DNA of 44,552 nt from Omnitrophica WOR_2 bacterium RIFCSPHIGHO2_02_FULL_45_21 (lineage in GTDB: Bacteria > Omnitrophota > Gorgyraeia > Gygaellales > UBA12090): assembly GCA_001805575.1 (NCBI GenBank), contig MHGN01000071.1, forward strand, positions 1 to 44,552, given 5' to 3'. The notes beneath the pieces were generated by a model. It did not search any database and was not told the origin of the DNA. It saw nothing but the letters and a program-made list of their open reading frames with translations. Below are positions 1 through 44,552 of this stretch, piece after piece. Numbering within the stretch: the first letter of the stretch is position 1; the number at the start of each line of letters is the position of its first letter. The translations under genes were made by a program, and so were the position numbers.

Positions 1-205
1 AATCGGATTAAGCCAGATTACAATCCTACCCCAGGAGCCAAAATTAGCAGCGCACTAATTTCCCCGGAAAAAAATCAATCCCCATTTTAAAGAAGACAGC
101 CGCAAGGCGCTTGGCTGGTTTTAGTCAGTTGCACTGGCATAAGGGTTAATCTTTTTTCCGCTCCCGCCACTACTTATTGTCTATTCCTTAAAAAATAATA
201 CAACC

Positions 206-261
206 CATTGTATTGACGCAATTTGGACAAACATTTTGCTTGACAATAAGTCAATGCAATG
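206..261. promoter_or_regulatory. Imperfect inverted repeat overlapping the mraZ promoter
   Basis: cattgtattgac (206-217) vs gtcaatgcaatg (250-261), 11/12 complementary; nested ttgac-aataa-gtcaa (240-254). Confidence 0.5.
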
Positions 262-267
262 TATACT
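240..267 (+). promoter_or_regulatory. Sigma70-like promoter of the dcw operon
   Basis: TTGACA (240-245), 16-nt spacer, TATACT (262-267), upstream of mraZ. Confidence 0.75.
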
Positions 268-276
268 TTATTCCAT

Positions 277-303
277 AAAGTGGTTCATAGTGGAGTAGAG
301 TGG
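277..303 (+). promoter_or_regulatory. Putative MraZ boxes: three direct GTGG repeats with 10-bp period
   Basis: aaaGTGGttcataGTGGagtagaGTGGt; GTGG at 280, 290 and 300, just downstream of the predicted transcription start. Resembles known MraZ-box architecture (tandem TGGG or AAAGTGK repeats). Confidence 0.7.
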
Positions 304-316
304 TAAATTCACGCAA

Positions 317-351
317 GTAACTTACAGAGCGCGCAGTGCTCTGTAAGTTAC
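317..351 (+). promoter_or_regulatory. Perfect 14-bp hairpin in the mraZ leader
   Basis: gtaacttacagagc-gcgcagt-gctctgtaagttac; ends 10 nt before the mraZ ATG (362). Confidence 0.8.
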
Positions 352-361
352 GCGCCCATTT

Positions 362-817
362 ATGTTTTACGGAGAGTATCAGCATAGTATAGACCGCAAG
401 GGAAGGATTATCTTGCCGGCGAAATTCAGGGAAGCCGCCAAGAATAATTATATAGAAAAATTCTTTGTGACCAGAGGATTAGATAAGTGCCTCTTTATGT
501 TTAGCGAAGAAGAGTGGAAAAACTATGAGGCCAAACTAAAAGCCGTGTCTTTTACCAAGCAGCAGGCGCGCACCTTTAATCGCCTATATTTTTCCGGCGC
601 TACCGAGGTGGTGCCTGATCGCCAGGGCAGAATTATCATTCCGCAGTATTTGAAGGATTTTGCCGATATAAAAAAAGAAGTGACCATTGTGGGAGTTTCA
701 AACCGGATTGAACTCTGGTCCAGGACGGCCTGGCAGGATTTTTATACTCACTCAAGCGCTACTTTTGAGGAGATTGCCCAGAATCTCTTGGAGGAAGGCG
801 CATCACCTAATGGGTAA
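362..817 (+). CDS. mraZ: Transcriptional regulator MraZ
   Basis: MFYGEYQHSIDRKGRIILPAKFR, and second repeat DRQGRIIIPQYL; first gene of the dcw cluster. Confidence 0.95.
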   Translation: MFYGEYQHSIDRKGRIILPAKFREAAKNNYIEKFFVTRGLDKCLFMFSEEEWKNYEAKLKAVSFTKQQARTFNRLYFSGATEVVPDRQGRIIIPQYLKDFADIKKEVTIVGVSNRIELWSRTAWQDFYTHSSATFEEIAQNLLEEGASPNG

Positions 818-850
818 GCGCAAGAAAGAGGTTTCTCACGGGGGTATACG

Positions 851-1744
851 GTGGTTAATATTGAACATATACCGGTGATGTGCCGGGAGGCAGTGAAATA
901 CCTGAACTTAAGGCCCGGCCTTACCATTGTTGACGCTACCATCGGAACAGCCGGACATGCGATGAAGATGCTGGAGAAAATCACTCCGGGCGGAAGGCTT
1001 ATCGGGATTGACCGCGATGCGGACTCTCTGTTGATTGCCGGAGCCCGCCTGAAGGAATTTAATCAGAAGGTGGATTTAGTGCACGCTGACTTTCGCAGTA
1101 TTGATAAGATTTTGCTAGGGCTTAATCTAAAGAAGATAGACGGTATACTTTTTGATCTGGGGGCCTCAAGCTATCAGCTTGATTCCCAGGAGCGCGGCTT
1201 TAGTTTCCGCTATGACGCTCCGTTAGATATGCGTATGGATAAAACCAGCTATATCCTGGCTTACGATTTAGTGAACAATCTGACGGAAAAGGAAATTTCC
1301 GATATCCTTTGGTCTTTTGGCCAGGAGCGCTGGCACAATCGTATTGCTAAATATTTAGTAAGAGAAAGGACGCGCCAGCCGATTTCTACCACTAATCAGC
1401 TCAAGGAAATTGTCTTAAGGGCCATGCCCTATAAATTCAGCCATCAGCGGATACATCCGGCAACCCGAACCTTTCAGGCGCTGCGTATTGCGGTGAACCG
1501 CGAGCTGGAGGCTTTAAGCGAAGCCCTGGAGCATATCCCTGAATTTTTAAAAAAAGGAGCTGCGGTTTGCGTCCTTTCCTTCCATTCTTTAGAAGATAGG
1601 ATTGTAAAACACAATTTTAGAGAAAATGCGCAGAGGGGAATCTACCGGCTTATTACTAAAAAGCCGCTAGTGCCGGCAGATGAAGAAATTAAAGAAAACC
1701 CCCGCTCAAGAAGCGCCAAGATGAGGGCAGCAGTGAGAATTTGA
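851..1744 (+). CDS. rsmH: 16S rRNA (cytosine-N4)-methyltransferase RsmH (MraW)
   Basis: HIPVMCREAVKYL, DATIGTAGHA, FHSLEDRIVK; GTG start. Confidence 0.95.
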   Translation: MVNIEHIPVMCREAVKYLNLRPGLTIVDATIGTAGHAMKMLEKITPGGRLIGIDRDADSLLIAGARLKEFNQKVDLVHADFRSIDKILLGLNLKKIDGILFDLGASSYQLDSQERGFSFRYDAPLDMRMDKTSYILAYDLVNNLTEKEISDILWSFGQERWHNRIAKYLVRERTRQPISTTNQLKEIVLRAMPYKFSHQRIHPATRTFQALRIAVNRELEALSEALEHIPEFLKKGAAVCVLSFHSLEDRIVKHNFRENAQRGIYRLITKKPLVPADEEIKENPRSRSAKMRAAVRI

Positions 1745-1760
1745 GACTGCCGCAAAACCT

Positions 1761-2207
1761 ATGAAGTTAAAATATTTTATTATCTGTTTAATGGCGCTAA
1801 CTATCTTGAGCTTGGTATATGCCTGGCAGCAGACCGAAATTATCAAGCTTGCCTATCTGGAAAATAATAAGGATAAGGTTTGCAAAGAATTACTTGATAG
1901 GAATCAGTATTTACGCTATAATCTACTCAGTCAGCAGTCCGCATTGAACCTGGGAAATAAATTCTTAGACGGCGCTGATAACTTTGAGATACCTCAACAG
2001 TCACAGATGCTCTCTTTGCCGCTGCCGATTGATCGTCCGCAGGGCTATCTTCAGGATGGATTTCGCCCTACGCAAAAGGCAGGAATCAAACTTAAGCGGC
2101 AAGAAACTTTCCTGGTGAGTATTGCGAAGCTGCAGAATGCCTTACCGCTTTTGATAGTCAGGTCATTCATTAACAAGCAGGCTCAGGCCCAAGATATTAA
2201 CCGCTAA
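1761..2207 (+). CDS. FtsL-like short single-TM cell division protein
   Basis: N-terminal TM plus short coiled region; lies between rsmH and ftsI. Confidence 0.6.
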   Translation: MKLKYFIICLMALTILSLVYAWQQTEIIKLAYLENNKDKVCKELLDRNQYLRYNLLSQQSALNLGNKFLDGADNFEIPQQSQMLSLPLPIDRPQGYLQDGFRPTQKAGIKLKRQETFLVSIAKLQNALPLLIVRSFINKQAQAQDINR

Positions 2208-2287
2208 ACCCTTTGACGCCATCTTAAATTTTTCCGAGTTCGCTTCCTTCTGCATTCAATTGAGCGGGATAGATAGATAAAATTTCT

Positions 2288-3997
2288 GTGCATATCGGTA
2301 TCAGCCATCGTCGCTTCCGAGCGGTCATTTTCATTTTTTTATTCTTCTTTGTCCTATGCATCTTGCGCCTCCTTTATATTCAGCTCTTTAAGTCCAGTTA
2401 TCTTTCACATATAGCCAGCCAGCAGCATAATCTCTATATTGAATTAGAGCCCTTACGGGGCGCCATTTACGACCGCAATCTAAAACCCCTGGCAGTAAAT
2501 CTTCCCTCTGATTCACTCTATGCCTCAAGCCGCCAGTTCAAAAATAAAGAAAAAGTAATCCTGCAGTTAGTTGATGCCCTGGGCTTAGACTATAGTTATC
2601 TAAAAGGCAGGATCTATCGTAATAAGGCATTTGTCTGGCTTGTCCGTAAACTGTCCTGGGAACAGGCCGAGAAGATAAGGCAGCTGAAAATTGAGGGGCT
2701 GGGATTTATTCGCGAGAGTAAGCGCAGCTATCCGAATAAGAATCTTGCCGCGCAGACAATAGGTTTTGCGGGTTTGGATAACGTAGGTTTAGAAGGATTA
2801 GAGTTGTATTATAACGAGTATCTGAAAGGAACCAGCGGCTGGACAGTTATGCTGCGGGATGCTAAGCAGAATAAATTACTTAGCCAGAATCTGCTCTTAC
2901 CCAAAGACGGCTCCGAGTTAATCTTAACCATTGATGAATTTATTCAGTTTGTTGCGGAAAGGGAATTAGAGAGGGTTTATAAGATATTTAAAGCTAAGGG
3001 TGCATCGGTTATTATTCTTAATCCTAAGACAGGAGAGATCCTGGCAATGGCGAATCGGCCGACATACGATCCGAATCATCCGCAAGTATCAAACGTGGAT
3101 TTCCGGCGCAATCGGGCGCTCTGTGATATGTTTGAGCCGGGTTCTGTTTTTAAGATTGTGGCCGCTTCGGCGGCATTGGAGGAGGGAAGGTTTAACGAAT
3201 CAGACCGCTTTTTCTGTGAAAACGGTTCTTACCGGGTGGCTAATCATATTCTCCACGACCACCATGCGCACGGCTGGCTTACCTTTGCTCAGGTTTTTAG
3301 CGAGTCAAGTAATATCGGCACCACCAAAATTGCCCAGGGATTAGGCCCTGATATTATCTATCGCTATGCCGCCTCTTTTGGTTTCGGCAGACAATCAGGA
3401 TTAGACATGCCGGGAGAAATTTCCGGCGTATTAAAAGAGCCAAAGGACTGGTCAAAGACCACTATCGGCGCGGTGCCCATAGGGCATGAGGTTGGGGTTA
3501 CGGCTTTACAGCTTGCCTGCGCAATCTCAAGCATTGCAAATGACGGCATATTGATGAGGCCGAGCATTGTGAAAGCAATCCAGGATACGCAGGGTGAGAT
3601 AATTAAGGAATATAAACCCGAAGAAGTGAGGCGGGTAATTTCTTCAAAAACAGCCAAACGCATCAAAGATATATTGGTTTTAGCCACTGAAGAAGGAACC
3701 GGAAAGCTGGCTAGGGTTTCTGATTTTAAGGTTGCCGGAAAAACCGGCACCGCTCAGAAGATAGAGCCGGACGGCAGCTATTCGCATAGCAGGTATATTG
3801 CTTCTTTCATCGGTTTTGCTCCGGCTGAGCAGCCTCTGGTGGCAGTTGTGGTTACTGTTGATGAGCCTCGTCCTTATTATTTTGGCGGAGTGGTTGCGGC
3901 TCCGGTATTTAAACGGATTGTCCAGGATGTAGTGAAATACTTAAAACTCCAGAGGAATAACGATGCGATTAGCGAGATTGCTAAGAAGACTCGATAG
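2288..3997 (+). CDS. ftsI: Peptidoglycan D,D-transpeptidase (class B PBP, FtsI/PBP3-like)
   Basis: SVFK, SSN and KTGTAQ transpeptidase motifs; dcw position. GTG start. Confidence 0.92.
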   Translation: MHIGISHRRFRAVIFIFLFFFVLCILRLLYIQLFKSSYLSHIASQQHNLYIELEPLRGAIYDRNLKPLAVNLPSDSLYASSRQFKNKEKVILQLVDALGLDYSYLKGRIYRNKAFVWLVRKLSWEQAEKIRQLKIEGLGFIRESKRSYPNKNLAAQTIGFAGLDNVGLEGLELYYNEYLKGTSGWTVMLRDAKQNKLLSQNLLLPKDGSELILTIDEFIQFVAERELERVYKIFKAKGASVIILNPKTGEILAMANRPTYDPNHPQVSNVDFRRNRALCDMFEPGSVFKIVAASAALEEGRFNESDRFFCENGSYRVANHILHDHHAHGWLTFAQVFSESSNIGTTKIAQGLGPDIIYRYAASFGFGRQSGLDMPGEISGVLKEPKDWSKTTIGAVPIGHEVGVTALQLACAISSIANDGILMRPSIVKAIQDTQGEIIKEYKPEEVRRVISSKTAKRIKDILVLATEEGTGKLARVSDFKVAGKTGTAQKIEPDGSYSHSRYIASFIGFAPAEQPLVAVVVTVDEPRPYYFGGVVAAPVFKRIVQDVVKYLKLQRNNDAISEIAKKTR

Positions 3998-5519
3998 GCC
4001 AGAGGGCAGTGGTGCGGCTTCCAATAGCCGCAGCCACCAGCCAGAGGGCAGTGGTGCGGCTTCCAATAGCCGCAGCCATAGCCAGTGCTTTGGCAAACTT
4101 TCAGAAAATGTGGATATCTCAAGCCTTGCCTGTGATTCCCGAAGCGTAACAAAAGACTCTCTTTTCATCGCTATCGATGGCACAAAAGTAAAAGGCAGTG
4201 ATTTCATCGCTGAGGCGATAAGAAATGGCGCTTCGTGCGTGGTTGCTGCTCATCGCAGGACTGCGCTGTTTGAGAGGAGAGTCCCTGTTATTTATTTTCC
4301 CGATACCCGCTATGCCTTGGCGGTGATGGCAGATGAATTTTTTGGCCATCCCTCAAGGAAGCTCAAAGTGATTGGCGTTACCGGCACAAACGGAAAAACC
4401 AGCATAACCTATCTTATCAGGAGCATACTCCAGGAGGCCAATTTTTCCTGCGGTATAATCGGAACCATAAACTATTCTTTTAAAGAGAAAATCATTCCCG
4501 CCCAGAATACCACGCCCGGCCCCTTAGAGCTGCAAATGTTCTTAAAGCAAATGGTTAGAGCCGGATGCGCTTACTGCATAATGGAGGTTTCTTCGCACAG
4601 CTTAGATCAGCAAAGGACTGCGGGTATAGATTTCAAAGCCGCTCTATTTACTAATCTGACTCATGACCATCTGGATTACCATCTCAATTTAGAAAACTAT
4701 TTTTCTGCCAAAGCCAAGCTTTTCCGGGGGCTTAATAAAGACGCCTTTAGCATAATCAATGCTGATAGCCCTTATGCCGGGAGGCTTGCGACTATAGGCC
4801 TGGGGAAATTAATTACATATGGGATAGATTCAGAGTGCGATATCAGAGCGGAAAATTTAGCCTTAGATCTGGCAGGAAGCGAATTTATCCTGCATACGAA
4901 AAAGCGCAAGCCCTCCTCGGGGGGTAAGACGAAAATCAAAACCCGCCTTATCGGCAGGCACAATATCTCTAATCTATTAGCTGCTATTGCCTTTGCTTTG
5001 AGTCAAAAAATAGAATTAGCGCAGATTGTCCGCGCCGTAGAAAATTTTAACGGCGTCAAGGGAAGGTTGGAAAGGGTCAGAGCGCAAGAAAGAAATATTT
5101 TCATTGATTATGCCCATACCCCTGACGCGCTGGCGAATGTCCTGGGAACCCTCAAGGCACTCTCAAAGGGTAAGCTGACGGTTGTCTTTGGAGCTGGAGG
5201 AGAGCGCGATGCTCTTAAGAGGCCGCTAATGGGAAAGCTCGCCGAGAAATATGCGGACAAGATTATTATCACTTCTGACAATCCACGCAGTGAAGAGCCG
5301 CAAAAAATTGCCGATGATATTACCTTGAAGATGCGCGGGGATAATTACAAGGTCATTTTAGACCGCAAAGAGGCAATTGCCTGCGCCTTATCCGCATCTT
5401 ATGCCGGCGACACAGTGCTTATTGCCGGAAAAGGCCATGAGAATTACCAGATCCTCAAGGACAGGAAGATTGAATTTGACGATATGGCAGTGGTAAAACA
5501 ACTCTTGCAACAGACATAG
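3963..5519 (+). CDS. murE: UDP-MurNAc-tripeptide synthetase MurE, with repeat insert in N-terminus
   Basis: GTNGKTS Mur ligase P-loop, LTHDHLDYH, GRHNISN, DNPRSEEP. Confidence 0.93.
   Translation: MRLARLLRRLDRPEGSGAASNSRSHQPEGSGAASNSRSHSQCFGKLSENVDISSLACDSRSVTKDSLFIAIDGTKVKGSDFIAEAIRNGASCVVAAHRRTALFERRVPVIYFPDTRYALAVMADEFFGHPSRKLKVIGVTGTNGKTSITYLIRSILQEANFSCGIIGTINYSFKEKIIPAQNTTPGPLELQMFLKQMVRAGCAYCIMEVSSHSLDQQRTAGIDFKAALFTNLTHDHLDYHLNLENYFSAKAKLFRGLNKDAFSIINADSPYAGRLATIGLGKLITYGIDSECDIRAENLALDLAGSEFILHTKKRKPSSGGKTKIKTRLIGRHNISNLLAAIAFALSQKIELAQIVRAVENFNGVKGRLERVRAQERNIFIDYAHTPDALANVLGTLKALSKGKLTVVFGAGGERDALKRPLMGKLAEKYADKIIITSDNPRSEEPQKIADDITLKMRGDNYKVILDRKEAIACALSASYAGDTVLIAGKGHENYQILKDRKIEFDDMAVVKQLLQQT
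3999..4078 (+). repeat. Two tandem 38-bp palindromic units (period 42 bp) in frame in murE
   Basis: ccagagggcagtggtgcggcttccaatagccgcagcca at 3999 and 4041; each folds gtgg-tgcggct/agccgca-ccac and encodes PEGSGAASNSRSH. Confidence 0.9.
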
Positions 5520-5569
5520 GGACGGTTCTCATAGAGCCATCCCTAAGATTTGCCTAGAGAACCATTCCT
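5518..5569. repeat. REP-like imperfect palindrome between murE and murF
   Basis: agggacggttctc (5518-5530) vs gagaaccattcct (5557-5569), 11/13 complementary, with internal agagccatccct. Resembles GGACGGTTCT REP motifs. Confidence 0.6.
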
Positions 5570-5572
5570 GAT

Positions 5573-6931
5573 ATGTGGAGTATAAGAGAAATATTGAAGG
5601 CAACAGCGGGCCGGCTTCTTGCCGGAAATCCCGATGTTCACATCACCGGAGTTTCTATAGATTCGCGCGCTATTAAAAAGGGCGACATTTTCATCTGCAT
5701 AAAAGGAGAGCGTTTTGACGGCCACGATTTTATTCCCCAGGCAATAAAAAATGGCGCAGCAGCTATTTGTTTTTGCAGGGACAAAGCGGCAGTTTGTCAG
5801 GCGATTAAAATGCCGCGCAATGCAATCGCAGTTAGAGATACCATAGCCGCCTTAAGCGCGCTGGCCCATTACCATCGCAAACGTTTCTCTATACCGGTTA
5901 TCGGCATAAGCGGAACAAACGGCAAGACCACTACCAAAGAGATGCTCGCTTCTCTATTAAGCTTTAGGTATAAGGTTCTCAAAAATGAAGGGACTCAGAA
6001 TAATATCATTGGTTTATCATTGACCCTGCTTCGCCTGGATACAAGCCATGGAATCGTGGTCTTAGAATTAGGAACGAATCATTTTGGTGAGATAGGTGAG
6101 CTTTGCCGGATTTCCGCGCCCACAGTAGGGCTGATTACTAATATTGGCCCGGCGCACCTTGAATTTTTTGGCGATGAAAAGGGAGTGCTGAGAGAGAAAT
6201 GGGAATTGATCAGGGGATTGGCTTTTCCCCGCATTGGAATTTTAAACGTTGACGATATCCGGCTCAAAGAAAAATTATCCCGCGCCGCCGGGGTTAGCTT
6301 TTTTACCTTTGCACTGACGAATAAAGCTGATTTTATGGCGCAGAGAATACTCCAGAAAGACGGAAAGATAAGTTTCTATATCAAAAATTATCCCCTTGAG
6401 CTAAAAACCGTTTCTAAGGTTAATGTCTATAATGCATTAAGCGCCTATGCTGCGGCAAGAATTTTTGGCATTGAGCATAACGTTATCATGAGTAAATTAA
6501 AGCATTTCCGCTTTCCTAAAGCCCGTTTCCAGAAGAAGAGGATAAGCGGCTTTTACGTAATTGATGATGCTTACAACGCAAATCCCGCATCAATGCATAA
6601 TGCCATTGATGCCTTTAGTAATTTGAGAACCCGCGGAAGGAAAATTGCCATCATTGGCGATATGCTGGAATTAGGCCAAAAAGCAGGCCAGCTGCATAGG
6701 CAGGCCGGGGGAGCCTTGGGTGAATCAGCTATTGATATGATTATCGGAGTGGGAAGGTTAGCGCATATTGCCTGCGATGCGGCGCAGGCATGCGGCCTAA
6801 GTCGGAAAGTAATATATAAGTGTGATACAACTGATCAAGCCAGGGCTATTGCTATCTCTCTGCTTAAAAAAGGAGATTTTGTTTTACTGAAAGGTTCGCG
6901 GGCAATGAGGCTGGAGAAGATATTTAATTAA
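5573..6931 (+). CDS. murF: UDP-MurNAc-tripeptide--D-Ala-D-Ala ligase
   Basis: GTNGKTTTKEM, DAYNANPASM, dcw position. Confidence 0.93.
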   Translation: MWSIREILKATAGRLLAGNPDVHITGVSIDSRAIKKGDIFICIKGERFDGHDFIPQAIKNGAAAICFCRDKAAVCQAIKMPRNAIAVRDTIAALSALAHYHRKRFSIPVIGISGTNGKTTTKEMLASLLSFRYKVLKNEGTQNNIIGLSLTLLRLDTSHGIVVLELGTNHFGEIGELCRISAPTVGLITNIGPAHLEFFGDEKGVLREKWELIRGLAFPRIGILNVDDIRLKEKLSRAAGVSFFTFALTNKADFMAQRILQKDGKISFYIKNYPLELKTVSKVNVYNALSAYAAARIFGIEHNVIMSKLKHFRFPKARFQKKRISGFYVIDDAYNANPASMHNAIDAFSNLRTRGRKIAIIGDMLELGQKAGQLHRQAGGALGESAIDMIIGVGRLAHIACDAAQACGLSRKVIYKCDTTDQARAIAISLLKKGDFVLLKGSRAMRLEKIFN

Positions 6932-6940
6932 CAGAGCACT

Positions 6941-8035
6941 ATGCTTTATTATTTCCTCTATTCACTAAAAGATATCCATCCGTTTTTTAATATCTTCAAG
7001 TACATTACCTTCAGGGCGGTTCTGGCGGCAGCGAGCGCATTCCTTATCAGTATTATTTTTGGGCCTTTAGTAATCAGGAAACTCGCTCAATTTAAGATTG
7101 GACAACAGCTCAGGCCGCCTGAAGAATGCCTGGACTTATATAAACTACATAGCGCAAAAGCCGGCACTCCCACTATGGGAGGGATTTTGATATTGGCAAG
7201 TATATCGGCCGCTGTCTTGCTATGGGCCGACCTTAAAAATAGCTATATCCTTTTTACTCTCGTGGCAACCTTAGGCCTGGGCTTGATAGGTTTTCTTGAC
7301 GATTACATCAAGCTTTCAAAAAAACGCTCCAGGGGACTGACGATTTCGGGAAAATTCATTCTTCAGGCAGGGATAGGCCTGCTAATAGGCTATTTTGCAT
7401 CACTTGACCGGAATTTGGGCCCAAGGTTGGATGTGCCATTTTTTAAAAACATTATTCTGGATTTGGGCTTTTTTTACATTCCTTTTGTCGCCTTGGTGGT
7501 GGTCAGCTCATCCAATGCGGTAAATCTTACTGATGGTTTAGATGGCCTGGCAATCGGCTGCACAATTATGGTCGCGCTTACCTATGCTATTTTAAGCTAT
7601 GTTTCAGGACACGCTGTATTTAGCAATTATTTGTTTATACCTTTTATTCCCGGAAGCGGCGAACTGACTGTTTTTTGCGCCAGCATCCTGGGCGCTTCTT
7701 TGGGTTTCTTATGGTTTAATTGTTTTCCGGCCAGTGTTTTTATGGGTGATATCGGTTCCTTATCTCTGGGGGGAGCCATCGGAACCATAGCGGTCTTCGT
7801 TAAGAAGGAGTTTTTACTTATCATTGTAGGGGGGATATTTGTCGTAGAGGCCTTATCGGTTATACTTCAGGTAGGGTCATTCCGCTTGAGGAAAGGAAAG
7901 AGAATATTCAAGGTTGCGCCCTTGCATCATCATTTTCAGGTTTTAGGATACCCGGAAAGCAAAATTATAGTGAGGTTCTGGATTGTGGGAATTATTCTGG
8001 CGGTATTAACCTTAGCCACCCTGAAGATACGATAG
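6941..8035 (+). CDS. mraY: Phospho-MurNAc-pentapeptide transferase
   Basis: KAGTPTMGG, FLDDYIK, NAVNLTDGLDGLA, PLHHHFQ. Confidence 0.95.
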   Translation: MLYYFLYSLKDIHPFFNIFKYITFRAVLAAASAFLISIIFGPLVIRKLAQFKIGQQLRPPEECLDLYKLHSAKAGTPTMGGILILASISAAVLLWADLKNSYILFTLVATLGLGLIGFLDDYIKLSKKRSRGLTISGKFILQAGIGLLIGYFASLDRNLGPRLDVPFFKNIILDLGFFYIPFVALVVVSSSNAVNLTDGLDGLAIGCTIMVALTYAILSYVSGHAVFSNYLFIPFIPGSGELTVFCASILGASLGFLWFNCFPASVFMGDIGSLSLGGAIGTIAVFVKKEFLLIIVGGIFVVEALSVILQVGSFRLRKGKRIFKVAPLHHHFQVLGYPESKIIVRFWIVGIILAVLTLATLKIR

Positions 8036-8114
8036 CGAAAACTCAAATTTCGTTTTACACTTTACGTTTACTTGACTATTGCTTCGTGAGATAAATTTTT
8101 CGTTACAGTGCACT

Positions 8115-9416
8115 ATGAATGCCATGATTGGAGATTACAAAGGTAAGAAAGTAACCGTGGTGGGCTTAGCCAGGAGCGGATATGCGGCCGCGCGCCTATT
8201 AAAGGATATCGGCTCAGAGGTATATGTTACGGATAGCGCCGATAATGACCGGGTGAGAACCCTGGCTAAAGATTTGAAAAGGCAGGGTATCTACGTTGAA
8301 ACCGGCAGGCATTCCCTTGATTTCATCAGGAATAAGGACCTGGTGGTGAGTTCTCCCGGAGTAAGCAATAAATCGCAAGCGTTTCTCTGGGCTGATCAAT
8401 TGAAGATTCCGGTGATCAGCGAGATAGAGCTATCCTGGTCGCTTTGTCCGGCAACCGTTATTGCTATTAGCGGAACTAACGGTAAGACAACGGTAACTAC
8501 CCTCCTCGGCAAAGTTTTGGAAGCAGCCGACAGGCGGGTATGGACCTTGGGCAACATAGGAAAACCCTTTGCGCAAGAAGTAATGAATATGAATAGCGAT
8601 GATTTTGTTTCCCTGGAAGTCAGCTCTTTTCAATTAGAGAGAATTACTGCCTTTAAACCGAAGGTCTCGGCTATATTAAACTTTACCCGCGACCATTTGG
8701 ATAGATACGGGGATATGTCCGAATATCTGGCGGCAAAAAAACGTATCTTTAGAAATCAGTCTCGCGACGATTACCTTGTTCTAAATTATGACCAGCCGAT
8801 CTTAAGGAACCTCGCCAAAGAAAGCAAAGCCAAAGTAATTTTCTTTAGCGCAAGACTCCTGCCTGTCCGGCAGGCAGGCAAGACGCAAGACGCAAGACGC
8901 TGTCTAAATTCCAATCATTACGCAGTTATGGCTGTGGCTAAAATTTTTGCTGTCCCCGAAGCCCGCTGTATGGAGGCCTTCCGTAATTTTAAAGGAGTAG
9001 AACACCGCCTGGAACAGGTACGCACTATCAATGGCATAGAATTCATCAATGACTCAAAGGCAACTAATGTTGATTCTACTGTATGGGCTTTGCATACTAT
9101 GCTTAAGCCAACTATCCTTATCGCCGGCGGCAGGGATAAAAATAGCGACTATCGCCTGATTTCGGATTTAATCAAACAAAAAGTTAAACTCATTATCTTG
9201 ATCGGCGAGGCAAGAGAAAAAATCCGCACTGCCTTTAAGGGACTGCTGTCTATTGAGGAGGCCTCATCCCTTGAAGAAGCAACCCAGAAGAGTTTTCAAC
9301 GCGCGCAGGAAGGCGACTGCATACTGCTTTCTCCCATGTGCGCCAGCTTTGATATGTTTTCAGATTATGAACACCGGGGAAGGGTGTTTAAAGAGATAGT
9401 CGGTAAGTTGGAATAA
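8115..9416 (+). CDS. murD: UDP-MurNAc-L-alanine--D-glutamate ligase (start uncertain: 8079, 8115 or 8124)
   Basis: GTNGKTTVTTL, FTRDHLDRY, INDSKATNVDST; central domain interrupted by repeats. Confidence 0.9.
   Translation: MNAMIGDYKGKKVTVVGLARSGYAAARLLKDIGSEVYVTDSADNDRVRTLAKDLKRQGIYVETGRHSLDFIRNKDLVVSSPGVSNKSQAFLWADQLKIPVISEIELSWSLCPATVIAISGTNGKTTVTTLLGKVLEAADRRVWTLGNIGKPFAQEVMNMNSDDFVSLEVSSFQLERITAFKPKVSAILNFTRDHLDRYGDMSEYLAAKKRIFRNQSRDDYLVLNYDQPILRNLAKESKAKVIFFSARLLPVRQAGKTQDARRCLNSNHYAVMAVAKIFAVPEARCMEAFRNFKGVEHRLEQVRTINGIEFINDSKATNVDSTVWALHTMLKPTILIAGGRDKNSDYRLISDLIKQKVKLIILIGEAREKIRTAFKGLLSIEEASSLEEATQKSFQRAQEGDCILLSPMCASFDMFSDYEHRGRVFKEIVGKLE
8850..8900 (+). repeat. Heptamer array GCAAGAC (4 copies) split by a 21-bp palindrome, inside murD
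   Basis: gcaagac-tcctgcctgtccggcaggcag-gcaagac-gcaagac-gcaagac-gc; palindrome cctgcctg/caggcagg. Confidence 0.9.
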
Positions 9417-10513
9417 TGCGTAAGCTCAGAATATCTCTCTCGATGATTGTTTTTACATTAATCGCCATTGGCATCGTGATGGTTTACAGTTCAACGGCGA
9501 TCTATGCCTGGCAGAAATACAGCGATAGCGCTTATTTTCTTAAGCGGCATCTGTTCTTTATTTTTATCAGCGTTCTCTGTACCGCGTCGGTGATGTCTTT
9601 TGATTACCGCATCTTAAGTAAATATGCAAAAATACTAGTTTTGCTTTCTTTGTTTTTCTTGATCCTCCTGCAAATTCCCGGAGTCAGCCGTGAAATAGCC
9701 GGCGCAAAGAGGTGGTTTCGGCTGTTTCGGGGTTTGAGTTTTCAGCCCTCAGAATTTGCCAATTTGGCAGTGATTATCTATGCGGCTTCATTTCTTTCGC
9801 GCAAAGGGCTGGCCAGGATGGAACAGTTTAGCTTTGGCTTTCTGCCTGTGCTCGCAGTCTTAGGCATGGTGAACTTCTTAGTTTTGATTCAGCCGGATTT
9901 GGGAACAGTGGTTGCCCTGAGCATGGTTGTTTTCATTATGCTTTTTATTGCAGGAGCGCGCCTAAGGTATCTTAACTATATATTTCTATCAACCCTGCCT
10001 TTTTTGTACCTTTTGATTTTCAACGTTCCTTATCGCCGGGTGAGGATAATGGCCTTTTTAAATCCCTGGGCTGATTCCTTAGGTTCAGGATTTCAGCTTA
10101 TTCAATCTCAGGTTGCCTTGGGCTGCGGCGGAATATTCGGAAGGGGCCTGGGTAAAAGCCTGCAGAAATTATTCTATCTGCCGGCGGCGCATACTGATTT
10201 TATATTTTCAATTCTCGGCGAAGAATTAGGCTTTTTTGCTACGGCAGCGGTGGTAGGTTTATTTATCCTTCTTTTTCTCTATGGCTGTAAGATTGCAAAA
10301 TCCACGCGGGATACCTTTGGCGCTTTCTTAAGTTTAGGAATCATTTCGCTGCTTTCCTTAAAAGCGATCCTTAATATCGGTGTAAGTATCGGCATATTTC
10401 CCACAAAGGGCCTGCCGCTTCCTTTTATCAGCTACGGCGGTTCATCTTTAGTCGTGGATATGATTAGTTTCGGGCTTCTGCTTAATGTCGCCAGATTCGC
10501 GGTTGAGCCATGA
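9416..10513 (+). CDS. ftsW: Lipid II polymerase/division protein FtsW (SEDS)
   Basis: Polytopic SEDS family; FQPSEFA, GLPLPFISYGGSS; dcw position. Confidence 0.92.
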   Translation: MRKLRISLSMIVFTLIAIGIVMVYSSTAIYAWQKYSDSAYFLKRHLFFIFISVLCTASVMSFDYRILSKYAKILVLLSLFFLILLQIPGVSREIAGAKRWFRLFRGLSFQPSEFANLAVIIYAASFLSRKGLARMEQFSFGFLPVLAVLGMVNFLVLIQPDLGTVVALSMVVFIMLFIAGARLRYLNYIFLSTLPFLYLLIFNVPYRRVRIMAFLNPWADSLGSGFQLIQSQVALGCGGIFGRGLGKSLQKLFYLPAAHTDFIFSILGEELGFFATAAVVGLFILLFLYGCKIAKSTRDTFGAFLSLGIISLLSLKAILNIGVSIGIFPTKGLPLPFISYGGSSLVVDMISFGLLLNVARFAVEP

Positions 10514-11601
10514 ACCGCCTAAAATTACTCATTGCCTCCGGAGCAAGCGCCGGGCACTTGTATCCGGCGCTTGCCTTTGCTGAAAAGCTGCGCGAGAAAG
10601 AAGCAAACCTGGATATTGCCTTTGTTTCTTCGCGGCGCGGCGGCATAGAAGAGAGCATTAGCGGGCGCGGATTCAGGCTATTTTTTATCTCCGTATTGCC
10701 ATTTAGTTTCAAATCATTTAAGAAGTTCTTTCCTGCCTTTTTTAGTTTTATCAGGTCCTTTTTAGAGTCTTTCTTAATCATTGAAAAATTCAGGCCCGAT
10801 GTTGTTGTAGGCTTTGGCTCTTATGTGAGTTTTCCCGTTCTCTTAGAGGCCGCCTTATTTAAGAAAGCAACCGTTATTCATGAGCAGAATGTTTCTTTAG
10901 GCCTTGCCAATAAGGGTTTAAGCTTCTTCGTTGATAAGGTAGCAGTGGGTTTTAAGCAAACAGAGAATTTCTATGCCAAGGCAACATTCACAGGCAATCC
11001 GTTAGGGAAATCTTTGCGTAAAGCAGGCAAAGATGAAGCCAGGCGTTTTTTCAATTTAGAAGATAAGTTTACCATTTTAACGGTTGGCGGAAGCCAGGGC
11101 GCGCATAAGATAAATAGCGAGTTTAAAAACTCTGTCTGTCTGATAGAGAAAAAAGAGGATTTTCAGTTTATTCACCTAACCGGGAAAAGCGATTATAATG
11201 ACTTGAAAAAATATTACTCTTGTATTACAATGAGACATCGTGTTTTTGATTTTTTAGAGCCGATGCATCTTGCCTATAGCCTGGCTGATTTGGTCGTAAG
11301 CCGCGCCGGAGCGATAACCATAGCGGAGTTGGTTTATTTTCAAAAGGCAGCGCTCTTGATTCCCTATCCGTATGCCGGAGGCCATCAATTAGAAAATGCT
11401 TATGCTTTAGAAAAAGAAGCGGCAGCAATAGTGCTGAGAGAAGAAGATTTGGGGCGCCAGAGGCTCTCTGAGACTATAGCGAGGCTTATCCATTCTCCTC
11501 TTGAACGTCAGGCGCTTGAGCATAATATTCAGAAATTTGCCGTCCCTGATGCAGCCGGCAAGCTGGCAGAATTGGCTTTGTCTTGCTATAGGAAAGCATA
11601 A
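10510..11601 (+). CDS. murG: UDP-GlcNAc:lipid I GlcNAc transferase MurG
   Basis: GHLYPALAFAE, VVGFGSYVSFP, TVGGSQGA, SRAGAITIAEL. Confidence 0.92.
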   Translation: MNRLKLLIASGASAGHLYPALAFAEKLREKEANLDIAFVSSRRGGIEESISGRGFRLFFISVLPFSFKSFKKFFPAFFSFIRSFLESFLIIEKFRPDVVVGFGSYVSFPVLLEAALFKKATVIHEQNVSLGLANKGLSFFVDKVAVGFKQTENFYAKATFTGNPLGKSLRKAGKDEARRFFNLEDKFTILTVGGSQGAHKINSEFKNSVCLIEKKEDFQFIHLTGKSDYNDLKKYYSCITMRHRVFDFLEPMHLAYSLADLVVSRAGAITIAELVYFQKAALLIPYPYAGGHQLENAYALEKEAAAIVLREEDLGRQRLSETIARLIHSPLERQALEHNIQKFAVPDAAGKLAELALSCYRKA

Positions 11602-11622
11602 AATACTTTCCTCTAGCACTGC

Positions 11623-11795
11623 GAAAATCGCCTTCCCGCCCTTTATACTTTCGCGGCCAAAAACCGCCCCGCAGATGGCTGGGCGGATGGGTTTGGCCGC
11701 TCAAGTATTTCGCCAAGCAAGGAACCCCAGGCTTTAGCCTGGGAGGGGCTCCATTTTAAATAACGAGGCGGGAGTTATCGTCGGAGGCGATTTTC
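11623..11795. repeat. Nested inverted-repeat element (MITE-like or structured RNA) between murG and the peptidase gene
   Basis: Outer gaaaatcgcct/aggcgattttc and tcccgcc/ggcggga; inner atactt-tc-gcggccaaa/tttggccgc-tc-aagtat with ccgccc/gggcgg; inner cccaggc-ttta-gcctggg. Confidence 0.65.
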
Positions 11796-11812
11796 TTGTT
11801 AGCATAACAATA

Positions 11813-12607
11813 GTGATGGCTAAGCAAACTAAAATAAGCTTAATCATTTTCTATTTTCTCTTGTGCTTTCAGTCTAAGGGACTGCCTTTTGATGAGAAAG
11901 GATGGAAGAGCGAAAAAAGCACCCATTTTATTGTCTATTACAAAGAAGCGGATGGGAAGTTTGTCAGGCAGTCTGTTGATAAGGCCGAAGAATATTACAA
12001 AAGCATTGCCGAGAATTTAGGGTTTACCCGCTATGATTTCTGGCTCTGGGACAAGCGGGCAAAAATATACATTTATAACGATGCCGTAGATTACCGGAAA
12101 GCTACCGGCAAGCCTTCCTGGTCAGGAGGGGCGGCCTATTACCATGAGAAGGTGATTGAGACCTATCCCTGGGCGCAGGGATTTTTCCATTCGCTGCTTC
12201 CCCACGAATTGGGCCATATCATTTTTCGGGAATTTGTGGGTTCAGAGAACAATGCTCCCGTATGGCTTGATGAGGGGGTGGCGATGTATCAGGAAAAGCT
12301 AAAAAGATTCAACCTTAAGACTAAGTTACTGCAGGCGCTTGAGCAGGGAAAACTTATGCCTTTAAACAAATTATCCGAGCTTAATATCGCTTTCGTTAAT
12401 GACAAGGAAATAGTTGAGCTTTACTATCTAGAGGCATTAAGCGCGGTGGATTATCTGCTCAATAAGTTTGGCCGGGATAATTTTGTAGAATTATGCCGGC
12501 TCCTGAAAGAACGCAAGACATTTGACCAGTCAATCAATGGTGCCTATAGGGTTTTTAAGAATTTGGAAGACCTGAATAAGGCCTGGTTGAGGTATATTAA
12601 GGAATAA
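11813..12607 (+). CDS. Secreted gluzincin metalloprotease (peptidase MA-like)
   Basis: N-terminal hydrophobic signal-like segment; HELGH (zinc-binding) followed by WLDEGVAMY. Confidence 0.75.
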   Translation: MMAKQTKISLIIFYFLLCFQSKGLPFDEKGWKSEKSTHFIVYYKEADGKFVRQSVDKAEEYYKSIAENLGFTRYDFWLWDKRAKIYIYNDAVDYRKATGKPSWSGGAAYYHEKVIETYPWAQGFFHSLLPHELGHIIFREFVGSENNAPVWLDEGVAMYQEKLKRFNLKTKLLQALEQGKLMPLNKLSELNIAFVNDKEIVELYYLEALSAVDYLLNKFGRDNFVELCRLLKERKTFDQSINGAYRVFKNLEDLNKAWLRYIKE

Positions 12608-14022
12608 TGCAGCAAACAAAAACTTTTTCTAGAGAGAATACCCCGGGCGCCAGAGGATTACCTGCTAAACGGATACATTTTGTTGGCATAGGCGGAATTG
12701 GTATGAGTGGTATTGCTGCGATTATGTTCAAGCAGGGATACCGCGTAAGCGGCTCAGATATAAAAGAAAGCCTGATTACCGCAAAACTATCTTCTCTGGG
12801 AATAAAGGTCTGCTTAGGCCACGATGCATCCTATATCAGCGATGCCGAGCTCCTGGTATACTCATCCGCTGTCAAAGAAGATAATCCGGAATTGCAGGCT
12901 GCAAAAGCGAAAGGAATGAAGATTTTGAAAAGGGCTGAGGCCCTGGCGCAATTGATGCAGGATAAGGTCTCTATCGCAATCAGCGGAGCCCACGGTAAGA
13001 CCACCACCTGCGCTTTAGCCGGCCACCTCCTGCTTCAGGCAGGGTTTTCCCCGACCGTTGCCATAGGCGGAATCCTGCGCAATATCGGTGATAATTCCTG
13101 TGTGGGGGAGAGTAATTTTTTTCTGGCTGAGGCTGATGAATCGGACGGAACATTTTTATATTACCACCCGCACTATTCTATTGTTACCAATATTGACCGG
13201 GAACATCTTGATTTTTATAAGAATTGGCAAGACATCCTGAGCGCTTATAAAAAGTTTATCTCTCATACCAAAGATGGCGGATGTCTTTTTTGCTGCGGCG
13301 ATGACCCGGCAATCCGCTTAATCACGCCAGGATATAAGAAACGCATGCTCTCTTTTGGCTTATCCGGCGAAAACGATTTTTACCCCCGGAATTTACTCCT
13401 CAATGAGTTTTCTTCTATATTTGATTGCTATTATAGAGATGGATTCATTGGAAGGATGCATTTACCTTTAGCCGGCAGGCACAATATCTCAAACAGCTTA
13501 GCCGTAATTGCTTTGGGGATAGAACTGGGAATCAAGCCCCCAAGGATTGAAGAGGCCTTAGCTGTCTTTAAAGGCACTGAACGCAGGTTTCAGCTGAAGG
13601 CTAAGGCCAAAGGCATTAAGTTAATTGATGACTACGGACACCATCCTAGCGAGCTGCGGGTGACGCTTGAGGCGGCAAAAAATGTTAGGCACAAACGGCT
13701 GATCGTAGTTTTCCAGCCGCACCGCTTTAGCCGCACAAAATTCCTGATGCATGAATTTGCGGAAAGTTTATCTCTGGCAGATTGTATAATTCTTACTGAT
13801 ATCTATGCCGCTTCAGAAGAACCTATTGATGGCGTATCTTCAGAGGTTCTCTGTGATAAAATAAAAGAAAAACATCCCCTGGCCAAGGTTATCTATCTTA
13901 AAAAAGAAAAAGTAATTGAGCGGCTCCTTTCAATAGTAAGTTCAGGAGATTTAATCCTTACGCTGGGAGCAGGTGATATAGGAAAATTAAGCGATGAGCT
14001 GGCACAGCGGATTAAGGGCTAA
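12607..14022 (+). CDS. murC: UDP-MurNAc--L-alanine ligase
   Basis: HFVGIGGIGMSGIA, GAHGKTTT, AGRHNISNSLA. Confidence 0.95.
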   Translation: MQQTKTFSRENTPGARGLPAKRIHFVGIGGIGMSGIAAIMFKQGYRVSGSDIKESLITAKLSSLGIKVCLGHDASYISDAELLVYSSAVKEDNPELQAAKAKGMKILKRAEALAQLMQDKVSIAISGAHGKTTTCALAGHLLLQAGFSPTVAIGGILRNIGDNSCVGESNFFLAEADESDGTFLYYHPHYSIVTNIDREHLDFYKNWQDILSAYKKFISHTKDGGCLFCCGDDPAIRLITPGYKKRMLSFGLSGENDFYPRNLLLNEFSSIFDCYYRDGFIGRMHLPLAGRHNISNSLAVIALGIELGIKPPRIEEALAVFKGTERRFQLKAKAKGIKLIDDYGHHPSELRVTLEAAKNVRHKRLIVVFQPHRFSRTKFLMHEFAESLSLADCIILTDIYAASEEPIDGVSSEVLCDKIKEKHPLAKVIYLKKEKVIERLLSIVSSGDLILTLGAGDIGKLSDELAQRIKG

Positions 14023-14878
14023 AATACTTTTTGATGAACCCTTATCAAAGCATACCACTTTACGGGTAGGCCCAAAGGCTCGACTCTGGATTGAGCCATA
14101 CGATGTCAAGGCGCTAAGGAGTGCGCTTCGCCAAGCACAAACCAATAAAAAGGGTTATCTGGTTATTGGTTTTGGTTCGAAGCTGCTGATCAAAAAAAAG
14201 AAAATCCCTTTAGCTATTCATTTAGGTTCAGCCAATTTTAAGAGGTGCGTAGCCCGGGGAACTGATATAATCGCCGGCGCGGGAGTTGCCCTGCCTAAAT
14301 TGATAAGCACCGCTTACGAACATAATTTAGGCGGATTAGAATTTTTAGCCGGGATACCGGCTACGGTCGGAGGCGCGGTAATGCTTAATGCCGGCGTTTC
14401 CTGGCCGAAGCGAATCGAGCTTGGTTCTTTTGTATCTGGGCTTGAGGTAATGGATAGGAATGGCAAGGTGATCAGCTTAGGCAGGCAAGATTTAGCTTTT
14501 GGTTATCGTAGTTCAAATCTTAAAGATTACATTATCCTGGGTGTCAAATTCAGCTTAGGGAAAAGAAAGAAAAGGGTGATTAAGTCAAGGATGCAAAGAT
14601 TCCGGGATTATCGCTTGAAAACTCAAGGCTCAAGGCTTCATTCAGCCGGATGTATTTTTAAGAACCCAGGCGCAGAGTCTAGCGGAAGGTTAATTGATTT
14701 GTGCGGTTTAAAAGGCAGGCGTATCGGAGATGCGCTTATTAGTGATAAGCATGCAAATTTTATCGTCAACCAGGGGAAGGCCTCGGCAGCCGATATCCTG
14801 GCTTTAATGCGTTTGACTCAAGAGGAAGTAAAAAAGAGATTTAAGGTCAATTTAGAACCGGAGATAGAGGTGATTTAA
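13994..14878 (+). CDS. murB: UDP-N-acetylenolpyruvoylglucosamine reductase
   Basis: HTTLRVGP, GIPATVGGAVMLNAG, YRSSNLK, SAGCIFKNP; overlaps the murC end. Confidence 0.92.
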   Translation: MSWHSGLRAKILFDEPLSKHTTLRVGPKARLWIEPYDVKALRSALRQAQTNKKGYLVIGFGSKLLIKKKKIPLAIHLGSANFKRCVARGTDIIAGAGVALPKLISTAYEHNLGGLEFLAGIPATVGGAVMLNAGVSWPKRIELGSFVSGLEVMDRNGKVISLGRQDLAFGYRSSNLKDYIILGVKFSLGKRKKRVIKSRMQRFRDYRLKTQGSRLHSAGCIFKNPGAESSGRLIDLCGLKGRRIGDALISDKHANFIVNQGKASAADILALMRLTQEEVKKRFKVNLEPEIEVI

Positions 14879-15807
14879 TGGCTCGGAAGATGCGTATCGG
14901 GGTATTGATGGGCGGGACATCAGCTGAGCGGGAGATATCGCTTAAGTCAGGGAAAGCTGTGCTGAGAGCGCTGCAGTCCGCTAGAGAGGATGCGCTGGCT
15001 ATTGATATCAAGAAAGCGGATAAAAATTATGTTACGGATTTACTATTTTCCTACGATATTGACCTCGCCTTCCTGGCCTTGCATGGCAGTTTCGGAGAAG
15101 ACGGCACAATTCAAGCAATTTTGGATCTGATGCGTATTCCTTATACCGGCTCAGCCGCTTTTGCCAGCAGATTGAGTATGGATAAGCTTGCCTCACGCAG
15201 GCTCTTTGAGGCAGCAGGTTTAGCTGTCCCCCGCTATTTTGTTTTTGATAAAAAGCATAGGCGCGGCAGTACTTCTTTTGCCTTTCCCTTAGTAGTGAAG
15301 CCGTCAGGGTGCGGCTCAAGCATCGGATTATCTATCATTGATAATCAAAAAGAGCTCAAGGCCGCTATAGATTTAGCTTTTAAATACGATAGGTGCGTTT
15401 TGGTTGAAGAATATGTTGAAGGAAGGGAGATGACTGTCGGCATATTTGAAGATAGCCCCTTAGAGGCAATCGAGATAAGGCCAAGGCGGCGTTTTTTTGA
15501 CTATAAGGCAAAGTATGAACAGGGACAGGCCGACTATATTGTGCCTGCACCGCTGCCTTTAAAGACAATGCAGGTATTAAAGGATACCGCGCTGAAGGCG
15601 CATACTTTATTAGGCTGCTTTTTCTTTTCCCGCGTAGATATTATCCTCAATAATAAAGATATACCCTATGTCCTGGAAGTAAATACCATACCGGGCTTTA
15701 CCGCAACCAGCCTGCTTCCTAAGGCAGCTCTGCATAAAGGCATACCGTTTCAGGAATTGGTTTTAGCAATAGCCCGGGCGGCCCTGGGTGCCGAAAAACA
15801 AAAATAG
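14878..15807 (+). CDS. ddl: D-alanine--D-alanine ligase
   Basis: LMGGTSAEREISLKSG, LHGSFGEDG, KPSGCGSSIG, EVNTIPGFT. Confidence 0.95.
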   Translation: MARKMRIGVLMGGTSAEREISLKSGKAVLRALQSAREDALAIDIKKADKNYVTDLLFSYDIDLAFLALHGSFGEDGTIQAILDLMRIPYTGSAAFASRLSMDKLASRRLFEAAGLAVPRYFVFDKKHRRGSTSFAFPLVVKPSGCGSSIGLSIIDNQKELKAAIDLAFKYDRCVLVEEYVEGREMTVGIFEDSPLEAIEIRPRRRFFDYKAKYEQGQADYIVPAPLPLKTMQVLKDTALKAHTLLGCFFFSRVDIILNNKDIPYVLEVNTIPGFTATSLLPKAALHKGIPFQELVLAIARAALGAEKQK

Positions 15808-15838
15808 TATATAGTATATCGCTAATCGCCTATCGCAA
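15804..15838 (+). repeat. Heptamer array at the ddl/ftsQ junction
   Basis: atagtat-atagtat-atcgcta-atcgcct-atcgcaa; begins at the ddl stop codon and ends at the ftsQ ATG. Confidence 0.85.
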
Positions 15839-16720
15839 ATGGCAAAAAGAAAGAATAAAAACTATATTTTTCTCGGAAAATTACTCCTTCTTTTGCTGCT
15901 TATCGTAGTTTGTATTATGGCTGCGCTAAGTATGCTCAAGGCGTTCTTTGCCGGGTCTTCGTATTTCACGATTACCAGGGTGGCCATAGAGGGCCTAGGG
16001 CCGTTAGAGACTACAGCGCTGCCAGAAGAAACAAAGAGGTTTCTAACCGGGCTCGTAGGAAAAAACATTTTCTCGCAGAACCTCAAAGCGATTAAAAAAC
16101 AAATTGAAGCATCTGCTGATATTGAGTGCATTCTTATTTCGCGCCGGATGCCCGGTGAACTTGTATTTAAGTTAAAAAAACGCATTCCTCTCGCCCAGTT
16201 GAAGCTTACGCGCTATCATCTTGTTGACCCTGCCGGGATACTCATCGCCGGCGCCTCTGACGCGGCATATGGGAATCTGCCGGTTATTCTGGGCCTGGAA
16301 AATAAAAATTCCCAGGGGGAAGCTCAGCAATATTATCCGGGAACGCCTGAGCTAAGCTTAGCCTTAGAATTAATCAAAGAGAAAAATAATGCGCCCGCAA
16401 TGACGCATTACCGGCTCACCAGGGTTCATCTCTTAAATCATAAAGCAAGTTCATTCTTTATAGTTGAAAATTTCCCGGAGAGCGGCTTGATAAAGAAAAA
16501 CACTCCTCTGGTGCAGATGGAAATAAAGTTTGACCTCCAAAGGCCCGTTGAGACGATCAGGCTCCTGGGCGCGCTTTTAGATAAACTTCAGGCCCCGGGA
16601 AACCCCCGAGTCCCCCGCAGGGAACAGGAAGGCGTGAGCCCTTTGGAGGGCATAGAATATATAGACCTGAGGAATACCGATTCTCCGCTAGTGATGGAGA
16701 AAAAGAAAAACAAGCGATGA
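15839..16720 (+). CDS. ftsQ: FtsQ/DivIB-like division protein
   Basis: Single N-terminal TM, POTRA-like region, position ddl-ftsQ-ftsA. Confidence 0.8.
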   Translation: MAKRKNKNYIFLGKLLLLLLLIVVCIMAALSMLKAFFAGSSYFTITRVAIEGLGPLETTALPEETKRFLTGLVGKNIFSQNLKAIKKQIEASADIECILISRRMPGELVFKLKKRIPLAQLKLTRYHLVDPAGILIAGASDAAYGNLPVILGLENKNSQGEAQQYYPGTPELSLALELIKEKNNAPAMTHYRLTRVHLLNHKASSFFIVENFPESGLIKKNTPLVQMEIKFDLQRPVETIRLLGALLDKLQAPGNPRVPRREQEGVSPLEGIEYIDLRNTDSPLVMEKKKNKR

Positions 16721-17940
16721 AAAAAGGAGTATTCTATAACGCTATTGACATCTCGGAGGATAAAATAGCCGCTGTCTCTGCTGTGATAAATAACAGGTCG
16801 CAGGAAATAATTGATATTTCCTGCGCATTGAATTCATCCTCCGGTATAAAAAACGGCGCCATATATGACTTGGGTTTGCTTGCGGAATCTATTGCTCTTG
16901 CCTTAAATAAACTCTCCCTATCCTCGGAAGATAAAATCAGGCCGTTGTATGTCTCCATCGCAGGCCCTGGCATTCAGTCGATACATTCTGCTGCTACTAT
17001 AGCGCTCTCTGAACGCTCAAACAAGATTATCACCTCGGGCGATATCTATAGAGTCAATCACCAGGCGTATTGCCTGGGGCTTAATTTAGAGGAGCAGCTG
17101 CTGCATCAATTTCCCCAGGAGTATGCCATTGATGAGAAAGAGAAGGCCCTCAATCCCGCCGGATTATACGGCCATAAATTAACAGCAGACCTCCTGCTTG
17201 TTTCGGCACTCAGCGCTGATCTGGGAAATCTTGCCGCCGCCATTGACCGGGCAGGATTTAAAGCCAAGGCATTTGTTTCATCTTCCTACGCCGCCAGCTT
17301 AGCCGTTATCTCAGAGGAAGAGAAAGGTAAAGGATGCGCTCTTCTTGACATCGGATTTGGGGCAACCCATCTCCTGGTATTTAAAGACGGCATCTTGAGA
17401 GGATTTGAGCAATGCCCTATCGGCGCAAAGTCTATTACCGAGGCGCTTGCCGAGGAATTAAAGTTATCATATGATTTAGCAGAAAACTTGAAGAGTTCAT
17501 ACGGAAATGCCCTGGCAGATAACGTTGATCCCGGGCAGGAGGTATTGGTAAAAAAAGAGCAGGCCTACCGGCCGATTAAGCGCAGGATTATTTGCGCGGT
17601 GATTGAGCAGAAACTAAAAATACTTTTTAGCCGATTAGGCGAGCGCCTGGCTATCTATCAAAAAAGGTTTGATTTGCCCTGCGGCATTATAGTAAGCGGT
17701 GAAACCGCTAAGCTTGAAGGTTTATTAGAGAGCCTGGAGCTGAATTTTCACTTAGCGGCACATTTAGCCAAAATTGAAAATGCCCCCTTAAGCGATATTA
17801 CGTTCGCTACCGCGGTCGGATTGGTTCGCTATGCCGTATCGCAGCGCTCTCAGATGCAATTATTCAAATTGTCTTCTTATGGAAATATCTTTCAAAAGTT
17901 GATCCATAAATCCAGGGAAATTTATCATGAATACTTTTAG
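16717..17940 (+). CDS. ftsA: Divergent FtsA-like actin-fold protein
   Basis: Position after ftsQ; LLDIGFGATHLLVF, CPIGAKSITEALA, ATAVGLVRYA, C-terminal basic/amphipathic tail. Confidence 0.8.
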   Translation: MKKGVFYNAIDISEDKIAAVSAVINNRSQEIIDISCALNSSSGIKNGAIYDLGLLAESIALALNKLSLSSEDKIRPLYVSIAGPGIQSIHSAATIALSERSNKIITSGDIYRVNHQAYCLGLNLEEQLLHQFPQEYAIDEKEKALNPAGLYGHKLTADLLLVSALSADLGNLAAAIDRAGFKAKAFVSSSYAASLAVISEEEKGKGCALLDIGFGATHLLVFKDGILRGFEQCPIGAKSITEALAEELKLSYDLAENLKSSYGNALADNVDPGQEVLVKKEQAYRPIKRRIICAVIEQKLKILFSRLGERLAIYQKRFDLPCGIIVSGETAKLEGLLESLELNFHLAAHLAKIENAPLSDITFATAVGLVRYAVSQRSQMQLFKLSSYGNIFQKLIHKSREIYHEYF

Positions 17941-19720
17941 TATGGATAAAGAAAAGAAATTATTCTTGAGTCCTACTTTTAGCTACAGCTTTGCCCTGGG
18001 GCTATTGGCGTTCCTTTCTTTAAGCAGTTATTTTATCCTTAAGGAAAATATCGGCTCGCAAGTAAATAGCGCTGCCATCGTTAATCTCAGCGGAAGGCAG
18101 AGAATGCTTTCCCAGCGTATTGCCCTCTATTCTTTGAGGCTGATCAATGCCAGTGAAGGCCGGCTGCGCCAGCAATTGCGTCAGGAATTTGAAAAGATTA
18201 TTCAGCTCATGGAGAGCTCCCACGTTGGCCTGCTCAATGGTTCGGCCGCAATGAATCTTCCGGGTGTGCTATCTCCAGAAGTTCAGGCAATGTATTTTTC
18301 TTCGCCTCTTTCCTTAGATAAGCAGATACGTCAATATATAGGAGAAGCCAGGAGTTTGCTTTCTGCTTCTGATCACGAACTTACCCTGGAGAATACTCAT
18401 CTGGGATACATTATTCAGGCAGCATCGCTTAAGCTTATTCAGTCATTGGATGCCGTGGTCAGGCAATATCAAAAGGAAAGTGAACGAAAGATTGCAAATC
18501 TGGAAGCGCTGCAATTTTTCGTTCTGCTTATTACCCTCTTTGTTCTTTTCTTAACCGGCGTATTCCTTTTCCAGCCAATGGTTAAACGGATTAAAGAAAA
18601 AACCAAGCAACTCCAGATGGAGGATGCGGCGCTGCTGCGTTTGAATGAACAGTTACAAAATGAGATTAAGGAGCGTAAAGAGTTAGAGCGGCAATTGCGT
18701 ATAGTCAATGAATTTGATGAAACACTCTTAAAGACCCTGCCTTTCGGAATAGATATTGTGGATGAAGAATGTAATCTGTTATATCTGAATGAAAAAATGG
18801 AGCGCGTCTTCGGAAAACTCGCCATAGGCAAAAAATGCTACCTCCTCTATAAAGATGACAAGCAGCAGTGCCTTAATTGCCCTCTTAAGAACGGAGCGCA
18901 GATGGGAGAGGCTAAGCAGCTTGAGGTCCCAGGAGCGATGCAAGGGAGAATCCTCCTGATCACCCATACCCCAACGTTATATCAGGGCAAAAAAGCAATC
19001 TTAGAGATTTTTGAAGATATTACCGATTACAAAAAGGCGCAAGCCGAGCTTGTGCTTTCAGAGCGGCTTGCGGTTATCGGAAGGATGGCAGGGGTTATCG
19101 CCCATGAATTCAGGAATCAATTAGGGGTAATGAGAAACGCCGCCTATTTTTTGAAAATGAGAATAGATACCAGGGATGAAAAGGTAATAAGGCACTTAGA
19201 GATATTGGATGAGCAGATTAGCGAGACAGAAAGAATTATCGAGAATATCCTGGATTTCTCACGCACCAAGGAGCCGCAATTGCAAAGAGTAGATGCGCTC
19301 GAGCTTTTAAAGGCAGCGCTTGATAAAGTAAAAATACCCGAAGGCATAAAAGTAGAGATGCGTATTGAGAGGCTGCCGCCGCTTGAGATTGATCCGCTTC
19401 AGTTTGGCATCGTTTTCCTTAATATCATTCTCAATTCCCTCCAGGCAATGGGAAACGGGGGCGTGCTGCATATTGGCGGGACAAAGGCAGATAATTATGT
19501 TATACTTATATTTAAGGATAGCGGAGAGGGGATAAGCGAGGAGGATAAAAAAAGAATTTTTGAGCCATTTTTTTCAACCAAATCGCGGGGGACCGGTTTG
19601 GGGTTGGCAACAGCTAAAATTATTATAGAGAAGCACAGGGGCAGCATTAACTTAGAAAGTGAATACGGTAAGGGCACGGCAGTGATTATTAAGTTACCGA
19701 TAGGTTCAATTCGCAGATAA
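17927..19720 (+). CDS. Membrane sensor histidine kinase with PilJ-type N-terminal sensor and Cys-containing PAS (start may be 17942)
   Basis: NLSGRQRMLSQRIALYSLRL; PAS with CYLLYKDDKQQCLNCP; HEFRNQLGV H-box; DSGEGISEEDKKRIFEPFFSTKSRGTGLGLA ATPase. Confidence 0.9.
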   Translation: MNTFSMDKEKKLFLSPTFSYSFALGLLAFLSLSSYFILKENIGSQVNSAAIVNLSGRQRMLSQRIALYSLRLINASEGRLRQQLRQEFEKIIQLMESSHVGLLNGSAAMNLPGVLSPEVQAMYFSSPLSLDKQIRQYIGEARSLLSASDHELTLENTHLGYIIQAASLKLIQSLDAVVRQYQKESERKIANLEALQFFVLLITLFVLFLTGVFLFQPMVKRIKEKTKQLQMEDAALLRLNEQLQNEIKERKELERQLRIVNEFDETLLKTLPFGIDIVDEECNLLYLNEKMERVFGKLAIGKKCYLLYKDDKQQCLNCPLKNGAQMGEAKQLEVPGAMQGRILLITHTPTLYQGKKAILEIFEDITDYKKAQAELVLSERLAVIGRMAGVIAHEFRNQLGVMRNAAYFLKMRIDTRDEKVIRHLEILDEQISETERIIENILDFSRTKEPQLQRVDALELLKAALDKVKIPEGIKVEMRIERLPPLEIDPLQFGIVFLNIILNSLQAMGNGGVLHIGGTKADNYVILIFKDSGEGISEEDKKRIFEPFFSTKSRGTGLGLATAKIIIEKHRGSINLESEYGKGTAVIIKLPIGSIRR

Positions 19721-19765
19721 ACCTATGTTGTGCCGCACACTGCATAAATTTAGCGCTCATTAAAG

Positions 19766-21337
19766 ATGGAAAAAGAAATCAATATCCTGATTGTAGATGA
19801 TAATAGTAAAATGTTAGAGACACTGCAGGATATCCTCGGCGAAGAGGGCTACGCAGTAACCATTGCTGATAACATTGCCTTAGCCAGAGAGAATATTGAA
19901 AAAAAATTCTATCATCTGGCCCTGGTAGACCTTAAGCTTGACCACGGTTCGGGGCTGAATTTATTAAGCGCTATTAGAAAGAAAAATACCGAGACCATGG
20001 TAATCATCTTTACCGCTTACGCTTCATTAGAGACTACCATCCTGGCAATGCAGGAAGGCGCATTTAGTTATCTTCAGAAGCCGCTGAATATGGAGGAATT
20101 AAAGATAGTCATAAAAAAAGCGCTCAAAACCCAGGAGCTTTCCTTAGAAAACAAGAATTTAATCGCCAGGCTCAAGGATTTAAGCTTAAAGGATTCTCTC
20201 ACCGGATTGCATAACTACCGTTATCTTATGGAACGGATTGTTTCCGAATTCATGAGAGCAAAAAGGTACATTCTGCCGTTGTCTCTGATAATGCTCGATA
20301 TTGACTATTTCAAATCGATCAATGAAGTATATGGCCATCACTACGGCGATTCTATGTTGAAGGAGTTTTCCGCCTATCTGAAGAATTGCGCGCGCACTAA
20401 CGATATCGTGGTCCGCTACGGAGGCGAGGAATTTGTAATCTTGATGCCTGATACCTCCAAAGAAGGAACGGTTAATTTTGGAAATCGCCTTTTGGAAAAA
20501 TGTAAAGAACACATATTTGACCGCCAGGATAAGAGAATCAAGCTTAAAATAAGTATCGGCGTAGCTAATTTTCCCGAAGACGGCGGCAATAGTACTACTG
20601 AACTCTTAGATGCGGCAGATAATGCCTTACGCCAAGCAAAGGAAAGAGGAGGAAACCAGCTCTTCCCATACCAGAGTGTCTCAGGCAAAGAGATAAAGGA
20701 TATTATCAAGGATGGGGGGAGGCTGAATATCGATAAATTGAAAGAAAGACTGCATAGAATGAAGAATAGGACCAACCAAATCCTCTTAGAGTCAATTTAT
20801 GCCTTTGCCAAAGCGGTTGAGGCCAGGGATCATTACACCGGCAGGCATTCCGAAAGTATGGTTTCCATCGTTACTGAAATTGGCAGGAAAATGCGTCTTC
20901 CTGCTCATGAAATAGAAAATCTCCAGCATGCGGCTATGCTTCATGACTTAGGCAAAATCGGCATTTCCGATAAGATACTCCATAAGAGGAAAAAGCTTAG
21001 CCGGCTAGAATACGAGAAAATAAAAAGGCACCCGCAGATAGGGGCAGAGATTATCCGGGATATTCATATTCTTAAAGAGGTTCTTCCGATGATTCTCTAT
21101 CATCACGAAAGGTATGATGGCCTGGGATATTCTATCGGGGCCAAGGGCAAGGATATACCCCTGGGAGCAAGGATCGTGGCTATCGCCGATGTCTATCAGG
21201 CCATGGTTTCTGACCGGCCTTATCGAAAGGCGTATAGTAAAAAAGAGGCATTGGGAATTATCCGGGAAGGCACAGGGACTCAGTTTGACCCGGCAATCGT
21301 AGATACCTTTCTAGAGATAATGCAGGGCAGGAAATAA
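19766..21337 (+). CDS. Response regulator REC-GGDEF-HD-GYP c-di-GMP protein
   Basis: N-terminal REC; RTND I-site 5 aa before GGEEF; HDLGKIG and HHERYDGLGY HD-GYP motifs. Confidence 0.92.
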   Translation: MEKEINILIVDDNSKMLETLQDILGEEGYAVTIADNIALARENIEKKFYHLALVDLKLDHGSGLNLLSAIRKKNTETMVIIFTAYASLETTILAMQEGAFSYLQKPLNMEELKIVIKKALKTQELSLENKNLIARLKDLSLKDSLTGLHNYRYLMERIVSEFMRAKRYILPLSLIMLDIDYFKSINEVYGHHYGDSMLKEFSAYLKNCARTNDIVVRYGGEEFVILMPDTSKEGTVNFGNRLLEKCKEHIFDRQDKRIKLKISIGVANFPEDGGNSTTELLDAADNALRQAKERGGNQLFPYQSVSGKEIKDIIKDGGRLNIDKLKERLHRMKNRTNQILLESIYAFAKAVEARDHYTGRHSESMVSIVTEIGRKMRLPAHEIENLQHAAMLHDLGKIGISDKILHKRKKLSRLEYEKIKRHPQIGAEIIRDIHILKEVLPMILYHHERYDGLGYSIGAKGKDIPLGARIVAIADVYQAMVSDRPYRKAYSKKEALGIIREGTGTQFDPAIVDTFLEIMQGRK

Positions 21338-21380
21338 GGGCAAATTATTGTTCGCTCCAATTTCGCAGGAGGCTGTCAAA

Positions 21381-21737
21381 ATGCTGAAGAAAAAAGCTAT
21401 CGTTATTGCTGATGATAACGCTAACATCCGCTTGACCTTGAAGGATATATTGACGGACAGCGGTTACGTTATAGATACGGTTAAGGACGGCTACGAGCTT
21501 GTGGCTTATTTAAAAAAGAGCCAGCCGCAACTTGTAATCCTTGATTTAATCATGCCTGAGAAAGACGGCATCGAGGTATTTGACTGCCTTAAATGTTTGC
21601 AGCCCGAGACAAAGGTTATCATTTATACCGCTTATCAAAAGTACACGGATTCTCTCTATGCCCGCCGCGCCGACAGGTTCGTTCTTAAAAACTCACCTGT
21701 CCAGGAGCTTCTCGAAGCGATCAAGGATTTAATTTAG
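21381..21737 (+). CDS. Stand-alone receiver-domain response regulator
   Basis: IVIADDN, LVILDLIMPEKDG, YTAYQK; single REC domain. Confidence 0.88.
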   Translation: MLKKKAIVIADDNANIRLTLKDILTDSGYVIDTVKDGYELVAYLKKSQPQLVILDLIMPEKDGIEVFDCLKCLQPETKVIIYTAYQKYTDSLYARRADRFVLKNSPVQELLEAIKDLI

Positions 21738-21747
21738 TTTCTTTTGC

Positions 21748-21775
21748 TTGCCCGATTAAAAACTAATGATATAAT
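21748..21775 (+). promoter_or_regulatory. Sigma70-like promoter upstream of yggS
   Basis: TTGCCC (21748-21753), 16-nt spacer, TATAAT (21770-21775). Confidence 0.6.
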
Positions 21776-21803
21776 ATAGGAAAAATTTCTAAATCAGCGA
21801 TAA

Positions 21804-22502
21804 ATGATTAAGCAGAACTTATCCGCTATCAAGGCAAAGATTGCATCCGTTTGCGCTAGGACAGGGAGAAATCCGCAGGAAATTACGCTTGTCGCAGTAA
21901 GTAAAGGCAGGTCAATAGACAGCTTGAGAGAAGTAATTGAGGCGGGGATAACCGATATCGGCGAAAATAAGGTCCAAGAAGCTCTTCATAAATATAACAT
22001 GCTGCATGCGACCTGTAACCTGCAGCGGGTGAGATGGCATATGCTTGGCCACCTGCAGACGAATAAGGCAAAAGAAGCGGTAAAACTCTTTGATTTGATT
22101 CAATCGGTAGACAGCCTGCGCCTGGCAGCGGAAATTAACAGACAATCCGGGAAGCTGAAGAAGATTCAGGATATATTAGTTGAAGTAAACCTTTCCGCTG
22201 AGTCATCCAAATTTGGCATAAAACCTGAACAGGCAGAAGAGGTTATAAGAGAAATGTCAGAATTTAAAAATTTAAATATAAAGGGGCTGATGGGCATTGC
22301 TCCCATTGTTGATCTTCCCAAAAAAACCAGGCCCTATTTTAGAATGTTAAAAAAATTAAGAGGCGTAATTCACCAGCCGCCAGCCGCCAGCCGCCAGCCG
22401 CTAATTTTATCAATGGGTATGTCTAGCGATTTTGAGATAGCCATAGAGGAGGGCGCAGATATGCTCAGGTTAGGCAGGGCTATCTTTGGAGCCTTAAATT
22501 AA
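21804..22502 (+). CDS. YggS/PROSC family PLP homeostasis protein
   Basis: LVAVSKGRSIDSLREVIEAGITDIGENKVQEA, WHMLGHLQTNKAK, LSMGMSSDFEIAIEEGADMLRLGRAIFG. Confidence 0.93.
   Translation: MIKQNLSAIKAKIASVCARTGRNPQEITLVAVSKGRSIDSLREVIEAGITDIGENKVQEALHKYNMLHATCNLQRVRWHMLGHLQTNKAKEAVKLFDLIQSVDSLRLAAEINRQSGKLKKIQDILVEVNLSAESSKFGIKPEQAEEVIREMSEFKNLNIKGLMGIAPIVDLPKKTRPYFRMLKKLRGVIHQPPAASRQPLILSMGMSSDFEIAIEEGADMLRLGRAIFGALN
22374..22401 (+). repeat. Perfect heptamer array CAGCCGC x4 inside the yggS-like gene
   Basis: cagccgc at 22374, 22381, 22388 and 22395; encodes QPPAASRQP. Confidence 0.95.
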
Positions 22503-22504
22503 AA

Positions 22505-23353
22505 ATGAAGAATTTTCTCCTGAGCAGGATAATTGGAATTATCGGCGTCGGCAATATGGGTGAAGCTATTTTAGCCCGGGCAATAAAAGATAAGGCTAAG
22601 GACAAAAGGCTGAGTGCGAAAAATTTCATTATCGTTGAAAAAGATAGGCTAAAAGAAAGCTTTGTAAAAAGGATATATAATGTAAAGATAGCAAGCGACG
22701 TGAAAGAATTGGTTTTTAAATCAGATATTATTATTATTGCGGTTAAGCCGCAGGATATTGACAGCGTATTGGATGCGATAAACAATGCCCTTCAGATTTG
22801 CGAGGAAAAATGGCTTTTGATTATTTCTATTGCCGCCGGGATCAATACCTCATACATAGAAAATAAAATTTCACCTGAAGTGAAAGTAGTACGGGCAATG
22901 CCGAATATGCCTGCAAGCATAGGAGAGGGCATAACCGCATTGGCAAAAGGACATTTTGCAAATACAAGGGATTTAAATGTCGCTAAAGAAATATTTGCAA
23001 TTCTTGGCCCTACAGTAAATATTGAAAAGGAGGAACTTATTGATGTGGTAACAGCCATTTCTGGAAGCGGGCCGGCATATTTATTTTATATCGTTTCAGC
23101 CATAGTGGCGGCGGCTAAGGGGCTTGATTTGGATAAAGAAACAGCCAATAAGCTTGTCTATCAGACGATGATCGGGTCAATGGATTTATTAAGCAGGCAT
23201 AGTTTTGATGCTGAGACTTTGATCTCCAGAGTAGCTTCAAAAGGCGGCACTACCGAGGCGGCGCTTAAGATTTTTAAAGAAAGACAGCTGAATGAAATCA
23301 TCGCCGAAGCAATCCGTTCGGCATATCTAAGAGCAAAAGAACTTTCACGATAG
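22505..23353 (+). CDS. proC: Pyrroline-5-carboxylate reductase
   Basis: GIIGVGNMGEAI, VRAMPNMPASIGEG, SGSGPAYLFY, GGTTEAAL. Confidence 0.93.
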   Translation: MKNFLLSRIIGIIGVGNMGEAILARAIKDKAKDKRLSAKNFIIVEKDRLKESFVKRIYNVKIASDVKELVFKSDIIIIAVKPQDIDSVLDAINNALQICEEKWLLIISIAAGINTSYIENKISPEVKVVRAMPNMPASIGEGITALAKGHFANTRDLNVAKEIFAILGPTVNIEKEELIDVVTAISGSGPAYLFYIVSAIVAAAKGLDLDKETANKLVYQTMIGSMDLLSRHSFDAETLISRVASKGGTTEAALKIFKERQLNEIIAEAIRSAYLRAKELSR

Positions 23354-23364
23354 GAGGGGAATTT

Positions 23365-24225
23365 ATGGCAGGTAAAATCGGCATTATCGGCGGAAGCGGT
23401 TTGTATGATATAGAGGGTATTAAGAATGTAAGGCGCGTAAGTCTTGATACCCCTTTTGGTAAACCATCTGATAAGTATATCATAGGTAATCTATCAGGCA
23501 GAGAGGTTGTATTTCTGCCCCGCCATGGAATCGGGCACAGAATAAGCCCCTCTGAAATCAATTACCGCGCTAATATTTATGGGATGAAGAAATTGGGAGT
23601 AGAAAGAATTATCTCTCTATCGGCTTGCGGATCGTTAAAAGAAGAGCTTAGGCCTTTAGACTTTGTAATCCCGGATCAATTTGTTGACCGGACAAACCAG
23701 GCGCGCGAAATGACTTTCTTTAGAAAGGGAGTTGTGGCTCACCTCAGTTTTGCCGAGCCGGTTTGCCCTGAATTGGCCAGGGCAGTTTATCAGGCAGCAA
23801 AAAAATCCAGGGTAAGAGCGCATTTAGGAGGGACATACATTAATATGGAAGGGCCCGCATTTTCAACCCGGGCAGAATCCGAGCTTTACCGTAAATGGGG
23901 AATGGATATTATTGGAATGACCAATATGGCTGAGGCAAAGTTAGCCCGGGAAGCAGAGCTCTGTTATTGCACTCTTTGCGCGGTTACTGATTATGACTGC
24001 TGGTATGAGCCAGCTAATCCGGTTACTCTGGAGATGGTCCTGGCAAATTTAGCCAAGAATATTCAAAATGCCAAGAATATTTTAAAAGCGTTAATTCCCG
24101 CCCTCCAAGGCGAGCGTCGTTGTTCTTGCCATGAGGCTTTGAAGGGCGCCATTATCACTGAGAGGAAATTGATTCCTAAGAAGGCAAAAGAAGAGCTGAA
24201 GATAATTGTAGGAAAATATCTATAA
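23365..24225 (+). CDS. mtnP: S-methyl-5'-thioadenosine phosphorylase
   Basis: KIGIIGGSGLYD, FLPRHGIGHRISPSEINYRANIY, INMEGPAFSTRAES, TNMAEAKLAREAELCY. Confidence 0.92.
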   Translation: MAGKIGIIGGSGLYDIEGIKNVRRVSLDTPFGKPSDKYIIGNLSGREVVFLPRHGIGHRISPSEINYRANIYGMKKLGVERIISLSACGSLKEELRPLDFVIPDQFVDRTNQAREMTFFRKGVVAHLSFAEPVCPELARAVYQAAKKSRVRAHLGGTYINMEGPAFSTRAESELYRKWGMDIIGMTNMAEAKLAREAELCYCTLCAVTDYDCWYEPANPVTLEMVLANLAKNIQNAKNILKALIPALQGERRCSCHEALKGAIITERKLIPKKAKEELKIIVGKYL

Positions 24226-26987
24226 TGGATTACAAAGCAACCCTGAATCTTCCTTCAACCGATTTTCCCATGAAGGCAAACTTGAGTAAAAATGAGCCAA
24301 AGATTTTAGATTTCTGGCAGAAGGAGGATATCTACGGCCAGATCCGCCAAAAGCGCCGGGGAAAGCCGAAATACGTTCTCCATGACGGGCCGCCGTATGC
24401 CAATGGCAATATTCACATCGGCCATGCCTTAAATAAGATACTCAAAGATATCAGCGTTCGTTTCAAGACCATGCGTGGTTTTGACTCAAACTACGTCCCG
24501 GGCTGGGACTGCCATGGCCTGCCGGTTGAGCATCAGCTGTTTAAAGAATTAAACATAACCAAGAGCGCAATCTCCAGGCTTGATTTCAGAAAAAAGGCGC
24601 AAGCGTATGCATTACGGTTTGTGGATATTCAAAAAGAAGAATTTAAACGTTTAGGGGTATTCGGCAGCTGGCAGAACCCATACCTTACCTTAGACAAAAA
24701 TTATGAATATGAGATAGTCAGGGCTTTATGCGGGCTGCTAAAGCTAGGCTATATCTATCGCGGCTTGAAGCCGGTAAACTGGTGTGCAACCTGCGAAACT
24801 GCGCTTGCTGAGGCAGAGGTGGAATACGAGGATAAAAGTTCACCCTCTATCTATGTGAAATTCAAAGTCAATGACCCGCAGAAGCTATCGGCTATCAACT
24901 ATCAATTATCAACTGTTCTTTACTTAGTAATCTGGACCACCACTCCCTGGACGCTTTACGGCAATGTAGCCGTAGCGGTACATCCTCAGGCGCAATATGC
25001 GCTGCTGGAAACAGAAAAAGGCAATTTAGTTATTGCGAAAAATTTATTGTCCCCTGCCTTAAAGAATATCGGAGTGGAAGAAGCAAAGAGCAAAACTCTT
25101 GCCATAATCCAGGGTAAGGCCCTGGAAGGTTTGAGCTACGAACATCCGTTTTTAAACGATGGTTTGATCAGAAAAGTGGTTTTGGCTGATTATGTTTCCC
25201 AGGAAGACGGCAGCGGCCTGGTGCATACCGCGCCCGGGCATGGGCAGGAAGATTATCAAACCAGTCTCAAGTATAATCTGCCTATCCTTATGGCGGTTGA
25301 TGAACGGGGCAGGTTTGAGCGCGGGGTTTCAGGATTGAGCGGAGAATATGTTTTAAATGCCAATAAAGCAATTATTGAGAAGCTTGATTCATTATGCTGT
25401 CTTTTATTCTCCGGGATAGTGCAGCATACGTATCCTCATTGCTGGCGTTGTAAGAATCCGGTTATCTTCCGGGCTACCAAACAATGGTTTCTGAATATGG
25501 AGAATCGCGAATTAAGAAAGAGGACCCTCAAAGTTATTCAAAACGATATTCAGTTTATTCCTGAGACAGGCAGGCAGAGAATTTTGAGCATGGTGGCTTT
25601 AAGGCCTGACTGGTGCTTATCGCGCCAGCGGTATTGGGGGGTGCCGATTCCGGCAGTGCGCTGTTTAGACTGTAATGAGGAAACGCTCGATGCGGAAATC
25701 ATTGAGCATTTTGCTCAAGCAGTTTTACGCTCCGGCAGCGATGTTTGGTTTCAAGAAGAGGTAAATTCATTCATCCCGCATACCTTCAGCTGTCCTCATT
25801 GTAATGGCAGGAAGTTTGCTCCAGGTGAAGATATTCTTGATGTATGGTTTGACTCCGGGGTCAGCCACCGGGCAGTATTAATGACAGATGCGTCCCTGGA
25901 ATTCCCCGCCTCACTCTATTTAGAAGGCACTGACCAGCATCGGGGATGGTTTCAGGCCTCCCTGCTTCCTGCAATGGCGCTTGAGGATAGAGCGCCTTTT
26001 AAGGCAGCGCTTACCCATGGTTTTGCGGTTGACGGCTTAGGAAGAAAGATGTCCAAGTCTATGGGTAACGTTGTCGCTCCCGGGGATATCATTAAGGATT
26101 ATGGCGCGGATATCCTGCGGCTCTGGGCCGCTTCAAGTAATTATAACGAAGATGTGAGGATTTCTACCGATATTTTAGAGCGGCTTGCTGATGCCTATAG
26201 AAAAATACGCAATACGCTCCGTTTTCTTCTGGGGAATTTGTATGATTTTTCTCCGGATAAAGACAAGGTTGATTATGATAAAATGCTTGAGCTTGACCGC
26301 TATAGCCTATCCACGGCATATAAGCTGCTTGAGAAGATAACGCGCTGCTACGAAGACTTTGAATTTTATAAGGCATATCAGGAGACCTCGCAGTTTTGTA
26401 TCTTGCAGCTTTCCAATTTTTACCTTGATATCTTAAAAGACAGGCTGTATACATTTAAAAAAGACTCTCTCCCGCGGCGCTCATGCCAAACTGCCATTTA
26501 TGAAATTCTACAAATTCTGGTTAAGGCCATTGCGCCTATTTTGCCATTTACTGCTGAGGAAGTCTGGCAGTATATGAAAGGCGTCAGGCAGGAGGAAAGC
26601 GTGCATCTTTCAGATTGGCCACAGCTTGAAAATAAATTTATTGATGACGCATTGGAAAATAAATGGTATAATCTCATCCAATTTAGAGCAAAGGTATTAA
26701 AGGCCTTAGAGGAAAAAAGGGAGTGCGGTGAAATCGGGAGTTCTCTTGAGGCCGAGCTTATCATAGGCATAACCGAAGAAGACGGCTTCCTCAGGGACTT
26801 TGAAAAAATTTTACCTGAGGTCTTTATCGTTTCCGGCGTTTATTTAGAGAAAGCGTCAGAATCGTATATTAATGTCTTCAGGGCTCAGGGTAAAAAATGC
26901 CCGCGCTGCTGGAGTTACTCTCGCAATATGGGAGGAAATGGCCTCTACGCCGAGGTATGTCCAAAATGTGTATTGACGCTCAAATGA
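24225..26987 (+). CDS. ileS: Isoleucyl-tRNA synthetase
   Basis: GNIHIGHALNK, IWTTTPWTL, KMSKSMGN, C-terminal CPRCW..CPKC zinc motif. Confidence 0.97.
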   Translation: MDYKATLNLPSTDFPMKANLSKNEPKILDFWQKEDIYGQIRQKRRGKPKYVLHDGPPYANGNIHIGHALNKILKDISVRFKTMRGFDSNYVPGWDCHGLPVEHQLFKELNITKSAISRLDFRKKAQAYALRFVDIQKEEFKRLGVFGSWQNPYLTLDKNYEYEIVRALCGLLKLGYIYRGLKPVNWCATCETALAEAEVEYEDKSSPSIYVKFKVNDPQKLSAINYQLSTVLYLVIWTTTPWTLYGNVAVAVHPQAQYALLETEKGNLVIAKNLLSPALKNIGVEEAKSKTLAIIQGKALEGLSYEHPFLNDGLIRKVVLADYVSQEDGSGLVHTAPGHGQEDYQTSLKYNLPILMAVDERGRFERGVSGLSGEYVLNANKAIIEKLDSLCCLLFSGIVQHTYPHCWRCKNPVIFRATKQWFLNMENRELRKRTLKVIQNDIQFIPETGRQRILSMVALRPDWCLSRQRYWGVPIPAVRCLDCNEETLDAEIIEHFAQAVLRSGSDVWFQEEVNSFIPHTFSCPHCNGRKFAPGEDILDVWFDSGVSHRAVLMTDASLEFPASLYLEGTDQHRGWFQASLLPAMALEDRAPFKAALTHGFAVDGLGRKMSKSMGNVVAPGDIIKDYGADILRLWAASSNYNEDVRISTDILERLADAYRKIRNTLRFLLGNLYDFSPDKDKVDYDKMLELDRYSLSTAYKLLEKITRCYEDFEFYKAYQETSQFCILQLSNFYLDILKDRLYTFKKDSLPRRSCQTAIYEILQILVKAIAPILPFTAEEVWQYMKGVRQEESVHLSDWPQLENKFIDDALENKWYNLIQFRAKVLKALEEKRECGEIGSSLEAELIIGITEEDGFLRDFEKILPEVFIVSGVYLEKASESYINVFRAQGKKCPRCWSYSRNMGGNGLYAEVCPKCVLTLK
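24884..24914 (+). repeat. Heptamer array (gctatcg/gctatca/actatca/attatca/act) inside ileS
   Basis: Period-7 array encoding LSAINYQLST just before LYLVIWTTTPW. Confidence 0.85.
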
Positions 26988-27064
26988 ATCAGCGGGGTTG
27001 ATCAAGTTCTCCCTTGCGTAAACGCTGGTAAATTTCTGCGAAATTCACTTCGCACGCTTCGGGA

Positions 27065-27129
27065 TTAATTCGCCCCTGCCGTTTTGCTTCGCTTATGCAC
27101 AGCAAAACGAAGCAGCAGGGGCTCATTAA
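27065..27129 (+). promoter_or_regulatory. 5'-leader hairpin, TTCGC...GCTCA family, copy 1
   Basis: ttaat-tc-gcccctgc-cgttttgc ... gcaaaacg-(aagca)-gcaggggc-tc-attaa, followed by AAGGAG and ATG 27143. Confidence 0.8.
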
Positions 27130-27142
27130 GGAGTAAAGAAAA

Positions 27143-27532
27143 ATGGGAAAGATGCTTAAGAAAGAAACGCGGGTATATCGCCAGCTTCTTTTAAAATTAC
27201 GAGAGAGAATTAGCGAGGATATTAAGCATATTTCAGAGGATACGCTTAAGAAATCCCAGAAAGAGGCGGCAGGCGATATCTCCGGCTATACGCTGCATAT
27301 GGCTGACCTGGCCACTGATGCTTATGACCGCGAATTCTCATTGAACCTGGCTTCCTGCGATCGTGATGTGCTTCTTATGATTAATGATGCCCTGAAAAGA
27401 ATCGATGAGGGAGATTACGGCATTTGCGCGCAATGTAAAAAAACGATCGCCAGGATCAGGCTGAAGGCCCTGCCCTTTGCCTGTTTTTGCCTTAAGTGCC
27501 AAAAAGCGCAGGAAAAGCCGCGTTCAGGTTAA
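27143..27532 (+). CDS. TraR/DksA-type C4 zinc finger protein
   Basis: C-x2-C (CAQC) and C-x2-C (CLKC), RIDEGDYGICAQCKKTI; follows ileS. Confidence 0.88.
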   Translation: MGKMLKKETRVYRQLLLKLRERISEDIKHISEDTLKKSQKEAAGDISGYTLHMADLATDAYDREFSLNLASCDRDVLLMINDALKRIDEGDYGICAQCKKTIARIRLKALPFACFCLKCQKAQEKPRSG

Positions 27533-27604
27533 TCCGCTGGTCCAGCCAGTTGTGGCCCGTCGATTCGTTTATCGTTGAACGCACCAATGGATTAACGAGC
27601 CAAG

Positions 27605-28081
27605 ATGCCCAAATCTCTCACCGATATGTCAATCCGCTTATCATGGTTGATAGGCCTTACAGTTTTTCTTTTTGATCAGCTCGCCAAACAATATATTTCA
27701 AAAAATTTATCCTTAGGCCGGTCAATCCCGGTAATTAAAAATGTATTTCATCTTACCCTTGTGCATAATACCGGAGTTGCCTTTGGTTTATTCAAAAATC
27801 GGCAGGTATTATTTATTATCATAACTTCAATCGTTATTCTTTATATAGCGCTTGCTCTGTTTTTAAACCGTAAGCAGAATAGCCTAAGCAGCCGTATTGC
27901 CTTTGGATTAATTTTAGGAGGGGCCTGCGGGAACCTCTTTGATCGCCTGAAGCTTGGTTTTATTATTGATTTTTTTGATTTTCGTATCTGGCCGGTTTTT
28001 AATATCGCTGACAGCGCCATCACGCTCGGAGTAGCATTGTTAGCGATAGAAGCGCTGTTTGCTAAAAAGCGAAAAGCCTAA
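27605..28081 (+). CDS. lspA: Lipoprotein signal peptidase
   Basis: FDQLAKQYI, HNTGVAFGLF, GGACGNLFDRLKLGFIIDFFDF, FNIADSAI. Confidence 0.95.
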   Translation: MPKSLTDMSIRLSWLIGLTVFLFDQLAKQYISKNLSLGRSIPVIKNVFHLTLVHNTGVAFGLFKNRQVLFIIITSIVILYIALALFLNRKQNSLSSRIAFGLILGGACGNLFDRLKLGFIIDFFDFRIWPVFNIADSAITLGVALLAIEALFAKKRKA

Positions 28082-28109
28082 AGTGTTCCTCCCGCCTTGA
28101 GACTAAACA

Positions 28110-28838
28110 ATGAGCGGGAAAATTACTATGTATCCGGTTATCTTTCAATTCGGCTTTATTCAAATCTATAGCTATGGATTAATGCTTGTTTTTGCTTTTT
28201 GGATTTTTGTCTTTTTATTAACCCGGCAGGCGCCCGCCTTGAATTTAACGAATGATTTCTTCTGGAATTTGTCTTTAGTGATTTTGTTAGCCGGCATCGT
28301 CAGCGCCCGTTTAGCATACATAGCGCTCAATCTACGATTTTTCTTAGATAATCCTCAAGAAGTTTTTATGCTTTGGCATGGAGGATTAATCTGGTATGGC
28401 GCCTTCCTGGGAGGCTTGCTTTCGGGGAGTATCTATTTAAAACGCAGGAAGATGCCTTTATTGAAGACCCTTGACCTGATAATGCCTTATCTTGCCCTGA
28501 GCCAAGCTATCGGAAGAATAGGCTGTTTCTTAAACGGCTGTTGTTACGGCAGGTTCTTTATCCCTGCGCAGCTATTTTCCTCTTTTGGGCTGCTGATTAT
28601 TTTTGTCATTTTGAGGTTATTACAGGGGAGGACTTACCGGCAGGGATTTATTTTGGCTTGCTATCTTATAGCGGTTTCGCTTGAGCGTTTCATTGAGGAA
28701 TTTCTGCGCGGAGATTCACCTCGCAATTTTGGGGGCTTAACTATTTTTCAGGTTATAAGCATTGCCGTATTTTTAAGCGGGATTTTACTATGGAGTATCA
28801 TTTTAAAGTCGGCGAAGAAAGCGCGGGAAAGCGCATAG
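28110..28838 (+). CDS. lgt: Prolipoprotein diacylglyceryl transferase
   Basis: HGGLIWYGAFLGG, GRIGCFLNGCCYG, RFIEEFLRGD. Confidence 0.93.
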   Translation: MSGKITMYPVIFQFGFIQIYSYGLMLVFAFWIFVFLLTRQAPALNLTNDFFWNLSLVILLAGIVSARLAYIALNLRFFLDNPQEVFMLWHGGLIWYGAFLGGLLSGSIYLKRRKMPLLKTLDLIMPYLALSQAIGRIGCFLNGCCYGRFFIPAQLFSSFGLLIIFVILRLLQGRTYRQGFILACYLIAVSLERFIEEFLRGDSPRNFGGLTIFQVISIAVFLSGILLWSIILKSAKKARESA

Positions 28839-29671
28839 ATCTGTTTTTGGCTGAAGAATTAAAAAAAGACGGCTCTTCCCGCTCTTTTCTGCAGCAACTG
28901 ATATTAAATAAAGAAGTTCTCTTAAATAACCAGCCTGTTAAGCCCCATCATAAATTAAGCATTCAGGATTCGATCAAGGTAAACATAGTAAGGCCCCCCG
29001 CCGCTGGGATAACAGCCGAAGAGATCAGTTTAAAAATAATCTACGAAGATAATCATATTCTGGTTATTGACAAGCCTGCAGGCCTGGTGGTGCATCCCGG
29101 AGCCGGTAATCAATCCGGGACATTGGTAAATGCGCTCCTCGCGCATACCGCTAATCTTTCATCCGTAAATCCCCAGCGGCCCGGAATAGTGCACCGCTTA
29201 GATAAGGAGACCTCAGGGGTTATGGTGATTGCCAGGAATAACGCAGCCCACCTTAATTTATCCGAACAGTTTTCTGCGCATACAATCAAAAGGAGATATC
29301 TTGCCTTAGTCAGTGGAAGTATGGAGCTTGATGAGGGGGTAATCGATTTACCTATCGGAAGGCATAAGAAAGATTTCCGGCGCCAGTCAGTTAGTTTCGT
29401 CCATTCGAGGAATGCGCTAACCCGCTATAAGGTTCTCAAGCGCTTCAGTAAGGCAACGTTTTTGGAACTTATTCCGGAAACTGGCAGGACCCATCAACTG
29501 CGGGTACATCTTGCGCATTTAGGCCATCCGATACTGGGGGATGCTAAGTATGGCAGGAAATCTGATTTTATCCGCCTGGCATTGCATGCCCGGGAGCTAG
29601 GGTTTTTGCATCCCCAGGATTCTGAATTTGTTAGTTTTCAATCCGAACTACCGCCGGAATTTATCCTCTAG
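28790..29671 (+). CDS. rluD: RluA/RluD family pseudouridine synthase
   Basis: S4-like N-terminus; HRLDKETSGVMVIA, TGRTHQLRVHLAHLGHPILGD. Confidence 0.92.
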   Translation: MEYHFKVGEESAGKRIDLFLAEELKKDGSSRSFLQQLILNKEVLLNNQPVKPHHKLSIQDSIKVNIVRPPAAGITAEEISLKIIYEDNHILVIDKPAGLVVHPGAGNQSGTLVNALLAHTANLSSVNPQRPGIVHRLDKETSGVMVIARNNAAHLNLSEQFSAHTIKRRYLALVSGSMELDEGVIDLPIGRHKKDFRRQSVSFVHSRNALTRYKVLKRFSKATFLELIPETGRTHQLRVHLAHLGHPILGDAKYGRKSDFIRLALHARELGFLHPQDSEFVSFQSELPPEFIL

Positions 29672-29723
29672 GGCAGCAGAAGAAACCGGCCTTCGGACAA
29701 GACTTTTAGCCAGTTTTAGTGCT

Positions 29724-29748
29724 TGGGAAAGTGCTTTATACTTTCCCA
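29724..29748. other. Hairpin after rluD (possible operon-boundary structure)
   Basis: tgggaaagt-gctttat-actttccca, 9-bp perfect stem; no U-tract. Confidence 0.55.
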
Positions 29749-29763
29749 TACCATAAAAAACAC

Positions 29764-29791
29764 TTGCATTTAAAAAAGTCATTGCTATAAT
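29764..29791 (+). promoter_or_regulatory. Sigma70-like promoter upstream of the coiled-coil/mre operon
   Basis: TTGCAT, 16-nt spacer, TATAAT. Confidence 0.65.
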
Positions 29792-29883
29792 TGAAGTTAT
29801 ATTCCTGAAGAAATATTTACTCTCTTAAAAACTATAGGGTAAGCTGAAGAAAAAAGAGGTTTCTAACGGGGCGTATATTTATC

Positions 29884-29912
29884 TTTACATTTACAAGAAG
29901 TTTGGGTAAAAT
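29884..29912 (+). promoter_or_regulatory. Second candidate sigma70-like promoter
   Basis: TTTACA, 17-nt spacer, TAAAAT. Confidence 0.45.
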
Positions 29913-29988
29913 AGAGATTGTTTATAATGCCTGACTGCTTGAGCGGTGATTGGGAAGATAAGACGCTTAAGATCTACGATATCAAAGG

Positions 29989-30023
29989 TTTAATTCGCCC
30001 CGCCATCGGCGGGGCTCATTAAA
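29989..30023 (+). promoter_or_regulatory. 5'-leader hairpin, TTCGC...GCTCA family, copy 2
   Basis: tttaat-tc-gccccgcc-atc-ggcggggc-tc-attaaa, overlapping AAAGGAGG; ATG at 30036. Confidence 0.85.
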
Positions 30024-30035
30024 GGAGGAGGTCGT

Positions 30036-30893
30036 ATGGGTAACAAAATAAAAGGTCCGTTGGTGCTCTTATTTTTTCTTTTACTCGTAGCAATAGCAGC
30101 CGCGGCCTTAGGCTTTATAGGTTTACAAAAGGAAAAACAGATTAACGCGGCCCTTAGCCAGGAAAAAGAAGAAATTGAAATTAAGAAAAAAGCTGCTGAT
30201 AAAGAAGTTTCCAATTTGAAACAGCAGGTTGACGGCCTGCTGCAGGAAAAAACTCTAGCCCAGGTAAAGATTCAGGAACTTAATAGTAAAATTACTTCAC
30301 TTGACGACGAACTATCCGCTGAAAAGAAAGCCAAAGAGGATTCGTTTCTGGAAGCCGAAAAAATCAGAGAAGAGGTTATTACTTTAAAAAATACCAAGTT
30401 AAAGTTAGAGGCTAATTTAAAGTCAAGTAATGAAAGAGTAGAGAGCCTTGAAGGTAAGCTTGCAACCCTTGAGGCAGCCGTGCATAAGAAGGAAGTAGAG
30501 CAAAAAGCTCAAGTAATTCAGCACCAGGATATGCAATTAGAGAAGATTGTAATTGCGTCGCAGGCAGAGCAGCCTGCTCAGGCCCATCTCGGGGGACAAG
30601 CCGCCCCCGGGGGAGATGCCCCAAGCCCTAAGTCCACAAAGGACATTCTTCTCCCCCTCGGGGGACTTGAAGGTAAGGTGTTAGTGGTCAATAAAGAATA
30701 TGATTTTGTGGTAGTGAATATTGGCCAAAAAGATAATCTAGTTATTGGCGATACTTTAGAGATTTTCCGCAAAGAAAAAAAGCTCGGCGAGCTCAAGGTT
30801 GAAGAAGTCAGGGATAGCATGTCAGTAGCAATCCCCCTAGAGCCAAAGTTGATCAAACAGATCAAAGAGGATGATCGGGCAGTGCGGAAATAA
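30036..30893 (+). CDS. Membrane-anchored coiled-coil protein with C-terminal beta-rich domain
   Basis: N-terminal TM; long heptad-like E/K/Q region; C-terminal [33 protein letters not shown]. Confidence 0.75.
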
Positions 30894-30922
30894 TTAAGCG
30901 AAGCGAATGCTCTCTTAATACT

Positions 30923-32002
30923 ATGGTAAAATTAACAAAGCTGCTTGCAGCTATCAAGCGCAAGGCAAATTACTTCATGGGGTTTCTTCCCAGCGATATG
31001 GGCATTGACTTGGGAACCGCAACTACTCTGGTTTATGTAAAGGGTGAAGGGATTGTCCTCTGCGAGCCATCGGTTGTCGCAATTGAGAAAAGCACTAATC
31101 GGGTCCTGGCTGTCGGCTCGGAGGCAAAACGTATGCTCGGAAGGACACCTGGCGATATCCTGGCGATCCGGCCTATGAAGGACGGGGTGATTGCCGATTT
31201 TGAGATTACTGAAGCGATGCTGCGCTATTTTATCAAAAAGGCTCTACCGCGTAAGGCCCTCACTGGGCCAAGAGTGGTCATTGCCGTACCTTCCGGCATT
31301 ACAGAGGTGGAAAGGCGCGCGGTAAGGGAATCGGCTGAGCGCGCCGGCGCGAGTTCTATTCATTTAATAGATGAGCCTAAAGCTGCCGCCATTGGTGTGG
31401 GACTGCCAATCAGTGAGCCTATCGGTAATATGATTATCGATATTGGCGGAGGAACCACCGAGATTGCCGTTATATCCTTAGGCGGCATTGTCTTCTCCCG
31501 TTCTATCCGTATCGGTGGTGACGAGATGGATCAGGCAATAACCGAATACCTGAAGAAAACCTATAACCTGATGGTGGGAGAGCGCACCGCTGAAGATATT
31601 AAAATTAAGCTCGGCTCAGCTTTCCCATTGGAAGAGGAATTTAGCCTTGAGGTAAAAGGCAGGGATTTAGTTGCGGGATTACCCAAAACAATTACCATAA
31701 CCTCCGAAGAAATCCGCGATGCCCTGCGGGATCCGGTGCGGGCAATCGTAGAATCAACCAAAATCGTCTTAGAGAGGACTCCGCCGGAATTAGCTGCGGA
31801 TTTAATTGAGCATGGCATTATGATGGCAGGCGGCGGCTCATTACTGCGCGGTTTAGACAGGCTTCTTTCAGAAGAAACCGGACTCCCGGTACATGTCGCC
31901 GATGATCCCATCACTGCTGTTGCGATGGGCACCGGTAAGATTTTGGATGAAGAGCGTTATTTTAAACGTTTAACCGTTCCTGCCAAACTCCAACAACAAT
32001 AA
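30923..32002 (+). CDS. mreB: Rod shape-determining protein MreB
   Basis: [58 protein letters not shown]. Confidence 0.97.
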
Positions 32003-32018
32003 CCCTTAGTCCTCTGGT

Positions 32019-32798
32019 GTGTTCAAAATCAAGCGCTACACATTTTCTCCTCCGCCCGCTGTTTTTTTCAGCGTAATAATTACCTTCATCCTTGCCGCGC
32101 TTCTTAAATCAAAACTACTCGACGTATTCTCATTCCCTTTAAAAGCCGCATCAGGCTTTGTCTCAGATTTTAGCGCGCTGATTACCTATAAGTTTATCCA
32201 GAACGAAAATAATAACCTCAAAAGCCAACTCTCTGAATTAGCAAGAGACGACGTATTGCTGGATGAACTGCGTCAGGAAAACGAGCGCTTAAAGAAACTT
32301 CTTGCTCTTAAACAAGGATCGCTGTTTCTTACGGTAGCGGCTGAAGTTATTGCCGGGCTTCCCGATAATTGGTCAAGAGGAGTAATGATTGACAAAGGCC
32401 TAAGTGCAGGCATAAAAGTCGGTAACGCGGTCATTGCTCAGTCAGGATTGGTTGGCAGAGTCGTAGAGGTTTCTGATCAGAGCGCAAAGATAATGCTGCT
32501 TGATGACCCTGATAGTTCAGTAAGCGCTTTCCTCCAGAGAACAAGGGAGGATGGCCTTATCTCAGGAAACATTGCCGGCGGGCTAGAGATGCGCTATTTA
32601 GATAAGGACAGCGGTGTAGCAATTGGCGACGTGATTCTCACTTCAGGATTAACCAGGAATTATCCGCCTTCGCTCGTCATTGGCAGGGTTAGCGGGATTA
32701 ATGATGATCCGCAGGGATTGGGCAAGCGCTGTCTGGTTGAGCCATTTGTAAATCTGAAAAGCATAGAAGAGGTTTTGGTTATTACGGGCAGCAACTAA
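32019..32798 (+). CDS. mreC: Rod shape-determining protein MreC
   Basis: N-terminal TM, coiled coil, VIAQSGLVGRVVEVSDQSAKIMLLDDPDSSVSA; GTG start. Confidence 0.92.
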   Translation: MFKIKRYTFSPPPAVFFSVIITFILAALLKSKLLDVFSFPLKAASGFVSDFSALITYKFIQNENNNLKSQLSELARDDVLLDELRQENERLKKLLALKQGSLFLTVAAEVIAGLPDNWSRGVMIDKGLSAGIKVGNAVIAQSGLVGRVVEVSDQSAKIMLLDDPDSSVSAFLQRTREDGLISGNIAGGLEMRYLDKDSGVAIGDVILTSGLTRNYPPSLVIGRVSGINDDPQGLGKRCLVEPFVNLKSIEEVLVITGSN

Positions 32799-32826
32799 TA
32801 GTTTTTTATTGAGTCTTGCGTCAGAA

Positions 32827-32853
32827 ACGCACGACGCACGACACACGACGCAA
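32827..32853 (+). repeat. Heptamer array abutting the mreD start
   Basis: acgcacg-acgcacg-acacacg-acgcaa then ATGGCG. Confidence 0.85.
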
Positions 32854-33333
32854 ATGGCGCATTCTTCCCGTTATCTAAAACTTGCCCTATTTGTCTTCAT
32901 AGTGGCTTTATTACAAATAAGTATCCTCCCGCGGGTATGGCTTTTTAGGATCAAGCCGGATCTGTTTCTAATCGTAGTTTTCCTTACAGCAATGAATTCA
33001 AGAAGTATGCCCGAGATAGTTTTCTTATCATCAGGCTGCGGTTTAGTAAAAGATATTTTTGCTTTTCGCCTTTTTGGGCTTAATGCCCTGACCATGAGCC
33101 TTTCGGCTCTTTTGGTCTACGGTATCTTTCAAATCTTAAATAAAGAATTAAAAGGGATAAAATTCCCTATTTTAATTTTAGTTACGTTGATAAACTACAT
33201 AGTGCTGACAATTATTTTTGGAAGGTCTTATCTCTTCGCAGGATTTCTTGAGGCAATTGTAAATTGCTTGTTCCTGCCCTTCTTAGGTATTGTCTATGAT
33301 TTTTTTATCCCCCTGCGCAGGCAATGCGTATAA
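32854..33333 (+). CDS. mreD: Rod shape-determining protein MreD (ORF could extend to 32809)
   Basis: Small polytopic membrane protein between mreC and PBP2. Confidence 0.82.
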   Translation: MAHSSRYLKLALFVFIVALLQISILPRVWLFRIKPDLFLIVVFLTAMNSRSMPEIVFLSSGCGLVKDIFAFRLFGLNALTMSLSALLVYGIFQILNKELKGIKFPILILVTLINYIVLTIIFGRSYLFAGFLEAIVNCLFLPFLGIVYDFFIPLRRQCV

Positions 33334-35027
33334 ATAAAGTCCGATTCTTGATTGAGTTGTTGTTTGTCATCCTGCTAATGGGAGTATTTTACCTCCAGAT
33401 TATACGGGGTAATTTTTATTTTTCCTTAAGTATCAGGAATTGTGTCAGGATTATACCTTTTGCAGGAGTAAGAGGAAAAATATTAGACCGCAACGGAAAA
33501 ATTATTGTAGATAACCGCGTATCCTATAATATAAGTATTTTGCCCCGGGAATTTAAGCAAAATGTCAATAACCTTGATAAATTAGCCGCGCTTTTGAATA
33601 AATCAGCTTCAGGAATAAATAAGATAATCAAAAAGGATTTCATTTCTGCGTCTAGACCAATTATCGTAGCCAAAGATGTTGATAAAAGGACTGCCTTTTT
33701 GATTGAAGAGAATAAGTTTGCCCTGCCAGCCGTTGTGGTTGAGGTCATACCTAAGCGCAGCTACCCGTATCATAATAGTGCTGCTCATCTCCTTGGTTAT
33801 TTAGCCCGCATAGACCGTTGGAGGGTTAGGAAACTTAAAGATTACGGTTATGAAGTCAAGGATATGGTTGGTTTCACAGGAATCGAAGAAAGCTTAGAGC
33901 AGGTTTTGCGCGCTCAAGACGGCGGCATCCAGCTTGAGGTTGACCATCGGGGAGGTATGAGCAGGGTCCTGGGTTTTAGGCAATCCAGACACGGTAAAGA
34001 TGTCCACTTGACCATAGATATAAGAATACAGAAAATCATTGAGCATGCCTTTGCGGGAAGAAGAGGGGCTGTGGTAGTGATGGAGCCTGATAGCGGAAGG
34101 ATTATTGCTTTAGCCAGTTTCCCCAATTTCTATCCTCATATGTTCCTGGAAGAAGATAACTCCGGATACATCAATGGCCTTTTGACTGACTCCGGCGCCC
34201 CCTTTATGAACAGGGCAATATCCGGGCAATACCCTCTTGGTTCTATATTTAAGGTAGTTTCTGCAATCGCGGCTTTGGAAAAGAAAAAAATTACGGCTGA
34301 GAAAAGATTTTTTTGTCCCGGCAGGATGTTGGCAGGATTGAAAGAATTTAATTGCTGGAGCACGCATCATTCCCAGGATTTGTTAGAGGCGCTCACACAT
34401 TCCTGCAACGTCTATTTTTATCACCTGGCCCTCCTGCTTGGCGCGGATACCTTAAGTGAATATGCCGGGCGGTTTGGTTTAGGCAAGCCGAGCGGAATTG
34501 ATTTGCCTTACGAAGGGCAGGGATTTGTCCCTTCAGTATTGGCGCGCCGAATTAAACTGCGGAATTGGTATGATGGTGATACGGCAAATTTCGGCATCGG
34601 TCAAGGCGATTTGTTGGTTACGCCTATGCAGGCGGTAAGGCTCATCGCAGCCATTGCCAACGGTGGGAAGTTAGTTGTTCCGTATATAGTAGAGAGAATC
34701 GATAATCAAGAATTGAAGCCGAAGCCTGCAACTGACTTGGGCTTAGATGCGAAAATAATAAAAACAGTTATAGAAGGCTTAAAGCAGGTAGTAAATGCAG
34801 AAAGCGGAACGGCAAATATTGGCTGGGGCAACCTTAAGGTAGCGGGTAAAACCGGAACCGCCCAGGTGAAGAATAAGCTCTCCCATGGTTGGTTTGTGGG
34901 TTTTCTGCCATACGATAAACCCAAGCTTGTGTTTTGTTTTTTCTTAGAGCATACCGGGCCAAGTATTCATGCGGTAGTGCTTGCGCACCAGGTGTTTAAA
35001 CAGCTCCAAGAAGAAGGGCTGCTCTAA
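33324..35027 (+). CDS. mrdA: Elongasome transpeptidase PBP2
   Basis: GKILDRNGKIIVDNR, SIFK, SCN, KTGTAQVK; mre cluster. Confidence 0.93.
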   Translation: MRINKVRFLIELLFVILLMGVFYLQIIRGNFYFSLSIRNCVRIIPFAGVRGKILDRNGKIIVDNRVSYNISILPREFKQNVNNLDKLAALLNKSASGINKIIKKDFISASRPIIVAKDVDKRTAFLIEENKFALPAVVVEVIPKRSYPYHNSAAHLLGYLARIDRWRVRKLKDYGYEVKDMVGFTGIEESLEQVLRAQDGGIQLEVDHRGGMSRVLGFRQSRHGKDVHLTIDIRIQKIIEHAFAGRRGAVVVMEPDSGRIIALASFPNFYPHMFLEEDNSGYINGLLTDSGAPFMNRAISGQYPLGSIFKVVSAIAALEKKKITAEKRFFCPGRMLAGLKEFNCWSTHHSQDLLEALTHSCNVYFYHLALLLGADTLSEYAGRFGLGKPSGIDLPYEGQGFVPSVLARRIKLRNWYDGDTANFGIGQGDLLVTPMQAVRLIAAIANGGKLVVPYIVERIDNQELKPKPATDLGLDAKIIKTVIEGLKQVVNAESGTANIGWGNLKVAGKTGTAQVKNKLSHGWFVGFLPYDKPKLVFCFFLEHTGPSIHAVVLAHQVFKQLQEEGLL

Positions 35028-35037
35028 TTTTCGATAG

Positions 35038-36150
35038 ATGAAGACTACCATAAAAGACTATCTCATTCCCGTATTGATTCTAGTGATTACCTCCTTAAGC
35101 TTACTAACGCTCTACAGCGCGGTATATATCAAGGGTCCGTTTAAGGAAGGCTCAGTATTTATCCGCCAGCTAACCTGGATTTTATTAGGGTGGTTTACCT
35201 ACTTTGTTTTCAGCCGGCTATCCTATCGCCGGCTGATTAATTTTATTTATCCCTTTTACTTCCTGGTTATATTTTTCCTGCTCCTTGTTTTGGCTATCGG
35301 TATGATGCGTTTAGGCGCGCAGCGCTGGATAAAGCTCTGGTGGTTTAATTTCCAACCTTCAGAATTTGCAAAACTTGCTGTAATTTTAGTCTTAAGCCAT
35401 TATTTCAGCCGGAAAAGTTTAAGCGACATACGGCTTGACGTGGGAAAGTTATCATTTGGCAAAGGTATCATTTATCCCTTTTTACTCATACTCCTTCCCT
35501 TTGGGCTTATTGTAAAACAGCCAGATTTAGGAACTGCGCTCATCCTTCTGTTTGTTTTCCTGAGTATGGCTTATTTCTCCGGGGTAAAGATGCGCTATAT
35601 CACATTGACATTGGCGGCAGGAGCGTTTATAAGCCCCGTGTTTTGGCATTTCCTTAAGGATTATCAGAAAGACCGGCTGCTAGTTTTTCTCAATCCGAAT
35701 TTTGACCCCTTAGGCGCAGGCTATACAATCATTCAGTCAAAGATAGCCATCGGTTCAGGCAGGTTATTTGGAAAGGGCTGGCTTGCCGGGACGCAAGGGC
35801 AGCTCAATTTTCTTCCTGAATCCCATACCGATTTTATCTTTGGGATATTCGGCGAGGAAACAGGTTTTGCGGGCGCGCTTTTACTTCTTGGGGTTTATTA
35901 TCTTTTGTTTCGTAAGGCCTTTGCGATAAGCGCGAGGACCGATGATCATTTTGGAAAATTCCTTGCTTTTGCTATAGGCCTTATGTTTGCGATGCAGGTT
36001 TATATTAATATATCAATGACCCAAGGGTTGTCTCCGGTGGTGGGGCTGCCTTTACCCTTGATGAGTTATGGGGGATCGAGTATGCTGGTAAGCTTTATTT
36101 CCTTAGGGATTCTGCAGAATATTAATAGACGCAGAACGCAAGGCCCATGA
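35038..36150 (+). CDS. rodA: Rod shape SEDS glycosyltransferase RodA
   Basis: FNFQPSEFAKLA, QPDLGTALIL, GLPLPLMSYGGSSM. Confidence 0.93.
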   Translation: MKTTIKDYLIPVLILVITSLSLLTLYSAVYIKGPFKEGSVFIRQLTWILLGWFTYFVFSRLSYRRLINFIYPFYFLVIFFLLLVLAIGMMRLGAQRWIKLWWFNFQPSEFAKLAVILVLSHYFSRKSLSDIRLDVGKLSFGKGIIYPFLLILLPFGLIVKQPDLGTALILLFVFLSMAYFSGVKMRYITLTLAAGAFISPVFWHFLKDYQKDRLLVFLNPNFDPLGAGYTIIQSKIAIGSGRLFGKGWLAGTQGQLNFLPESHTDFIFGIFGEETGFAGALLLLGVYYLLFRKAFAISARTDDHFGKFLAFAIGLMFAMQVYINISMTQGLSPVVGLPLPLMSYGGSSMLVSFISLGILQNINRRRTQGP

Positions 36151-36154
36151 CGCA
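36127..36154 (+). repeat. Heptamer array spanning the rodA stop/rSAM start overlap
   Basis: agacgca-gaacgca-aggccca-tgacgca. Confidence 0.7.
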
Positions 36155-37871
36155 AGAGTTATTACAAGATATACTCCTGCAGGTGAGAAAACCGGCGCGC
36201 TATCTCGGCAATGAGTGGAATGTGATCAGGAAGGATTTTCTCAAAGCAAAGGTAAAATTTGCCATTTGTTTTCCTGACCTCTATGAGGTAGGAATGAGTA
36301 ATCTGGGCCTGCGGATTATTTACGGCCTGCTCAATGCTCAAGAATCCGTTTCCTGCGAAAGGGTTTTTTTGCCTGACCTGGATATGCTTGAAATCTTGAG
36401 AGCAAGAAAGATTCCCCTATTTTCTTTGGAATCCAGGATGCCGTTGGTTGAATTTGACTTTATTGGTTTTACCTTGAGCTATGAATTGGATTATACAAAT
36501 ATACTGGCAATGCTGGATTTATCCGGCATTCCTCTCTTAGCCAGCCAGCGGAATTTAGATTTTCCTTTGGTAATTGCCGGTGGCAGCTGTGTGAGCAATC
36601 CCGAGCCATTAGCTGATTTTATAGATTTATTCCTGATTGGCGAGGCAGAGGAAGCGCTCCCGGAAATTATAGAAAGATATAAAGAAATACAAACCACGAA
36701 CCACAAACCACAAACCACAAAAGAAGAAGTTCTCAGGGAATTAGTTAAAATAGAAGGAGTGTATGTTCCGTCACTATATGAGGTTGAATATGATAGCTGC
36801 GCAGCGGTTAAGAAATTCTCGCCTAAGTATCCCGGTGTCCCCCCTCAAGTAAGAAAGCGCATTGTCAAGAATCTGGAGCAGGCCTATTATCCTACTAATT
36901 GGCTTGTTCCTTATGTCCAGATAGTTCATGACCGGGCCTCTATTGAGTTGATGCGGGGTTGTCCTCACCGTTGTAATTTCTGCCAGGCCAGAACCATCTA
37001 TCATAATCTCAGGCTCCGCTCAGCGCAAAAGGTTTTAGAGTTGACTAAGGAGGTAGAGCGGCTTTCAGGTTATGAGGAATTCTCTTTTCTTAGCCTATCC
37101 ACAAGCGACTATCCGTTTTTAAATGAAGTTATCAGTTCGCTGAAGGAAAAATTCCAGGAACAGGCTATCGCGATATCGCTTCCTTCGCTAAGGCCAAAGG
37201 CATATCTGGGCGATCTGGCTGCGGCCTTAGCCAAGGTGCGCAAGACCACCCTTACCTTTGCTCCCGAGGCAGGCAGTGTTAAACTGCGCAGACAGATTAA
37301 TAAGGACTTTAATATGGAGGAATTCTACGCAGCAGTTTTTGCCAGCTATAAGGCTGGCTGGAGGGCAATAAAGCTATATTTCATCATCGGCCTGCCGAAT
37401 GAGGATTATGAAGATTTGGATGGAATATTGGAGATTGCCCAGGAGGTCTGCCGTTTAAGAAAAGAAGCTGTTGGCAGGCCTGCTGAAGTTCGCTTGAGCA
37501 TCTGCCTTTTCATACCCAAGCCGCATACGCCCTTTGAAAGAGAAGCAATGGAATCCCAGAGCAGGCTGCGTAATAAAATTATCTATTTAAGAAGAAAGAT
37601 GGAATATTTACCCCGGGCTATTTCGCTTAATTTCCATAATCTAGAAAGCAGCCTCCTTGAGGCGGTATTGTCACGAGGGGATCGCAGCTTAGGAAGTGTT
37701 CTGCTAGAGGCATATAAGAGAGGGTGTCTACTGGATGCCTGGCCGGAATATTTCAAATTTGACCTTTGGCGGGCTGCTTTTAATCAATGTAATAGGTCGC
37801 CCGATTCTTATCTAAAGGCAAAATCAAGCGATGAAATTCTTCCCTGGCAGCATATAGATTTAAGCGCTTAA
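36147..37871 (+). CDS. B12-binding/radical SAM protein (TIGR03960-like)
   Basis: CFPDLYEVGMSNLGLRIIYGLLN; MRGCPHRCNFCQAR (CxxxCxxC). Confidence 0.9.
   Translation: MTQELLQDILLQVRKPARYLGNEWNVIRKDFLKAKVKFAICFPDLYEVGMSNLGLRIIYGLLNAQESVSCERVFLPDLDMLEILRARKIPLFSLESRMPLVEFDFIGFTLSYELDYTNILAMLDLSGIPLLASQRNLDFPLVIAGGSCVSNPEPLADFIDLFLIGEAEEALPEIIERYKEIQTTNHKPQTTKEEVLRELVKIEGVYVPSLYEVEYDSCAAVKKFSPKYPGVPPQVRKRIVKNLEQAYYPTNWLVPYVQIVHDRASIELMRGCPHRCNFCQARTIYHNLRLRSAQKVLELTKEVERLSGYEEFSFLSLSTSDYPFLNEVISSLKEKFQEQAIAISLPSLRPKAYLGDLAAALAKVRKTTLTFAPEAGSVKLRRQINKDFNMEEFYAAVFASYKAGWRAIKLYFIIGLPNEDYEDLDGILEIAQEVCRLRKEAVGRPAEVRLSICLFIPKPHTPFEREAMESQSRLRNKIIYLRRKMEYLPRAISLNFHNLESSLLEAVLSRGDRSLGSVLLEAYKRGCLLDAWPEYFKFDLWRAAFNQCNRSPDSYLKAKSSDEILPWQHIDLSA
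36692..36719 (+). repeat. Heptamer array AACCACA x4 inside the radical SAM gene
   Basis: aaccacg-aaccaca-aaccaca-aaccaca; encodes QTTNHKPQTTK. Confidence 0.92.
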
Positions 37872-37892
37872 GTATATTGAGTTATTGTCAGC

Positions 37893-37921
37893 TTGACTTT
37901 AGGCCGGAGGCGGTATAGTAT
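37893..37921 (+). promoter_or_regulatory. Sigma70-like promoter upstream of the GGDEF/T4P genes
   Basis: TTGACT, 17-nt spacer, TAGTAT. Confidence 0.65.
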
Positions 37922-37966
37922 ATATAAAAATAACATAAAAACTGAAAGAGCGGAATATAAGATTTT

Positions 37967-38028
37967 CGTAATCGTAATCGCTGCTCCGTAAAGCGTAATT
38001 TTTAATTACCAATTAGCAGTTGCTGATT
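37967..38028 (+). repeat. Degenerate heptamer array in the 5' leader of 38044
   Basis: ...gctgctc-cgtaaag-cgtaatt-tttaatt-accaatt-agcagtt-gctgatt. Confidence 0.6.
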
Positions 38029-38043
38029 GATGGGAGGCAAGCT

Positions 38044-39408
38044 ATGGCAAAAATAGCAGCATTATCTTCGCGAAGCATTCGCCACCGGCTTTTTATCGCG
38101 CTCTGCCTGATGAGCATCATTCCTGCGTTGGTATTCTTGAATTATATCTTCCCCAGCATATTCGTAAGTTCTGTTTCCAGGATAAACCTTTTCCTGGTCA
38201 TTCCGGTTATCGTGGTTATTGTATTGCTTGGGTTTATCCTAATCAAGCAGATTGTGGATCCTATTATCCGCATCAGCCAAGATGCGAAATCGATTGCCGG
38301 AGGAGACCTGGAGAGGCGCATTGGGATTGAAGGCAAGGATGAGATAGGCCAGCTGGGCGCGGCCTTAAATAAAATGACCGCTAAAATTAGAGAAAATATG
38401 GATGAGCTGAAAAATTACGGCTCAAGGACTGCCGAGATAAATATCCAAATTCAGAAGCGGATTGTGGCTACCTCAGGCCTATTGCAGATTTCAGGATTAA
38501 TCAGCTCAGCGGCTAAGCTGGACGATGTCTTAAATCTTTGCGTTGAGAAGGTCCAGGGATTGGCGGATTCCTCCTGCGGCTTCATTTTATTTCTAGAAAA
38601 TGAGCGGTTTTCCATAAGGGCCTGCGGTGGGCTGGATATACAGATAGAGAAGAATTTAAATTTCTCAAGCGGTAATGAATGTATCGCCCAGCTATTTAAA
38701 AAGCATGGCTTAACCGCTATCTACGCAAAAAACTCCTCCGCCTTTTTCCAGGAATTCTTAAATACATTCAATTTGAAGAGCCTCTTATGTATGCCTATCT
38801 TCTCCAGGGGTAAGCCTATCGCGTTATTGGGAATCGGCAATAATGTCTCTGATTTTATTTACAGCCCCGAAGATAGCGAGCTTTTGGAGATTTTCGGCAG
38901 GCAGGCGGCCATCGCCATTGAAAATGATATCTTGCTGCGCAGGGTTGAGAAATTAGAAATCAAGGATATGCTCACCGGGCTCTATAATGAACAGTATATC
39001 CGCGACCGCCTTGATGAAGAAATTAAGAGGGCGGTTTCCTATCAGCGGCCCTGCGGATTTATCCTGGCAAAGCTCAATAATTTCAACGCTTACCAAAACA
39101 AATACGGGCAGATTATTTGCGAAACAGCGCTTAAGAAAATCGCCTCTTGTTTAAGCGCTGCCTTAAGCGATGTGGAGCGTATTGCGCGCTTTTCGGATTA
39201 TGAGTTCGCTATTGTCTTGCCGGAGAAGAATAAACGTTCCTGCGAAGAGATAGCCGGGAAGCTTAAGGAGAAAGTGCAATATATTTTTAAAGAGGAGCCA
39301 GAGCCGGATAAGAGATTAACCATCAGTACGGCAGTAGCTGAAAATCCCCTGGATGGGACAAACGCGCGGGAATTGATAGCCTTTGCGCAAGAATTGTTAG
39401 GCGGATAA
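38044..39408 (+). CDS. HAMP-GAF protein with degenerate GGDEF domain
   Basis: Two hydrophobic segments, HAMP, GAF-like region, DMLTGLYNEQYI; RFSDYEF in place of RxGGDEF. Confidence 0.85.
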   Translation: MAKIAALSSRSIRHRLFIALCLMSIIPALVFLNYIFPSIFVSSVSRINLFLVIPVIVVIVLLGFILIKQIVDPIIRISQDAKSIAGGDLERRIGIEGKDEIGQLGAALNKMTAKIRENMDELKNYGSRTAEINIQIQKRIVATSGLLQISGLISSAAKLDDVLNLCVEKVQGLADSSCGFILFLENERFSIRACGGLDIQIEKNLNFSSGNECIAQLFKKHGLTAIYAKNSSAFFQEFLNTFNLKSLLCMPIFSRGKPIALLGIGNNVSDFIYSPEDSELLEIFGRQAAIAIENDILLRRVEKLEIKDMLTGLYNEQYIRDRLDEEIKRAVSYQRPCGFILAKLNNFNAYQNKYGQIICETALKKIASCLSAALSDVERIARFSDYEFAIVLPEKNKRSCEEIAGKLKEKVQYIFKEEPEPDKRLTISTAVAENPLDGTNARELIAFAQELLGG

Positions 39409-39427
39409 GGTTATTTCACTTTTAAGA

Positions 39428-39877
39428 ATGCCCAAAAAATGCATTAACAAAAAATTAGGCGAAATATTGGTTGAGCAGGGTTTGATTACCCAGGGTCAGC
39501 TGGAGATCGCTCTGGGATTACAGGAACAAAAAGGCGGATTAATCGGCGAACTGCTGGTTGAGCTTAAGTTTGTCAGCGAGGAGGATATCGCCAAGACGCT
39601 TACCGCCCAGTACGGTTTTGCCTATTTGCCGCTGAGTAATTACGAGATTGACCAGGAATTAATCAAATTTATCCCGGAGCGGGTTGCCAGCCAGTACCGG
39701 CTCATTCCGGTTGATAAAATCGGAAACAACTTAACCGTGGCAATGAGCAATCCTCTGAATAGCCAGGCAATAGAGGACCTCGAGACGCTTTTAGGATGCG
39801 AGGTCCAGGTTTTTGTTTCTACCAATTCCGACATTTTACAGGCGATTGAAAAATACTACAAAATCAGTAACAAGTAA
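39428..39877 (+). CDS. Stand-alone MshEN (T2SSE_N) domain protein
   Basis: KLGEILVEQGLITQGQLEIALGLQEQKGGLIGELLVELKFVSEEDIAKTL; no ATPase domain. Confidence 0.85.
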   Translation: MPKKCINKKLGEILVEQGLITQGQLEIALGLQEQKGGLIGELLVELKFVSEEDIAKTLTAQYGFAYLPLSNYEIDQELIKFIPERVASQYRLIPVDKIGNNLTVAMSNPLNSQAIEDLETLLGCEVQVFVSTNSDILQAIEKYYKISNK

Positions 39878-39907
39878 CTAGTGCACTAGTAACCCGCAAC
39901 CAATAAT
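39865..39907 (+). repeat. Degenerate heptamer array straddling the stop codon of the MshEN gene
   Basis: cagtaac-aagtaac-tagtgcac-tagtaac-ccgcaac-caataat. Confidence 0.6.
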
Positions 39908-39946
39908 TCTATTTTGGTCTCTTTAATTACGAATTGCTAAAATGAT

Positions 39947-41668
39947 ATGGCATCTTTAAGAGAACGCATAATCCTGATGCTCCTTGAGGATAAACTTGTT
40001 TCTCAAGAACAGCTAAGCCAGGCCTTAAAAACCCAGAAGGAAAAAGGGGGCAACCTAAGCAAAATTTTGGTGAAAGCAGGGCTTATTGATGAAGATAAAC
40101 TCTTTATTAATATGTCAAAAGTATTTTTAAAACCTAGCATTGATATCAACCGTTTTAAAATAGATCCGGAGGTCCTAAAAATCATTCCCCTGGATGTATG
40201 CCGGCAATACCAGATTATTCCGATATCTAAATTAGGCGATACCATTACCCTGGCAATGGCTGATCCTTTGAATATTTTAGCCCTGGATGATATCAAGAGC
40301 CTTACCGGATATAAGATAAATCCCATTATTGCGGATGCGCGGAAATTTATCCAGGCCATTGAAGAGCGCTATGCCGAAATCTCCTCAAAGTCCGTCATTG
40401 AAGGTTTGATTCAAGGCATGGATAAGTCCGAGGATATTCAGTTAGTTGAGGAGAAGAAAGAAGCCGATATCTCTATTGATGAGCTTGGGCGCTTGAGCCG
40501 TCAGGCGCCTATCGTCAGTTTTGTGAATAAGACGCTGGAGGACGCGGTCAACCGTAAGGGCTCGGATATTTTAATTGAGCCGCAGGAAGCCAAGCTGCGT
40601 ATTCGCTTCCGCATTGACGGGCTATTGCGGACGATAGGGGAGAATCCCATGAGCATGATTCCTCTGGTTGTCTCGCGGATTAAAGTTATCTCCGGGCTGG
40701 ATATTGCCGAACATCGCCTGCCCCAGGACGGCAGGTTCAAGATGAGATTTGGCGAACGCGAAGTTGATTTCAGGGTTTCGCTGCTGCCGACAAGCTTAGG
40801 CGAGAAGGTAGCCATACGTATTCTGGATAAGTCACAGGTAAAATTAGATATTGACAAACTGGGATTTCAGGAAAAGACGCTTGCTGCTTTAAAGAAATGC
40901 ACCGTGAGGCCATATGGGATGATTTTGGTCTGCGGGCCTACCGGCTCCGGGAAAACAACCACCTTATATTCTTTAATCAAGCTCGTTGATAAACCTCGGG
41001 TAAACATTATTACCGTTGAGGACCCGGTGGAATTTCAGCTTCCCGGCATAAACCAGGTAAGCGTTCAGTCAGATATCGGCCTGACCTTTGCTGCGGCGCT
41101 GCGCTCCATATTGCGCCAGGACCCTAACGCCATTATGGTAGGAGAAATCAGGGATAAAGAGACCGTGGATATCGCCATAAAATCCGCCCTCACCGGGCAT
41201 CTAGTTTTCTCAACCCTGCATACGACCACTGCCAGCGGAGCGGTGGTGCGCTTAGTCAATATGGGCATTGAGCCGTTTCTCATTTGTTCCGCGGTCAGTT
41301 GCATTGTTGCCCAGCGCTTAGTGAGGATTCTTTGCCCGAAATGCAAGCAGCCGTACGATATGAAAGACGGTCTGGCAGAGAAACTAAAATTACCGTTGGC
41401 AAAAAACGAGCCGAGTTTATTTTATCGGCCTAAAGGATGCCCTGATTGTTTTAAGAGCGGATATCTGGGAAGGACGCTGCTGACCGAAGTCCTGGTCTTA
41501 AGCCCAAAGATAAAAGAGCTGATTATGCAGCAGGCGCAGGAACATATTATGAAACAGGCTGCGCGCCAGGAAGGTATGCAGACATTGCGGGAAGACGGCA
41601 TGCAGAAGGCCAGGCAGGGAATTACTTCGCTTGAGGAGGTCTTGCGGGTGAGCGCTCCCGATGAATGA
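39947..41668 (+). CDS. Type IV pilus/T2SS assembly ATPase (PilB/GspE)
   Basis: MshEN-like N-terminus; CGPTGSGKTTTLYS Walker A; VGEIRDKETVDIAIKSALTGHLVFSTLHT; CPKC...CPDC. Confidence 0.93.
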   Translation: MASLRERIILMLLEDKLVSQEQLSQALKTQKEKGGNLSKILVKAGLIDEDKLFINMSKVFLKPSIDINRFKIDPEVLKIIPLDVCRQYQIIPISKLGDTITLAMADPLNILALDDIKSLTGYKINPIIADARKFIQAIEERYAEISSKSVIEGLIQGMDKSEDIQLVEEKKEADISIDELGRLSRQAPIVSFVNKTLEDAVNRKGSDILIEPQEAKLRIRFRIDGLLRTIGENPMSMIPLVVSRIKVISGLDIAEHRLPQDGRFKMRFGEREVDFRVSLLPTSLGEKVAIRILDKSQVKLDIDKLGFQEKTLAALKKCTVRPYGMILVCGPTGSGKTTTLYSLIKLVDKPRVNIITVEDPVEFQLPGINQVSVQSDIGLTFAAALRSILRQDPNAIMVGEIRDKETVDIAIKSALTGHLVFSTLHTTTASGAVVRLVNMGIEPFLICSAVSCIVAQRLVRILCPKCKQPYDMKDGLAEKLKLPLAKNEPSLFYRPKGCPDCFKSGYLGRTLLTEVLVLSPKIKELIMQQAQEHIMKQAARQEGMQTLREDGMQKARQGITSLEEVLRVSAPDE

Positions 41669-41671
41669 GAG

Positions 41672-43366
41672 ATGGCGACCTTTAAGGATAGATTAGCGGA
41701 ATTATTGGTTCAAGAGAAGCTCCTCTCAAAGGAGAAACTAGAGGAGGCATTGGATATCCAGAAGAAAAAAAACATTCCTTTACGCGAGGTTCTCCTGAGA
41801 GAGGGTTTTGTTGATGAAGGCAAACTTATCTCGGCCTTGTCCAGATGCCTCTATATACCTACTTTAAGCTTGTCCAGCTATCGGATTGACCAATCTTTAA
41901 TTGAAATCGTTCCGGAAAGGATCGCCAGTCAATACCGTTTAGTTCCTCTTTCGCGCATTGGCGATACCCTTACCGTGGCAATGGTTGATCCGTTGAACAT
42001 TTTCGCCCTTGACGATCTAAGGCTGATTACCGGATACAAGATTGACCCGGTTATTGCTCTAGAAAAGGATATCCTGCAGGCTATCCGCAACGGCTATCAT
42101 AAGAATGAAGAGGTTTCTTTTTTAGAAGAAAAGGCAGCTAAAGAAAGCGGCGCCGCTGTTTTTACTGAGGGCGTTCCTCTAGAGCTGGATACTTTAAGAG
42201 ATGAGACCGCTACCGCCCCCATTGTCAAGTTAGTTAACCTTACCATATCAGAAGCTTTGAAAAGGAGGGCTTCCGATATTCATATTGAGCCTCAAGAGAG
42301 CGATCTACGCATCCGTTTTCGCATTGACGGAGATTTAGTGGATATGTTTAGCATCCCTAAGAAAAATCAAAGCGCCATCATCGCCCGGCTGAAGATTCTT
42401 TCTAACCTGGATATCACCGAGATCCGTCTGCCCCAGGACGGAAGATTTAGAATAAGTTTTTCTCATAAAGAAGTGGATTTCCGGGTTTCCGCGCTTCCTA
42501 CCGGATTCGGCCAGAAATTGGTCCTGCGCATCTTAGATAAGTCCGCCCTCTCTTTAGGATTGGGTTCTCTGGGGTTTTCCAGCGATGCGCTTGCTCTCTT
42601 TAAAGAGGCGATCGCAAAACCTTACGGTATGATTTTGGTTACCGGGCCGACCGGAAGCGGGAAATCCACCACCCTTTACTCAGTTTTAAATCAACTGAAT
42701 ACGCCGGAAAGAAATATCGTTACCGTTGAGGACCCGGTGGAATATCAGATTGGAGGGATTACCCAGCTTCAGGTTAAGTCAGAGATCGGCCTTGATTTTG
42801 CTTCCGGCCTGCGTTCAATTCTCAGGCAGAGCCCTGATGTGATTCTCATAGGCGAAATACGTGATGCGGAAACCGCCGATATTGCCATCAAGGCGGCATT
42901 AACCGGACAGTTGGTAATGTCAACCCTGCACACCAATAGCGCATCCCAGGCAATCACCCGGCTGGTGGATATGGGTTTAGAGCCTTTTTTAGTTGCCTCC
43001 AGCATGATTATGAGCTCAGCCCAGCGTCTTATCCGGCGTATCTGCAGCCACTGTAAAGAGCCGGATAAGCCTGAGGCGGCTATATTAAAAAGTTTAAACC
43101 TGTCCCCGGATATTCAATTTTATCGCGGCAAAGGATGCAAGTTCTGTAATAACACCGGTTTTTTCGGCCGGTCAGGATTATTGGAAATTATGATGATAGA
43201 TGATATAATACGGGAAATGGTTGTAAAGGGCGCAACCAGCGATCAGGTAGAGGAGTATGCGGTAAGTAAATTAGGAATGAAAACTCTCCGCCAGGATGCC
43301 CTGGAAAAGGCTCGGGAAGGGCTGATTCCCTTAGAGGAAGTTTTGCGGATTACGGTTGAACAATAG
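41672..43366 (+). CDS. Second PilB/GspE-family assembly ATPase
   Basis: TGPTGSGKSTTLYS Walker A; IGEIRDAETADIAIKAALTGQLVMSTLHTN; CSHC...CKFC. Confidence 0.93.
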   Translation: MATFKDRLAELLVQEKLLSKEKLEEALDIQKKKNIPLREVLLREGFVDEGKLISALSRCLYIPTLSLSSYRIDQSLIEIVPERIASQYRLVPLSRIGDTLTVAMVDPLNIFALDDLRLITGYKIDPVIALEKDILQAIRNGYHKNEEVSFLEEKAAKESGAAVFTEGVPLELDTLRDETATAPIVKLVNLTISEALKRRASDIHIEPQESDLRIRFRIDGDLVDMFSIPKKNQSAIIARLKILSNLDITEIRLPQDGRFRISFSHKEVDFRVSALPTGFGQKLVLRILDKSALSLGLGSLGFSSDALALFKEAIAKPYGMILVTGPTGSGKSTTLYSVLNQLNTPERNIVTVEDPVEYQIGGITQLQVKSEIGLDFASGLRSILRQSPDVILIGEIRDAETADIAIKAALTGQLVMSTLHTNSASQAITRLVDMGLEPFLVASSMIMSSAQRLIRRICSHCKEPDKPEAAILKSLNLSPDIQFYRGKGCKFCNNTGFFGRSGLLEIMMIDDIIREMVVKGATSDQVEEYAVSKLGMKTLRQDALEKAREGLIPLEEVLRITVEQ

Positions 43367-43412
43367 ACGGTCTTTATTCCATGATTAAAGAAGAAAGGAT
43401 AAATCCGAGAAT

Positions 43413-44552
43413 ATGCTTATATACAGGTATGTGGCAAAAGATAAGGAAAGCGCCAAAACCTTAAGCGGCACTTTAGAGGCGCAGTCGCAAAAAGAGGCTG
43501 AAGAGGTCCTGCATCAGAAAAACCTGATCATTGTTTCTCTAAAGCAGGGAAAAGTTAAAACGGGAAAGAAGGCGTCCGGTAAGATTGCCCTTAATGATTT
43601 GGTGGTTTTTTCCCGCCAGTTAGCTACCCTGATTGACAGCGGCGTAACCCTGGTCGCCGCGCTGGATATCCTTAAGGAGCAGACTGAGAATAAGGCGCTT
43701 GCGGATATCATTTCTCGGATCTATCAGGACGTAGAAGCGGGTAAAAGCTTTTGCGACGCGGTGGCAGGATATCCGGCTGCCTTTTCGGATTTCTATATCA
43801 GTATGATTAGGGCGGGCGAGGCCTCGGGTACGCTTGATGAGGTATTGGACCGGCTGGCTTTATATCTGGAAAAAACAGCGGCGCTGCGCAGAAAAATTAA
43901 ATCCAGCCTGGTTTACCCGGCGGTAGTAGTGACTATGGCCTTTTCCATTACCGCGTTCTTATTGTTAAAAGTTGTCCCTACCTTTAAAAGCATCTTTGAG
44001 TCATTGGGGGGAAATCTCCCCCTGCCAACCCAGATTTTGATTGCGGTCAGCGATATTTTCAAACATTACTTTCTCTTATTGATCACAGCGTTCGGGCTTT
44101 CTATTTTCGGGCTCAAACGCTATATTGCCACGCCATCAGGCAGATATAAATTTGATAAGTTGATCCTCAAGATTCCCGTATTCGGGACATTATTTTTGAA
44201 GGTCGCGGTGGCCAGGTTCGCCCGTACATTCTCAACCTTAGTCAAAAGCGGCACCCCTATTCTTAATGCCCTGGATATCGTGGCCAAGACCTCCGGCAAT
44301 AAAGTAATTGAAGAAGCCATAGAAAACTCACGTCAGGCAATCCGCGACGGCGAGCCGATTTTTCAACCCCTTGAACGTTCAAAGGTTTTTCCGCTTATGG
44401 TGGTGCGTATGATCAGCATAGGAGAGAAAACCGGAGAGCTGGAAAAGATGCTCGGTAAAATAGCGGAGTTCTATGATAATGAGGTGGATAATGCCGTCAG
44501 CGGATTAACCAGTATCATTGAGCCGTTGGTGATTGCTTTCTTAGGTATTGTT
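43413..44552 (+). CDS. pilC: Type IV pilus/T2SS inner-membrane protein PilC/GspF (truncated by window end)
   Basis: MLIYRYVAKDKESAKTLSGTLEAQSQKEAEEVL; FSRQLATLIDSGVTLVAALDIL; SGTLDEVLDRLALYLEK. Confidence 0.88.
   Translation, partial: MLIYRYVAKDKESAKTLSGTLEAQSQKEAEEVLHQKNLIIVSLKQGKVKTGKKASGKIALNDLVVFSRQLATLIDSGVTLVAALDILKEQTENKALADIISRIYQDVEAGKSFCDAVAGYPAAFSDFYISMIRAGEASGTLDEVLDRLALYLEKTAALRRKIKSSLVYPAVVVTMAFSITAFLLLKVVPTFKSIFESLGGNLPLPTQILIAVSDIFKHYFLLLITAFGLSIFGLKRYIATPSGRYKFDKLILKIPVFGTLFLKVAVARFARTFSTLVKSGTPILNALDIVAKTSGNKVIEEAIENSRQAIRDGEPIFQPLERSKVFPLMVVRMISIGEKTGELEKMLGKIAEFYDNEVDNAVSGLTSIIEPLVIAFLGIV

Follow-up and report, generated by a model that had tools for sequence, protein, structure and literature searches.

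Repeats within an intact murD

The window (the whole stretch of 44,552 nucleotides analysed here, from Omnitrophica WOR_2 bacterium RIFCSPHIGHO2_02_FULL_45_21) holds murD in a normal dcw cluster, and inside that gene a 21-bp palindrome is set among copies of a heptamer. The features discussed below are:

3998..4085, - strand: second dispersed hairpin element (42-bp), two tandem copies in the N-terminal part of murE (hairpin z -2.9)
8115..9416, + strand: murD, intact UDP-MurNAc-L-Ala:D-Glu ligase gene (TIGR01087, AlphaFold2, Foldseek)
8850..8856, + strand: heptamer GCAAGAC, 5' of the palindrome (register CAAGACT directly before the palindrome)
8850..8877, + strand: 28-nt insertion relative to the sister genome G001, equal to the 21-bp palindrome plus one heptamer (pairwise alignment)
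8858..8878, + strand: 21-bp dispersed palindrome CCTGCCTGTCCGGCAGGCAGG, encoding MurD residues 248-255
8878..8900, + strand: heptamer array GCAAGAC x3.3 (Tandem Repeats Finder score 46, 100% match)
8913..8915, + strand: codon of Asn267, the last Asn of HNxxN (kept in 110/110 MurDs compared)
22373..22401, + strand: heptamer array CCAGCCG x4.1 in a YggS-like gene, of the same kind but lacking a palindrome
36689..36721, + strand: heptamer array ACAAACC/AACCACA in an ORF resembling a radical-SAM protein

At 8850-8900 the order is GCAAGAC, a single T, CCTGCCTGTCCGGCAGGCAGG and GCAAGAC x3, with the final G of CCTGCCTGTCCGGCAGGCAGG doubling as the first base of the next heptamer unit; the palindrome has 8-bp arms and a 5-nt centre. 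A sequence-only reading of this DNA had described the same succession of heptamer, 21-bp palindrome and three further heptamers within murD, the peptide ARLLPVRQAGKTQDARRCL, the MurD reading NSNHYAVMAVAK, the HN motifs of MurC and MurE and the VNVYN of MurF, and in all of these it was correct. Despite the repeats, murD is one open frame (an in-frame ATG at 8124 is a possible alternative start), the product of which scored 406.6 bits against TIGR01087 over residues 12-430 (curated cut-off 211.95). The AlphaFold2 model of the product (pLDDT 89.2) had E. coli MurD (4uag) among its best fold matches in Foldseek (TM 0.81), so that structural prediction returned an intact MurD fold around the repeat-encoded loop. 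Residues 250-259 formed the only internal stretch with pLDDT <50, and the loop that contains them was the only disordered internal loop in a model that was otherwise confident. Because low internal pLDDT was confined to these residues, the repeat-encoded residues are predicted to be a tolerated loop insertion. The enzyme most likely still works. A search of this genome for a second murD found none, leaving the copy in the window as the only one.

The nearest named record, Omnitrophica WOR_2 RIFCSPLOWO2_12_FULL_46_30, has a MurD 87% identical to this one and matches our sister genome G001. At the same place, this independent assembly carries three heptamers (GCGCGAC, GCGCGAC, GCAAGAC); a nearby 4-nt loss relative to the sister offsets the 28-nt gain and restores the frame. 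As judged from the alignment, a loop that was ancestrally short gained 8 residues relative to the sister through the insertion, and no domain segment was removed. The suggestion of a damaged or mis-assembled locus was not upheld, given the single open frame, the family score, the intact modelled fold and the sister's heptamers at the same place. More generally, a mis-assembly or sequencing artefact might be suspected in a draft genome of 75 contigs in which pheS is frameshifted at another copy of the palindrome, but heptamers recur here in the sister assembly with the frame kept, and matching elements were found in 59/117 assemblies (reversed control, 0), which makes such an artefact highly improbable.

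The MurD loop across Omnitrophota

To place the loop in context, 110 Omnitrophota-type MurD sequences were aligned and the loop was measured between LNYDxP and FKGVEHR. This stretch spans 76 residues here, 68 in the sister and 62-72 in other family members, where no clear heptamers were seen at this murD place. Across the order the repeat-free loops of relatives are mostly 62-69 residues long, many of them exactly 62. At the aligned position, the HN of HNxxN is absent in 88/110 MurDs and kept in 21/110, while the final Asn (Asn267 here) is kept in every sequence. The adenine-binding motif HNxxN is incomplete in this MurD; it is usual in the family, though not demanded by the family model. Compared with bacterial MurD in general, the protein shares the fold, the family score and the catalytic motifs including the final Asn, and differs in its short loop without HN, as do most of the Omnitrophota compared. 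Most of those MurDs (L014-L061 and others) lack HN and have ∼30 loop residues fewer than the longest forms, and a short central-domain loop that keeps the last Asn alone is widespread across the order. Since most of the 110 MurDs are short, repeat-free and without HN, this comparison indicates that most of the lineage has long had the short loop. On a MurD tree built without the loop columns, however, short and long loop forms required at least 4 changes, and the history of the short loop is therefore not one clean event.

These comparisons bear directly on the proposal, made from the sequence alone, that repeats removed, or took the place of, the portion of the MurD central domain ending in HNxxN. 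The protein does lack HN and is short here relative to E. coli, with the repeats at exactly that place, but most Omnitrophota-type loops, likewise without HN, are as short or shorter without any repeats, relatives with shorter repeat-free loops occur across the order, and the sister shows this architecture too, with a smaller number of repeats. We consider replacement extremely improbable: relatives with a short loop and no repeats were looked for and are common. What stands of the original proposal is that repeats altered an essential enzyme gene; neither a replaced part of the central domain nor a damaged or mis-assembled locus was supported. The loss of HN is a matter separate from the repeats. 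It is unusual, because adenine binding in the related Mpl is attributed to the His and the final Asn of HNxxN (PMC3060825). We found no open paper reporting what the loss of Asn268 does to MurD. In other Omnitrophota (L097 and L084), the MurD loop holds unrelated extra sequence (e.g., a tandem NDTMVDNPHNGTMVDN stretch), marking the loop as a recurrent insertion site.

A dispersed palindrome nested in heptamer arrays

Heptamer arrays were not limited to murD. Exact period-7 arrays numbered 6 in the window versus 0.4 in shuffles, the harmonic 14 being the only other enriched period, and 175 kb sampled from the same genome contained 28 period-7 arrays, other periods averaging 1.6, a density that may overstate the whole genome since the sampled stretches were picked for palindrome copies. 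A genus-mate showed a weaker excess (5 versus 0.5), and in four other relatives it was lower again. Two further stretches of the window are absent from the sister: an 84-nt insertion (12 x 7) between mraY and murD at 8040-8123, with degenerate heptamers (e.g., TTTCGTT, TTACACT, TTACGTT), and ∼215 nt at 11584-11798, separating murG from the gene that follows and holding several GC-rich inverted repeats.

The palindrome is dispersed as well. At ≤3 mismatches, 0.01 occurrences of its pattern are expected per shuffled window; the genome has 8 copies at ≤2 mismatches, and the pattern CCTGCCTNNCCGGCAGGCAGG (≤1 mismatch) was present in 59 of 117 Omnitrophota genomes, with up to 51 copies, whereas its reversed control gave 0 in all 117. 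Copies were counted in G059 (51 copies; a 98% complete genome) and in G007 (9 copies). Related forms with other cores exist, and several are perfect palindromes. As RNA, the GT form is predicted to fold into a hairpin of -15 kcal/mol (z -4.0), the TG form being weaker (-10.4, z -1.6). The common forms contain no stop in any frame, which does not point to a special stop-free design, as 60% of shuffles are likewise stop-free in six frames.

The flanks of 68 distinct palindrome copies from six genomes were analysed, with the proviso that copies sharing a gene or a genome are only partly independent. With the flanks joined, identity at a lag of 7 across the junction was 53%, and 30/68 copies reached ≥71%; lags 3-6 and 8-13 gave 20-31% identity and 0-4 copies, and harmonics appeared at 14 and 21. 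The control set, 35 copies of this 21-mer that occur by chance in viral contigs, gave 29% identity, with 1/35 copies reaching the threshold (Fisher P = 3.7e-6). A phage origin of the palindrome was considered and rejected: the viral contigs carry chance-like copies alone, without heptamer flanks. In or beside heptamer arrays were 43/68 copies (26 inside, 11 with an array on one side and 6 in which only the 7-mers flanking the palindrome match), 14/68 lay in the 42-bp element and 11/68 in neither. The base directly 3' of the palindrome was C in 58/68. Where palindromes were nested in arrays, the units varied and the position was usually exact between units, and precise insertion of the palindrome between heptamer units is supported by these comparisons. 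This genome contains 45 matches to the 42-bp element, including the two in the murE of the window; the core of the element is GGCTATNGGAAGCCNNACCANTGCC, it is often tandem, the two sides of its stem covary (GGC..GCC / GCC..GGC), and the 21-bp palindrome nests inside it.

Short, palindromic and dispersed, the repeat resembles REP/REPIN elements moved by a RAYT (Y1 transposase), and its own genome has one PF01797 match. However, neither G059 nor G007 has such a match despite their copies, and most copies are intragenic whereas REPs are extragenic. Because the richest genome has no detectable RAYT, we regard mobilization of this kind as very unlikely.

Insertion within conserved genes

Most copies lie in genes: 55/68 were within an ORF of ≥150 aa, and 38/68 had ≥40 residues on both sides. 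An NCBIfam match spans the insertion site in LysA, HisF, ValS (twice), Tgt, Lnt (several), PrmC, AroA, TsaD, FabD, DapF, fumarate hydratase and others, and further hosts are MnmE, PyrK and PurL; across these hosts, the palindrome is read in several frames. One copy in this genome, at a site in pheS that combines palindrome and heptamer (L005, G000:C30, ∼15315), is out of frame, with the frame resuming downstream in another phase. A genuine frameshift, recoding or an error in length would each account for this; either some copies are not harmless or some array lengths were mis-called in assembly.

Most surprisingly, one and the same loop bears different heptamers in different species. In PyrK, this genome has CGCTATC plus the palindrome, G006 has CGCTATC x4 without the palindrome and exactly 21 nt less, G003 has GACCGTT and G002 has GGCCGGG. 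The HisF loop carries CACAGTC plus the palindrome in G007, CTATCGA in G005 and G003, GGCCGCA in this genome, AACCAGT in the sister and none in G002; that of Lnt carries CGCTATC with three palindromes in G001, CCTCGTC in G005 and CAAGCTC in G059. Such differences at one loop would reflect either repeated new arrays in tolerant loops or the rewriting of existing arrays. Filled and empty sites were thus available for PyrK (21 nt, between genera) and murD (28 nt, within the genus), neither being a strain-level pair, and together with the distribution of copies they suggest that the palindrome moves.

How it would insert bears on the origin of the heptamers, which could largely be 7-bp target duplications made by the palindrome itself. 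The murD gain of 28 nt equals 21+7, copies are spaced by exactly 28 nt in G001 and G059, and six copies have matching 7-mers on both sides with no wider array. Against this, many arrays extend several units past the palindrome or occur without one, and the PyrK sites differ by exactly 21 nt with equal unit number, a difference that weakens the idea that generic 7-bp target duplication accounts for everything. This alternative seems unlikely to us, although the murD change, being 28 nt, leaves room for a 7-bp duplication or for later slippage. Palindromes recurring every 28 nt exactly, with a single heptamer separating neighbours, were observed at G001:C27:1273-1349 (L189, lnt) and G059:C12:4486-4534 (L219, tsaD).

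It is very likely, in our assessment, that two repeat layers meet in a tolerant loop of murD, a slipping heptamer array and a hairpin inserted between its units, so that a short loop was lengthened and no segment was removed. Slippage is the usual explanation for changes in the length of tandem repeats, and the heptamer array would probably gain and lose units by this route. The 21-bp hairpin element forms the second layer by inserting between heptamer units, as indicated by the register of its flanks and by one clean empty-site comparison. An element landing in a gene would add ∼7 residues, because 21 nt make seven codons and the common forms are stop-free in any frame. Selection would keep only those total array lengths that preserve the frame in flexible loops, to judge from the MurD model and the homologous loops. 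We also entertain, more tentatively and as a possibility that we would not expect to hold, an active two-layer system in which heptamer arrays seed or re-seed tolerant loops of essential genes, the hairpin targets unit junctions, the loops are fast-evolving and species-specific, and the machinery is neither a RAYT nor a known transposase.

Relation to known repeats and significance

To our knowledge, tiny repeats nested in heptamers are known only from cyanobacteria, where they lie mostly outside genes. The small dispersed repeats (SDRs) of Nostoc are reportedly dispersed elements of 21-27 nt that form hairpins and are nested in tandem heptamers and other small elements. Our element agrees with the SDRs of Nostoc and its relatives in size, dispersed copies, hairpin and nesting in heptamers and a small element, a likeness of architecture. 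Precise insertion inside another small repeat is likewise documented for SDR5 within HIP1 (PMC4390886). The element here differs in belonging to another phylum, in lying mostly in coding sequence, in-frame in essential genes, and in targeting the junction of heptamers of many sequences. Heptameric tandem repeats have been described as heptanucleotide repeats of cyanobacteria and G-rich heptamers of Xanthomonas and Nostoc (PMC4692102) and as the TAACTGA repeats of Beggiatoaceae (PMC4679880). These share the unit of 7 and the genome-wide dispersal, but they are mainly intergenic and dominated by one or a few units, whereas the heptamers here comprise many units that vary between species at the same loop, with many arrays intragenic. 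Rickettsia palindromic elements (RPE) of ∼150 bp occur in-frame in protein genes (PMC10969869); the element here is likewise palindromic and in-frame within unrelated protein genes, but it is 21 bp long, nested in heptamer arrays, and has neither the ∼150-bp length nor the conserved peptide of an RPE. REP/REPIN elements, finally, are linked to RAYTs and extragenic (PMC3116915), in contrast to the copies in G059, which has no detectable RAYT, and to the intragenic majority reported above.

The same nested architecture has now been found in a phylum unrelated to the cyanobacteria, in-frame in many conserved genes and with both filled and empty sites. Omnitrophota therefore offer a comparative system in which to ask how elements of non-coding length move and why the unit is seven. 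For the proteins of this phylum, low-complexity loops of the PAGRQAG kind are to be read as repeat insertions and not as domains.
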